A stretch of DNA of 44,559 bases from Woeseiaceae bacterium (GTDB taxonomy: Bacteria > Pseudomonadota > Gammaproteobacteria > Steroidobacterales > Woeseiaceae): NCBI GenBank assembly GCA_030066655.1, contig JASJBE010000016.1, forward strand, positions 1-44,559. Direction: 5' to 3'. The notes below the pieces were generated by a model. It did not search any database. It worked only from the letters and a program-made list of their open reading frames with translations, and had not been told where the DNA came from. Both the position numbers and the translations under genes were made by a program. Every line of letters begins with the position of its first letter. The first letter of the stretch is position 1. Shown here one piece after another: positions 1 to 44,559 of this stretch.

Positions 1-606
1 CGCGACGGTAAGGCGGCTCTTGAGCTGGTCGATAACGGTGATTTTGAACTGCTGCTTCTTGACCTGATGTTGCCAGGCTTGTCGGGGCTGGAGGTGTGCC
101 AGGCCTTGCGGATGAGGCGCGTTGAAATACCGATCATCATGTTGACCGCGCTCGATACGGCCGAGGATATCGTCAGAGGCCTGCGAATGGGAGCCGACGA
201 CTACATCACCAAACCGTTTGATCTTGATGAGTTGCTCGCCCGTATCGAAGCCGTTGGGCGCCGTGGCCAGTCCGCGCCCTCGGAGTCGCAGGTTCTGCGC
301 GCAGGTGGCGTTGAGTTCGACCTGCACGCCATGTCGGTAACCCTGAACGGCCGACCCGTTGACTTCACCGCGAAGGAGCTGGCGGTCCTTGAGTTACTTA
401 TGTCGGACCCCGATCGACTGTTCAGCCGAGAGCGGATACTCAACAATATATGGGGTATCGATATGGACCCCATGACAAACGTCGTTGACGTCTACGTTAG
501 TAAGTTGAGAAAGAAGCTTTCTACCGGCGACGGAGTGCCGTTCATAGAGACGGTTAGAGGACTGGGTTATCGGATCAACCCGTCGTTGGAGCTTAGCGGC
601 GAATGA
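1..606 (+). CDS. OmpR-family response regulator, 5' truncated
   Basis: This is the DNA-binding half of a two-component system. The reading frame is open from base 1, so the true start lies upstream of the window. The visible receiver part contains the phospho-acceptor aspartate in LLLDLMLPG (about residue 21 of the visible part), the MLTA threonine region and the KPF lysine motif (about residue 76). It is followed by a C-terminal winged helix ending in VRGLGYRI, which is typical of the OmpR/PhoB class. The stop codon lies in an ATGA context, a common arrangement when a sensor kinase follows, but the overlapping frame closes after about 34 codons and the next gene is convergent. Any partner kinase must therefore lie upstream or elsewhere. 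The signal sensed is unknown. Confidence 0.93.
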   Translation, partial: RDGKAALELVDNGDFELLLLDLMLPGLSGLEVCQALRMRRVEIPIIMLTALDTAEDIVRGLRMGADDYITKPFDLDELLARIEAVGRRGQSAPSESQVLRAGGVEFDLHAMSVTLNGRPVDFTAKELAVLELLMSDPDRLFSRERILNNIWGIDMDPMTNVVDVYVSKLRKKLSTGDGVPFIETVRGLGYRINPSLELSGE

Positions 607-634
607 CCACGCTGATCAGCGGTCTGAATCGACA

Positions 635-1372
635 TCAGAAATTCTTCGAGATGAGGAGTCGCCAGTTGCCGTCGTCGGCCGCGTCGGAAACGCCGACCAG
701 GTAGCTGGTGTTGAAACCCCAACCGTCGCCAAACCTGGCCTTCAGGATCGGGCCGAGCTGATGCTCCTGATCGTCGAAGCCGCCGAGATCCTCAGTCGTA
801 TTCAGATCATTGAACATTTCGAGGCCGAGCCGCGAGTTAGCCGACAGTCTCGTCGTTGCCTCGAATCGGGTTTCGAGCGACAGCCCGGAGGCTGCACCGT
901 CGCCGAATTGACGACCAACCAGCGCGTTCGCCCTTAGCTGCCAGCGATCATTGATGTCTTTCTTGCCCGTCCACCCGATTCGGAGACGGTCGGGTGTGCC
1001 GCTGCCAAGCTGAGCCTCGAAACGAAGGGCAGCGTCGTGGCCGCCATCGTCATCCTCGCGGTACTGCCATTGCAGCTCGACGCGCGTGTATCGATAATCG
1101 AAGCTGCCTCCGTCGACGCTTCGCTGAACGCCGATAATGCGCGCCCGCCAGGCATCGCTGAACCCGTACTGGAAATGGAGCCGAGGTGACAGAACATCGG
1201 GGCTCGAGCCATCCTCCGGAACGAGGCTGCTGCGAAACTCCAAAGCCATTTCGCCCGCCTTGACGTCCGGTGAAAACACCGTGCCAGTGTTGGCGAGGAC
1301 CGGGCTCGACGTAGCGAGTAACGCAGCGGCGACTGCGTGTCGAAACGAGAAGGCTGTGTGCCTGGCTGTCAT
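635..1372 (-). CDS. Outer-membrane beta-barrel-like protein with signal peptide
   Basis: This is a 245-residue predicted exported protein. I chose the ATG at 1372 because it gives a compact signal peptide ending near SPVLA; the longer frame to 1417 would need a TTG start. The mature part alternates polar and hydrophobic residues, with many strand-like segments rich in Arg, Gln, Trp and Tyr (for example the VELQWQYR region). It ends in LLISKNF, and a C-terminal Phe is the usual barrel assembly signal. No specific family was recognised with certainty; it could be a small porin-like or lipid-related barrel. It is convergent with the response regulator gene, with only 28 bases between stops. Confidence 0.72.
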   Translation of the reverse strand: MTARHTAFSFRHAVAAALLATSSPVLANTGTVFSPDVKAGEMALEFRSSLVPEDGSSPDVLSPRLHFQYGFSDAWRARIIGVQRSVDGGSFDYRYTRVELQWQYREDDDGGHDAALRFEAQLGSGTPDRLRIGWTGKKDINDRWQLRANALVGRQFGDGAASGLSLETRFEATTRLSANSRLGLEMFNDLNTTEDLGGFDDQEHQLGPILKARFGDGWGFNTSYLVGVSDAADDGNWRLLISKNF

Positions 1373-1464
1373 GACGAACCTGGGCGTTATGTCGTGAATG
1401 CTGACATCGCGGCTCAACTCACATTGAACCGCGATGCCAGTCGTTGCTTAGCCGCAAGTAGCGA

Positions 1465-1974
1465 TTAGCTTGCCGAGAAGGGGAGCGACGAGTGGTGCAG
1501 GTTGATCTTCAGGTCGCCGTTCTCGTCACGGATGTAGCCGAAGCTGTACTCGACCTTCGTCACGTTGCCGTCTGCGCCCGTGAAGAAGTAGTTACCCATG
1601 GCAAGAGCAGTGTCGCCGCTTAAGATGATCGCTTCGTTCTCCCAGCGAACAGCCGTGTAGGGTGCGAGTGCAAACCCCTTGTCCTCCGCCATGTCCTCTC
1701 CGATGAAGTAGGACAGCGCTTCTCTCTCCGAACCGCGGAACTGGTCTTCTGAGGCAAGCGTCGGCTTGAACAGAACGGTGCCTAAGTCATAGCCGTAGAA
1801 ACGGTCGATGTGCGCGATAGCGGCTTTCTTCGGGTTGTCCGCTTTGCCAATCTTGACGATGCCATTGCCCCAGGCCTGCTGCGCTGCCACGACTTCCTTT
1901 TCTGTGATATCGGCGGCGAGTGCGGAGAATGGCGCTGCGAAGAGAGCCAGTACTACAAAGAGTTGCTTTTTCAT
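1465..1974 (-). CDS. Secreted NTF2-like small protein
   Basis: This is a 169-residue protein with a clear Sec signal peptide, starting MKKQLF and ending near SALAA. The start at 1974 is preferred over the longer frame because GAGG lies about 7 bases upstream and the signal peptide begins exactly there. The mature part has the pattern of the SnoaL/NTF2-like or CaMKII-association-domain superfamily: an acidic helix, a conserved FIGEDMA segment, then strands with WEN, ALAMGNYFF and KVEYSFGYIRD, ending in an LHHSS motif. Related proteins are often annotated as DUF4440-like or, wrongly, as phosphoribosyl-AMP cyclohydrolase. No enzymatic role can be assigned. It sits alone between the barrel gene and malate synthase. 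Confidence 0.75.
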   Translation of the reverse strand: MKKQLFVVLALFAAPFSALAADITEKEVVAAQQAWGNGIVKIGKADNPKKAAIAHIDRFYGYDLGTVLFKPTLASEDQFRGSEREALSYFIGEDMAEDKGFALAPYTAVRWENEAIILSGDTALAMGNYFFTGADGNVTKVEYSFGYIRDENGDLKINLHHSSLPFSAS

Positions 1975-2243
1975 TGGAACCTCAAGTGTGATTTCGATGT
2001 AGGCGAGCGGGATTGCCCGCGTCCGTCGCAAGTCGCAGCGCTGCCATGCGCGCGCTGCTGCAACATAGACGAGAGCTTAGCGGTGCGGCCTAAAACCGGC
2101 TTGAAGGCAACATGAAGGGAACCTAAATTTCACGTTAAAGCGCCCGGGAATCAGGCCGTACGACACCGAAACCGGGCCGGAAACGCCCGATACCCGTGAG
2201 CAGCGCACAGCGAGGTCTGCCTCCCGGTCTTGCTGTTAGCGAG

Positions 2244-4421
2244 TTACGCCTTGGCTTGTTGCCGGTACTGATGCAATAACGGCTCGGTGTAGCCGTTCGG
2301 CTGGCTGCAGCCTTTCAGCGCGAGGTCACAGGCGGCCTTGTAGGCGACGCCATCGAACGTCGGTCCCATCGGCCGGTACGCGGGGTCGCCCGCATTCTGC
2401 TCATCGACAATGCTTGCCATGCGCCGGAACGTGTTCAGCACCTGCAGCTCGGTACAGACGCCGTGGTGCAACCAGTTGGCAATGTGCTGGCTCGAGATCC
2501 TGAGCGTGGCGCGATCTTCCATCAGCCCGACATCCTCGATGTCCGGCACCTTCGAGCAGCCGACGCCCTGGTCGATCCATCGCACGACGTAACCGAGGAT
2601 GCCCTGCGCGTTGTTGTCGAGCTCTTTCTGGATATCTTCCTTGGACAGGGAACCCGGATCGCCCAGCGGCGGCATCAGGATGTCGTCCAGGCTAGCAGGC
2701 TCCCTCGAAGCCAGCTCTTTCTGAATGTCAGCAACGCTCGCCGCGTGATAGTGCATCGCGTGCAGCACGGCCGCCGTGGGCGACGGCACCCAGGCGCAGT
2801 TGGCGCCCATCTCGACGTGCATCTGCTTCGTGTCGATCATCTGCCGCATCTCGTCCGGCTTCGGCCACATGCCTTTACCGATCTGCGCCCGCCCCGGCAG
2901 GCCGCAGCGAAGGCCGACATCGACGTTGCGATCTTCGTAGGCCTGTATCCAGGGCTGCGACTTGATGGTCTCCTTCGGCAGCATCGGTCCGGCTTCCATG
3001 CTCGTGTGAATCTCGTCGCCGGTGCGGTCGAGGAAGCCGGTGTTGATGAACACGAGCCGATGTTTGACGCGCCTGATGCATTCCTCGAGGTTGACCGTGG
3101 TCCGGCGCTCTTCGTCCATAACGCCGATCTTCAGCGTATTGCGTTCGAGGCCGAACAAGTCCTCGACCCGGGAAAACAGCTTGTCGGCGAACGCGACTTC
3201 GGTCGAGCCGTGCATCTTGGGCTTAACGATGTAGAGGCTGCCGCTTCGGCTGTTGGACAGCGCGTTCTGCTTCTTGAGGTCGTACAACGCGCAGGCCGTG
3301 GTCATGACAGCATCCATGATGCCCTCGAACACTTCATCGCCGTTTGCGTCGAGCACGGCAGGGGTTGTCATCAGGTGTCCGACATTTCGCACGAGCATCA
3401 GGCTGCGGCCCGGGAGTGACAGCGTACCGCCATTCGCCGCTGTGTAGTGGCGATCTTCATTCAGGCGCCGCGTCATTTCACGACCGCCTTTCGCGAAGGT
3501 CGCAGACAGCGTGCCACGCATCAGGCCCAGCCAGTTCCGATAAACAGTGACCTTGTCTTCGGCATCGACGGCGGCGACCGAGTCCTCGCAGTCCTGGATC
3601 GTCGTGACGGCGGCCTCGAGAATGATGTCGCTGACGTCGGCCGGTGAGTCCTTGCCGATCGGGTGATCAGGGTCAATGCGAATCTCGATATGCAGACCGT
3701 TGTTCTTCAAGAGCAGCGTTTTCTTCTTGCCGTTCTCGGCGAAGCCCAAGAACTGGCCGGCATCGCGAAGCGCGGTCGTGCGTCCGTCTGCGAGTGCGAC
3801 TGACAGCGTCGCAGCGTCACGGGCTTTGTAAATGTCGTAGCCAACGACATCGGCATGATTGCCCTCGACCAGGGGCACGGCGGTGTCGAGGAGCTCGGCA
3901 GCAGCCTGGATTACGCTGGCACCTCGAACCGGGTTGTAGCCGCCGCCCGGCTCACGGCCCTCCGTGGTCGGTATGGCGTCCGTGCCGTAGAACGCGTCGT
4001 ACAGGCTGCCCCACCGGGCATTGGCGGCGTTCAACGCGAAGCGGGCGTTACTGACCGGTACGACGAGCTGGGGGCCAGCCACACTGGCGATCTCCGGGTC
4101 GACGTTCTCGGTTTCGATCTGGAAGGGCTCGCCAGGCTCCTCGAGGTAGCCGATGCTTTGCAGGAACGCCTTGTACTCTTTGGCATCCCAAGGCTTGCCT
4201 TTCTGGTCCTTGTGGTACTGGTCTATCGTCGCCTGCAACTTGTCGCGGGCCTCGAGCAAGGCCCGATTCTCCGGCGTCAGATCGGAGACGATCGCAGCGA
4301 AACCGTCCCAGAACGGGCCGGGATCGACACCTAAGTCGGGCAGTAGCTTTTCTTCGACAAAAGCTCGAAGCCGTTGGTCGACAGTCAATGCATGACTGAC
4401 GCTGCGAGCCGTCTCGTTCAT
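2244..4421 (-). CDS. glcB: Malate synthase G
   Basis: The product condenses glyoxylate with acetyl-CoA to give malate, the second step of the glyoxylate shunt, in the cytoplasm. At 725 residues it matches the usual length of the G isoform. Visible family features are the N-terminal helical clasp (1-90), the inserted alpha/beta domain (about 130-290, including EGNHADV and ADGRT), the TIM-barrel core with GVMDEERRT (433-441) and [21 protein letters not shown] (metal-ligand region, about 459-479), and the C-terminal segment with [23 protein letters not shown] carrying the expected Cys (622) and catalytic Asp (636). GGGAGAT lies upstream of the ATG. It is the last gene of a minus-strand unit, 48 bases after isocitrate lyase. 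In many bacteria MSG serves glycolate metabolism; here it is paired with aceA. Confidence 0.98.
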
Positions 4422-4469
4422 GACCTTATCTCCCGTCGGTCAATGTGTGTGAAGCGTAGGCTTCGCGGC

Positions 4470-5759
<1,290 letters not shown>

Positions 5760-5771
5760 TGTCTTTGTGCC

Positions 5772-6245
5772 TTAGATCGTTATCGAGGCCGGAGTGTGAG
5801 CTGGTTGCTGTCGCGGTGTGCCGATACGCAGCGCCTCTGTGGCTTCTCGCTCCGGTGCTAAAAAGAGCAGGTTACCGTCCGGCGCAACAATTTTATGTAC
5901 GGTCTTTCCGAGACGAGTGACCTTCGGGTCAGCCGCAGACAGTGCGCGGCATGCCGAGTATTCGGGCCAGGCATCAATGCGGCTCACGCAGTTGTGACGC
6001 TTCCGGTCCGTTTCGATTCGGATCACCTCACTACCGCACCGGAAATACAGTGCGTTGTGCTCTTTGGCGAAGGTCCAGCCGAGGAACTGGTTGCGGCTCT
6101 TCAACCGGGCAGTCCGGCCGTCCGCAAGCATCACGAGGCACTCCGCGTATCGCAGCGGGATATCAACGGCGAGACCGGTCACATCGGCGTGTGAACCTTC
6201 GGTCAGGGGTATCAGTCGATCCAGATCCGTAGCGTCGTATGTCAT
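5772..6245 (-). CDS. Stand-alone malate-synthase-G-domain-like protein
   Basis: This is a 157-residue cytoplasmic protein, first gene of the glyoxylate unit. I chose the ATG at 6245 because GGGAG lies about 8 bases upstream; a longer frame to 6296 would run through the promoter. Residues 12-80 align without gaps to residues 182-250 of the malate synthase G encoded two genes downstream, with 26 of 69 identical. Shared motifs are EG.HADV.G, ADGRT and QFLG. That segment lies in the alpha/beta domain of MSG, away from the catalytic barrel. The catalytic residues of MSG are absent, so it is not an active synthase. Residues 81-157 have no match that I recognise; RLGKTVHKIV and NLLFLAPERE suggest another small folded unit. 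A regulatory or structural role is inference only. Confidence 0.88.
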   Translation of the reverse strand: MTYDATDLDRLIPLTEGSHADVTGLAVDIPLRYAECLVMLADGRTARLKSRNQFLGWTFAKEHNALYFRCGSEVIRIETDRKRHNCVSRIDAWPEYSACRALSAADPKVTRLGKTVHKIVAPDGNLLFLAPEREATEALRIGTPRQQPAHTPASITI

Positions 6246-6357
6246 CGGTGGCTCCCGCATTGTCAGTGAGATAAACAGGCTTAACATCCTAGTCAAAAAG
6301 ATGTTAAAATTTTACAACAAAAATTTGACAGTGTTAATTTCACAAAAAGCTTAACAT
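6246..6357. promoter_or_regulatory. Divergent promoter with four TTAACA half-sites
   Basis: This is a short AT-rich region between the glyoxylate unit and its divergent regulator. TTAACA occurs at 6281-6286 and 6351-6356, and its reverse complement TGTTAA at 6302-6307 and 6332-6337. The first two make a 7-bp inverted repeat (TTAACAT/ATGTTAA), and GCTTAACAT is repeated exactly at 6279-6287 and 6349-6357. A tentative minus-strand promoter is TTGACT (complement of 6291-6296), 17 bases, TATCTC (complement of 6268-6273), with one half-site inside the spacer. The last half-site overlaps the regulator start codon. By inference these are binding sites for the RamB-like protein, giving control of aceA and autoregulation. 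Confidence 0.6.
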
Positions 6358-7909
6358 GGCCGCAGACAAAGGAATTCGGCGAAAAGCGCACTTCGTCGGC
6401 ACGAAAATTCGCTCATTGCGCAAACGAAACGGGCTGACGCTCGAGGATTTATCCGTGCGCTGCCTGCAGGTGGACGCCAAGGCGGGGCCGTCCGTGTCCT
6501 ACCTGTCCATGATCGAGAACGGCCGCCGGGTGCCCTCCGAGGCGCTTTTGACGATCATCGCCGAGATATTCCAGAAGGATGTGTCCTGGTTCATGGATGA
6601 ATCCCTGGAGAGCGAAGCGCTCGACGTCGCACCGGCGAACGCGCCGGTCGCCGGGATGCCGTTCGAGCCCGGCTTCCTGTTCCAGGAGTCGCTATTGCAA
6701 ACGGCGATCCCGGAGCTGCTGTCGCAAACCGGCACGACCGGCCGCCAGTTCGCCCACCTGCTGATTCGGGCGCAGCAGGAAGCCAATCAGAACCGTTTTC
6801 CGGATCTGGAGCGCGCCGCCGAGTCGGTGGGACACAAGGTGTTCCCGCTGCAGGTCGACGACGTCCTCGGCCTGGCAAAGGACGTCGGGCTGAAGGTGCG
6901 CTGGTTCGACAAACCCGCCTTTGACGAGCCGTCCATCAGCGAAGGTCCCAAGAGAACGATCATCCGGTCGTTCTTCGAGGCGCCGGATACGATTTACCTT
7001 AATAAGGCGCTTGAGCATATGCCGGCGCGCCTCAAGTTCGATATCGCCAATCACATCGCGCATCGCGTACTGCATGACGGCGACGGAGCGCGATCACCGC
7101 AGCTTTCCGGTGGCCGCGGCTCGTCTCGCGAGCTCGGCACCACGATGAACAGTATCGATGCGAAGGACGTGCTGTATGCGTGGCGCGATTTCGAGTGCAC
7201 CTACTTCGCGGCGGCCCTGCTCGCGCCGAAGACGCCGTTCCGGCAGTTCCTTGCGAAGAAGGCGTATGCCATCGACGCCGGAGAAGGCATCCAGTTAACG
7301 ACGGCGCTGACGATGCGGCGCATGCCCAGCGTCAGCCCTTACCCGCATTGGCACTACTTCGACGCCTATCCACCGGGCCGGCTTCGCGCCGTCTACCGGG
7401 GTAACGGCATCCCACTGCCATGGGGCAACCTGACCGACCTGACCGACCCGTGCAGAAACTGGGCGGTCTTCAAGCTCCTGAAAGCCCGGTCGACCAAGCC
7501 GTCGTCGCAGATTTCCGTCCTGAGAAACGGTGACGACAGTCGCTTGTATTGCTGCCAATCGATCCGGAGCCTCGATGCCGCAGGGAATCCCTATGTGCTC
7601 TGTGTCGGTGTTGACCTCGCGCCGGCGCTGGCGGCGCAGGACATCGATCCGCGCAAGACCATCGACGCGATCGAGACCGCCTGCAATCGAGGCGGCGGCG
7701 ACGCACCGGTGCCGACCGAGGCCCGCAAGCAACTCGAAACGGTTGGACGAATACTGAACATAGGCTGGGTTGCTGAGGGCGCAAAGGAGGACGCGACGAT
7801 CATCTGTCCACGCAGCCAGGACTGCCCGCGCGACAATCACTGTCTGGGTGAAGTGCCCTTGAAACCTCGCTCTCAAATCGACGAGATCCGTGCCTCGCTG
7901 CTGAATTAG
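6356..7909 (+). CDS. RamB/ScfR-like XRE-family regulator (HTH + IrrE-like + DUF2083)
   Basis: This is a 517-residue DNA-binding protein. Domains in order are an XRE helix-turn-helix (about 13-80, with SYLSMIENGRRVPS as the recognition region), an IrrE/ImmA-like segment (about 160-295) and a long C-terminal region of the DUF2083 short-chain-fatty-acid-regulator type. The metallopeptidase motif is degenerate: HIAHRVLH at 233-240 replaces HExxH, so proteolysis is unlikely. The C-terminus carries an evenly spaced cysteine trio (C484, C490, C496). Family relatives such as RamB control isocitrate lyase and acetate or propionate genes, which fits its position directly divergent from the aceA unit. 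The start codon overlaps a TTAACA element and has only a weak ribosome-binding site. Confidence 0.9.
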   Translation: MAADKGIRRKAHFVGTKIRSLRKRNGLTLEDLSVRCLQVDAKAGPSVSYLSMIENGRRVPSEALLTIIAEIFQKDVSWFMDESLESEALDVAPANAPVAGMPFEPGFLFQESLLQTAIPELLSQTGTTGRQFAHLLIRAQQEANQNRFPDLERAAESVGHKVFPLQVDDVLGLAKDVGLKVRWFDKPAFDEPSISEGPKRTIIRSFFEAPDTIYLNKALEHMPARLKFDIANHIAHRVLHDGDGARSPQLSGGRGSSRELGTTMNSIDAKDVLYAWRDFECTYFAAALLAPKTPFRQFLAKKAYAIDAGEGIQLTTALTMRRMPSVSPYPHWHYFDAYPPGRLRAVYRGNGIPLPWGNLTDLTDPCRNWAVFKLLKARSTKPSSQISVLRNGDDSRLYCCQSIRSLDAAGNPYVLCVGVDLAPALAAQDIDPRKTIDAIETACNRGGGDAPVPTEARKQLETVGRILNIGWVAEGAKEDATIICPRSQDCPRDNHCLGEVPLKPRSQIDEIRASLLN

Positions 7910-8084
7910 GGCCTGTAAACGCTCCGGGGATGCGCCCTGCCTCGTTGTGCGCACGTAACTTCTGGTTTCTAAACGTTTCATGCGGGTCTGACGAAGGAAT
8001 GCCGCCGCTATACTTTTGGTCAACTCAGTAGCGGCGCGCGACATGCGGCGCCGCGCAGACAAACAGGATTACCGGAGAGCCGTC

Positions 8085-8972
8085 ATGGCCGAACGCAGCA
8101 GCGCACAAATTATCGTTGGATCAACTATCGCCATCGTCCTCGGCGCCGTTATTTCATGGGCAGGCAGCGACGGCGGCGCGCTGTTCGGCGCACTGCCCGT
8201 CTTCGCAATCTGTGGCGCACTCGCTTTCGCCATCAACTGGGCGGCCTTCGTCCCGGCGGCACTGACGAAGACGGAACACTATTACGACCTGACCGGCGGC
8301 CTTACTTATATAACGGTCACTGCGATCGCCGTGTATCTGTCAGGCACACTGGATCTGCGCGGCACGCTGGTCGCAGGAATGATCATGGTCTGGGCGCTGA
8401 GGCTCTCGTCCTTTCTTTTCCTGCGCATCCAGAAAGCCGGCAAGGACAGCCGCTTCGACGAGATCAAGCACCAGCCGGGCCGCTTCTTCCTGGCGTGGAC
8501 GCTGCAGGGCTTGTGGGTGCTGCTGACAGCCGCGGCCGGGCTCGCCGTCATCACGAGCGACGCGCGCGAGCCACTAGGCATCGTCGGCTACGTGGGTATC
8601 GCCGTTTGGCTGACTGGCATGACGATCGAGATCGTATCGGACCGGCAGAAGTCTGCGTTCAGGGCCGATCCCGCCAACAAAGGCAAGTTCATCAATGTCG
8701 GCCTCTGGGCCTGGTCGAGGCATCCGAATTATTTCGGTGAAATCGTGCTCTGGATCGGCATCGCCATCATCGCCGTCCCGGTTCTGCAGGGCTGGCAGTG
8801 GGCAACGCTAATCTCGCCGGTGTTCGTGACCTTCCTGCTTACCAAGGTCAGCGGCGTGCCGATGCTGGAAGACAGCGCGGATAAGCGCTGGGGCGGCCAG
8901 GAAGACTACGAGGCGTACAAGAGGAACACGCCGGTCCTGATCATGAAGCCGCCGTCCGCGCAGGGCGCCTGA
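8085..8972 (+). CDS. DUF1295 membrane protein (steroid 5-alpha-reductase-like fold)
   Basis: This is a 295-residue polytopic inner-membrane protein. I chose the ATG at 8085 because GGAG lies 8-11 bases upstream; the longer frame to 8016 lacks this. Several hydrophobic helices are visible, followed by the conserved family signature WSRHPNYFGE near the C-terminal third (about residue 211) and an LLTKVSGVPMLE segment. DUF1295 proteins are related to steroid 5-alpha-reductases and isoprenylcysteine methyltransferases, which act on lipid-like substrates in the membrane. The actual substrate here is unknown. It stands alone, downstream of the glyoxylate regulator and followed by a palindromic repeat region. 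Confidence 0.9.
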   Translation: MAERSSAQIIVGSTIAIVLGAVISWAGSDGGALFGALPVFAICGALAFAINWAAFVPAALTKTEHYYDLTGGLTYITVTAIAVYLSGTLDLRGTLVAGMIMVWALRLSSFLFLRIQKAGKDSRFDEIKHQPGRFFLAWTLQGLWVLLTAAAGLAVITSDAREPLGIVGYVGIAVWLTGMTIEIVSDRQKSAFRADPANKGKFINVGLWAWSRHPNYFGEIVLWIGIAIIAVPVLQGWQWATLISPVFVTFLLTKVSGVPMLEDSADKRWGGQEDYEAYKRNTPVLIMKPPSAQGA

Positions 8973-9022
8973 CGTGCTTGGACAAGGACCCTCAGACTGC
9001 GACGCTGACCAAGGTTACTACC

Positions 9023-9068
9023 GTAGGAGCGGCATCTTGCCGCGATCGCGGCTGGAAGCCGCTCCTAC
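9023..9068. repeat. REP-like palindrome
   Basis: This is a 46-bp palindrome downstream of the DUF1295 gene. The outer arms GTAGGAGCGGC and GCCGCTCCTAC are perfect 11-bp complements, and the centre GCCGCGATCGCGGC is a perfect 14-bp palindrome. Only five bases per side do not pair. Elements with these arms are a familiar class of dispersed extragenic palindromes in gammaproteobacteria. It could act as an RNA hairpin protecting or ending transcripts of both the DUF1295 gene (+) and the beta-lactamase gene (-). There is no T-run, so it is not a canonical terminator. Confidence 0.8.
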
Positions 9069-9157
9069 GACACGAACGATTGATGAAGGGCAGACTGAGC
9101 GATCGCGGCTGGAAACCGCCCCTGCGTCACGACCGATTGGCGGACGGCAGGCGGAAC
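9044..9157 (+). repeat. Diverged 57-bp tandem duplication
   Basis: Two adjacent 57-base units start at 9044 and 9101. Both begin GATCGCGGCTGGAA, continue through similar CCGC.CCT.CG and CACGA.CGATTG segments, then diverge in the last third. The first unit contains the right half of the palindrome at 9023-9068. The duplication covers most of the space between the DUF1295 and beta-lactamase genes. Confidence 0.65.
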
Positions 9158-9166
9158 GGCCAAATA

Positions 9167-10114
9167 TCAGACGTCACCGGTTAAGTGAGCCGCGGTAATT
9201 TGACCAACGGCACGAAGTACGGCTTCGTCCCGCTCCCGAATCTCGTTGTAGAAGCCGTCAGCCTCATAGTACGCGGTCAGTATGAACGCCGGTGTTTCGT
9301 CGTCTGGCCACGCCACTGCAACATCGTTGTACTTGTTTGGCATTGAATCGGCGATGCCGGTGCCCGTCTTGTCGCCGGCGCTCCACGTCGACGGGAAACC
9401 CGCTCGAAGTCTTGCACGTCCGGTCTTTGTCTCCTCCATCCAGGTGCGCAACAGCCGCTGGTTTTCTGGCCACAAGTACTGGCCGGAGATAATGTGCCTG
9501 ACAGTGGTCGCCATCGCCGCCGGGGTGGTCGTATCGCGAATCTCACCAGGCGGTACCAGGTTCATCTCTGTTTCATAGCGATCCAGTCGTGTGGTCGTAT
9601 CCCCAAACTCGCGTAGCTTGTCAGTAAAACCGACCGGCCCACCGATCAGGTCCAGCAGCAGGTTGGCCGCTGGATTGTCACTGGTCTTCTGAGCGGCTTC
9701 TGCCAGGTCGGCAACGGTCATGTAGCCCCTCTCGAGGTGCCGTGACGTGACCGGTGCGTAGGGCACCATGTCGTCTGTTGTGTAGTGCACGCGTGAATCC
9801 AGATCCAGGCGACCCTCCTGGGCCTCCTTCAGGATGACGGCGGCGAGTGCCAGTTTGAATGTCGAGCACATCCCGAATCTTTCATCGAGCCGATGCCCGA
9901 CCGGATCTGCTGACGTGAGACTCAAGAACCCTACGCCGAGGCGGCCGCCGGATTGACGCTCCAGCTCGGCGATCTCTTCTTCATAAGACTGTGTCGAGAA
10001 CGGCTCCTTGCAGCCCGTTGCGCAAAGGCCCGCCAGGCCTGCGACACCCGCCTTTAGTGCTGTTCTTCTACTGACCACACGGCTGCTCCAATCACGCTCA
10101 TGCCGATCGTCCAT
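9167..10114 (-). CDS. Class A beta-lactamase, Tat-exported predicted lipoprotein
   Basis: The product hydrolyses beta-lactam antibiotics through an active-site serine. All class A motifs are present: STFK at 84-87 (nucleophile Ser84), SDN at 145-147, ETEMN at 181-185 (general-base Glu181) and KTG at 249-251. A Cys precedes STFK, as in CTX-M and KPC enzymes, but no Cys follows KTGT, so the carbapenemase-type disulfide is absent. The N-terminus has the twin-arginine motif SRRTALK and an apparent lipobox ending at Cys35, so the enzyme is probably exported folded and membrane anchored. At 315 residues it is slightly longer than usual because of this leader. GGGGA precedes the ATG. No mobile element or regulator flanks it, suggesting a resident chromosomal gene. 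The substrate range cannot be told from the motifs. Confidence 0.95.
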   Translation of the reverse strand: MDDRHERDWSSRVVSRRTALKAGVAGLAGLCATGCKEPFSTQSYEEEIAELERQSGGRLGVGFLSLTSADPVGHRLDERFGMCSTFKLALAAVILKEAQEGRLDLDSRVHYTTDDMVPYAPVTSRHLERGYMTVADLAEAAQKTSDNPAANLLLDLIGGPVGFTDKLREFGDTTTRLDRYETEMNLVPPGEIRDTTTPAAMATTVRHIISGQYLWPENQRLLRTWMEETKTGRARLRAGFPSTWSAGDKTGTGIADSMPNKYNDVAVAWPDDETPAFILTAYYEADGFYNEIRERDEAVLRAVGQITAAHLTGDV

Positions 10115-10355
10115 ATCCGAGTCCCCACGCCGATATCCGCGACTACTGTGAAGAGAATATGATCGTCAAAAGTGGCAAACCTGTGCACATAGAGTTTCTG
10201 CATCGGCTCCCGAGCCAAGAGCCGAACAAGTCAGTTGCAATGCCATTGATTGCCAGAAGCCACTGACAACCGGGAACGGCTATCCACGGTCCCCGCATTT
10301 CTCGTATTCTACGAAGCTTGACACGATCCCGCTCATTCTCAACGGTGCCCGTAGC

Positions 10356-11123
10356 GTGCTGACTGCAATAACTCGCGACGTAAGCGATCAGCTCGGAAAA
10401 TGCGAGCTGACGTTCCAGTCCCGGGTCGGGATCGACACACAACTTGCGATCAGGCAGCACCAGGAATACCAGTCCGCACTCGCCTCCCTCGGCTGCGAGA
10501 TCGTCACCGTTCCGGCGGCGCCGGAATTGCCCGATTCAGTATTTGTTGAAGACACGGCAATCGTGCTCGACGAGGTCGCCGTGATGTGTATGCCGGGTGC
10601 GGAGTCGAGACGACCGGAACTCGCCGGAGTCGCAGAAGCTCTGCAGCCGTTCCGCTCGCTCGAGCGAATAGAGCTCCCCGGAACGCTGGATGGCGGCGAC
10701 CTGCTTCGCGTCGGCAACGTAGTCTATGCGGGTCTCTCGACACGTTCGAACCATGAAGGAATCGAACAGCTGAGGAACATCACCGGGCGATTCGGTTATT
10801 CCGTCGAAACGGTGGAAACAAACAAGTGCCTGCACCTTAAATCCGCCGCGACCCAGATTGCACCTGACACGCTGCTGATAAATCCCGACTGGGTCGACCG
10901 CACGTGCTTTGGCGGCCTCGAACTGATTGAGGTCAGCGGCGCAGAGCCGCATGCGGCGAACGCGCTACGTATTGGTACCAGCGTCGTCTATCCGTCTGCC
11001 TTCCCGAGGACCCTCGAAGACCTCAGGCGGCGGGGCCTGGATGTAGTGACCGTAGATCTGTCCGAACTGCAAAAGGCGGAAGGCGCGATAACCTGCTGCA
11101 GCCTGATCGTAGAATCGAAATAA
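10356..11123 (+). CDS. Dimethylarginine dimethylaminohydrolase-like amidinotransferase-fold enzyme
   Basis: This is a 255-residue enzyme of the DDAH branch of the guanidino-modifying superfamily. Members hydrolyse methylated arginine to citrulline and methylamines. Visible motifs are FVEDTAIV (63-70), GTLDGGDLL (109-117), the catalytic-His region CLHLKSA (His160) and a C-terminal ITCCSL, one of whose cysteines (247 or 248) should be the nucleophile. I took the GTG at 10356 as start because the family begins shortly before a CELT-like segment as here; no ATG is available upstream in frame. The ribosome-binding site is weak. It is convergent with the next gene, with only two bases between the stops. 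Arginine-deiminase-like or ornithine-forming activity cannot be excluded. Confidence 0.88.
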   Translation: MLTAITRDVSDQLGKCELTFQSRVGIDTQLAIRQHQEYQSALASLGCEIVTVPAAPELPDSVFVEDTAIVLDEVAVMCMPGAESRRPELAGVAEALQPFRSLERIELPGTLDGGDLLRVGNVVYAGLSTRSNHEGIEQLRNITGRFGYSVETVETNKCLHLKSAATQIAPDTLLINPDWVDRTCFGGLELIEVSGAEPHAANALRIGTSVVYPSAFPRTLEDLRRRGLDVVTVDLSELQKAEGAITCCSLIVESK

Positions 11124-11125
11124 AC

Positions 11126-11578
11126 TCAATCGTCCCAGCAGTTGCCGAAACCGGTCATTCCCCTGTCACGCCACTGGGTTACCGCGGCGTTGATCGCATC
11201 GCGACGCTCATCCACATTCATTGACGCCCAGGCCTCGCGTTCGCGGGCCTTAACCTCGTCGAACAGCGTCTCCAGCTCCTCGTTTTCCGGCGTGCCGTAG
11301 ACGTTGTAGGGAGGCTGGTAAGCGAGGGACAAGGTCTTCCTCGTCGCCTTCGTATCGCCGGTGAACGAGCCCAGCCCGAACAGGGTGGTGAAATGCAGGT
11401 TCGCGCTCCGGAATTCATCGGGCAGCGAAGCCTTTATGGCGTCGCGCTCTACATCGGTGGCCGCGGTAACGACGATCACGTCCTCACCAAAGCGCTCTGC
11501 CTCGGATACGTCAATGACCTGCGGGTCGCTGCAGATCGCACTGATCAGTGCCGCGGCGATGTCTGCGCGACTAGTCAT
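11126..11578 (-). CDS. Hypothetical protein, translationally coupled
   Basis: This is a 150-residue soluble, acidic protein that I do not recognise. The N-terminal half looks alpha/beta (VIDVSEAERFGEDVIVVTAA, then LHFTTLFGLGSF). The C-terminal half is helical and charged (EELETLFDEVKARERE) and ends in GMTGFGNCWDD. No signal peptide or membrane segment is visible. The start codon lies inside the last codons of the upstream gene (8-base overlap), which argues for coupled translation and a shared process with the membrane-anchored repeat protein. It could be a cytoplasmic partner of that protein, but this rests only on position. Confidence 0.75.
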   Translation of the reverse strand: MTSRADIAAALISAICSDPQVIDVSEAERFGEDVIVVTAATDVERDAIKASLPDEFRSANLHFTTLFGLGSFTGDTKATRKTLSLAYQPPYNVYGTPENEELETLFDEVKAREREAWASMNVDERRDAINAAVTQWRDRGMTGFGNCWDD

Positions 11579-13400
11579 CCCGCAGTATGCCCGTCAGCGT
11601 CAGTATCACGACAGCGGACAGCGCCGCGCCACAGGTTACATACAGGCTGTGCAGGAACAACCAGATCGACCGGCCCGGCCCTTCCGGCGTAAATCGGCAG
11701 CGCGCGTCCTGGCTGAAATCGATGACGGGCAGCGCCCTGTCCAGTGCGAACTGCACGACGTCGAGGCCGCGACAACCCTCCTCCACACTCTGCTGGAACA
11801 GGCCGAACGCGAACTGGTAAACGACCGGTTCAGGCAAGTAGTCGTTCGGCAGGAACGGCTGCTGGAAACCGAAGATCGCCGTCGCATACAACAGGGTTCC
11901 TGCTGCTACCAGCAGCGCAAATGATGCGATAGCCCGGCTGCTCGAATAGCCATGCTGGCTGATCAGCATCAACAGGCTCGGAAAAACCCGCGCCCATCGT
12001 TTGTCGACGCGACTCTTAAGCCGCATGCGAATTTTCTCGACCGCGATGGCGTTCGCCTCTCGCGCCTGGCCGTGCTGCCTCAGGACGCGCGCGAGCTGCT
12101 CATAGGGCTGGCTGCGAATCGTGTTCGGGCAGGGCTTGCCGTTCGGGTATTGACGACGCAGCCAGTTGATTCGTATCGGAGCCATATCACCATCGCCGAA
12201 GTGGCGAATACGCTCATAAGTCGCACCTTCGAGATCGAGAAACCCGGCCGCGGGCCATGCGGTTTCTACGTTATCGATAATCGCGTTCATCATCGTTCCG
12301 GTCAGCAGGAACCAGCCGCGTACCGGCTCTGTTCCCTCGATATCCGGCGTGGACGGCCGGTCCGGATCGAGTGCCCGGATGTGGCGCAGCGCGATCGCGT
12401 TCGAAATGCGCGCTTGCTGCAGGTTTATCGCGATCGGGCCGCCTTTCGTCAGCAGGCCGTCGTAGTCCGGCCCCGGCTTGAGGCGCGCATTGGTCATGAA
12501 GAAGCTGCCGCCGATGATCGCCGTCAGAAAATTCAGGCGCCCCGACGCCTCAAAGACCTGCTCCGATTTCGGGTGCAGAGACAGGAATACGGATTCGACC
12601 TTCAGGTCCTCGCAGTGCAGTGCGCGGCCGTCGGGATTGATGAGCCGGGCGCCGCGGCAGTCGAGGTCGCCGGTAATCTGTGCGGCACCCAGCACGACTT
12701 CGCCGGTGGCCTCGAAGCGATGGCCGGCCTCCGGTGTCAGCTCGAAGTTGCCTCCGACGGTAACCGACCGCGCACTGAGCGCGGCTTCGTCCGAACAGGT
12801 GAGCAACGCGCCGGAAAAACTGACGTCACCGTCGATATGTGCGCCATCGAGCCGCACCGTATGCAGCGCCTGGAAGCGTGAGACATCGGTCGCGGAAAAG
12901 TCGAGCTTGCCGCCGATCCGGGCGTTGTTTAAGTGCACCGCCGCGCTATCGACACGGCTGAGTTCCGACTTCAGGTCGCTCGCTCCGGCGATGTGCGACC
13001 CTGAGAAGTCGAGGTCGGCACTGACGTGGAGGCTCGCCCCGATGAAGGCGGGCAGACGGCAATCGACAAACCGAAGAACGAGAAAACTGGCCGCGCTGAA
13101 GTCTATCGGAGAGTCGAAGTCACAATCCCAGAATTGCACGGCAATGCGTGTCTCACCGTCCACGCCGGCGGGCGGCAGTAAGCGCCCGGTGACCCGCGCC
13201 CCCCGAATGCGAAGCGGACTGCAGACCGCGCCGAAATCATCGAAGCCGCCAGAGATCAGGCGCTGCAGGAAGTCGGCGTCGACCTTTCTTTCATCGTCGG
13301 GCAGCGAGGAGAAGTCGGCGATCTGCCGCGCATTGATGGCGTCAAGTATTCGCCGCTCCGAGTCCGAGAGATCCGAGCCGTCTTCCTTCGATTCTGCCAT
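11571..13400 (-). CDS. Large membrane-anchored beta-repeat protein
   Basis: This is a 609-residue protein of unknown function. Residues about 60-400 carry repeated strand-turn units of the type IGGxLDFSxAxV, IDGDVSFSGALL, VGGNFELT and ITGDLDCRGARL, the pattern of pentapeptide-like or bactofilin-like right-handed beta helices. A helical linker (about 410-480) follows with basic residues. The C-terminus has two membrane segments, one near SFALLVAAGTLLYATAIF and one near LYVTCGAALSAVVIL. Similar proteins are sometimes labelled membrane-associated oxidoreductase without support; I see no cofactor motif. The repeat part is probably cytoplasmic and the C-terminus anchors it. Its stop overlaps the start of the 150-residue gene, forming a two-gene unit. 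Confidence 0.8.
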   Translation of the reverse strand: MAESKEDGSDLSDSERRILDAINARQIADFSSLPDDERKVDADFLQRLISGGFDDFGAVCSPLRIRGARVTGRLLPPAGVDGETRIAVQFWDCDFDSPIDFSAASFLVLRFVDCRLPAFIGASLHVSADLDFSGSHIAGASDLKSELSRVDSAAVHLNNARIGGKLDFSATDVSRFQALHTVRLDGAHIDGDVSFSGALLTCSDEAALSARSVTVGGNFELTPEAGHRFEATGEVVLGAAQITGDLDCRGARLINPDGRALHCEDLKVESVFLSLHPKSEQVFEASGRLNFLTAIIGGSFFMTNARLKPGPDYDGLLTKGGPIAINLQQARISNAIALRHIRALDPDRPSTPDIEGTEPVRGWFLLTGTMMNAIIDNVETAWPAAGFLDLEGATYERIRHFGDGDMAPIRINWLRRQYPNGKPCPNTIRSQPYEQLARVLRQHGQAREANAIAVEKIRMRLKSRVDKRWARVFPSLLMLISQHGYSSSRAIASFALLVAAGTLLYATAIFGFQQPFLPNDYLPEPVVYQFAFGLFQQSVEEGCRGLDVVQFALDRALPVIDFSQDARCRFTPEGPGRSIWLFLHSLYVTCGAALSAVVILTLTGILRDD

Positions 13401-13484
13401 CAGGTTCTGTTCCGCTGACTTTGATTGCGCATGGTATCAGTCACGACCGTGCTGTTCCGCAAGCCGCTTTGGAGGGAAGCCCGC

Positions 13485-14711
13485 TCAGGAGACGATCCGG
13501 CTGCCCTTAAGGCCCGCGAAGATCTTTTGCGCGGTCAGCTGCGGCAGCAACAGCTTGTGCGTCGCGAGCGATGCTCGACCAATAATGTCTGATGAGTATT
13601 TGAGCGGCTGCTTCGGTGATGCAAGGCGCGCCATCGTCGCCTGGTACACGGCCTCCTTGCCGGTTGCCAGCACGGGGCTGGCGGCAACAAAATCGCCGGC
13701 GATCAGCCACGTCGTAATGTCGCCGAACGACACGAGCATCGGCATCGGCGACGGGCGGAATCGTCGCAGGCTGCGTCCGGCCAACAGGCGTGCAACATTG
13801 TCCCCGGCAACCTCGCCCATGTTCATCGCGTTGTAGGCCTGTTTGCGAATGGGTTCGGGTAGCTCGGCGCAGTCGCCGGCGATGAAGATATTGCCGTCGT
13901 AGGAACTCCTGAGCATGTCATCGACGGGCAGCCAGGCATCATCGTCATCCGCCAGGCCGGCATCAACGAGAAAGTCCGGCAGCGTCATTCCGGCCGACCA
14001 GATGCACAAGTCCGCGGGGAGTTTCTTGCCGCTCGAGAGCGTCACGCTGCGCGACGTGACCTTCTCCACCGTCTCCTCGGTGTGCAGGCTGACCGGGTGT
14101 GCCTCCATGCGAGCGACGGCGTCTCGGGACAGGCCGCGCGGCAACTGGCCGAGAATGCGCGACTCCATCTCGACAATGTGGATGTTGAATTCATCGCCCT
14201 GCCCGCGTCGACGCAGGATTTCGCCGGCAGCCTCGACGCCGGATACTCCACCGCCGACGATGACGACCGAGGGTCGCTTATCGCGCCTGGCGAGCTGGTC
14301 GAGGCGCTTGCCGATCTTCACAGCATCGTCGACCAGCCTGAGATTCAGCGCGTGCTTATCCGCTCCTTCGACGCCGGAAGTCTGTCGCTGGCTGCCGGCA
14401 GCGATCAGGCAGGCATCGTACGGCAGTACCAGACCACCCTCTGTCAGCACGTGCTCGCTGTCCGGATCGATCCGGGTCACTTTATCGTGCAGGAAGGTGT
14501 GGCCGTAGCGTTCGACGCACTCGGCTCGTGACAAGACCACGTCGCGGCGACTCTTCACGCCGGACAGGATCTCGTGAATGTTCGGTGTCCACTCGAAGTC
14601 GGTGCGGGCATCGACGACGGTGACATCGTGATCGGCTGATAGTCTCGACGCAGCCACCAGCCCGGCGAAGTTTCCGCCAACGATGACAACACGGGGTCGG
14701 GATGGGTTCAT
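13485..14711 (-). CDS. NDH-2-like FAD-dependent NAD(P)H oxidoreductase
   Basis: This is a 408-residue flavoprotein. An N-terminal dinucleotide fold (VVIVGGNFAGLVAA, about 8-21) should bind FAD. A second Rossmann motif (VVIVGGGVSGVEAAGEI, about 148-164) should bind NAD(P)H, and IFIAGDCAE near residue 292 is the second FAD-contact motif. The layout matches type II NADH dehydrogenases and related FAD/NAD reductases, which pass electrons from NADH to quinone without pumping protons. The C-terminal region has amphipathic or hydrophobic stretches that could contact the membrane. There is no paired CxxC, so it is not a disulfide reductase. It stands alone, with a 300-base gap to plsB. A sulfide:quinone-type role is less likely because the expected cysteines are missing. 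Confidence 0.88.
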   Translation of the reverse strand: MNPSRPRVVIVGGNFAGLVAASRLSADHDVTVVDARTDFEWTPNIHEILSGVKSRRDVVLSRAECVERYGHTFLHDKVTRIDPDSEHVLTEGGLVLPYDACLIAAGSQRQTSGVEGADKHALNLRLVDDAVKIGKRLDQLARRDKRPSVVIVGGGVSGVEAAGEILRRRGQGDEFNIHIVEMESRILGQLPRGLSRDAVARMEAHPVSLHTEETVEKVTSRSVTLSSGKKLPADLCIWSAGMTLPDFLVDAGLADDDDAWLPVDDMLRSSYDGNIFIAGDCAELPEPIRKQAYNAMNMGEVAGDNVARLLAGRSLRRFRPSPMPMLVSFGDITTWLIAGDFVAASPVLATGKEAVYQATMARLASPKQPLKYSSDIIGRASLATHKLLLPQLTAQKIFAGLKGSRIVS

Positions 14712-15011
14712 GGCTGCAGACCTGGTCGCTTGAGTGACAACACGCGGCTGGCTCGCGCCGCATTTATTCCTCTTTGAGTGAGGACGACCAGGCCATTTTG
14801 CAATGGCCGGCCGGACGCCACAATGAGCTTACGCTACTACGAAGAACACCTGCTTCGGAGGGCGCAGAACCATGGAGTGTCAGTGGCCGGCAGCAGGAAA
14901 CACGCCCGATTTCACACCAACCTGCTCTTTGACAGCCAAATGCTGGTACCTTGTGAGGCGGGAGGGGGCACAAGCAACTGATCGCTAGTACGTTGCGGGT
15001 GAGAAAAACAA
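14712..15011. other. Divergent intergenic region
   Basis: About 300 bases lie between the NDH-2-like gene and plsB. The short open frames on both strands here lack ribosome-binding sites and have no recognisable protein character. I see no convincing hairpin or palindrome. It presumably holds the two divergent promoters, and GGGTGAG near 14997-15003 is the likely plsB ribosome-binding site. Confidence 0.5.
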
Positions 15012-17357
15012 GTGACTGCGGAAAAAGCGAATAATAAAAGCAGGAATGTCGACACCTCGCCGTGGCCCGACAACGGTGGCGCCCCGGTTATCTTCCTGCT
15101 GGACGCGCGAGACGAGCTGGACCTGGAACTCGTACAAAGCTGGGTAGACCAGCATCGCCCTGATTCGGAACCTGTATACGCGATCGTCCGGCTGTCCAAC
15201 GACGGCGTCGATGCGTCCCTGGCCAATCACATCGACGATGCGGCGCCGACGACGTGGCTGCAGCCTGTCCGCATCGCGTGGCTGCCGGCTTCGACCGTTG
15301 CGGGTCGCAGCGGTGTTGGCAGTGTGTTCGTAAGGAGGATTGCGTCACTCGGCACGATTGGCCGGCGGTTCATAGCCCGGCGCTACCTGGAGCGACTTGC
15401 GTACATTCGTGGAGACGGTGCGACGCTCGAAAACCTACATCAGCGTCATGTTGCCAGCACTCCGGCTGGCGCACCCTGTGACGACTTTCCGCGCTTTATT
15501 GCAGGTCAGGCGATGATCGCGCTGGAGCGCTCCGAGCGGACGGTTCGCGGCGCCCGCTACAAGATTCCGAAGATACTGCCGGCGGAAGTCTTCGCGAACG
15601 CGACGTTCAAGCAGAATCTGTCCAACATCGCCCAGCAGCGAGACCGCGCCATCATGAAGGTCGTCGACAAGGCGGCGAAGTACTTAAAGGAAATGGCGGC
15701 GATGCAGACGCCGCGAACGCTGGACCTGATGATGTCCCTGTACGGCATCGCGCTCAGGAGTCACCACGACGAGGAAATCAGCGTCATCGACGAGCAGCTC
15801 GAGCGCGTCGGCAAGACGATGGCGGAGCGTCCCGTTGTCTTCCTGATCAGCCACAAGTCGATGCTGGACACCGCAGCGTTGTCCAAGGTGCTGTTCGACG
15901 CGAACCTGCCGCTGCCGCTGACCTTTGGCGGCATCAACCTTCGTACGCCCGGCTTCGGCGCCCTGGCCCGGCGCAGCGGCATCATCTTCCTGCGCCGCTC
16001 GTTCCAGGATAACGAGATCTACAAGCTGGTCTTCCGCCGCTACATCGACTACCTGATCGAGAAACGCTTCTCGCTGCTGTGGGCGCTGGAGGGCACGCGC
16101 TCCCGGACGGGCAAACTGCTGCCGCCTCGCTTCGGCCTGTTCAACTACGTCATCGAGTCGATTTTGCGAACCCGCCTGTACAACGTGACCTTCGTCCCGG
16201 TCAGCGTCGCCTACGACCAGATTACCGAGGTCGAAGACTATGCGATCGAACAGCGCGGCAAGTCCAAGAAAGCCGAGGGGGCGACCTGGGCCGTGCGCTT
16301 CTTAAAGCGCGGCAAGTCGCGCGGCAAGATTCACCTGCGCTTTGGCGAAGCACTGACGCTGACCGACATCGTGCCGACCGAGACACTCGACGCCGGCATT
16401 AGCGACGAGAAGAAGCAGGTCCTGGTGCCGACCGTGGCCTTCGAAGTCGCGGTACGCATGAACGCGGCGACGCCGATCACCGACGTCGCGATTATCACGC
16501 TGATCCTCTTGGCCGGCGGTAACCGGGCAATGACCCTCGAACAGGTGCAGTCACTGGCGCGCTCCGGCGTAGCCTTGATCAAGCGACGCAAGCTAGAGAT
16601 CGTCGGCCACTCGGACTTCCGCGATGATCGGGCCGTCCGGGCGACGCTCGACGAGCTGCACCAGACCGGCATTCTGAACTACCTCGACGATGGCATCGAA
16701 CGACTCTATGCGATCGGCGACGACCAGCACCTTAACGCCGCCTACTACAGGAACACGGCGATCCATTATTTTGTGCTCGATGCGGTCGTTGAGATCGCGC
16801 TGCTGGCGGCGGCCACGGCCGACGGTGACCGGGTGACGGCCTTCCTCGAGAAAGCCGAAAGGCTCAGGGACATCTTCAAGTTCGAGTTCTATTTCCCGCG
16901 CCGGGCGGGTTATCGACAGGAAGTCGAGAAGCTGGCCAGCGAACGCTTCGGTGACTGGGAGAACCTGCTGGGTGGCGGCGACGCGGCGGTAAAGGCGAGG
17001 CTCGGCGAGATACGCCCCCTGCTCGCTCATGTTGTGCTTCGCTCTTTCGTCGATGCGTACCGGGTCGTCGCGAGGGTCCTGGTTGCGAAAGGGGCCGATG
17101 CCGTCAGCGACGAATCGGCGCTGCTGACGCAGTGCCTGAAGACGGGCAAGCAGCAACTGCTGCAGGGACGGGTGTTTTCTGCGGAGTCCGTGTCGAAGAC
17201 GCTGTACGGCACCGGCCTGAAACTTGCTGGCTACCGTGGATTGCTGGGCAGCGGCAAGGCCGATGAACGCCACGCATTCCACCAGGAACTCGTCAAGATC
17301 GAAGGCCGTCTTGACGACGTTCTGGCTATCACTGTCGCAGACGCGAAAGAGCTGTGA
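15012..17357 (+). CDS. plsB: Glycerol-3-phosphate acyltransferase
   Basis: The product transfers a fatty acyl group to sn-glycerol-3-phosphate, the first committed step of membrane phospholipid synthesis, at the inner membrane. At 781 residues it fits the PlsB family. The acyltransferase block I is HKSMLD (281-286, the Hx4D catalytic pair), followed by a GGINLRTPGFG block, the IIFLRRSF block and the WALEGTRSRTGKLL block with the glycerol-phosphate-binding residues. The long C-terminal helical region is typical. The start is a GTG at 15012, chosen because a purine-rich element precedes it and no better upstream codon exists. The stop overlaps the GTG of the next gene. E. coli PlsB is about 807 residues, so the N-terminus here is slightly shorter or diverged. 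Confidence 0.95.
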   Translation: MTAEKANNKSRNVDTSPWPDNGGAPVIFLLDARDELDLELVQSWVDQHRPDSEPVYAIVRLSNDGVDASLANHIDDAAPTTWLQPVRIAWLPASTVAGRSGVGSVFVRRIASLGTIGRRFIARRYLERLAYIRGDGATLENLHQRHVASTPAGAPCDDFPRFIAGQAMIALERSERTVRGARYKIPKILPAEVFANATFKQNLSNIAQQRDRAIMKVVDKAAKYLKEMAAMQTPRTLDLMMSLYGIALRSHHDEEISVIDEQLERVGKTMAERPVVFLISHKSMLDTAALSKVLFDANLPLPLTFGGINLRTPGFGALARRSGIIFLRRSFQDNEIYKLVFRRYIDYLIEKRFSLLWALEGTRSRTGKLLPPRFGLFNYVIESILRTRLYNVTFVPVSVAYDQITEVEDYAIEQRGKSKKAEGATWAVRFLKRGKSRGKIHLRFGEALTLTDIVPTETLDAGISDEKKQVLVPTVAFEVAVRMNAATPITDVAIITLILLAGGNRAMTLEQVQSLARSGVALIKRRKLEIVGHSDFRDDRAVRATLDELHQTGILNYLDDGIERLYAIGDDQHLNAAYYRNTAIHYFVLDAVVEIALLAAATADGDRVTAFLEKAERLRDIFKFEFYFPRRAGYRQEVEKLASERFGDWENLLGGGDAAVKARLGEIRPLLAHVVLRSFVDAYRVVARVLVAKGADAVSDESALLTQCLKTGKQQLLQGRVFSAESVSKTLYGTGLKLAGYRGLLGSGKADERHAFHQELVKIEGRLDDVLAITVADAKEL

Positions 17358-17794
17358 GTTACGTGCCGCGATGCATGTTGGTGCTTTTTCTCGGAGCATC
17401 AGCAGCCGCCTCACCCGAAGAGCCTGAGATTCATCGCTGCACGCAGGGCGACGGCACGGTCTCATTCCAGCAAACGCCCTGCGCACCCAAAGGCGCGGAA
17501 GAGCCTGCCGTCGTCGAGCCCGCAGAGACAACGTCGTCGAGCGACGATTTCTTCGACTTTGAGAACCCCTACGATGCGCCGCCAGAGCCATCACCAGGAC
17601 CGCCGCCTGAGCAGGAAACGACAACGTCGGCCAGCCTGTCCGGCGACCGGCAGCAGTGCGAGAAGGAAACGCGCGAGGCGATCGATGCGATCGACCTTAA
17701 ACTGCAGCGGAGCGACAACAAGGAAGACGACAGGGCTCACCTGGATGAACTGCTCAAACTGACGCGACGGCTACGTCAGTGCAAGGAGCTGTAG
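17354..17794 (+). CDS. DUF4124-type secreted protein
   Basis: This is a 146-residue exported protein whose GTG start overlaps the plsB stop (GTGA). The N-terminus is a short signal sequence ending near GASAAAS. Then comes the DUF4124 pattern IHRCTQGDGTVSFQQTPC (about 26-43), a small beta unit with two cysteines that may form a disulfide. The middle is Pro/Glu-rich and low complexity (PPEPSPGPPPEQE). The C-terminus is a charged helix with two further cysteines (QQCEKE and RQCKEL). DUF4124 proteins are common and uncharacterised in proteobacteria. Coupling to plsB may simply reflect read-through expression. Confidence 0.82.
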   Translation: MSYVPRCMLVLFLGASAAASPEEPEIHRCTQGDGTVSFQQTPCAPKGAEEPAVVEPAETTSSSDDFFDFENPYDAPPEPSPGPPPEQETTTSASLSGDRQQCEKETREAIDAIDLKLQRSDNKEDDRAHLDELLKLTRRLRQCKEL

Positions 17795-18045
17795 GCTCGT
17801 AACACTATGTGCCGCGTTGAAACCCGGTCGACGAGCTGGGAATGAGTGTTTGCGCAGTCGATGCCGGCCGAAGAGACTCGGCAAATAGCCGGTCGAATAG
17901 AGAATTCGTCTTCGCTGCGGCGTTCATCGAGACTCTTATTCATGCTGTAGGACCGATTGTGGTTAAAAGCAGAAAGTCTAGCTCAGATCAGCTGGCAGGC
18001 GCCTTTCGGCCAGAGTCGGACAGCGATTAGCCGTTGTTTCGGAGC
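17795..18045. other. Intergenic region without clear genes
   Basis: About 250 bases (445 if the small gene at 18046-18243 is not real) separate the DUF4124 gene from the minus-strand cluster. A 62-codon plus-strand frame (17842-18030) lacks a ribosome-binding site and has no protein-like pattern. The sequence is less GC-rich than its neighbours. No tRNA, terminator or repeat could be identified. Confidence 0.4.
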
Positions 18046-18243
18046 CTATAATCCTACAAAACCGACTCGTCTTTCTCTCGTCTCCGCTTTATCGCTAGCG
18101 TGGTCGTCGCAGATACGGGCAGGTTTCACGCGCCCGTTTGTCAGCTGGACCCCGGCCAGGGCCACCGCGCATACACTTATTGCGATGGCGACGGGTCGCA
18201 GGATCCGGGACAATTTGCCGCCCGTCATACGCTTGGCCATCAT
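18046..18243 (-). CDS. Possible small membrane protein coupled to the DUF3291 gene
   Basis: This is a 65-residue frame whose start overlaps the stop of the DUF3291 gene in the string ATGATGG. It has a basic N-terminus, one hydrophobic helix (about residues 16-33) and a charged C-terminus with two arginine-rich stretches, consistent with a single-pass inner-membrane peptide. It has no recognised family. The overlap favours translation, but the second half looks low in protein character and could be chance. An alternative longer frame starting at 18300 would overlap the DUF3291 gene extensively. Confidence 0.35.
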   Translation of the reverse strand: MMAKRMTGGKLSRILRPVAIAISVCAVALAGVQLTNGRVKPARICDDHASDKAETRERRVGFVGL

Positions 18244-18725
18244 AGCGTCGGCGAACAGGCGTACGTCTTGTGCATGGTCGCGTCGCGGAGATAATTCCAC
18301 CCGAACGCCTCGCCACTATCTCCTTCTTCGCGGCGCATCCTCAGTCGCGCGAGCCCTTCCTCCAACGTCGGTTTATAACCTATTGGCACCCGCCACATCA
18401 CGAAGTGCATTTCGCCCATCACTTCGAACCATTCCTGACGCCGTTCGTAGAATCGCCGGTGAACCGTGCGCCAGACAAATCGCTCAAGGCTTTGGATATC
18501 CTCCCACACGGTCAGATTAGCCACGAGCTGCGGATCGTCGCCGATATTGTTTTCCGTATTTCCGACGCCGGGCTCGCCCGATCCTTCCATCATCCAGACA
18601 AAACCCGGCATGCGCTTACCCAGGCTGTTGATACGGTCGAGATTGTCCATGAAGTCCTTCACGCGCGGATCATCCGTCGGGGCCAGCAGTCTTCCGATAT
18701 TCAGTTCAGCAAGATGCGTATTCAT
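18240..18725 (-). CDS. DUF3291 domain protein
   Basis: This is a 161-residue cytoplasmic protein. I set the start at the ATG at 18725 because the family begins with a segment like HLAELNIGRLLAP immediately after the Met. Features include GFVWMMEG, LTVWEDIQSLERFVW and FVMWRVPIGYKP, the aromatic-rich pattern of the DUF3291/ABM-like ferredoxin-fold proteins. Some relatives are annotated as monooxygenase-like, but catalysis is unproven. It lies 114 bases downstream of the TfoX-N gene, on the same strand as the TfoX-DUF899-GST genes, so it could be the tail of that unit. Confidence 0.85.
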   Translation of the reverse strand: MNTHLAELNIGRLLAPTDDPRVKDFMDNLDRINSLGKRMPGFVWMMEGSGEPGVGNTENNIGDDPQLVANLTVWEDIQSLERFVWRTVHRRFYERRQEWFEVMGEMHFVMWRVPIGYKPTLEEGLARLRMRREEGDSGEAFGWNYLRDATMHKTYACSPTL

Positions 18726-18839
18726 ACAGTCTGTACAGCCTCCAGGTCGTCTCAATTGGTTGCGGTTTGGGCTTTGACACAAGCAGCGAAGTTGAGTTTG
18801 ATCGCATCGGGACCGACTTCGGCCTGCATTTGATTCGAT

Positions 18840-19181
18840 CTACGTGGGCGGCAGAGATTTGGCGTGCTCCAACGAGTGCCGAAGCCATGTCTTCAACTCC
18901 TCTTCGTCGCAACATTCCTCCCGGACGAAAAATAAGCCTCGCATGGAGCGACCGCCGTGAACCATGGGTTCGGCGCCGGGCAGCGATTTCCCGAGGGCAT
19001 GTTTGTCCTTGCCGAGGCGGAACATGTATCGCCCAACTCCCTCTTTCGTTCGATCAGCGCCGCCGATCATGTTGCCGTTCAAAAAGAAGCACACGCCGCC
19101 CATCATGCGTTTTTCGGAGATACCCGAGCGCGAGCGCAGCCAATCGCGAAACTGCGTGGTCAGGACCTCGTCATAGGCCAT
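18840..19181 (-). CDS. TfoX N-terminal domain protein
   Basis: This 113-residue protein corresponds to the TfoX/Sxy N-terminal domain alone. The diagnostic pattern is EKRMMGGVCFFLNGNMIGG (about 23-41), followed by RYMFRLGKD and RSMRGLFFV strands and a C-terminal helix. Full TfoX/Sxy proteins, about twice this size, co-activate competence genes. Single-domain copies like this one are widespread beside SRPBCC, GST and DUF899 genes and are of unknown function, so a competence role should not be assumed. It is 24 bases downstream of the DUF899 gene. Confidence 0.9.
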   Translation of the reverse strand: MAYDEVLTTQFRDWLRSRSGISEKRMMGGVCFFLNGNMIGGADRTKEGVGRYMFRLGKDKHALGKSLPGAEPMVHGGRSMRGLFFVREECCDEEELKTWLRHSLEHAKSLPPT

Positions 19182-19205
19182 GGCGCGAGTCCTTCAACCG
19201 GCCGA

Positions 19206-19919
19206 TTAATCCGCTGCATACTGGTCGTGTCGCTTGACCCACGCCATGGGCGAGTCCAGCGCACCTTCGTCCCGGCCCTTGGGCGTCAGATCCAGCAATT
19301 GATAGGTACCGTTTAGACCGTCGAGCCCGCGGGAGTAAGTCGAATATGCATGACCGATTGCGCCGTCGTCAAAGCGGCGAAATACGCTCATGCCTGGCAT
19401 TTCTTCACCGAAGACGCGTCCTGAATAGTTATAGCCATCGCTAGAACCCGGTTTGCGGTTCGGAAAGGTCACCCCGAAATCGCGGTTGAATGTACCAGCG
19501 CCGCTGGAGACCCAGTCGAAGCGCCAGTTCAGCCTGGCTTTGTAGCCGAGGAGCTTCACCAACGGCGCGGTGGAAACCGTCACGAAGGCGGTGTCTCTTG
19601 CCGCAAGATGCCGGTCGATCCCATCCAGATTGTCCATCCAGAACGAGCAGCTGGGACAGCCATCATCCCAATCGGCTCCGAACATAAAATGATAAATAAT
19701 GAGCTGTCCACGCCCTTTGAAGAGATCGGCGAGCGTCTCCGGTCCGCGTTCGGTCTCAAAGGCGTAATCAGTTTCGATACGCACGAAGGGCAGTTGGCGG
19801 CGCGCCGCGCTCAACGCGTCGCGCTCGCGCGTGTGGGCCTTTTCCTTCTCCAGAAGCGCCCTACGTTTATCCAGCCAGGTTTTACGGTCGACAAATCGCG
19901 GTGAGGACTCGCTCTTCAT
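19206..19919 (-). CDS. DUF899 thioredoxin-like protein
   Basis: This is a 237-residue soluble protein of the DUF899 family (thioredoxin-fold relatives). The family signature is clear: the start segment with WLDKRRALLEKEKA and RERDALSAARRQLP, then LADLFKGRGQLIIYHFMFG and the CPSCSFWMDN segment (a CxxC in thioredoxin-active-site position, about residue 88), and the C-terminal LLDLTPKGRDE. The role is unproven; a redox or peroxide function is a reasonable guess from the CxxC. It follows the GST gene by only four bases, so the two are almost certainly cotranscribed. Confidence 0.92.
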   Translation of the reverse strand: MKSESSPRFVDRKTWLDKRRALLEKEKAHTRERDALSAARRQLPFVRIETDYAFETERGPETLADLFKGRGQLIIYHFMFGADWDDGCPSCSFWMDNLDGIDRHLAARDTAFVTVSTAPLVKLLGYKARLNWRFDWVSSGAGTFNRDFGVTFPNRKPGSSDGYNYSGRVFGEEMPGMSVFRRFDDGAIGHAYSTYSRGLDGLNGTYQLLDLTPKGRDEGALDSPMAWVKRHDQYAAD

Positions 19920-19923
19920 TTCG

Positions 19924-20526
19924 TCACCATCCTTTCAGGCCTCGCACCGCGTCGGCCCAGCGATTGGCGTTCTTCAGTCCCTTGGGAATGGGATGATCGA
20001 CGAAGCTGGAAACCATCAGCGCGGTCGCCCCGGCGATATCGGCGTAGGACAGCTCGTTATCGACCACAAAAGTGCGGCCATCCGCCAGCTCACTGTCGAA
20101 CCACACCCAGCGCTTATCCTGCAGTCGCAGGCAGCTTTCAGCGTAGGTGGGATTCTGTTCCACTTTCTCAGAGAAGATCGGAAAGGTGTGCAATCCAAAA
20201 TCGCCAAGCGGGGCGCAGATTTGTTGTTCCATTCGCCGGGCCCACATCTCGACTTTGGCGGCATGGAGCGGATTCCGGCCCATGAGCGGGCGCTCCGGAT
20301 AGATGCTTTCCAGGTAGCGACAAATCGCGGTGCTCTCGCTTAAAAACGTGCCGTCGTCCAGTTCCAGGACTGGCGTCTCGCCGAGACTGTTTCGCGTCAA
20401 GTGTTCGCCCGTGCGCGTATCTCCATTCAGCACGTCGAGCCAGACGGTGGGCAGCTCCAGACCTTTTTCGGCGAGAAAGATGTTCACGCGCAGCGGATGA
20501 GGGGCATTAGCACTGAAGAGATTCAT
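19924..20526 (-). CDS. Glutathione S-transferase family protein
   Basis: This is a 200-residue cytosolic enzyme of the GST superfamily. The N-terminal thioredoxin-like domain (1-78) includes NSLGETPVLELDDG with the cis-proline and the glutathione-binding SESTAICRYLE (about 64-74). The C-terminal helical domain includes LSYADIAGATAL (about 161-172). GSTs conjugate or reduce electrophiles with glutathione; the substrate is unknown. It is the first gene of a likely GST-DUF899-TfoX unit and is divergent from the first ArsR gene across a 162-base promoter region with repeated GTAGACTAT elements. Confidence 0.93.
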   Translation of the reverse strand: MNLFSANAPHPLRVNIFLAEKGLELPTVWLDVLNGDTRTGEHLTRNSLGETPVLELDDGTFLSESTAICRYLESIYPERPLMGRNPLHAAKVEMWARRMEQQICAPLGDFGLHTFPIFSEKVEQNPTYAESCLRLQDKRWVWFDSELADGRTFVVDNELSYADIAGATALMVSSFVDHPIPKGLKNANRWADAVRGLKGW

Positions 20527-20688
20527 GGAGGCCTCGCGGATACTGAACTACGTGGTAGACTATCAGCCGGGCCTGACAACAGTCAACCATATAGTAGACT
20601 ATTTAGGCTTGCGATTACGGGAGGCTGGCGCGCATTGGTTTGCGGCCGGGGCACTCCGCCGCTCCCGGTGCTCTGAAGGAGAAATCGG
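20527..20688. promoter_or_regulatory. Divergent promoter with candidate ArsR sites
   Basis: The element GTAGACTAT occurs at 20555-20563 and 20594-20602, 39 bases apart on the same strand. The second lies in the near-palindrome ATAGT-AG-ACTAT (20591-20602); the first is a weaker version. By position these are candidate operators for the ArsR-type repressor encoded just downstream, and could also control the divergent GST gene. GGAG lies about 8 bases before the ATG at 20689. Confidence 0.5.
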
Positions 20689-21003
20689 ATGAATTCACTC
20701 GACACGGTGTTTTCGGCTCTCAGCAATAGCGCTCGCCGGGATATTCTGGCGCGCCTTGCCCACGGCGAGGCCGCGCTCTCGGACCTCGCTATGCCCTTCC
20801 AAATGACACAGACCGCGGTCACCAAGCACGTTCGCACACTCGAAAATGCCGGGCTCGTCGAATTGGAGAAGCGGGGACGCACTCGATACTGTCGCCTGTC
20901 TACTGCGCCTATGAAAGAGGCCGTGGACTGGCTAGAAACCTATAAGGCCTTCTGGGAGGAACGGTTGGACGGGCTCGCGAAATATGTGAACGAGAATCCA
21001 TGA
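20689..21003 (+). CDS. ArsR-family winged-helix regulator (copy 1)
   Basis: This is a 104-residue repressor-type protein. The N-terminal SALSNSARRDILARLAHGEA and the recognition helix TQTAVTKHVRTLENAGLVE, followed by a wing RGRTRYCRL, define the ArsR fold. No metal-binding CxC cysteines are present, so it is not a metal sensor of the classic type. It overlaps the following SRPBCC gene by four bases (ATGA), the frequent ArsR-AHSA1 pairing. The paralogous pair at 21561-22377 faces it. Confidence 0.92.
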   Translation: MNSLDTVFSALSNSARRDILARLAHGEAALSDLAMPFQMTQTAVTKHVRTLENAGLVELEKRGRTRYCRLSTAPMKEAVDWLETYKAFWEERLDGLAKYVNENP

Positions 21004-21500
21004 AGCTCCCATTTCTGAAATCCGTCCCCGGAGAAGACCCGGTTATCGTCGAGGGCGTTTTCAATTCCAGCGCCGCGCGCCTTTTTCGCGCCTGGACGAT
21101 CCCGGATGAGATCCTTCGGTGGTTCGGGCCCGGCGACGCGCCTTTGCTGTCGGCGCGTCTCGATCCACGCAAAGGCGGGCTCTGGGAATTCGCCTACTCG
21201 AAACGAGACGGCGTTCAGGACGTGATGACCGGCGAGTACGTTCACGTCGCACAGGACGAACAACTGGTTTTCACCTGGCGCCATGAGCGCCGGCTCTCTG
21301 GCGGTAAGGTTGAAAAGACGCTGCCGTCGCTCGTAACGGTCACATTCGAAGATGTCGAAGGCGGTGCACGCCTTCATTTGCGGCACGAGCGTATTGTCAG
21401 GGAGCGTGGTCGACTGGGAGTTGGCGATGGCTGGAGCCGCAGCTTCGCCAATCTTCAGCGGTTCGTCGAACACCTGGCCGTAGATCGAGTTCGTCGTTGA
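21000..21500 (+). CDS. SRPBCC (AHSA1-like) domain protein (copy 1)
   Basis: This is a 166-residue protein of the START-like helix-grip fold, related to the activator of Hsp90 ATPase C-terminal domain. The family pattern is visible: VEGVFNSSAARLFRAWTIPDEILRWFGP at the N-terminus, then GGLWEF, GEYVHVAQDEQLVFTW and LVTVTFEDVEGG, ending with a GVGDGWSRSFANLQRFVE helix. Such proteins hold small hydrophobic ligands; the ligand is unknown. The start overlaps the ArsR stop, so both are made from one message. It is convergent with the second SRPBCC gene. Confidence 0.9.
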   Translation: MKLPFLKSVPGEDPVIVEGVFNSSAARLFRAWTIPDEILRWFGPGDAPLLSARLDPRKGGLWEFAYSKRDGVQDVMTGEYVHVAQDEQLVFTWRHERRLSGGKVEKTLPSLVTVTFEDVEGGARLHLRHERIVRERGRLGVGDGWSRSFANLQRFVEHLAVDRVRR

Positions 21501-21560
21501 CCAGTCGGCAAAGCGTCTCGCCGCGTGGCGCCGTGTCCGATTCGGTCAGGGTACGCCGTC

Positions 21561-22046
21561 TTAGTCCGCATCGGTGACCAACTTCGCCATTTTCTCGATC
21601 GCCTGCGCCCAACCGCCAGCGCCGCGAGAGTCTGCGGGTACGCCAACATGAGTCATCTTCATGGTCGTCTTCCCGCTTGTTTCGGAAAGCTCGACGATGA
21701 TTTCCGTCGTTTCCGGATGGCCCGCCGGCATACCCATGCTCTGAGGCGCCAAAATATTGCCTTCTTCGTCACACATGCTTTCGGTGTATACGAGACGGTT
21801 TGGCGGGCTAACTTCTTTGTACTCGCCGATAAACCACATCGTCATGGTCTTGTCAGGCATCTCCATTTTCATGCAGATTTTTCGCTGTCCGCCTTCTACC
21901 ACGTCCATTTCGGCGACAGGTATTTCCATCCCGTTCGGCCCGTACCATTTTTGAAACAGGTCTGATTGAGTCCACATATTCCATATTGTCTCGATTGGCG
22001 CTTCGAAGTCGCGTTCAATTCGCACCCAGTCTGATTCAGTTTGCAT
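21561..22046 (-). CDS. SRPBCC (AHSA1-like) domain protein (copy 2)
   Basis: This is a 161-residue START-like protein. It shows VRIERDFEAPIETIWNMWTQ at the N-terminus, the KWYGPNGMEIPVAEMDVVEGG segment, FIGEYKEVSPPNRLVYTE and the C-terminal GAGGWAQAIEKMAKLV helix. This is the better preserved version of the family and differs clearly from the copy at 21000-21500. Its start lies 11 bases inside the upstream ArsR gene, so translation is coupled. Ligand and role are unknown. Confidence 0.92.
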   Translation of the reverse strand: MQTESDWVRIERDFEAPIETIWNMWTQSDLFQKWYGPNGMEIPVAEMDVVEGGQRKICMKMEMPDKTMTMWFIGEYKEVSPPNRLVYTESMCDEEGNILAPQSMGMPAGHPETTEIIVELSETSGKTTMKMTHVGVPADSRGAGGWAQAIEKMAKLVTDAD

Positions 22047-22377
22047 CTCTTCTCTCGGTCAGTTGTTTCAAAACAGATTCCAGCTGATCGAATCTGGCTT
22101 CCCAGATCGGTCGGTACTGTTCGGCCCAGGAAGCGACTTGCTTCAGAGGCACAGGATTTAAGGTGCACGGACGGTATTGGGCTTGCTTCCCCTGGGATAT
22201 GAGCCCCGCTCGCTCCAGCACTTTGATGTGTTTGGAAACAGCCGGCAGGCTCATATCGAACGGCTCGGCTAGTTCGTTGACAGTGGCGTTTCCCTCGGCC
22301 AGGCGGGCAAGCATGGCACGTCTTGCAGGGTGCGCCAGCGCCGCGAACGTCTCGTTCAATTGGTCTGTGTTGCTCAT
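22036..22377 (-). CDS. ArsR-family winged-helix regulator (copy 2)
   Basis: This is a 113-residue ArsR-type repressor. LNETFAALAHPARRAMLARLAEGNATVNELAEPF precedes the recognition helix LPAVSKHIKVLERAGLI, and the wing is GKQAQYRPC. It lacks a CxC metal site. It is the first gene of the second ArsR-SRPBCC unit. Upstream, palindromes that overlap the probable promoter suggest autoregulation, as is usual for this pairing. Confidence 0.93.
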   Translation of the reverse strand: MSNTDQLNETFAALAHPARRAMLARLAEGNATVNELAEPFDMSLPAVSKHIKVLERAGLISQGKQAQYRPCTLNPVPLKQVASWAEQYRPIWEARFDQLESVLKQLTERRDAN

Positions 22378-22380
22378 ACG

Positions 22381-22421
22381 ATAGTATTAAACCAATACGT
22401 TAATAAATGCAATGGTTAAAT
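22381..22421. promoter_or_regulatory. Candidate operator of ArsR copy 2
   Basis: Two inverted repeats lie just upstream of the ArsR start. GTATT-N5-AATAC is perfect at 22384-22398. A longer pair, ATTAAACCA (22386-22394) and TGGTTAAAT (22413-22421), matches at 7 of 9 positions. AT-rich dyads of this kind are common ahead of ArsR-AHSA1 pairs. Binding is inferred from position only. Confidence 0.5.
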
Positions 22422-22523
22422 AGTACATGTCTTCGATTGGCGCGACATGCCCTGGCAACCCTGATCATGTATGGGAACAGACAGAGATTCATGAATGACC
22501 GGACAGGGTCTTAAGGGATTTTT

Positions 22524-22649
22524 CTATCCAAAGAAGCTTGGATAGCTGCTCACTGCCGGAAGCGGCCGGTTGGAATCACCTTGTTGCAAGCGATCCCACA
22601 TCTGCGCGATCTGCGACTGGGTGTAATAGATCCTCGGTCTCTGCTTCAT
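22524..22649 (-). pseudogene. Transposase N-terminal remnant (IS30-like)
   Basis: A 41-codon frame starts MKQRPRIYYTQSQIAQMWDR and is preceded by an unusually strong ribosome-binding element, AGGAGGTG. The first 28 or so residues match, from memory, the helix-turn-helix start of IS30-type transposases. The rest of the protein is gone: after QQGDSN the sequence is unrelated and stops within a hairpin (arms CTATCCAA/TTGGATAG, 22524-22545). I take it as a broken insertion-sequence relic. The remaining sequence to 22796 holds no intact gene. Confidence 0.5.
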
Positions 22650-22796
22650 CAGCAACACCTCCTGCTCTTTAGTTAGAGCTTGGGTGTTGCAACCACCGAT
22701 TGAACTCGCGGCCGGTGACGGCCTCTCTATGCATCGTGTAGGAGCCTGTTAGCGGTCGAGCGCCATTTCGACCTTCCGTTAACGTATGACGTAGCG
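22650..22796. other. Non-coding stretch beside the transposase remnant
   Basis: The 419-base gap from 22378 to 22796 contains the operator at 22381-22421, the transposase remnant and this stretch. A near-palindrome GGTGTTGCAACCACC occurs around 22683-22697, and a perfect TATGACG-TAG-CGTCATA hairpin lies at 22785-22801, overlapping the end of the next gene. A minus-strand frame ending at 22669 has a plausible-looking C-terminus (REFNRWLQHP) but no credible start, and I do not call it a gene. Confidence 0.4.
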
Positions 22797-23405
22797 TCAT
22801 ACCGTTCTTGCAGACTGCGACCTCTTCAGCCGGCGCCGCAATGAGATTGCCCATGCCAACGGAATCAACGCCAGCAGCGTTCCGTAGAAGAACCCTTTCA
22901 GTGTAAAGCGAAGCGGCATCCCAGAGTCGATGTCGTGTCTGTGATTCCATATCTCGACAATCCTTCCATCCTCGAACCGAAAGACGTTGATGATAGGAAG
23001 ATCGTCTCGACCCTTCAGGATGCGTCCCAGGACAGTGGTCGGCTCGTACTGCCACCTCCATCTTGTGGCGACAAACTCTCCGTCAGCTATCTGATAATCG
23101 ATCTCGCCGGACATGTTTCCGTTTGCCCAGAAGAAATCGGCGATCTCCCTCTGCGTGATGGCAGGTTCGGTCAGGCCTTTGTCTTCGCCAATGTCGTGAA
23201 TGACGTACGTATCGGCGAGGTAATCCGTGTACCTGTCTGTTTGGTTGCTGAACCAGAGATTCTCATAGAAGCCGCGAGCAAGTTTCTTGTTCTGTTCCTC
23301 TGCTCCCGGTATTGCGGTATCAGCGAGGGATCCCGCAGACATCGACATAAGTAATAGCGCCAGGACACCAGTCTGGATTAGTCGGTATGCGCTCAGTGTG
23401 GCCAT
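22797..23405 (-). CDS. Secreted/membrane SnoaL-like protein
   Basis: This is a 202-residue protein with an N-terminal signal sequence (hydrophobic run followed by GSLADT, cleavage near residue 29). It has a SnoaL/NTF2-like cone-fold domain of about 115 residues. The domain is marked by LARGFYENLWFSN, DYLADTYVIHD, WRWQYEPT and INVFRFEDGRIVEIWNHRHD, the pattern shared with polyketide-cyclase-like SnoaL proteins and ester-cyclase annotations. A C-terminal hydrophobic helix (about 168-188) followed by a basic tail should anchor it in the inner membrane with the domain in the periplasm. GAGG precedes the ATG. The substrate is unknown. Confidence 0.83.
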   Translation of the reverse strand: MATLSAYRLIQTGVLALLLMSMSAGSLADTAIPGAEEQNKKLARGFYENLWFSNQTDRYTDYLADTYVIHDIGEDKGLTEPAITQREIADFFWANGNMSGEIDYQIADGEFVATRWRWQYEPTTVLGRILKGRDDLPIINVFRFEDGRIVEIWNHRHDIDSGMPLRFTLKGFFYGTLLALIPLAWAISLRRRLKRSQSARTV

Positions 23406-23801
23406 GACCTGTACCTCTTTGAAATTCAGGATACTCGCGTGGAAAGGGCGAACGTCCGCTGCGGGTCCGAAGCCGACATTTTACCTCGACCTTCATGTGC
23501 CTCCGAGTTCGGAGCCAAAGCGGTCGCCGCTTCCGGCTTTCGTCGCTTTCTGTCGCAACCCGAACGCTTCAATTGCCCGAAACCAGATCTCGCAGGTAGC
23601 CGGTCGTCAACCCGCATTGCTCGACTGGCACGAGCGACCGTTGGGCAGGTCCAACCGTAAGCCTCTCCCCAACCGACGCAGAACATGATTCCTACACTGT
23701 CGCCATTCAGCGACGAATGCGTGTTTTTGTTGCACGTCACACTCTGGGGCCTCGAGCGCGTGCAATAATGTTTGCGGGATACTCTTCCGGGGGTGCTGCT
23801 T
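23406..23801. other. Non-coding region with a dispersed-repeat-like segment
   Basis: This is a 396-base gap between the SnoaL-like gene and the dehydrogenase lipoprotein. Around 23447-23485 the sequence has the GAACGTCCGCTGCGGGTC then GAAGCCGACATT pattern that I recall from dispersed extragenic repeats. The open frames here on both strands (a 73-codon plus-strand frame and a 196-codon minus-strand frame) have low-complexity, unprotein-like translations and no ribosome-binding sites, so I leave them uncalled. Confidence 0.4.
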
Positions 23802-26405
23802 ATGCTCTCCGCTTTGCACAATGATTTGGCTTGCCGTCCGCGGCGTCTTTTTCTACTCGCACCGTTCTTGCTGTTGTCAGCCTGCGGTGGCGGCGGTGGC
23901 GGTGACCAATCCTTTACGGCACCCCCGCCCGCACCCGTTAACCCGACACTGTCAATCAACGACGCATCGATTCTAGAAGGCGACAGCGGCAACACCGCGC
24001 TCGTGTTCACCGTCACAGCGACGGTACCGGTCGGTTCAACGGCGGCATCCGCGAGCGTCGATTTCGCGACGAGTCCTGGCAGTGCAACGCAGGGCGTCGA
24101 CTACGTTTTCGCCAGCGGCACGCTGCAGTTTCCCCCGGGTACGACAGAGGCGACGATCGACGTCGACGTCATTGGCGACTTCAACATCGAGGTCGATGAG
24201 ACGTTCACGGTCACGCTGTCATCGCCGGTCAATGCGACGATCACGCAGGCAACGGGGACGGGAACGATTCGCGACGACGACTCGACGACCAGCGTGTTCG
24301 GCCTGGACGACCGGCCGGACAACCAGACCTGCGTCGCGCCTGCGCGCCCGACCGTCGACGCCTCGGTGTCTGTCGCAGACGCGTATCCTTCTCTACCCAA
24401 CTTATTTCAGCCCACCAAAATCCTGCTGGAGCCCGGCGGCGATCGCTGGTTTGTCTTACAGAAGACGGGGCAGATCTTGACCTTCCCGACCAACAACCCA
24501 ACCGGCGTTACGACCTACATGGACCTGACGGCGACGAGGGCGATACGGACGGACGTTGAAGGCGGCCTGCTCGGCATGGCGTTTCATCCCGACTACCCGG
24601 CGACGCGCGAAATCTTCCTGTCGTACACGATCGACCATACGGGTCCGCCGATGCGCAGCGTGCTGTCGCGCATGATTCTCGACAACGTGACGAGCCCCGG
24701 CGGCGGCTCTGTTGAACAGGTCATTCTCGCGGTCGACCAGGATTTCGATAATCACAACGGCGGCGACATCGCCTTCGGCCCGGACGGATACCTGTACTTC
24801 GGTCTCGGCGACGGCGGCAGCGGCAACGACCCCAGGGAGCGGGCCCAGGACACGACGCGTCTGCTCGGCTCAATGCTGCGCATCGACGTGCAAGGCACGG
24901 GTGCGGACTACGACATACCGCCAGATAACCCGTTCGCCACCGAGCTGAAATGTGGCCCTGGCGCGAACTCGAACGACTGCCCTGAGATTTACGCGTGGGG
25001 TTTGCGCAATCCGTGGCGCTGGAGCTTCGACGAGGCAACTGGCGAACTGTGGCTCGCGGACGTCGGCCAGGGATCCCGGGAGGAAGTCAACATCGTCCGG
25101 CGCGGCGGCAATTACGGCTGGCGCTGCCGCGAAGGCACACTAGATACGTCAAACATATCCGACTGCAGCGGCGATGAAAGCCTGATCGACCCGGTTACTG
25201 AGTACGGGCGCAGCGACGGTAGCTCGATTACGGGCGGCTACGTCTACCGCGGCTCGGCCATTCCCGACCTGGTCGGGTTGTACGTGTTCGCCGACTACGG
25301 CTCCGGTCGATTCTGGGCAGCGCGACCGGACGGTCTGGGCGGCTTTGACAACGACCAGCTGATCAACTCCAGTATCAAGCCAACTGCTTTCGGCATCGGC
25401 CCGGACGATGAACTCTACGTCGTCGACATTGACGGTGTGGGACAGGGTCGCGTGCGTCGCATAGAGCCTGCGGGCAGCCCCACACCCGACACGATTCCTG
25501 ACCGGCTGTCGGATACCGGCTGCGTGGACCCCGGTGACGTGACCCAACCCTATGCCGGCCTGCTGCCCTACGATCTGAACGCCGCATTCTGGTCTGACGG
25601 CGCCATCAAGGACCGGCACATCGGACTTCCGAACGGTACGACGATCGGCGTCGATGCCGACGGTGACTTCGACTTCCCGAACGGCACCGTCATCGTCAAG
25701 AATTTCCGCCTCGGCGGCGCGCTGATCGAGACACGCCACCTGATGCGCCACCCGGACGGCGTCTGGGCCGGCTACACCTACGAGTGGGATGCGGGCCAGA
25801 CCGAGGCCACACGTGTCCGCGGCGGCAAGTCCGTCAACATCAACGGCCAGGAGTGGATCTACCCGTCGGAGGGCCAGTGCATGGCTTGCCACACGGGCGC
25901 CGCCGGTTTCTCGCTCGGCGCCGAGATCGCCCAGTTAAACAGCGACCTGACGTATCCGTCGACCGGACGCACGGCGAACCAGCTCGAGACCATCGAGCAC
26001 GTCATGATGTTCACGTCACCGTTGCCGGGACCTGCCAATGCGCTGGACGCACTGGCAGATCCGACAGACGCATCCGCATCGCTGGAAGCGCGCGCACGCG
26101 CCTACCTGCACACGAACTGCGCGCAGTGTCACCGACCGAATGCGCCGAACCCGTCAACGATGGACCTTCGCTACTCGACGGCCCTGTCAGACACCAACGC
26201 CTGCGACGCCATGCCGCTGCAGGGTAGCTTAGGTCTTGCGAACGCACGGCTGATCGCGCCCGGCGACGCCGATGCCTCGCTGGTTGTCGACCGGATGCAG
26301 CGCCGTGACATCCACGGCATGCCGCCCATCGGGTCGAATGTCATCGACTCGAATGGCGTAGCACTGATTAGCAACTGGATAGACAGCTTAAACAACTGCA
26401 ACTGA
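23802..26405 (+). CDS. Lipoprotein: Calx-beta + PQQ-type sugar dehydrogenase + diheme cytochrome c
   Basis: This is an 867-residue exported electron-transfer protein. I chose the ATG at 23802 over a TTG at 23772 because it directly starts the signal sequence, which ends in the lipobox LLSAC followed by a run of glycines. Domains in order are Calx-beta (about 45-155, ILEGDSG through GTIRDDD), a glucose/sorbosone dehydrogenase beta-propeller (about 190-565, with GGLLGMAFHPDY, DNHNGGDIAFGPDGYLYFGLGDGG and YAWGLRNPWRWSFD) and a C-terminal SO2930-type diheme cytochrome c (about 570-867) with heme motifs CMACH (693-697) and CAQCH (773-777). It probably oxidises a sugar or alcohol using PQQ and passes electrons through its own hemes to the respiratory chain. 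The substrate is unknown, and PQQ synthesis genes are not in the window. Confidence 0.92.
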   Translation: MLSALHNDLACRPRRLFLLAPFLLLSACGGGGGGDQSFTAPPPAPVNPTLSINDASILEGDSGNTALVFTVTATVPVGSTAASASVDFATSPGSATQGVDYVFASGTLQFPPGTTEATIDVDVIGDFNIEVDETFTVTLSSPVNATITQATGTGTIRDDDSTTSVFGLDDRPDNQTCVAPARPTVDASVSVADAYPSLPNLFQPTKILLEPGGDRWFVLQKTGQILTFPTNNPTGVTTYMDLTATRAIRTDVEGGLLGMAFHPDYPATREIFLSYTIDHTGPPMRSVLSRMILDNVTSPGGGSVEQVILAVDQDFDNHNGGDIAFGPDGYLYFGLGDGGSGNDPRERAQDTTRLLGSMLRIDVQGTGADYDIPPDNPFATELKCGPGANSNDCPEIYAWGLRNPWRWSFDEATGELWLADVGQGSREEVNIVRRGGNYGWRCREGTLDTSNISDCSGDESLIDPVTEYGRSDGSSITGGYVYRGSAIPDLVGLYVFADYGSGRFWAARPDGLGGFDNDQLINSSIKPTAFGIGPDDELYVVDIDGVGQGRVRRIEPAGSPTPDTIPDRLSDTGCVDPGDVTQPYAGLLPYDLNAAFWSDGAIKDRHIGLPNGTTIGVDADGDFDFPNGTVIVKNFRLGGALIETRHLMRHPDGVWAGYTYEWDAGQTEATRVRGGKSVNINGQEWIYPSEGQCMACHTGAAGFSLGAEIAQLNSDLTYPSTGRTANQLETIEHVMMFTSPLPGPANALDALADPTDASASLEARARAYLHTNCAQCHRPNAPNPSTMDLRYSTALSDTNACDAMPLQGSLGLANARLIAPGDADASLVVDRMQRRDIHGMPPIGSNVIDSNGVALISNWIDSLNNCN

Positions 26406-26499
26406 CGGCCGAGCGCGACGTTTATGCGACTCGTCGAGTCAACGCTGGTTCTTTCAGATTGTCGATAGCGGCAGCCGCTGCAACGGCCGTACGTTGCGG

Positions 26500-26637
26500 T
26501 CAGATCGTGACTGCGATGGCAACCAGGAAGGCGACGAACACGCCGGTGCCGGCAAGGGTGAGGCCAATAGCGCCTCGGCTGAGACTCTGCATATCCTGCA
26601 TCGTCTGAAGCGTGTGCATTGGAATACAGTTGTACAT
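26500..26637 (-). CDS. Small single-pass membrane protein
   Basis: This is a 45-residue peptide. The start at 26637 is supported by GGAG 8 bases upstream at ideal spacing. Residues 1-20 are polar and Met-rich (MYNCIPMHTLQTMQDMQ) and the last 24 form a strong transmembrane helix (GAIGLTLAGTGVFVAFLVAIAVTI). No family is recognised. The longer frame to 26724 lacks a good start. It lies alone between the dehydrogenase lipoprotein and a secreted protein. Small membrane peptides often modulate transporters or sensor kinases; a role here cannot be proposed. Confidence 0.6.
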   Translation of the reverse strand: MYNCIPMHTLQTMQDMQSLSRGAIGLTLAGTGVFVAFLVAIAVTI

Positions 26638-26882
26638 CGTAGTTCTCCAGAGGACGGAAAAGACACACACCAGGTTTTTCCAACCCGGTTCAATGTGAAC
26701 GATACCGACCTCGCCTGCACTCACAACCGAATAAAACTCACAGCCTCGGATGAGAAAAACTCATCAGTGTGCGTGGATACGGCACTGCGATGTACACGTC
26801 GACAAGCCAGCGAAATCCGCTTCCGTGCTTGATCGATTCGACGCGTTGGTGCGCGAGCTGAGCCCGACCTGACGCGCTTTTC

Positions 26883-27407
26883 CTACTCGACGGGGAATGC
26901 CGTCTTTGGCTCGTCGTGCGGCGCGCCTGAAACCCGCTCAAGCACGACGATATAGTCGTATCGGGTTATCGCAATGTGATTGCTATCGAGCGGCTTGATG
27001 TGTCGTTTCTGATTTCCGAAATTGAACGAGCCATCCCTGCCCACCGCTAGCTGGGACAGCTGAGCTTCGAACTCGATGAACTGGTCGTGGTTTCTGCTGA
27101 AGTCGATCTGTATCAGGCGCTCGTCATTGCAGATTAGAACCACGTCGTCGCCCTGTTCGGCCCTCGTGTAGTGCCCGGCGCCAACATGAGCCTCACGGTC
27201 GAGACGCCAAACCCCACGCAGATACTTTGCGGCCGCCTTCGGATGAACGCGAAAGTGCTGGCCTTCCTGCATCAGGCTGAAGAAGTACCGTTGCGACTCT
27301 TCTTCACTGACGAGATCGTCTGCGACAGTCGGCTCCGTTACGGCGAACAGCAGACAAACGATACCGAGTTGGACGGTGCTCAACAGGTGTTTGGTCTTGA
27401 TCATCAT
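26883..27407 (-). CDS. Secreted hypothetical protein
   Basis: This is a 174-residue exported protein. I set the start at the first of two adjacent ATG codons (27407), preceded by GAGAAG, because it opens directly into a signal sequence ending near TVADD. The mature part reads like a small beta-rich domain: LRGVWRLDREAHVG, a TRAEQGDDVVLICNDERLIQIDFSRN segment, and ITRYDYIVVLERV near the end. The WRLDRE and ICND strings hint at a lipocalin-like or META-like barrel, but I do not recognise the family. It is followed on the same strand by the small membrane peptide gene. Confidence 0.75.
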   Translation of the reverse strand: MMIKTKHLLSTVQLGIVCLLFAVTEPTVADDLVSEEESQRYFFSLMQEGQHFRVHPKAAAKYLRGVWRLDREAHVGAGHYTRAEQGDDVVLICNDERLIQIDFSRNHDQFIEFEAQLSQLAVGRDGSFNFGNQKRHIKPLDSNHIAITRYDYIVVLERVSGAPHDEPKTAFPVE

Positions 27408-27550
27408 TTCTTCTCGAAGGCAACAATAGTTCGCAGGCATGTAGCTGCGGCGTGATTCGCTCTGGCTCGACAGCGATTGTATCCACATCATTATTTACGG
27501 GTGTGTTCCCCCAAGTCCCTACTTCGCTTCGTCGCGAGGACGTTGACGGG

Positions 27551-27582
27551 AAAAAACCGCCGCGAACGCAAGTCCGCGGCGG
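27551..27582 (-). terminator. Rho-independent terminator of the PspA-like operon
   Basis: On the minus strand, CCGCCGCG, a 10-base loop and CGCGGCGG form a perfect 8-bp GC stem followed immediately by six T residues. It lies 26 bases after the stop of the polytopic membrane protein gene, which is the expected position. This is the clearest intrinsic terminator in the window. Confidence 0.92.
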
Positions 27583-27608
27583 CCGCTCTGCACTTACCTT
27601 GCGGGTTG

Positions 27609-29009
27609 CTAGATTTCCAGAGCGTTTTCCTCTTTGTCCTCGCGCGTCTTGCCGTACCACTGTTGCAGGCGCAGCCGGATCGCAACGCCGTGGCGATCGA
27701 GAATCGATCCGAGCGCGATGGCAGAGGCACCGAACACGGCCAGGTCGATCCAGCTGCTGCGGACGACGAGCTGCACGATGGCCTCCAGGCCAAACAGCAC
27801 GCCCGCGGCAACAGTGATGATGCCGGCAATGACGTTGCCCGGTTGCTTACCGGCCGTGCCCCACAACAACAGCATCACGCCGGCAGCGATACTTAGCAGT
27901 GCCGTTAATCCACCCGGCGCCATGACCACACTCAAGCTGAAGCTCAGCGCCACTGCGATCGTGATAGACACGCGGACGGCGGTGCCCAGCGATCGGCTGC
28001 CCGTGCGACGGATGATGTCCAGTGCAGGAGCCGCGTAAGTCAGGGCGAAAAACGGTGCTGCAAGCCCGGATGCGAGCACACCACTGAAGGCATCGGTCAA
28101 CGCAACAGCAAAGACCATACCCAGCGGCCACGACAACAGCTCGAGAGCGACGGCGACACGAGGGTTCCTGTCGGGAAACAGCGAGGCCTGTCGCGCGACG
28201 AGGAACAACACCAGTGTCAGCATCGCGATCATCAGGCTGTCGACCTGGTAGAAGTACATGCTCCTGAAGAGAATGATGCCGAGCGGGATGAACAGCGTCA
28301 TCAGGGCGAACTTGCCCTCGCCGGTTTTCAACGCACGGTCGTTGCGAAGCAGTTTCGCGACGATGAACAGCGCGTAGACCACACCGGTCAGCGCGACGAC
28401 ACCTGCCGCCAGTGAGCTTCGTATCGGCAACAACAGCAGCGCGTTCAGCAACAGGAAGTTCAGCGCCAGTGGCTTCGCCGAGTGTCTCGCCATGATCGCG
28501 AAACAGAACAGCGCCATCGGCACCAGCACGAGCAACGCCGCACCCATGGTCATGCCAATGTTCGCAACGTCCTCGATCCGCCAGTCGGCAAACCCGGGAT
28601 AGGTCGCGAGCCCGCCGTCCCACTGGAACACCGAGTACAGCAGCGCCCCGAGGATCGTGAAGTTCGCCGGTATCGATACCAGCGCGAGCCCGAAGAACAA
28701 CCGGGCGCCCTTCGTTTCCTTGACGAGGTGACTCATCGCAAAACCGGCAGCGCCTAACAGGCCGGTTTGCGCGAGCAGCAAAAAGTAGCGACTGATGTCG
28801 TTACCACCGCTCCATCCCTGCATCAGGAACACCGACATGGACGCCAGGATGACGCCCGCTCCGAGGATACGCAGCGCTTCGGACAGTGTCGCGACATTGC
28901 GTATCGACTGCATGACGCTGTCTACACTGAAGCGTGAGCCTTGAATGGACGATCGCATGCTTTCACTCGCGACGACGTCATTATCGAATGCAGAGGTACG
29001 GATACTCAT
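27609..29009 (-). CDS. Polytopic membrane protein paired with PspA-like protein
   Basis: This is a 466-residue inner-membrane protein with roughly 12 hydrophobic helices, beginning with a cytoplasmic N-terminus of about 45 residues and ending with a short charged C-terminus (REDKEEN). I recognise no transporter or enzyme signature; Gly/Ala-rich helices such as LAAGVVALTGVVYALF and TAVRVSITIAVALSFSL dominate. Its ATG overlaps the stop of the PspA-like gene (ATGA), so the two are translated together, and a strong terminator follows. By association it may be the membrane partner or docking site of the PspA-like protein. A role in proton leak or lipid handling is speculation. Confidence 0.85.
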   Translation of the reverse strand: MSIRTSAFDNDVVASESMRSSIQGSRFSVDSVMQSIRNVATLSEALRILGAGVILASMSVFLMQGWSGGNDISRYFLLLAQTGLLGAAGFAMSHLVKETKGARLFFGLALVSIPANFTILGALLYSVFQWDGGLATYPGFADWRIEDVANIGMTMGAALLVLVPMALFCFAIMARHSAKPLALNFLLLNALLLLPIRSSLAAGVVALTGVVYALFIVAKLLRNDRALKTGEGKFALMTLFIPLGIILFRSMYFYQVDSLMIAMLTLVLFLVARQASLFPDRNPRVAVALELLSWPLGMVFAVALTDAFSGVLASGLAAPFFALTYAAPALDIIRRTGSRSLGTAVRVSITIAVALSFSLSVVMAPGGLTALLSIAAGVMLLLWGTAGKQPGNVIAGIITVAAGVLFGLEAIVQLVVRSSWIDLAVFGASAIALGSILDRHGVAIRLRLQQWYGKTREDKEENALEI

Positions 29010-29662
29010 GACGAATCCTCCTTGCCCGTACCGATCAGCTCTGCGAGCTCGGCTCGCAGTTGTGCTGTGTCCTCTTCGGCGAGGAACGACGACTCGAGCG
29101 GATCGACGCGCGACGTGGCGTTCATCAGTATTTCGGTCTCACCGAGGTTTATCTCCCAGCGATCGAAGGTGTCCTCGACGTCGCCGTAGGACACGCCCTC
29201 GATGTTGTTGATCGTGCGCATCGCTTCGGCGACAGATTGACGCGAGCGCATCATGTTGCGCTGCTGCGCGACCTCGACGATGCGTGATTCGATCTTCTTC
29301 ACCTGGGCCGCGATGCGTTCTTCCAGCTCGTTGTGTTTCTCAATCGACTCCTCGAGGGTCGCAAGCTGCTTCTCGCACTCCTTGCGGCGGCGCAGGCACT
29401 CGAGTGCCTTGGGTTCGTCATCGGCCGCCACCAGTCTGGCTCGATCGGTCCAGCGAACAGAGGCCTGCTGCAGGTCCGCGTAGCGGGTCTTGAGTTGATG
29501 GCCGTCCTTGCGTACCCGCTCCAGGCGGACCCTTGCGCGGGCCGCGGCCTGCTGCGTGTCACGCAGTGCGGCATTGATAATCGCATCGTGGTTTTCGACC
29601 TTGCTGACGGCCCGATCGACCGACGACGTGATGCTCGTGGATATTCTCTGAATCAGGTTCAT
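29006..29662 (-). CDS. PspA/IM30-family protein
   Basis: This is a 218-residue, almost wholly helical and coiled-coil protein of the PspA/IM30 (ESCRT-III-like) family. Residues about 1-25 form the amphipathic membrane-binding helix (MNLIQRISTSITSSVDRAVSKVE), followed by the long hairpin (LRDTQQAAARARVRLERVRKDG and the KECEKQLATLEESIEKHNELEERIA segment) and a shorter acidic C-terminus. Such proteins polymerise on damaged membranes to preserve integrity. The QQAAARARVRLERV portion differs from E. coli PspA, so it belongs to a diverged subgroup. It has an AGGAGG-like ribosome-binding site and is divergent from an HTH regulator. No PspF-type sigma-54 activator or PspB/C gene is nearby. Confidence 0.88.
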   Translation of the reverse strand: MNLIQRISTSITSSVDRAVSKVENHDAIINAALRDTQQAAARARVRLERVRKDGHQLKTRYADLQQASVRWTDRARLVAADDEPKALECLRRRKECEKQLATLEESIEKHNELEERIAAQVKKIESRIVEVAQQRNMMRSRQSVAEAMRTINNIEGVSYGDVEDTFDRWEINLGETEILMNATSRVDPLESSFLAEEDTAQLRAELAELIGTGKEDSS

Positions 29663-29787
29663 AGCAACTCCTCCTAAGGTGCAGTGCGATTTCGAGGCTA
29701 GGAGTTGGTATAGTTTTCGGCAACCATTTTCTTGAAAGTTAGATATTTCGAACTTTTGGTATAATTTTTTTATACTTTTACCGGCCT
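29663..29787. promoter_or_regulatory. Divergent promoter of the PspA-like and HTH-regulator units
   Basis: This is an AT-rich island in GC-rich surroundings. TATAAT at 29760-29765 is a good -10 for the plus-strand regulator, though a -35 at standard spacing is not evident. It lies inside the perfect inverted repeat GTATAA-N5-TTATAC (29759-29775). A second inverted repeat, AAAGTT-N10-AACTTT, is at 29735-29756, and a further GTATAG half-like element is near 29708-29713. I see no TGGCAC-N5-TTGC sigma-54 site. The dyads are plausible binding sites for the HTH regulator. Confidence 0.55.
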
Positions 29788-30534
29788 ATGACGACCTCCG
29801 CCCGATTAATCGACACGATCAAGCGCGAACTGAAAGCGCGCGGCATCACGTACAGGGGGCTCGCCGAACATCTCGAGCTCTCTGAATCCGCCGTGAAGCA
29901 CATGTTCTCGACGGGCAACTTCTCGCTGCGTCGCCTCGACGACGTTTGCAACGTGCTCGAGCTCGGGATCAGCGACCTCGTCGATATCAGCGAAACGCAC
30001 GAGCAGAAGATCGAGGCGCTGTCGGAAGAGCAGGAGTCCGAGATCATGTCTGACATGCGCCTGCTGTTGGTCGCCTACTGCCTCTTAAACTACTGGACCT
30101 TCGACGAGATCGTCGAACGCTACGACGTGTCGCCCGAACTGGGTGTTCGCTACCTGCGCAAGCTCGACCGCATGGGGTTCATCGACCTGCAGCCCGGGGA
30201 TCGTGTTCGATTGCTGCTGGCCAACAACTTTAGCTGGCGCAAGAACGGCGCGATCGAGCGCTTCTTCCGCAGTCGCGTGCAGGACGAGTTTTTCGATCAC
30301 GACTTCCAGGACGACGAGTCCTACCGGATCGTCAAGAACGGCATGCTGACCCGCAAGAGCATGCTGCAACTGGTCGAGAAGCTGAATGCCACCGGAGATT
30401 TGTTCGACGACACGACCTGGGAAGAGCGCAGACTGTCGGCCGACGAGCGCAAGGGGACGACGATGGTACTGGCGATCCGGCACTGGTTCTTCGAAGGCTT
30501 CAAGCACCTGGAGCGGGACAATGTCGCGCAGTGA
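29788..30534 (+). CDS. XRE-type HTH regulator with helical effector domain
   Basis: This is a 248-residue cytoplasmic regulator. The N-terminus (about 5-65) is a lambda-repressor-like helix-turn-helix: ITYRGLAEHLELSESAVKHMFS with the recognition helix SESAVKHMF, then LDDVCNVLEL. Residues 85-248 form a mostly helical domain with a second winged-helix-like pattern (TFDEIVERYDVSPELGVRYLRKLDRMGFIDL), ending in a long acidic and aromatic helix. It is divergent from the PspA-like unit and overlaps the start of the papain-fold gene by 14 bases. The most economical reading is a local regulator of both units, sensing an envelope or lipid signal, but the ligand is unknown. Confidence 0.87.
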   Translation: MTTSARLIDTIKRELKARGITYRGLAEHLELSESAVKHMFSTGNFSLRRLDDVCNVLELGISDLVDISETHEQKIEALSEEQESEIMSDMRLLLVAYCLLNYWTFDEIVERYDVSPELGVRYLRKLDRMGFIDLQPGDRVRLLLANNFSWRKNGAIERFFRSRVQDEFFDHDFQDDESYRIVKNGMLTRKSMLQLVEKLNATGDLFDDTTWEERRLSADERKGTTMVLAIRHWFFEGFKHLERDNVAQ

Positions 30535-31870
30535 GCTGCAGAAACTGACCGACACGGTCGACGGACTCATTGACGCGGCCGCATTGCTGAAGCGAGACCA
30601 GCCGGGCGCCGACGAGCTTCAGGCAATCATCGAGCGCGGCGAGTTTCGACCGGCGGAAGACGAGGCGATCGGCTACTGGTTTGCGCGATACCTGACCGTA
30701 CGCGAGAGTCTCTGGGCCGTCATCGACGACGTCAGGGAGTTGCTCGGCGGCAGGACGGCGAAAAGCGATGAGGACATGCGCCTGTTCGTTGTCGGCTATG
30801 CGGCGGCCTGCGCGCTGGTCGGCGTCGATCGAGTCATGCTGTTTGACGTCGCTCGCCACAGCGTCATCCAGCGCAAGCTGAACGAGTCCTTCCGGGAGTT
30901 CCGCGTACCCCGGCGACAATTCACGCGTATTTTCGAGGCGTTCATCAAGGAAAGCAGCGTGCTGTCGCTGCTGGACGCGATGCGATTCGCGAAGAAGAAC
31001 CGCAAACGACTGGAGAGCCTGATCGAGGATCCTGTCGTTGGATCGATCGCGAGGCGGCTGCCGGAGCTGGAAACGTCGCTGGACCCGAGCAAGCGCGCCT
31101 ACCTTCGCGGGGCGTGGGCCTTCGTCAGCCACAAGTGGCGACGACGGGGTGTCGTAACGGCGAACAGCGTGCTGTCTGGCGTCGCCGAGGGTGTCGGCCG
31201 GGTCGCGTCCGACATTCAACTGACCGACAGGAAGAACGTCAGCGATGAGATTCGCGAACGCATCGGCGCTAAGCTCAAGCCCGGCGACATCCTGATCACT
31301 AGGCATGCAACCGCGCTGACGAACCTGTTCATGCCGGGCTTCTGGCCACACGCGGCCTTGTACGTTGGAACGCCCGAGCAGCGCGACGCTCTCGGTACTA
31401 CCGTACCGGACAACAAGCGAACACTGTGGACTGACGACACCTGCACACTGGAAGCATTGAAGGATGGCGTGCGGCTGCGCCGCCTGTCCGACACGTTGCT
31501 GGTCGATTATTTCGTCGTGCTGCGACCGCAGCTCCCGGACGCGTCGATCCGGCAGGCCATCGAACGCGGTCTCGTGCATGAAGGCAAGATGTACAACTTC
31601 GACTTCGATTTCTTCAGCTCCGATCGCCTCGTGTGCACCGAAGTGATCTACCGGAGCTACGACGGCATCGACGGCCTGGACTTCCCTCTGACCGACCGTG
31701 CCGGCCGCAAGACGCTCTCGGCCGAGGACCTGCTGAACTTCGCCCTTGAGAACGAGGCGCTCGAGCCGTTTGCGATTTTCGGCGTCGCGGGCTGCGAGTC
31801 CGACGTCGTGTTGGGTGACCGGGTCCGCGAGCTGCTTGTCGCAAGCTTCGAGGCAGAAGCCAAACAATGA
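30521..31870 (+). CDS. YiiX-like permuted papain-fold (NlpC/P60-related) protein
   Basis: This is a 449-residue protein. I chose the ATG at 30521, 14 bases inside the regulator gene, because GAGCGGGAC precedes it and the longer frame reads through regulator sequence. Residues 1-240 are helical with basic patches (FVSHKWRRRG) and no recognised domain. Residues about 250-449 form the YiiX/YebB permuted papain fold: KPGDILITR, the active-site His in FWPHAALYVG (His277) and Cys in LVCTEVIYRSY (Cys372), in the swapped order typical of the permuted family. Relatives act on amide or ester bonds of peptides or lipids. No signal peptide is visible, so it is probably cytoplasmic or peripheral. It is cotranscribed with the regulator. 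Confidence 0.88.
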   Translation: MSRSELQKLTDTVDGLIDAAALLKRDQPGADELQAIIERGEFRPAEDEAIGYWFARYLTVRESLWAVIDDVRELLGGRTAKSDEDMRLFVVGYAAACALVGVDRVMLFDVARHSVIQRKLNESFREFRVPRRQFTRIFEAFIKESSVLSLLDAMRFAKKNRKRLESLIEDPVVGSIARRLPELETSLDPSKRAYLRGAWAFVSHKWRRRGVVTANSVLSGVAEGVGRVASDIQLTDRKNVSDEIRERIGAKLKPGDILITRHATALTNLFMPGFWPHAALYVGTPEQRDALGTTVPDNKRTLWTDDTCTLEALKDGVRLRRLSDTLLVDYFVVLRPQLPDASIRQAIERGLVHEGKMYNFDFDFFSSDRLVCTEVIYRSYDGIDGLDFPLTDRAGRKTLSAEDLLNFALENEALEPFAIFGVAGCESDVVLGDRVRELLVASFEAEAKQ

Positions 31871-31937
31871 CACCTAAGTGCCTGAACGGCCGTAGAATCG
31901 TTACGTTTTAAAACAGACAGGCAGGCGTCGCCGCCGT

Positions 31938-31962
31938 AGTCTTGAGGAGTACAAACAAGACT
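31938..31962 (+). promoter_or_regulatory. Leader hairpin upstream of the CIA30-DUF4174 gene
   Basis: AGTCTTG (31938-31944) and CAAGACT (31956-31962) form a perfect 7-bp stem with an 11-base loop that begins AGGAG. The ATG follows at 31973 with no other ribosome-binding element. The only AGGAG is 23 bases upstream, unusually far. It may be a translation-control hairpin or coincidence. Confidence 0.3.
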
Positions 31963-31972
31963 GTAGCCACCG

Positions 31973-32944
31973 ATGACGTATCGAACCTGCCTCGCGGCAC
32001 TACTATCCGGATTGATGATGATGACCAGCCATGACGCACAGGCCGGCGACAAAGAGGAGCTGCTGACCGACTTTACGACGGGGACGGCGGACTTCGGCTG
32101 GTTCGTTGTCAACGACAATGTCATGGGTGGACGCAGCGACGGCGGCTTCGACATGGACGACGGCAGGCTGTACTTCGCCGGCCGCACCAATACGCGGGGC
32201 GGCGGGTTCAGCTCCATTCGTACGCGCGGCCCGAGACTGGACCTGTCGGATTTCGACGGCGTCCGGCTCCGCGTCAAGGGCGATGGACGTCGTTACACGT
32301 GGCAGATCCGAACTAACGCGACCTACCGCGGCCGCGACGTCAGTTACTGGGCCGAGTTTGAGACCCGCAAAGACGAATGGATCACCGTCGACCTGCCGTT
32401 TTCGAGTTTTGTCCCCAAGTTCCGGGGCTTCGAGCTCAGAGGCGCTCCTCCGGATCCGTCCCAGATTCGCGGCATGGGGCTCATGATCTACGACGGCAAG
32501 GACGGACCGTTCAACCTGTCACTCGACCATGTGCAGGCCTATGCCGAGACCGAGGAGCTGTTCACGCTCGGCCGGTTTCTGTGGGACAAGCGCGTGCTGC
32601 TGGTCAGCGCGCCGGATGCCGGTGACGAAGACCTCAGGCGCCTGACGGGTGACATCGACCAGACGATCGACGAATTCAAAGATCGCGACATGGTACTGGT
32701 GACACTGCTGGACTCCGGCCGCGCCGCTGCCGGCGAACGCGAACTTGCTAAGGCCGAGGTCGAATCGATGAGGGAGACCCTGGGCGTAGCTGACGATGCC
32801 TTCTCCGTCGTGCTCGTCGGCAAGGACGGCGGTGTCAAGCTGAAGAGTGACGGTCCCGCCTCACTGGACGATATCTACGCACTGATCGACGAGATGCCGA
32901 TGCGCCGGCAGGAAATGCGGTCCAAGCCGAGCAACGAGGCGTAA
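31973..32944 (+). CDS. CIA30-DUF4174 fusion, exported
   Basis: This is a 323-residue predicted periplasmic protein. The signal sequence (1-24, ending near DAQAG) is followed by a CIA30 galactose-binding-like beta domain (about 28-185), marked by FVVNDNVMGGRSDGGF, GGFSSIRTR and YWAEFETRKDEWITVDLPFSSFVP. A DUF4174 thioredoxin-fold-like domain (about 198-310) follows with the family's LLVSAPDAGDEDLRRL and FSVVLVGKDGGVKLKS. CIA30 proteins in eukaryotes assist assembly of respiratory complex I; bacterial copies are unstudied and often fused to DUF4174. No CxxC is present in the second domain. It stands alone between the papain-fold and MscS genes. Confidence 0.88.
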   Translation: MTYRTCLAALLSGLMMMTSHDAQAGDKEELLTDFTTGTADFGWFVVNDNVMGGRSDGGFDMDDGRLYFAGRTNTRGGGFSSIRTRGPRLDLSDFDGVRLRVKGDGRRYTWQIRTNATYRGRDVSYWAEFETRKDEWITVDLPFSSFVPKFRGFELRGAPPDPSQIRGMGLMIYDGKDGPFNLSLDHVQAYAETEELFTLGRFLWDKRVLLVSAPDAGDEDLRRLTGDIDQTIDEFKDRDMVLVTLLDSGRAAAGERELAKAEVESMRETLGVADDAFSVVLVGKDGGVKLKSDGPASLDDIYALIDEMPMRRQEMRSKPSNEA

Positions 32945-33039
32945 CCACCTCCCCAGGGCATCAACAACCGTTGCAGCCCGCCAGTTAAACGTCCAGAGGG
33001 TTAGCGCCTGCCGACTGTCGCGAGCATTGCGCTACAGGT

Positions 33040-35214
33040 ATGCTCTGCTGCATGCCCCTGATCCGACGTTTCCTGTCTGTCTGCCTGCTCCTGAGCACCG
33101 TGGCAGCGGCGCCTTTGTGGGCCCAGGAGGCGACCCCCACGCCGGAACCGGAACCGCCGGTCCTGTCCAAGCTGGATCCCAGCTGGTGGGCCTATTTCGA
33201 TGGCGAGCCGGAACAGATCAAGCCACGCGTCGATGCCTTTCTTGCGACAGCGAACGATGAGATTTCCGGGCTGGGCGCCCGAAACCAGGAGATCGCGCCG
33301 GCCATCGTCGAAGCAGTCGCCGATAACTTCGACGTCTACCTGGCGCTGCTGGAGGATGTCGACTTCGAGACGAAGGTGCTGCCCGAAGCGGCGACCACGT
33401 ACACGCTGGATGATCTCCTGGGCGTTGCCGCCGCGGCCCGCGACGCTGACGATGCCGCGTCCGCTGCGGACAGCGAGGTAGAGCGGGAGCAACGCATACT
33501 CGACGGCGCGACCCGACGCCGCGATGCCCTGTTCAAGGACTACCTGGGCTCCGCCGAGGGCGACGAGCGATGGCTCACCGGCCTGCGGCTGATACGCGCG
33601 CGCACCGCGCAGGCCATTGCGGCACGCCGGCTAGAGGTACTGACGCAAAACGCAAGCGATGCGACGGAGTATGCCGACGAGATCGCAACACGCGTCGAGC
33701 TGGTCCGTGAACGCCTCGCGATGGACCCCGACGAGACTGCGCTTGCTGCGCTGATTGAAACGCTGGACGCCCTGCGGGACGCGGTCAGCGGTGCCGAAGA
33801 GCAGGCGAGAGAAGCGCAGATCCTCGCAAGCAGTCTCGACGTCGACTCCGCTGGCAGTCGATCGGAGCAGCGGCTCTTGCAGCAGCGCGCGCTGGACAGT
33901 GAGGTCAACCTGGCACTCGCGCAGGTAGCTCTGGCCGGTACCGAAGCCCGCAAGTTCTGGACGATGCTCAACCTGGACAGCGATCCGGACATGGTGCTTA
34001 TCGAGGACAAGTCGATCGAGTGGTCGGAGCTCACCCGCACGATCCTCGGCGCGTTGCCCGACTGGAAATTGCAGACCGAGGACGAGCTGCTGGCGGCGCA
34101 GAGCGTCGACCGCGATGAACTGGACCGGGCGGCTCGGCGAGTCCTCGACCAGCGCATCGGCACGGCGCAGGAGACGATTGGCCACATCGGCGACCTCGAA
34201 GACGACGCGGCCGACCTCGAGCTGTTAATCGTCGCGGTCGACGACGCGAGCAGCGTTTATTCAGGTGCGCTGAAACAGTGGTTCAGTAACCTCGGCAAAG
34301 CGATAAAGACTGGCTGGATCCGCGTCTCCGAGATATCCGGAATGACACTGTTCTCGGTTGGCGAGACGCCGGTGACTCCGGGCGACATCGTGCAGGCCAT
34401 CGTGATTCTGCTGTTCGGTTGGTTGCTGTCGCGCCTGATCCGATCCGCGATCCGACGGGTCGGGCTGAAGGAGTCACAGGGCGCTCAAGCATCGCTGTAC
34501 ACGATCAGCCGACTCAGCCACTACACGATCATCATCGTCGCCGTGTTCGTGGCGCTGACGTCGATGGGGCTCGACTTCACGAACCTCGCCCTGGTCGCTG
34601 GCGCACTCTCTATCGGTATCGGTTTCGGCCTGCAGTCGATCGTCAACAACTTCGTATCGGGCCTGATCATCCTCTTCGAACGAACGCTCAGGGTCGGCGA
34701 TTACATCGAACTGGATACCGGCCTTACCGGCACGGTCAAGGGCATCAACGTTCGCAGCACCCTGATCAACACCAATGACAACATCGACATCGTGGTCCCG
34801 AACTCGGAGTTCGTGTCGACCAAGCTGACGAACTGGACCCTGAATGAACACATCCTGCGCGTGCGCATTCCTTTCGGTGTCGCCTACGGATCGGACAAGG
34901 AGCTGGTGCGAAAGGCCGCGATCGAAGCCTGCGACGACGTGTCGTACACGCTGACGCACATGCGCGGACGTGAACCGGACGTCTGGCTGGTCGAATACGG
35001 CGACAACAGCCTGAACTTCCTGCTGCTGGTCTGGGTGAATCGGCAGGGCGCTCGGCGCCCGACCCGAACACGGGCGGCGTACCTGTGGGCGCTGGAGACC
35101 AAGCTGAATGAGTACGGTATCGAGATTCCGTTCCCGCAGCGAGACCTGCATCTTCGATCCGGGTGGCCGTCGGCGGCCGGACCCGACAAAGAGCAGGCTC
35201 GCGACGACGACTAG
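33040..35214 (+). CDS. Large mechanosensitive MscS-family channel
   Basis: This is a 724-residue inner-membrane channel of the long MscK/YbdG-like class. It begins with a signal sequence (PLWAQ cleavage; an alternative ATG four codons on at 33052 is equally good). A long periplasmic region follows (about 25-410) that is helical and coiled-coil (repeats such as EEQAREAQILASSLD). Transmembrane helices lie around residues 445-465 and 500-545, then the pore helix ALSIGIGFGLQSIVNNFVSGLIILFE (about 523-549) and the MscS beta domain (RVGDYIELDTGLTGTVKGI). The C-terminal alpha/beta region ends with a charged tail. The channel releases solutes on hypo-osmotic shock. Confidence 0.95.
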   Translation: MLCCMPLIRRFLSVCLLLSTVAAAPLWAQEATPTPEPEPPVLSKLDPSWWAYFDGEPEQIKPRVDAFLATANDEISGLGARNQEIAPAIVEAVADNFDVYLALLEDVDFETKVLPEAATTYTLDDLLGVAAAARDADDAASAADSEVEREQRILDGATRRRDALFKDYLGSAEGDERWLTGLRLIRARTAQAIAARRLEVLTQNASDATEYADEIATRVELVRERLAMDPDETALAALIETLDALRDAVSGAEEQAREAQILASSLDVDSAGSRSEQRLLQQRALDSEVNLALAQVALAGTEARKFWTMLNLDSDPDMVLIEDKSIEWSELTRTILGALPDWKLQTEDELLAAQSVDRDELDRAARRVLDQRIGTAQETIGHIGDLEDDAADLELLIVAVDDASSVYSGALKQWFSNLGKAIKTGWIRVSEISGMTLFSVGETPVTPGDIVQAIVILLFGWLLSRLIRSAIRRVGLKESQGAQASLYTISRLSHYTIIIVAVFVALTSMGLDFTNLALVAGALSIGIGFGLQSIVNNFVSGLIILFERTLRVGDYIELDTGLTGTVKGINVRSTLINTNDNIDIVVPNSEFVSTKLTNWTLNEHILRVRIPFGVAYGSDKELVRKAAIEACDDVSYTLTHMRGREPDVWLVEYGDNSLNFLLLVWVNRQGARRPTRTRAAYLWALETKLNEYGIEIPFPQRDLHLRSGWPSAAGPDKEQARDDD

Positions 35215-35255
35215 TGCACCGCAGCCGAAGGTTGCGACGGTTGGCGAATCCTCGC

Positions 35256-36059
35256 CTACGGGTTAAACGGATCCATCTGCTGGTATCCCGCCGGCAGCTC
35301 GAACATCGCGGCGTCGATATTCTTGGTTGCAGCCGATTCCAGTGTCGTCTCAGTGACCGCGACGCCGTTCTCGAAATCGATGGCGTGGACCGGGAAGCCG
35401 TCGATCTTGTTGATCATCTCCAGCGGATTCCTGACGCCCTGTCCGCCGAAAGGCATTGACTCGAACAGCTGGCTCATGAAGTCGCCCATCTCCCTAAACG
35501 ATTCGCGCAAGGCACCCGAGCTGTCGACTTCGCTGTAGTCGGTCACACACATTTCCTGGATCTTCACGCCGTCCTCGAGCATCTCGTACTTGCGACAGTC
35601 GTAGGACTTCCAACGCCCTTCCCCGACAGGCTTGATGTCGAGGACCGGACCCTTGCCCATACCGCGCCCGCTGCCCATACCCGGCATCTGGCTTTTCATC
35701 ATCTCTTCAACCATTGCACGCTGATCGGGCGGCATCGCGGCCAGCTGCGCTTCCATCTGCTTCATGGCCTCGCTGATCTGCGTTGAGATCTGGTCGAGCA
35801 TCGCCTTGTCCATCAGGATGTAATTCTTCTGTGCGTGGTCGATGACGTAGAAGCCCTCTTCCTTGAAGATCACGGTCATTGAGCCCGTTTCCGTGCCGTT
35901 CTGGTCCATGCGCGACTGATCGCCGTCTTCGTAGAACGTCAGCCGGTCGATTTCCTCGCCCAACATCGTCCGCGTAGCAAGTTCGTACACGGTGCCGGCG
36001 TTGGCGGACATTGAGGCTGCGAGAAGACTAAGTATCGGCAGTGCTGCGGTCGTTTTCAT
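35256..36059 (-). CDS. Secreted DUF4412-like protein
   Basis: This is a 267-residue exported protein. The start at 36059 is set by GGAGG 8 bases upstream and a signal sequence MKTTAALPIL ending near SANAG. The mature part has the features of DUF4412-type periplasmic proteins: RLTFYEDGDQSRMDQ, KEEGFYVIDHAQKNYILMDK, a Met/Gln-rich helix (about 75-115), then a KSYDCRKYEMLEDGVKIQEMCVTDY segment with two cysteines that could pair. It ends AMFELPAGYQQMDPFNP, a common ending in this group. Function is unknown. It is convergent with the MscS gene. Confidence 0.82.
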   Translation of the reverse strand: MKTTAALPILSLLAASMSANAGTVYELATRTMLGEEIDRLTFYEDGDQSRMDQNGTETGSMTVIFKEEGFYVIDHAQKNYILMDKAMLDQISTQISEAMKQMEAQLAAMPPDQRAMVEEMMKSQMPGMGSGRGMGKGPVLDIKPVGEGRWKSYDCRKYEMLEDGVKIQEMCVTDYSEVDSSGALRESFREMGDFMSQLFESMPFGGQGVRNPLEMINKIDGFPVHAIDFENGVAVTETTLESAATKNIDAAMFELPAGYQQMDPFNP

Positions 36060-36182
36060 CGACGTACCTCCGGCGAAACTGATGTTAGGGAAAGGGCACA
36101 CATCATACCGCAAGCCGTGCCGGTAGCGGTACGATCCCGCTTGAGCCGTGGGTCCGCAAAAGGCCAGGCGGGTGAGAGATCG

Positions 36183-36737
36183 CTACTGTGCGGGGAGTCC
36201 TACGGACTGCGACAGGTTTGCGAACGACGAATCACCGTCACTGCCAAACAGCGGATCATCGGCGTCGAGGTGAGACGTATCGATCTCGAGTTCGTCCATC
36301 ATCGCCTCGGCGCGGGCGAACAGGTCACCTTCCTCCCAGGCCATGTGTTTCCGCAACCGATCGACATACTCTTTTGCGTCGCTGATCACGCGTTCGCGAG
36401 TCACGTACGCGCCCGCGACGACAGCCTTGATGTCCGCGAGCAGTCTCTTGCTGAACTCGGCAATATCCTCGTGGTCGCCCTCGACAGCCTCCAGTCCCTG
36501 CGCCAGGTCGGGACGTTTCGCCCGCATGCCCGCGTAAATCAGGTCTTCCTTGGGGTGGTGTGTCGTGTCCGGATACACGGTCATGTAGCGCATGATGTCC
36601 TGCATCAACTCGAAGTCAGCCGATTCGTCTTCGTGGGAGACATGCTCGATCTCCTGCTGAAGAAGGTTCAGCAGGATAGCCATGTTGCGATGATCCTGGC
36701 GGAGTTCGGCCAGTACCCGGGCAGCTTCGTCTGACAT
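36183..36737 (-). CDS. Hemerythrin-like protein
   Basis: This is a 184-residue cytoplasmic hemerythrin-family protein. The start at 36737 is supported by GAGG at good spacing. The four-helix bundle shows the di-iron ligand pattern: DHRNM (His near 16), the TTHHPKEDLIYAG motif (about 58-70), GDHEDIAEF (about 87-95) and the HMAWEEGDLFA motif (about 131-141). Such proteins bind oxygen or nitric oxide, or serve in iron repair. A helical acidic C-terminal extension of about 40 residues follows. It is divergent from the FFLEELY-type gene. Confidence 0.92.
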   Translation of the reverse strand: MSDEAARVLAELRQDHRNMAILLNLLQQEIEHVSHEDESADFELMQDIMRYMTVYPDTTHHPKEDLIYAGMRAKRPDLAQGLEAVEGDHEDIAEFSKRLLADIKAVVAGAYVTRERVISDAKEYVDRLRKHMAWEEGDLFARAEAMMDELEIDTSHLDADDPLFGSDGDSSFANLSQSVGLPAQ

Positions 36738-36876
36738 GTCGATTCCTCGTCGCCTGTACGCTATTTGATAGTGGCCAAGCTCGATGCCGTGGGTAATCCG
36801 GGCTTCCACCTACGTCGCGGTGTCGGCCACGCCCGGCGCGGCCCGGCATTGAATCGACGGAATTAGGCACCAACTC

Positions 36877-37623
36877 GTGGATGTAAGGAAACACCTCAAC
36901 GACGACATGCCTCGCTCCGCCAGGAAAGCGGCTGCGGCGGCCTTCAACGAACAGATGCGGCTCAGCAACGAGCTGCATCGCAGTTACATAGAAGACCCGC
37001 AACAGCTCAGACAGTACGATCGATTCACCGAGTGGCAGATGGACTACCTTCTGACGCTGTTTGTCGACCTGCACGAGCAGCCGGGCTACGGCGAGGCCCT
37101 CGATTACACCGTCAGCGACCTCGCGGGCGTCGGCATCAGCGACCGCGACCACGACCTCGAACGAGCCGCGCCCATCATTACCCGGATGCTGCCGCAGAAG
37201 GCGCTAGAGACGATCGCCGCGGCCGCGCGACTCAACGCTCGCGTACTCGATATCAACCTGGGCATATTTAAACGGCTGCAGGTCGATGGCGTGCTGCCGG
37301 ACGAGATCAGCGAGCGCGCTTACTGTATCGCCTGCCGTGAGTCGAGCTCGCTGGACGAATGCGTTGGCATGGTTCATCTCGCTACAGAGCTCGGCGCGAC
37401 GCTGAAGTCCCTGGTCAAGGTTCCACTGCTCGGCGCCATGCTGCGTGCGATGCACGGCCCGGCGCACGCGGCTGGATTCGCCGCACTGCACAAGTTTCTC
37501 GACGATGGCTATACGAACTTCAAGGCGATCCCCGACATCGACCTTTTCTTAAACGAGATCGACACGCGCATGACCGGTTTCTTCGAGACGATCTTCAACG
37601 CACCGCTGGAGGAGCTGCACTAG
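36877..37623 (+). CDS. FFLEELY-motif-like protein
   Basis: This is a 248-residue, all-helical cytoplasmic protein. The pattern matches what I recall of the FFLEELY family: a DRFTEWQMDYLLTLFVDLHEQPGY segment, then a position where the family has F-L-E-D-L-Y-G but here reads ALDYTVSDLAG, followed by LERAAPIITRMLPQKALETIAAAARLNARVLDINLGIFKRL, ISERAYCIACRE, and LVKVPLLGAMLRAMHGPAHAAGF. The signature motif itself is therefore degenerate. Function of the family is unknown. The gene stands alone; the start at 36877 was the first ATG of the frame, with no striking ribosome-binding site. Confidence 0.75.
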   Translation: MDVRKHLNDDMPRSARKAAAAAFNEQMRLSNELHRSYIEDPQQLRQYDRFTEWQMDYLLTLFVDLHEQPGYGEALDYTVSDLAGVGISDRDHDLERAAPIITRMLPQKALETIAAAARLNARVLDINLGIFKRLQVDGVLPDEISERAYCIACRESSSLDECVGMVHLATELGATLKSLVKVPLLGAMLRAMHGPAHAAGFAALHKFLDDGYTNFKAIPDIDLFLNEIDTRMTGFFETIFNAPLEELH

Positions 37624-37652
37624 TTGAGCCCTCTGCCGCCGCCTGAATCCGC

Positions 37653-38315
37653 TTAACCGGCGGTATCCACACCCAGCTGTTTCTTGAGCTCGGCAAGCTC
37701 AGCCTCGAGCCGTTCTACGCGCTCGGTCAGTGCGGCGACGCCGCTGCGCTGTGGCGATGACGCCGGCGCACGCGCTTCGGCATCGGCCGCGTAGGCGTCG
37801 ACATCGACGGGCCCTGCGAACAGGTGCATGTACTCCGAGTCTTTCCTGCCCGGCGTGCGCGGCAGCTTGACGACGAGCGCGCCCGCCTCACGATTCATCA
37901 GTCCGCTGAGCGCCTCGACGACTTCGCTGTTGTCGGCGAACGCGTGCAGTCGCCCACTTCTCGCCTTCAGCTCACCGGGCGTCTGCGCACCGCGCAGCAG
38001 CAACAGGCAGACAACCGCGAGTTCAGCGGGACTGAACTGCAGTTCACTGTAGCGGGTGTTGCAGAAGCGCTGCACGTATTTTTCCGCGCGACTCTTGAAG
38101 TTTTCTTCGGTGCGAACGAGGTGCTTGGCCTCCAGCTCGCGGATTGTGTGCTGGACCTCGCCCTGCGACAGTGACATAACGGGGTCACGCGACGACTTCT
38201 GGTTACACGCGTTGGTCAGCGCATTCAGCGTCAGCGGGTACTGGTCCGGCGTCACGATCGACTTCTCGATCAGGCAGCCGATAACCCGCAGCTGTTTTTC
38301 GTCCAGTATCTCCAT
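37653..38315 (-). CDS. yceH: YceH/DUF480 family protein
   Basis: This is a 220-residue member of the UPF0502 (YceH) family, built from two winged-helix-like domains. Diagnostic segments are LDEKQLRVIGCLIEKSIVTPDQYPLTLNALTNACNQKSSRDPVM (about 4-47), VCLLLLRGAQTPGELKARSGRLHAF (about 102-126) and LVVKLPRTPGRKDSEYMHLF. A C-terminal coiled coil (ERVERLEAELAELKKQL) is present, as in many homologues. The family is conserved in gammaproteobacteria; its function is unclear. It is divergent from the diguanylate cyclase gene across a 352-base gap. Confidence 0.94.
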   Translation of the reverse strand: MEILDEKQLRVIGCLIEKSIVTPDQYPLTLNALTNACNQKSSRDPVMSLSQGEVQHTIRELEAKHLVRTEENFKSRAEKYVQRFCNTRYSELQFSPAELAVVCLLLLRGAQTPGELKARSGRLHAFADNSEVVEALSGLMNREAGALVVKLPRTPGRKDSEYMHLFAGPVDVDAYAADAEARAPASSPQRSGVAALTERVERLEAELAELKKQLGVDTAG

Positions 38316-38667
38316 CGTTCTCGTTCCTCTTTGAGGCTAGACCTTGGGCGACGACCGTATTGAATCCCGGCAGTGCCCCAGGGTCAACGCTGCGGCCGAG
38401 CGAGCCGGGTGTCCGGCCCGTATCGGTCGACGAGGTCCGGCAGGCAGGCCCGTCAGCAGGGTACCTAACTTGCTGAATTGACTGCTCAAGAAGCGGGACG
38501 GTCGGCCGATACCGTGATCGACGTCTGTACAGAGCGCACGCGTGTCCCGAAACCGCCAACACACCCCTTCCGCAAACGGTTTTTGATTCCCTGCGGTTGC
38601 TTTCCCGGACAAGGCGTCGGCGGACGAGCGCGAGTTCCGTGACTACTACCAGCGACGCACGCTGCCG
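38316..38667. other. Intergenic region upstream of the diguanylate cyclase
   Basis: This is a 352-base gap between yceH and the GGDEF gene. The 81 bases just before the ATG at 38668 stay open in its frame from 38587 and read like protein (charged residues, REFRDYYQRR), but they contain no usable start codon and follow a stop at 38584. Plus- and minus-strand short frames elsewhere in the gap look like noise. No terminator or operator was recognised. Confidence 0.4.
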
Positions 38668-39744
38668 ATGGCCCAGGTTGCGGTATTCATCGCCATCCTG
38701 CTGATCCTCGCTGTCTGTGTCCTCGACTGGACCGTGATGCCACCCGAGTTCGCCTGGCCCGCGATCTTCTTCCGCGTCTCCACGATGCTGCTGTCGCTGC
38801 TGCTGGTTTTCGCGCTGACGATGGTCAGGCCTGCGGATCCGAGGGTGCCCTACGCCTTCATGGCGGCAGGGGCCATCAATGGCGTCTGCACGATCATCGT
38901 CGGTGGCATGGCGGCGCGTTCCGGAATCGACTTCGTTCTGTGGGGAACGATTTTCGCGACGTTCTACGTTTACCTCGTGTTCGGACTGCGCTTTCGCCTC
39001 GCGGCATTCGCCGGTTGGCCGGTCTTCATCACCTTCATCACGGTTGGCATGCTGGTCGACAAGCCCTTCGTCAAGCTGGCCTACGGCTCCCTGTTTCTCG
39101 TGTTTGCAAACATCGTCGGTATGTACGCGTCCTATCTGCTTGAGCGGGATGCGCGGGAGTTGTTTCAGAAAGAGAAGCTGCTGGAGAAACTTGCCCGCAC
39201 CGATGCGCTGACCGGCATCGGTAATCGGCGCAGCTTCGATGAACACCTCGCAGACGTTTGGCGGCAGGCGCGGCGCGAGGAACACAAGGTCGCCGTGCTG
39301 CTCGTCGATATCGATTACTTCAAGCTATACAACGACTGCTACGGCCACGGTCCCGGCGATCGGTGCATACAGGCCGTCGCCGACGCGCTCGATCGCACGG
39401 CGAATCGGCCCTTCGACATGGTGGCCCGCTACGGCGGTGAGGAGTTTGCCATCGTGCTGTATAACCCGAGCGACCAATTTGTCAGGGACTACGCCAACAA
39501 CCTCGTCATCCGCATCGAAGCGCTCGGCATCGAACACAGGGCCTCCGATATCTCCGAGCATGTGACCGTCAGCGTCGGCGCGGCCACCCTGCGTCCAGAT
39601 GAACTGAGGCAGGCCGAAGGACTGATGCGCAGCGCCGATGACGCGCTGTATGAAGCCAAGGCCCAGGGGCGCAACGGCGCCGCCGTCTTCTACCTCGATG
39701 ACGCGATGAAGGCGACGCGCACGCTCAGGGCGGTGGCCTCCTAG
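38668..39744 (+). CDS. Membrane-bound GGDEF diguanylate cyclase
   Basis: This is a 358-residue enzyme predicted to make cyclic di-GMP from two GTP. The N-terminal half (about 1-155) holds five to six transmembrane helices with no recognised sensor domain. A short helical linker (RDARELFQKEKLLEKLARTDALTGIGNRRSF) leads into the GGDEF domain (about 175-345). The catalytic motif is GGEEF at 256-260, and an inhibitory I-site RPFD is at 247-250, five residues upstream, so product feedback is likely. The domain appears complete. The ATG used has no ribosome-binding site, and coding-like sequence continues 27 codons upstream, so the N-terminus may be incompletely defined. Confidence 0.93.
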   Translation: MAQVAVFIAILLILAVCVLDWTVMPPEFAWPAIFFRVSTMLLSLLLVFALTMVRPADPRVPYAFMAAGAINGVCTIIVGGMAARSGIDFVLWGTIFATFYVYLVFGLRFRLAAFAGWPVFITFITVGMLVDKPFVKLAYGSLFLVFANIVGMYASYLLERDARELFQKEKLLEKLARTDALTGIGNRRSFDEHLADVWRQARREEHKVAVLLVDIDYFKLYNDCYGHGPGDRCIQAVADALDRTANRPFDMVARYGGEEFAIVLYNPSDQFVRDYANNLVIRIEALGIEHRASDISEHVTVSVGAATLRPDELRQAEGLMRSADDALYEAKAQGRNGAAVFYLDDAMKATRTLRAVAS

Positions 39745-39753
39745 TCAGGCTGT

Positions 39754-41415
39754 TCAGGCAGCCGCCGGCGGCTCGCACATCACGACGGGGCCGCCCTCCT
39801 GTCGGATCAGCTGCGCATATCGAGCCTCGAGGTCGTCACGCTTGATCTTCAGCGTCGGGGTCAGCAGATCATTCTCGATCGTCCACGGGTCGTTAACCAC
39901 GAAAATCGTCGACAGCTTCTCGTGCGATTCGAGCATGCCGTTAACCTCGCCCAGCGTGTCCTGCAGGCTCTGGCTGACGTCGGCCTCCGACATCTGCGCC
40001 GCGGACGGCGCGGGCACGACGACGGCGACGGGCGCGCGCAGACCGGCGCCCATGACGCAAACCTGCTCGATCAACGGGTTGCCGGCGAGCTTGCCCTCGA
40101 TCGGCACAGGTGACACGTACTTGCCCTTGGCCGACTTGAACTGCTCCTTGACTCGGCCGGTGATCCTGTACGCCTGGATAGACTCGTCCCACTCGCCCTT
40201 GTCGCCGGTGTGGAAGTAGCCATCCGGCGTCTTGACCTCGTCCGTAAGCTCAGACTGCTTGTAGTACTCGGTAAACAAACCCGGCGTGCGGATCAGGATC
40301 TCGCCTTCGTCGCTGAGCTTCATCTCGGTGCCCGGGATCGGTTGGCCGATCGTACCGATACACTCCGACCGGAACGGCATGTTCGTACAGGACAGGCCAC
40401 TGGTCTCGCTCATGCCCCAGCCTTCACTGATGTTGATGCCGATCTTCTCGTACCAGCGCAGCGTCAGCGGTGAGATGGGCGCGCTGCCCGAGCCGATCAG
40501 GCGGCAGCTGTCTAACCCCAGGCCCTGTCGAACCTTGCGAGCGACCATCTTGCCGATAATCGGCAGCTTCAGCAGGCGGTCGAGCTTCTCCGGCGGCGTT
40601 TTCCTGTGCACGCCGGTCTGGAACTGCACCCACAGCCGCGGTACGGAGATAAACAGTGTCGGTTCCGCACGGCGAAGGTCATCGATAAACGTCTCGAGCT
40701 TGTCGACGAAGAACATGTGGCTTCCGCCATAGACGGCCGGACCGGCGATGACCGTCCGCTCGGTGATGTGCGCCAGCGGCAGGTAAGACAGGACACGCTC
40801 TTGTTCCTTGAAGCTGAGTACATCGGCGCAGGTGCCACTGGCGTAGTCGTAGGCGCGATAGCTAATGACGACGCCCTTCGGCCGGCCGGTGCTGCCCGAC
40901 GTGTAGAGAATCGTCATTACGTCATCGGCCTCAGGACGGTGCGGCTCGGCGATCGGCTCGTTCGCATCGATCATCGCCTGCCAGTCGTTCTGGCACGCGA
41001 TGCCGGTGTAGCGCATGCCGATCGTCATGATTTCCGGGGTCAGTGCCTGCTTGGCGGCCTCCTCTTTGTCGAGGCGGCCGATGATGACCGCACGCGAACC
41101 GCTGTGCTCGAGCACGTAGCTCAGGGTCTCGGCCCCGGCTGTCGGGTAAATCGGCACGGACACCAGCCCGGCCATCGATATTGCGATGTCCGCAATCATC
41201 CACTCGGCGCAGTTCTTCGACAGGATGGCTACCCGGTCACCTTTTGACAGGCCGAGATTCAGCAGTGCCGACGCAAGCCGGGCTGCATCGTCCCTGGCCT
41301 CGCTGAAGGTCCATTCACGAATCTCGTCGTCCAGCGGCTGTGTCAGAAACGTTCGGTTGGGTGATTTTTCCGCCCAAAGGTTGAGGGCGTCGGGTGCGGT
41401 TCTGAGTACTGTCAT
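39754..41415 (-). CDS. Long-chain-type AMP-dependent acyl-CoA ligase
   Basis: This is a 553-residue adenylating enzyme that activates a carboxylic acid, probably a medium or long-chain fatty acid, with ATP and CoA. The start at 41415 is favoured by GGAAG just upstream; a longer frame reaches 41490. Conserved motifs are the P-loop YTSGSTGRPKGV (about residue 165), the WGMSETSGL motif, GYFHTGDKGEWDE (about 400) and the RVKEQFKSAKGKYVSP hinge near the C-terminus. The order and length fit the FadD15/long-chain subgroup with AMP-binding but no fused domain. It is the last gene of the minus-strand cluster that includes the small hypothetical protein upstream. Confidence 0.94.
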   Translation of the reverse strand: MTVLRTAPDALNLWAEKSPNRTFLTQPLDDEIREWTFSEARDDAARLASALLNLGLSKGDRVAILSKNCAEWMIADIAISMAGLVSVPIYPTAGAETLSYVLEHSGSRAVIIGRLDKEEAAKQALTPEIMTIGMRYTGIACQNDWQAMIDANEPIAEPHRPEADDVMTILYTSGSTGRPKGVVISYRAYDYASGTCADVLSFKEQERVLSYLPLAHITERTVIAGPAVYGGSHMFFVDKLETFIDDLRRAEPTLFISVPRLWVQFQTGVHRKTPPEKLDRLLKLPIIGKMVARKVRQGLGLDSCRLIGSGSAPISPLTLRWYEKIGINISEGWGMSETSGLSCTNMPFRSECIGTIGQPIPGTEMKLSDEGEILIRTPGLFTEYYKQSELTDEVKTPDGYFHTGDKGEWDESIQAYRITGRVKEQFKSAKGKYVSPVPIEGKLAGNPLIEQVCVMGAGLRAPVAVVVPAPSAAQMSEADVSQSLQDTLGEVNGMLESHEKLSTIFVVNDPWTIENDLLTPTLKIKRDDLEARYAQLIRQEGGPVVMCEPPAAA

Positions 41416-41544
41416 CGATCTTCCACGCATTAGTTGGTGTTGTTGTATGCGGCCTGGCCGGCCGACCATTCTGCACCATTTCGGACGCAAAGCGTCAATT
41501 CAGTGCAGTTTGCCAGCGCCTTGCCCCCGCGCACGTCGCGCTGT

Positions 41545-41784
41545 CTACCGATCGCGCTCCGGCATCGAACCCACTCCGGCCTGGCTGAGGATATCCAGCA
41601 GCCGGTTGATCTCGCCGCCTTCCCTTCGCTTTATCGCGATCAGGTCTTTGTCGTCGCTGGCGAGGATCGTGAGCGCCGCCTCGAGTTCGTCGACCGTCGC
41701 GTGCATATCGAGAATCTCAACGACTGCATGGTCTTCAAGCTCAGGAAACACGCTTAAGACGTCTTTCTGTGTTGCTGTGCTCAT
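41545..41784 (-). CDS. Small hypothetical protein
   Basis: This is a 79-residue protein, all helical by eye and acidic in the middle (VFPELEDHAVVEILDMHATVDELEAALTIL). There is no signal peptide or membrane segment. The C-terminal half (KDLIAIKRREGGEINRLLDILSQAGV) looks like a folded helical pair. The start has a poor ribosome-binding site. I recognise no family. It lies upstream of the acyl-CoA ligase gene by about 130 bases and downstream of the glycosyltransferase by about 130, all on the same strand. Confidence 0.65.
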   Translation of the reverse strand: MSTATQKDVLSVFPELEDHAVVEILDMHATVDELEAALTILASDDKDLIAIKRREGGEINRLLDILSQAGVGSMPERDR

Positions 41785-41915
41785 AGCTTGACGCTAACAC
41801 CGCAAGCCCTTTCATAAAATCCGCATTTCTACACAGCAATGGCGCTCCTAACGACAGCGCGCTGCATACCCGGCAATCGACGCGCCCACATCGCCCGTCC
41901 CCGCATGGGCGGCTT

Positions 41916-43373
41916 TCAGTCCGCCAGTGAGCGTTCCAGCAACTGCTCGATCAGGTTCGCGTAGTCGGTGAGATGGCGTATGCCGAGGAACTGGACACGA
42001 ACTTTTTCACGCGCTGCCCTGCCGATGCTCTCGCGCAGCTCGTCGTCCTTCAACAGGCGCTCGAGGATGTCGGCGAAGCCATCCAGGTCGGCCGGGTCTT
42101 CCAGCAGGCAACCGTCTACGCCATCGTCGATCTGCTCGATGATGCCGCCGACAGCGCTGGCCACGACGGCGCGACCTTTCCACATGGCTTCCGTCACCGT
42201 CAGTCCGAAACCTTCCTTGAAACTCTTCTGCACGACGATCGCGGCATGACGCTGTAGCGCGTTAACGATAATCGCATTCTCGGTGACGTCGTCGACGGGG
42301 AGGTTGGCGAGATGTACCCGCTCACGGACGGCGTCCGGCAGCGCTTGCCACTTTGCGAGCACCTCTTTGTAGACCTGCGGCGCCTCGGGGTCATCGGCGA
42401 CCGCGTGCACGTTCGGCCCGGCCAGCACCAGGTGCGCACCGATCTCGGGAGAGCGCTCGAGCATCTTAACGAAGCCCATCATGACGCCCATCATGTCCTT
42501 TAGCGGGTCCCATCGAGATACCTGCACGACGAGCGGTGCGTCCTGCGGCGGCGGTTCGCCGGCGCGGTCGACGACCGCCTGTCGCTGCACGCGACCCTCC
42601 GAGCCATCGATATAGCGAAAGCTGGCAGTACCCTCATCCGGCGGCTCACCGGCCACCAGGTCGGCCTGAACAAGGATCGCTTTCGCGCTGTCTGACTCGA
42701 GGAACTGGTTCTTGGCCGAGAAGGCATCGATGCTCGGCTGAATCTTGACGACGCGTTCGGGGTCACACCATGTGGGCGCGTATCTGCGCTTGGAGAAAAT
42801 CAGGGCAGGTACGTGTTCGATGTAAGGCCGTAAGAAGTTCCAGCCGAGATCGGACTCGCTGTTTCGTCGGTCGTAGCCGATATGACAACGCCAGATGACG
42901 TGCAGCCCGGCATCCATCAACAGCGGCGCAAGGCCGGCCGTCTGTGGGTCATGCAGGATGACGAAATCGCCAGGCTTGACCCGGGACATCAGGTCGTCCG
43001 CATTCTCGCGCATCGTCAACTCATAGATATCGCGCTCGGCGGCGCCGAGTGGCGACCCGTCACCGCTCTGGCCGTGCAGTGCGTGGTGGATGCGCTTGGT
43101 CAGCTGGAAGAACTCATTCGGCCCGGTGATGACCAGCCAGCGTGCGTCGAGGCCCAGTCCTCTGGAGAACGCGAGCATCGGCTGCAGCATCTCGGCAACG
43201 CCGCCACCGACCGCCGTCGAGTTCACGTTCCAGATCGTATGGTCGTTGACGACCGCCCTTAGCCCCTCGGCCCGACCCTGGATCTCCGTAACGCGCTCCT
43301 CGCTGTGCACGTCAAGGAACTTACCTATGTCGCGTGTATCGACTTCGACTTCTTCAAGTGTTCTCGGATTCAT
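41916..43373 (-). CDS. treT: TreT-like glycosyltransferase (GT4)
   Basis: This is a 485-residue GT-B glycosyltransferase close to trehalose synthase TreT, which links a nucleotide-activated glucose to glucose to give trehalose. The family signature WNVNSTAVGGGVAEMLQ is at about 48-64 and HVIWRCHIGYDRRN at about 158-171. The C-terminal GT4 motifs include VSRWDPLKDMMGVM (about 288-301) and KSFKEGFGLTVTEAMWKGRAVV (about 393-414), with the nucleotide-sugar glutamates. The length is typical. The donor nucleotide (UDP or ADP) cannot be told. Trehalose would serve as compatible solute or stress protectant. The name is assigned from motif resemblance only. Confidence 0.82.
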   Translation of the reverse strand: MNPRTLEEVEVDTRDIGKFLDVHSEERVTEIQGRAEGLRAVVNDHTIWNVNSTAVGGGVAEMLQPMLAFSRGLGLDARWLVITGPNEFFQLTKRIHHALHGQSGDGSPLGAAERDIYELTMRENADDLMSRVKPGDFVILHDPQTAGLAPLLMDAGLHVIWRCHIGYDRRNSESDLGWNFLRPYIEHVPALIFSKRRYAPTWCDPERVVKIQPSIDAFSAKNQFLESDSAKAILVQADLVAGEPPDEGTASFRYIDGSEGRVQRQAVVDRAGEPPPQDAPLVVQVSRWDPLKDMMGVMMGFVKMLERSPEIGAHLVLAGPNVHAVADDPEAPQVYKEVLAKWQALPDAVRERVHLANLPVDDVTENAIIVNALQRHAAIVVQKSFKEGFGLTVTEAMWKGRAVVASAVGGIIEQIDDGVDGCLLEDPADLDGFADILERLLKDDELRESIGRAAREKVRVQFLGIRHLTDYANLIEQLLERSLAD

Positions 43374-43512
43374 AGTGATGACATCCCCGCTTCGACCTCC
43401 CCCAGAACAGCCAGAACTTTATCATGGCTTTGTCATCGGAAGCTTCAATGAATACCGAGGGTTGGCGTCGGTTCGGCCTTCGCTACACCCCTCGCGTCGC
43501 AATGCCTGCCGG

Positions 43513-44061
43513 CTAGTTCGCAAAGCAGACCACCGACATCGAAACGGATTGGCGTCGCTTGTCGGGGTTCACGTATGAGTGGCGCTGGTCGCCGCGGAAC
43601 ACGAGCATGTCGCCTTCGTTCAGCAGGTGATGCTGACCACCGGCCACAAGCTCGACTTGGCCCCGCTCGCAGGTCAGGTACTCGCGAGTGCCGACTTTGT
43701 GCGGAATACCCGCCATGCGGCCGCCGGGCTCGAGCTCGGTGCGCGATATCTCGAGTCCCGGGATAGACTCCGGCACCAGCGGACGCACCCTGGCGCCTTG
43801 TCGCCTGCGCTCCCGGACCCTCGCAGCGGGAATGAACTCGAACTCGCTGCGGGGCGGCCCGATCAGCTCTTCAATCGACACATTCAGCGCGTTGGCCGCC
43901 TTGGTCAGGACATGAAGCGTCGGGTTGGCCGAGCCGGTCTCGAGGCTGGCCCACGTCGGCCGCGGAATTCCGGACAGATCAGCCGAACGCTGTTGCGACA
44001 GACCGCGGGCCTCGCGGAGCCTGCGAATGTTGGCCGCCAGGTTTCGTTGCGTTTCGGACAT
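43513..44061 (-). CDS. XRE-cupin transcriptional regulator
   Basis: This is a 182-residue regulator. The N-terminal XRE helix-turn-helix (about 8-65) reads IRRLREARGLSQQRSADLSGIPRPTWASLETG, followed by a linker rich in Arg. The C-terminal cupin barrel (about 105-180) includes PHKVGTREYLTCERGQVELVAGG and DMLVFRGDQRHSYVNP. Such proteins sense small molecules such as amines, amino acids or sugars through the cupin. It is divergent from the VOC-fold gene, and a perfect palindrome lies in the space between them, which makes this pair its probable targets. Confidence 0.93.
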   Translation of the reverse strand: MSETQRNLAANIRRLREARGLSQQRSADLSGIPRPTWASLETGSANPTLHVLTKAANALNVSIEELIGPPRSEFEFIPAARVRERRRQGARVRPLVPESIPGLEISRTELEPGGRMAGIPHKVGTREYLTCERGQVELVAGGQHHLLNEGDMLVFRGDQRHSYVNPDKRRQSVSMSVVCFAN

Positions 44062-44079
44062 GTCGTCAAAATATCAATC

Positions 44080-44095
44080 TGCTATTTAAATAGCA
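44080..44095. promoter_or_regulatory. Perfect 16-bp palindrome, candidate XRE-cupin operator
   Basis: TGCTATTTAAATAGCA is a perfect 16-bp palindrome centred between the divergent XRE-cupin and VOC genes, 18 bases upstream of the regulator start codon. Its AT-rich core fits the binding sites of XRE dimers. Its position would allow autorepression and control of the VOC gene. No second copy is visible nearby. Confidence 0.65.
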
Positions 44096-44155
44096 ATTCA
44101 GTTGTTTATCTATCAGCCGAGGCGGACCATGCACTCAAACACTAAGGAGACAGAC

Positions 44156-44559
44156 ATGAACATCAGAATGGAACACGCGAACCTGAGCGTTCGTCACTAC
44201 GATGAATCCATCCGGTTTCTCAAAGCCGCGTTCCCGGACTTCAACATCCGACGCGAGGGCTTTCACGACGGCAGGCGGTGGATGCACATTGGCACCGACG
44301 ACACCTACATTGCCTTGAACGAGGCGACGGCGGACTCGGCCGAAGCCTGGGTTCCGTATGCCGGAAAGCCCGGCGTCAACCACCTGGGCTTTGTCGTCGA
44401 CGACGTGGATGCCCTGCGAGGACGACTGTCGGCGGCCGGCTTCAGGGACTCAACCTATCCCAACAACCACCCACACAGGAAGCGCATCTACTTTCACGAC
44501 GCGGACGGCAACGACTGGGAGTTCGTCGAGTACTACTCCGACGATCCGGCGGAACGCAA
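44156..44559 (+). CDS. VOC (glyoxalase/dioxygenase-like) protein, 3' truncated
   Basis: This is the beginning of a vicinal-oxygen-chelate fold protein; about 134 codons are in the window and the frame runs off its end. AAGGAGA lies 6-12 bases before the ATG. The N-terminal module reads MEHANLSVRHYDESIRFLKAAFPDF, the central part GVNHLGFVVDDVDALRGRL, and the C-terminal part IYFHDADGNDWEFVEY, with the usual metal-ligand His and Glu positions (HANL, HLGF, WEF). Family members include glyoxalase I and fosfomycin-type resistance proteins; which applies here is unknown. It is divergent from the XRE-cupin regulator and probably under its control. Confidence 0.9.
   Translation, partial: MNIRMEHANLSVRHYDESIRFLKAAFPDFNIRREGFHDGRRWMHIGTDDTYIALNEATADSAEAWVPYAGKPGVNHLGFVVDDVDALRGRLSAAGFRDSTYPNNHPHRKRIYFHDADGNDWEFVEYYSDDPAER

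Follow-up and report, generated by a model that had tools for sequence, protein, structure and literature searches.

A stand-alone alpha/beta domain of malate synthase G in a glyoxylate-shunt operon, a candidate non-catalytic effector of a DUF3612-linked regulon

The first gene of a glyoxylate-shunt operon from a Woeseiaceae bacterium codes for one part of malate synthase G (MSG), its alpha/beta domain, as a separate protein; computation shows that the intervening barrel segment has been deleted and that the catalytic parts are gone. We propose, at about even chances, that this protein is an effector within a DUF3612 regulon, devoid of catalysis and acting at the isocitrate/glyoxylate branch. 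The features of the window, by which we mean the whole stretch of 44,559 nucleotides that was analysed, are as follows.

5772..6245, (-): gene for the stand-alone MSG alpha/beta domain (P0001, 157 aa), heading the operon (ORF list, family and BLASTP matches, relatives, dN/dS)
5961..6224, (-): domain segment 1, residues 8-95, matching MSG 178 to about 270 (BLASTP, hhalign, structure)
5850..5909, (-): domain segment 2, about residues 113-132, matching MSG 316-338 (hhalign, shuffles, structural match)
5775..5849, (-): unconserved C-terminal tail, residues 133-157 (alignment; lower pLDDT)
6308..6346, (+): operator-like element of 39 bp, three AATTTYACA direct repeats with a period of 14
6286..6291, (-): -10-like box TAGGAT, 17 bases off the 39-bp element
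6356..7909, (+): divergent regulator, 517 aa, HTH_3, Peptidase_M78-like and DUF3612 (family matches)
4470..5759, (-): aceA, isocitrate lyase, 429 aa (family matches)
2244..4421, (-): glcB, full-length MSG, 725 aa (family matches)
3612..3911, (-): alpha/beta segment 1 within glcB (residues 171-270), with homology to the small protein (BLASTP, hhalign)
3408..3476, (-): alpha/beta segment 2 within glcB, residues 316-338 (hhalign, shuffles)

The small gene starts with the ATG at 6245, and a ribosome-site-like GGGAG lies at 6252-6256. Twelve bases separate it from aceA and a further 48 separate aceA from glcB. As a preliminary description of this DNA had stated, it is grouped with the shunt genes, and a regulator-linked promoter precedes it. 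Elsewhere in the window, at 9167-10114 (-), an ORF judged by eye only resembles a class A beta-lactamase with a signal peptide.

How secure is the assignment of the small protein to MSG? Its residues 8-80 align without a gap to residues 178-250 of the window MSG (BLASTP, 28 of 73 identical, E 2e-11), which bears out the ungapped match reported earlier (12-80 against 182-250, 26 of 69). The alignment is ungapped because both proteins carry a small number of additional residues around MSG 196-203, which are common to the Woeseiaceae MSGs and stand-alone proteins and missing in most other MSGs. The protein matches the Pfam family MSG_insertion (PF20658) at 36.2 bits (E 7.2e-9; gathering cut-off 24.8 bits), the only Pfam family above its cut-off in the 157 residues and one matched also by 23 of 23 aligned relatives. 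The TIM barrel (PF01274), the C-terminal domain (PF20659) and the catalytic residues are absent from the 157-aa protein, which thus does not qualify as an MSG enzyme. A profile of the 23 relatives aligns with MSG over residues 171-339 (hhalign, probability 99.6, E 1.3e-23), with a single large jump from about MSG 270 to about 316-338. Against the PDB, phmmer with the single small-protein sequence found no match, while the family profile matched nothing but MSGs; in plasmids, a tblastn search with the window protein gave no match.

The jump bears on the 77 residues which the preliminary description had left unexplained. Their conserved part, centred on the motif [K/R]-x-[F/I/V]-x-x-x-D-G-x-L, corresponds to MSG 316-338 and completes the domain; the C-terminal 34 profile columns match this stretch on their own, with a score that none of 100 column shuffles reached. 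Only the last 25 or so residues form an unconserved tail. The counterpart of segment 2 in MSG is the strand pair immediately ahead of the catalytic-arginine segment, and the barrel stretch that separates the two segments in MSG is absent from the small protein. In E. coli MSG the alpha/beta domain is split in sequence into two parts (about 135-262 and 296-333) that flank a barrel stretch; hence the small protein retains parts of both, with the barrel stretch lost.

The predicted structure points the same way. The AlphaFold2 model of the 157-aa protein (pLDDT 84.8, pTM 0.78) aligns in VIA-align, over its span 5-130, with residues 173-331 of M. tuberculosis MSG (Z 12.6, 3.1 Å, 102 residues), and with residues 170-330 of E. 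coli MSG at Z 11.5. The match extends over both sequence segments, so that the model has the predicted MSG alpha/beta fold, and a structural search with it returned exclusively MSGs among the matches listed. Profile, structure and shuffle tests reject a chance similarity. The preliminary description, which had offered to give up its reading if no structural match to the alpha/beta domain appeared, was thus right to call the protein a detached MSG domain without catalytic residues: PF20658, BLASTP, hhalign and the structural match agree. Compared with malate synthase G itself (GlcB; TIGR01345, PF01274/PF20658/PF20659), the small protein shares the homologous alpha/beta domain, in both segments and in predicted fold, but lacks the N-terminal clasp, the TIM barrel, the C-terminal domain and the catalytic residues.

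Across the alignment of relatives His19, Trp57 and Gly124 are invariant and Asp42 nearly so. Such residues, in a gene co-located with isocitrate lyase, the producer of glyoxylate, would suit a protein that binds or buffers a reactive intermediate such as glyoxylate without any protein partner. The glyoxylate and acetyl-CoA sites of MSG, however, lie in the barrel and the C-terminal domain, both absent here, and we regard this explanation as quite improbable.

If the domain is kept apart from its enzyme, how is it controlled? The product of the divergent gene 6356-7909 has, as RamB/ScfR regulators do, an XRE-type HTH (HTH_3, 4.6e-9) and an M78-like region (Peptidase_M78, 22.1 bits against a cut-off of 22). 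Intergenic regions on the DUF3612 side have the 39-bp element in common, and from its position the DUF3612 regulator would be the protein that binds it. The element lies upstream of the stand-alone gene or its operon in 67 of the 67 loci scanned, including copies far from the regulator; where aceA is the first gene, it sits upstream of aceA. The weight matrix was trained on sites adjacent to DUF3612, which makes copies away from DUF3612 out of sample, and each locus with a stand-alone gene away from DUF3612 has exactly one site above threshold, just upstream of that gene. A TANNNT box follows 17 bases from the element, on the side of the small gene or aceA, in 59 of the 67 loci. The window has both, the element at 6308-6346 and the -10-like box at 6286-6291, at +17. 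The element is placed just upstream of, or overlapping, the promoter -35 position, as is often found for activator sites. A generic promoter scan, which placed sigma-70-like sites within the element, was set aside.

Whole-genome scans of 36 genomes from the genus or order, allowing at most two mismatches, gave 32 sites, all 32 at DUF3612, aceA (of either type) or the stand-alone gene; the reversed pattern gave none in the same 36 genomes. A further 24 genomes, Vibrio-like or of another gammaproteobacterial family (f160), were scanned at up to three mismatches and the sites compared with gene coordinates (group names such as Vibrio-like were assigned by near matches to named records). Here 33 of 35 sites adjoin the stand-alone gene, the two exceptions being G440:C90 and a contig-end site in G431. 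In the Vibrio-like genomes the stand-alone genes are the only detectable element sites. An element-like stretch with three mismatches at L218:1501-1537 (G440) has no adjoining stand-alone gene; the nearest long ORF is ketopantoate-reductase-like.

A comparable arrangement is known from Paracoccus, where RamB, a protein that binds CoA thioesters, turns on the glyoxylate-cycle operon (PMC10370305). Like the RamB/ScfR operons (PMC10370305), the window has an XRE-type regulator whose gene lies divergently to the shunt operon, and repeated operator boxes upstream of the operon. The two differ in the sensor domain, ScfR there and DUF3612 here; in the operator, two boxes with an 18-bp spacer there and three boxes of period 14 here; and in that the DUF3612 regulon includes a dead enzyme domain. 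The RamB model NF038139 matches the window regulator at 16.6 bits, in the HTH part only, against a curated cut-off of 700 bits.

Is the gene a passing accident? It is no single-genome oddity: 24 of 36 congeneric genomes carry a stand-alone ORF of roughly 104-185 aa. The congeners place it, as in the window, in small-aceA-glcB divergent from DUF3612, or in aceA-small-glcB, in aceA-small, beside DUF3612 alone, or elsewhere. In L002, the locus of a Woeseiaceae MAG to which the genome of the window is close, the small protein is 89% identical and the aceA product 99%; dN/dS against this locus is 0.096 for the small gene, 0.076 for glcB, 0.011 for aceA and 0.037 for DUF3612, and other pairs with unsaturated dS give 0.05-0.26 for the small gene. 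The small gene is under purifying selection, and the dN/dS values disfavour a pseudogene. The neutral decay and missing conservation beside aceA/glcB by which the preliminary description agreed to be judged were not what the neighbourhoods and dN/dS values of the relatives revealed. Its suggestion of an evolutionary by-product fares poorly. A functionless remnant, expressed only through its position behind the aceA promoter, would fit the absence of the gene from a third of congeners and the truncated MSGs that occupy the same slot in other lineages (334-423 aa), but not the low dN/dS, nor the copies far from aceA that retain an element of their own, nor at least two independent origins; we hold it to be highly improbable.

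Two observations count against an effector. Nine congeners have DUF3612 yet no stand-alone gene, so the circuit can run without the small protein, and many stand-alone copies adjoin unrelated genes. In one subgroup (L066, L067, L068, L070 and L072; neighbour families tested in L066 only) the stand-alone genes lie near aspartate-ammonia ligase (AsnA), glutamate dehydrogenase and aldehyde dehydrogenase, away from shunt genes, with the element kept.

Might the small protein act on MSG itself? Five Woeseiaceae MSGs, those of G020, G025, G033, G021 and G001 (L294, L295, L296, L297 and L264), have a deletion of about 20 residues in the alpha/beta domain (rows G005b and G035 were left out of this comparison). 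Four of the five (G020, G021, G025 and G033) are encoded in small-aceA-glcB operons, and five operons of this kind were checked in all, as would be expected if the small protein docked on full-length MSG and replaced or modulated its alpha/beta domain. The window MSG, however, has no such deletion; one event in a single clade may account for it, and it is present also in G001, for which the search gave no small gene; and eight complete genomes with the stand-alone gene (G553, G802, G782, G661, G780, G740, G579 and G812) have malate synthase A only and no MSG. MSG is thus not the general target, and the earlier suggestion that the protein binds MSG falls as a general role; docking on MSG strikes us as improbable.

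Analogous stand-alone proteins occur next to the same DUF3612 regulator in Vibrio, Pseudoalteromonas and a third group. In f160 a version of 110-122 aa lies between DUF3612 and an unlike isocitrate lyase, of the 532-aa type, and further copies stand ahead of monomeric isocitrate dehydrogenase. Some genomes carry in this slot truncated MSGs of 373-423 aa, which resemble intermediate stages. Three loci (L128, L132 and L134) have a second pair of DUF3612 and stand-alone gene followed by a gene of 753-754 aa, which in L128 and L134 is monomeric isocitrate dehydrogenase. The truncated MSGs of L135, L136, L137 and L166, about 334-423 aa long and in the same slot beside DUF3612, are possibly intermediate stages of domain detachment.

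The preliminary description knew of no protein consisting of this domain alone. One has in fact been modelled: NF006511/PRK08951 of NCBIfam, named 'malate synthase', is the stand-alone form of about 190 aa of Vibrio, Pseudoalteromonas and relatives, although literature searches on DUF3612, PRK08951 and a stand-alone MSG domain found no paper. Named records so labelled and divergent from a DUF3612 gene include WP_005484284.1 of V. parahaemolyticus and WP_308362712.1 of Pseudoalteromonas xiamenensis, and the structure predicted for the Vibrio-like form, with a pLDDT of 70.6, aligns with residues 136-330 of E. coli MSG (Z 15.2). The public 'malate synthase' labels on the stand-alone proteins of Vibrio and Pseudoalteromonas are wrong; these proteins cannot be the enzyme. 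The NCBIfam form and the window protein are alike in being a stand-alone MSG alpha/beta domain, divergent from DUF3612 and behind the same 39-bp element. They differ in score, the window protein reaching 30.4 bits where the curated cut-off is 173, and in the tree, where the window protein groups with the Woeseiaceae MSGs.

Given that grouping, the window protein was probably derived independently of the NF006511 form. In the domain tree the Woeseiaceae stand-alone proteins and MSGs fall together (bootstrap 99); a separate clade, also with bootstrap 99, unites the truncated forms with those of f160 and Vibrio. A single origin of all stand-alone forms is rejected (AU p = 0.0165, 97 alignment columns). 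With an alignment of only 97 columns this falls short of proof, and we conclude that the MSG alpha/beta domain has likely been detached at least twice.

What might the detached domain do? The genes beside the stand-alone copies at the branch point encode isocitrate lyase of the 429-aa type, isocitrate lyase of the 532-aa type, monomeric isocitrate dehydrogenase and MSG. Neighbours so varied point to the branch point and not to one enzyme surface, and the recurrence of isocitrate lyase and isocitrate dehydrogenase favours a non-catalytic branch-point effector. By analogy with RamB, the DUF3612 regulator would turn on the small protein with aceA (and glcB) during use of two-carbon substrates; the small protein, as the output of the circuit, would tune flux at the isocitrate/glyoxylate branch through a protein partner or by metabolite binding.

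Alternatively, the domain protein might bind DUF3612 and report the state of the pathway, such as the level of glyoxylate or acetyl-CoA, closing a loop between target and sensor. Across families, indeed, nothing adjoins it as constantly as the divergent DUF3612 gene and the element, whereas the enzyme gene next to it varies. Yet many stand-alone copies are far from DUF3612, and in the Vibrio-like genomes, where element sites occur only at stand-alone genes, a circuit that produced only its own modulator would be pointless unless DUF3612 had other, divergent sites. We think such feedback unlikely, if worth keeping in mind. Since the stand-alone gene is the sole detectable output of the element in the Vibrio-like genomes, the small protein should act beyond its own regulator, as a branch-point effector would.

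To our knowledge, the alpha/beta insertion of MSG has no assigned function. Its repeated detachment, with no catalysis and a dedicated operator, is a natural experiment on what the domain does. It may be, at somewhat less than even chances, an autonomous regulatory module, cut out at least twice and each time left under one and the same DUF3612-linked operator, with the Vibrio-like genomes keeping a whole circuit for a dead domain that controls the isocitrate/glyoxylate branch. An undescribed layer of control at this branch in marine Gammaproteobacteria is thereby suggested. For Vibrio a metabolic role is inferred mainly from the origin of the domain, because most neighbours of the stand-alone gene there are not shunt genes. 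In two Vibrio-like loci, L153 and L155, a LysR-type regulator gene (tested in L153) separates glcB from the 532-aa isocitrate lyase, so the Vibrio-like shunt may have another main regulator.
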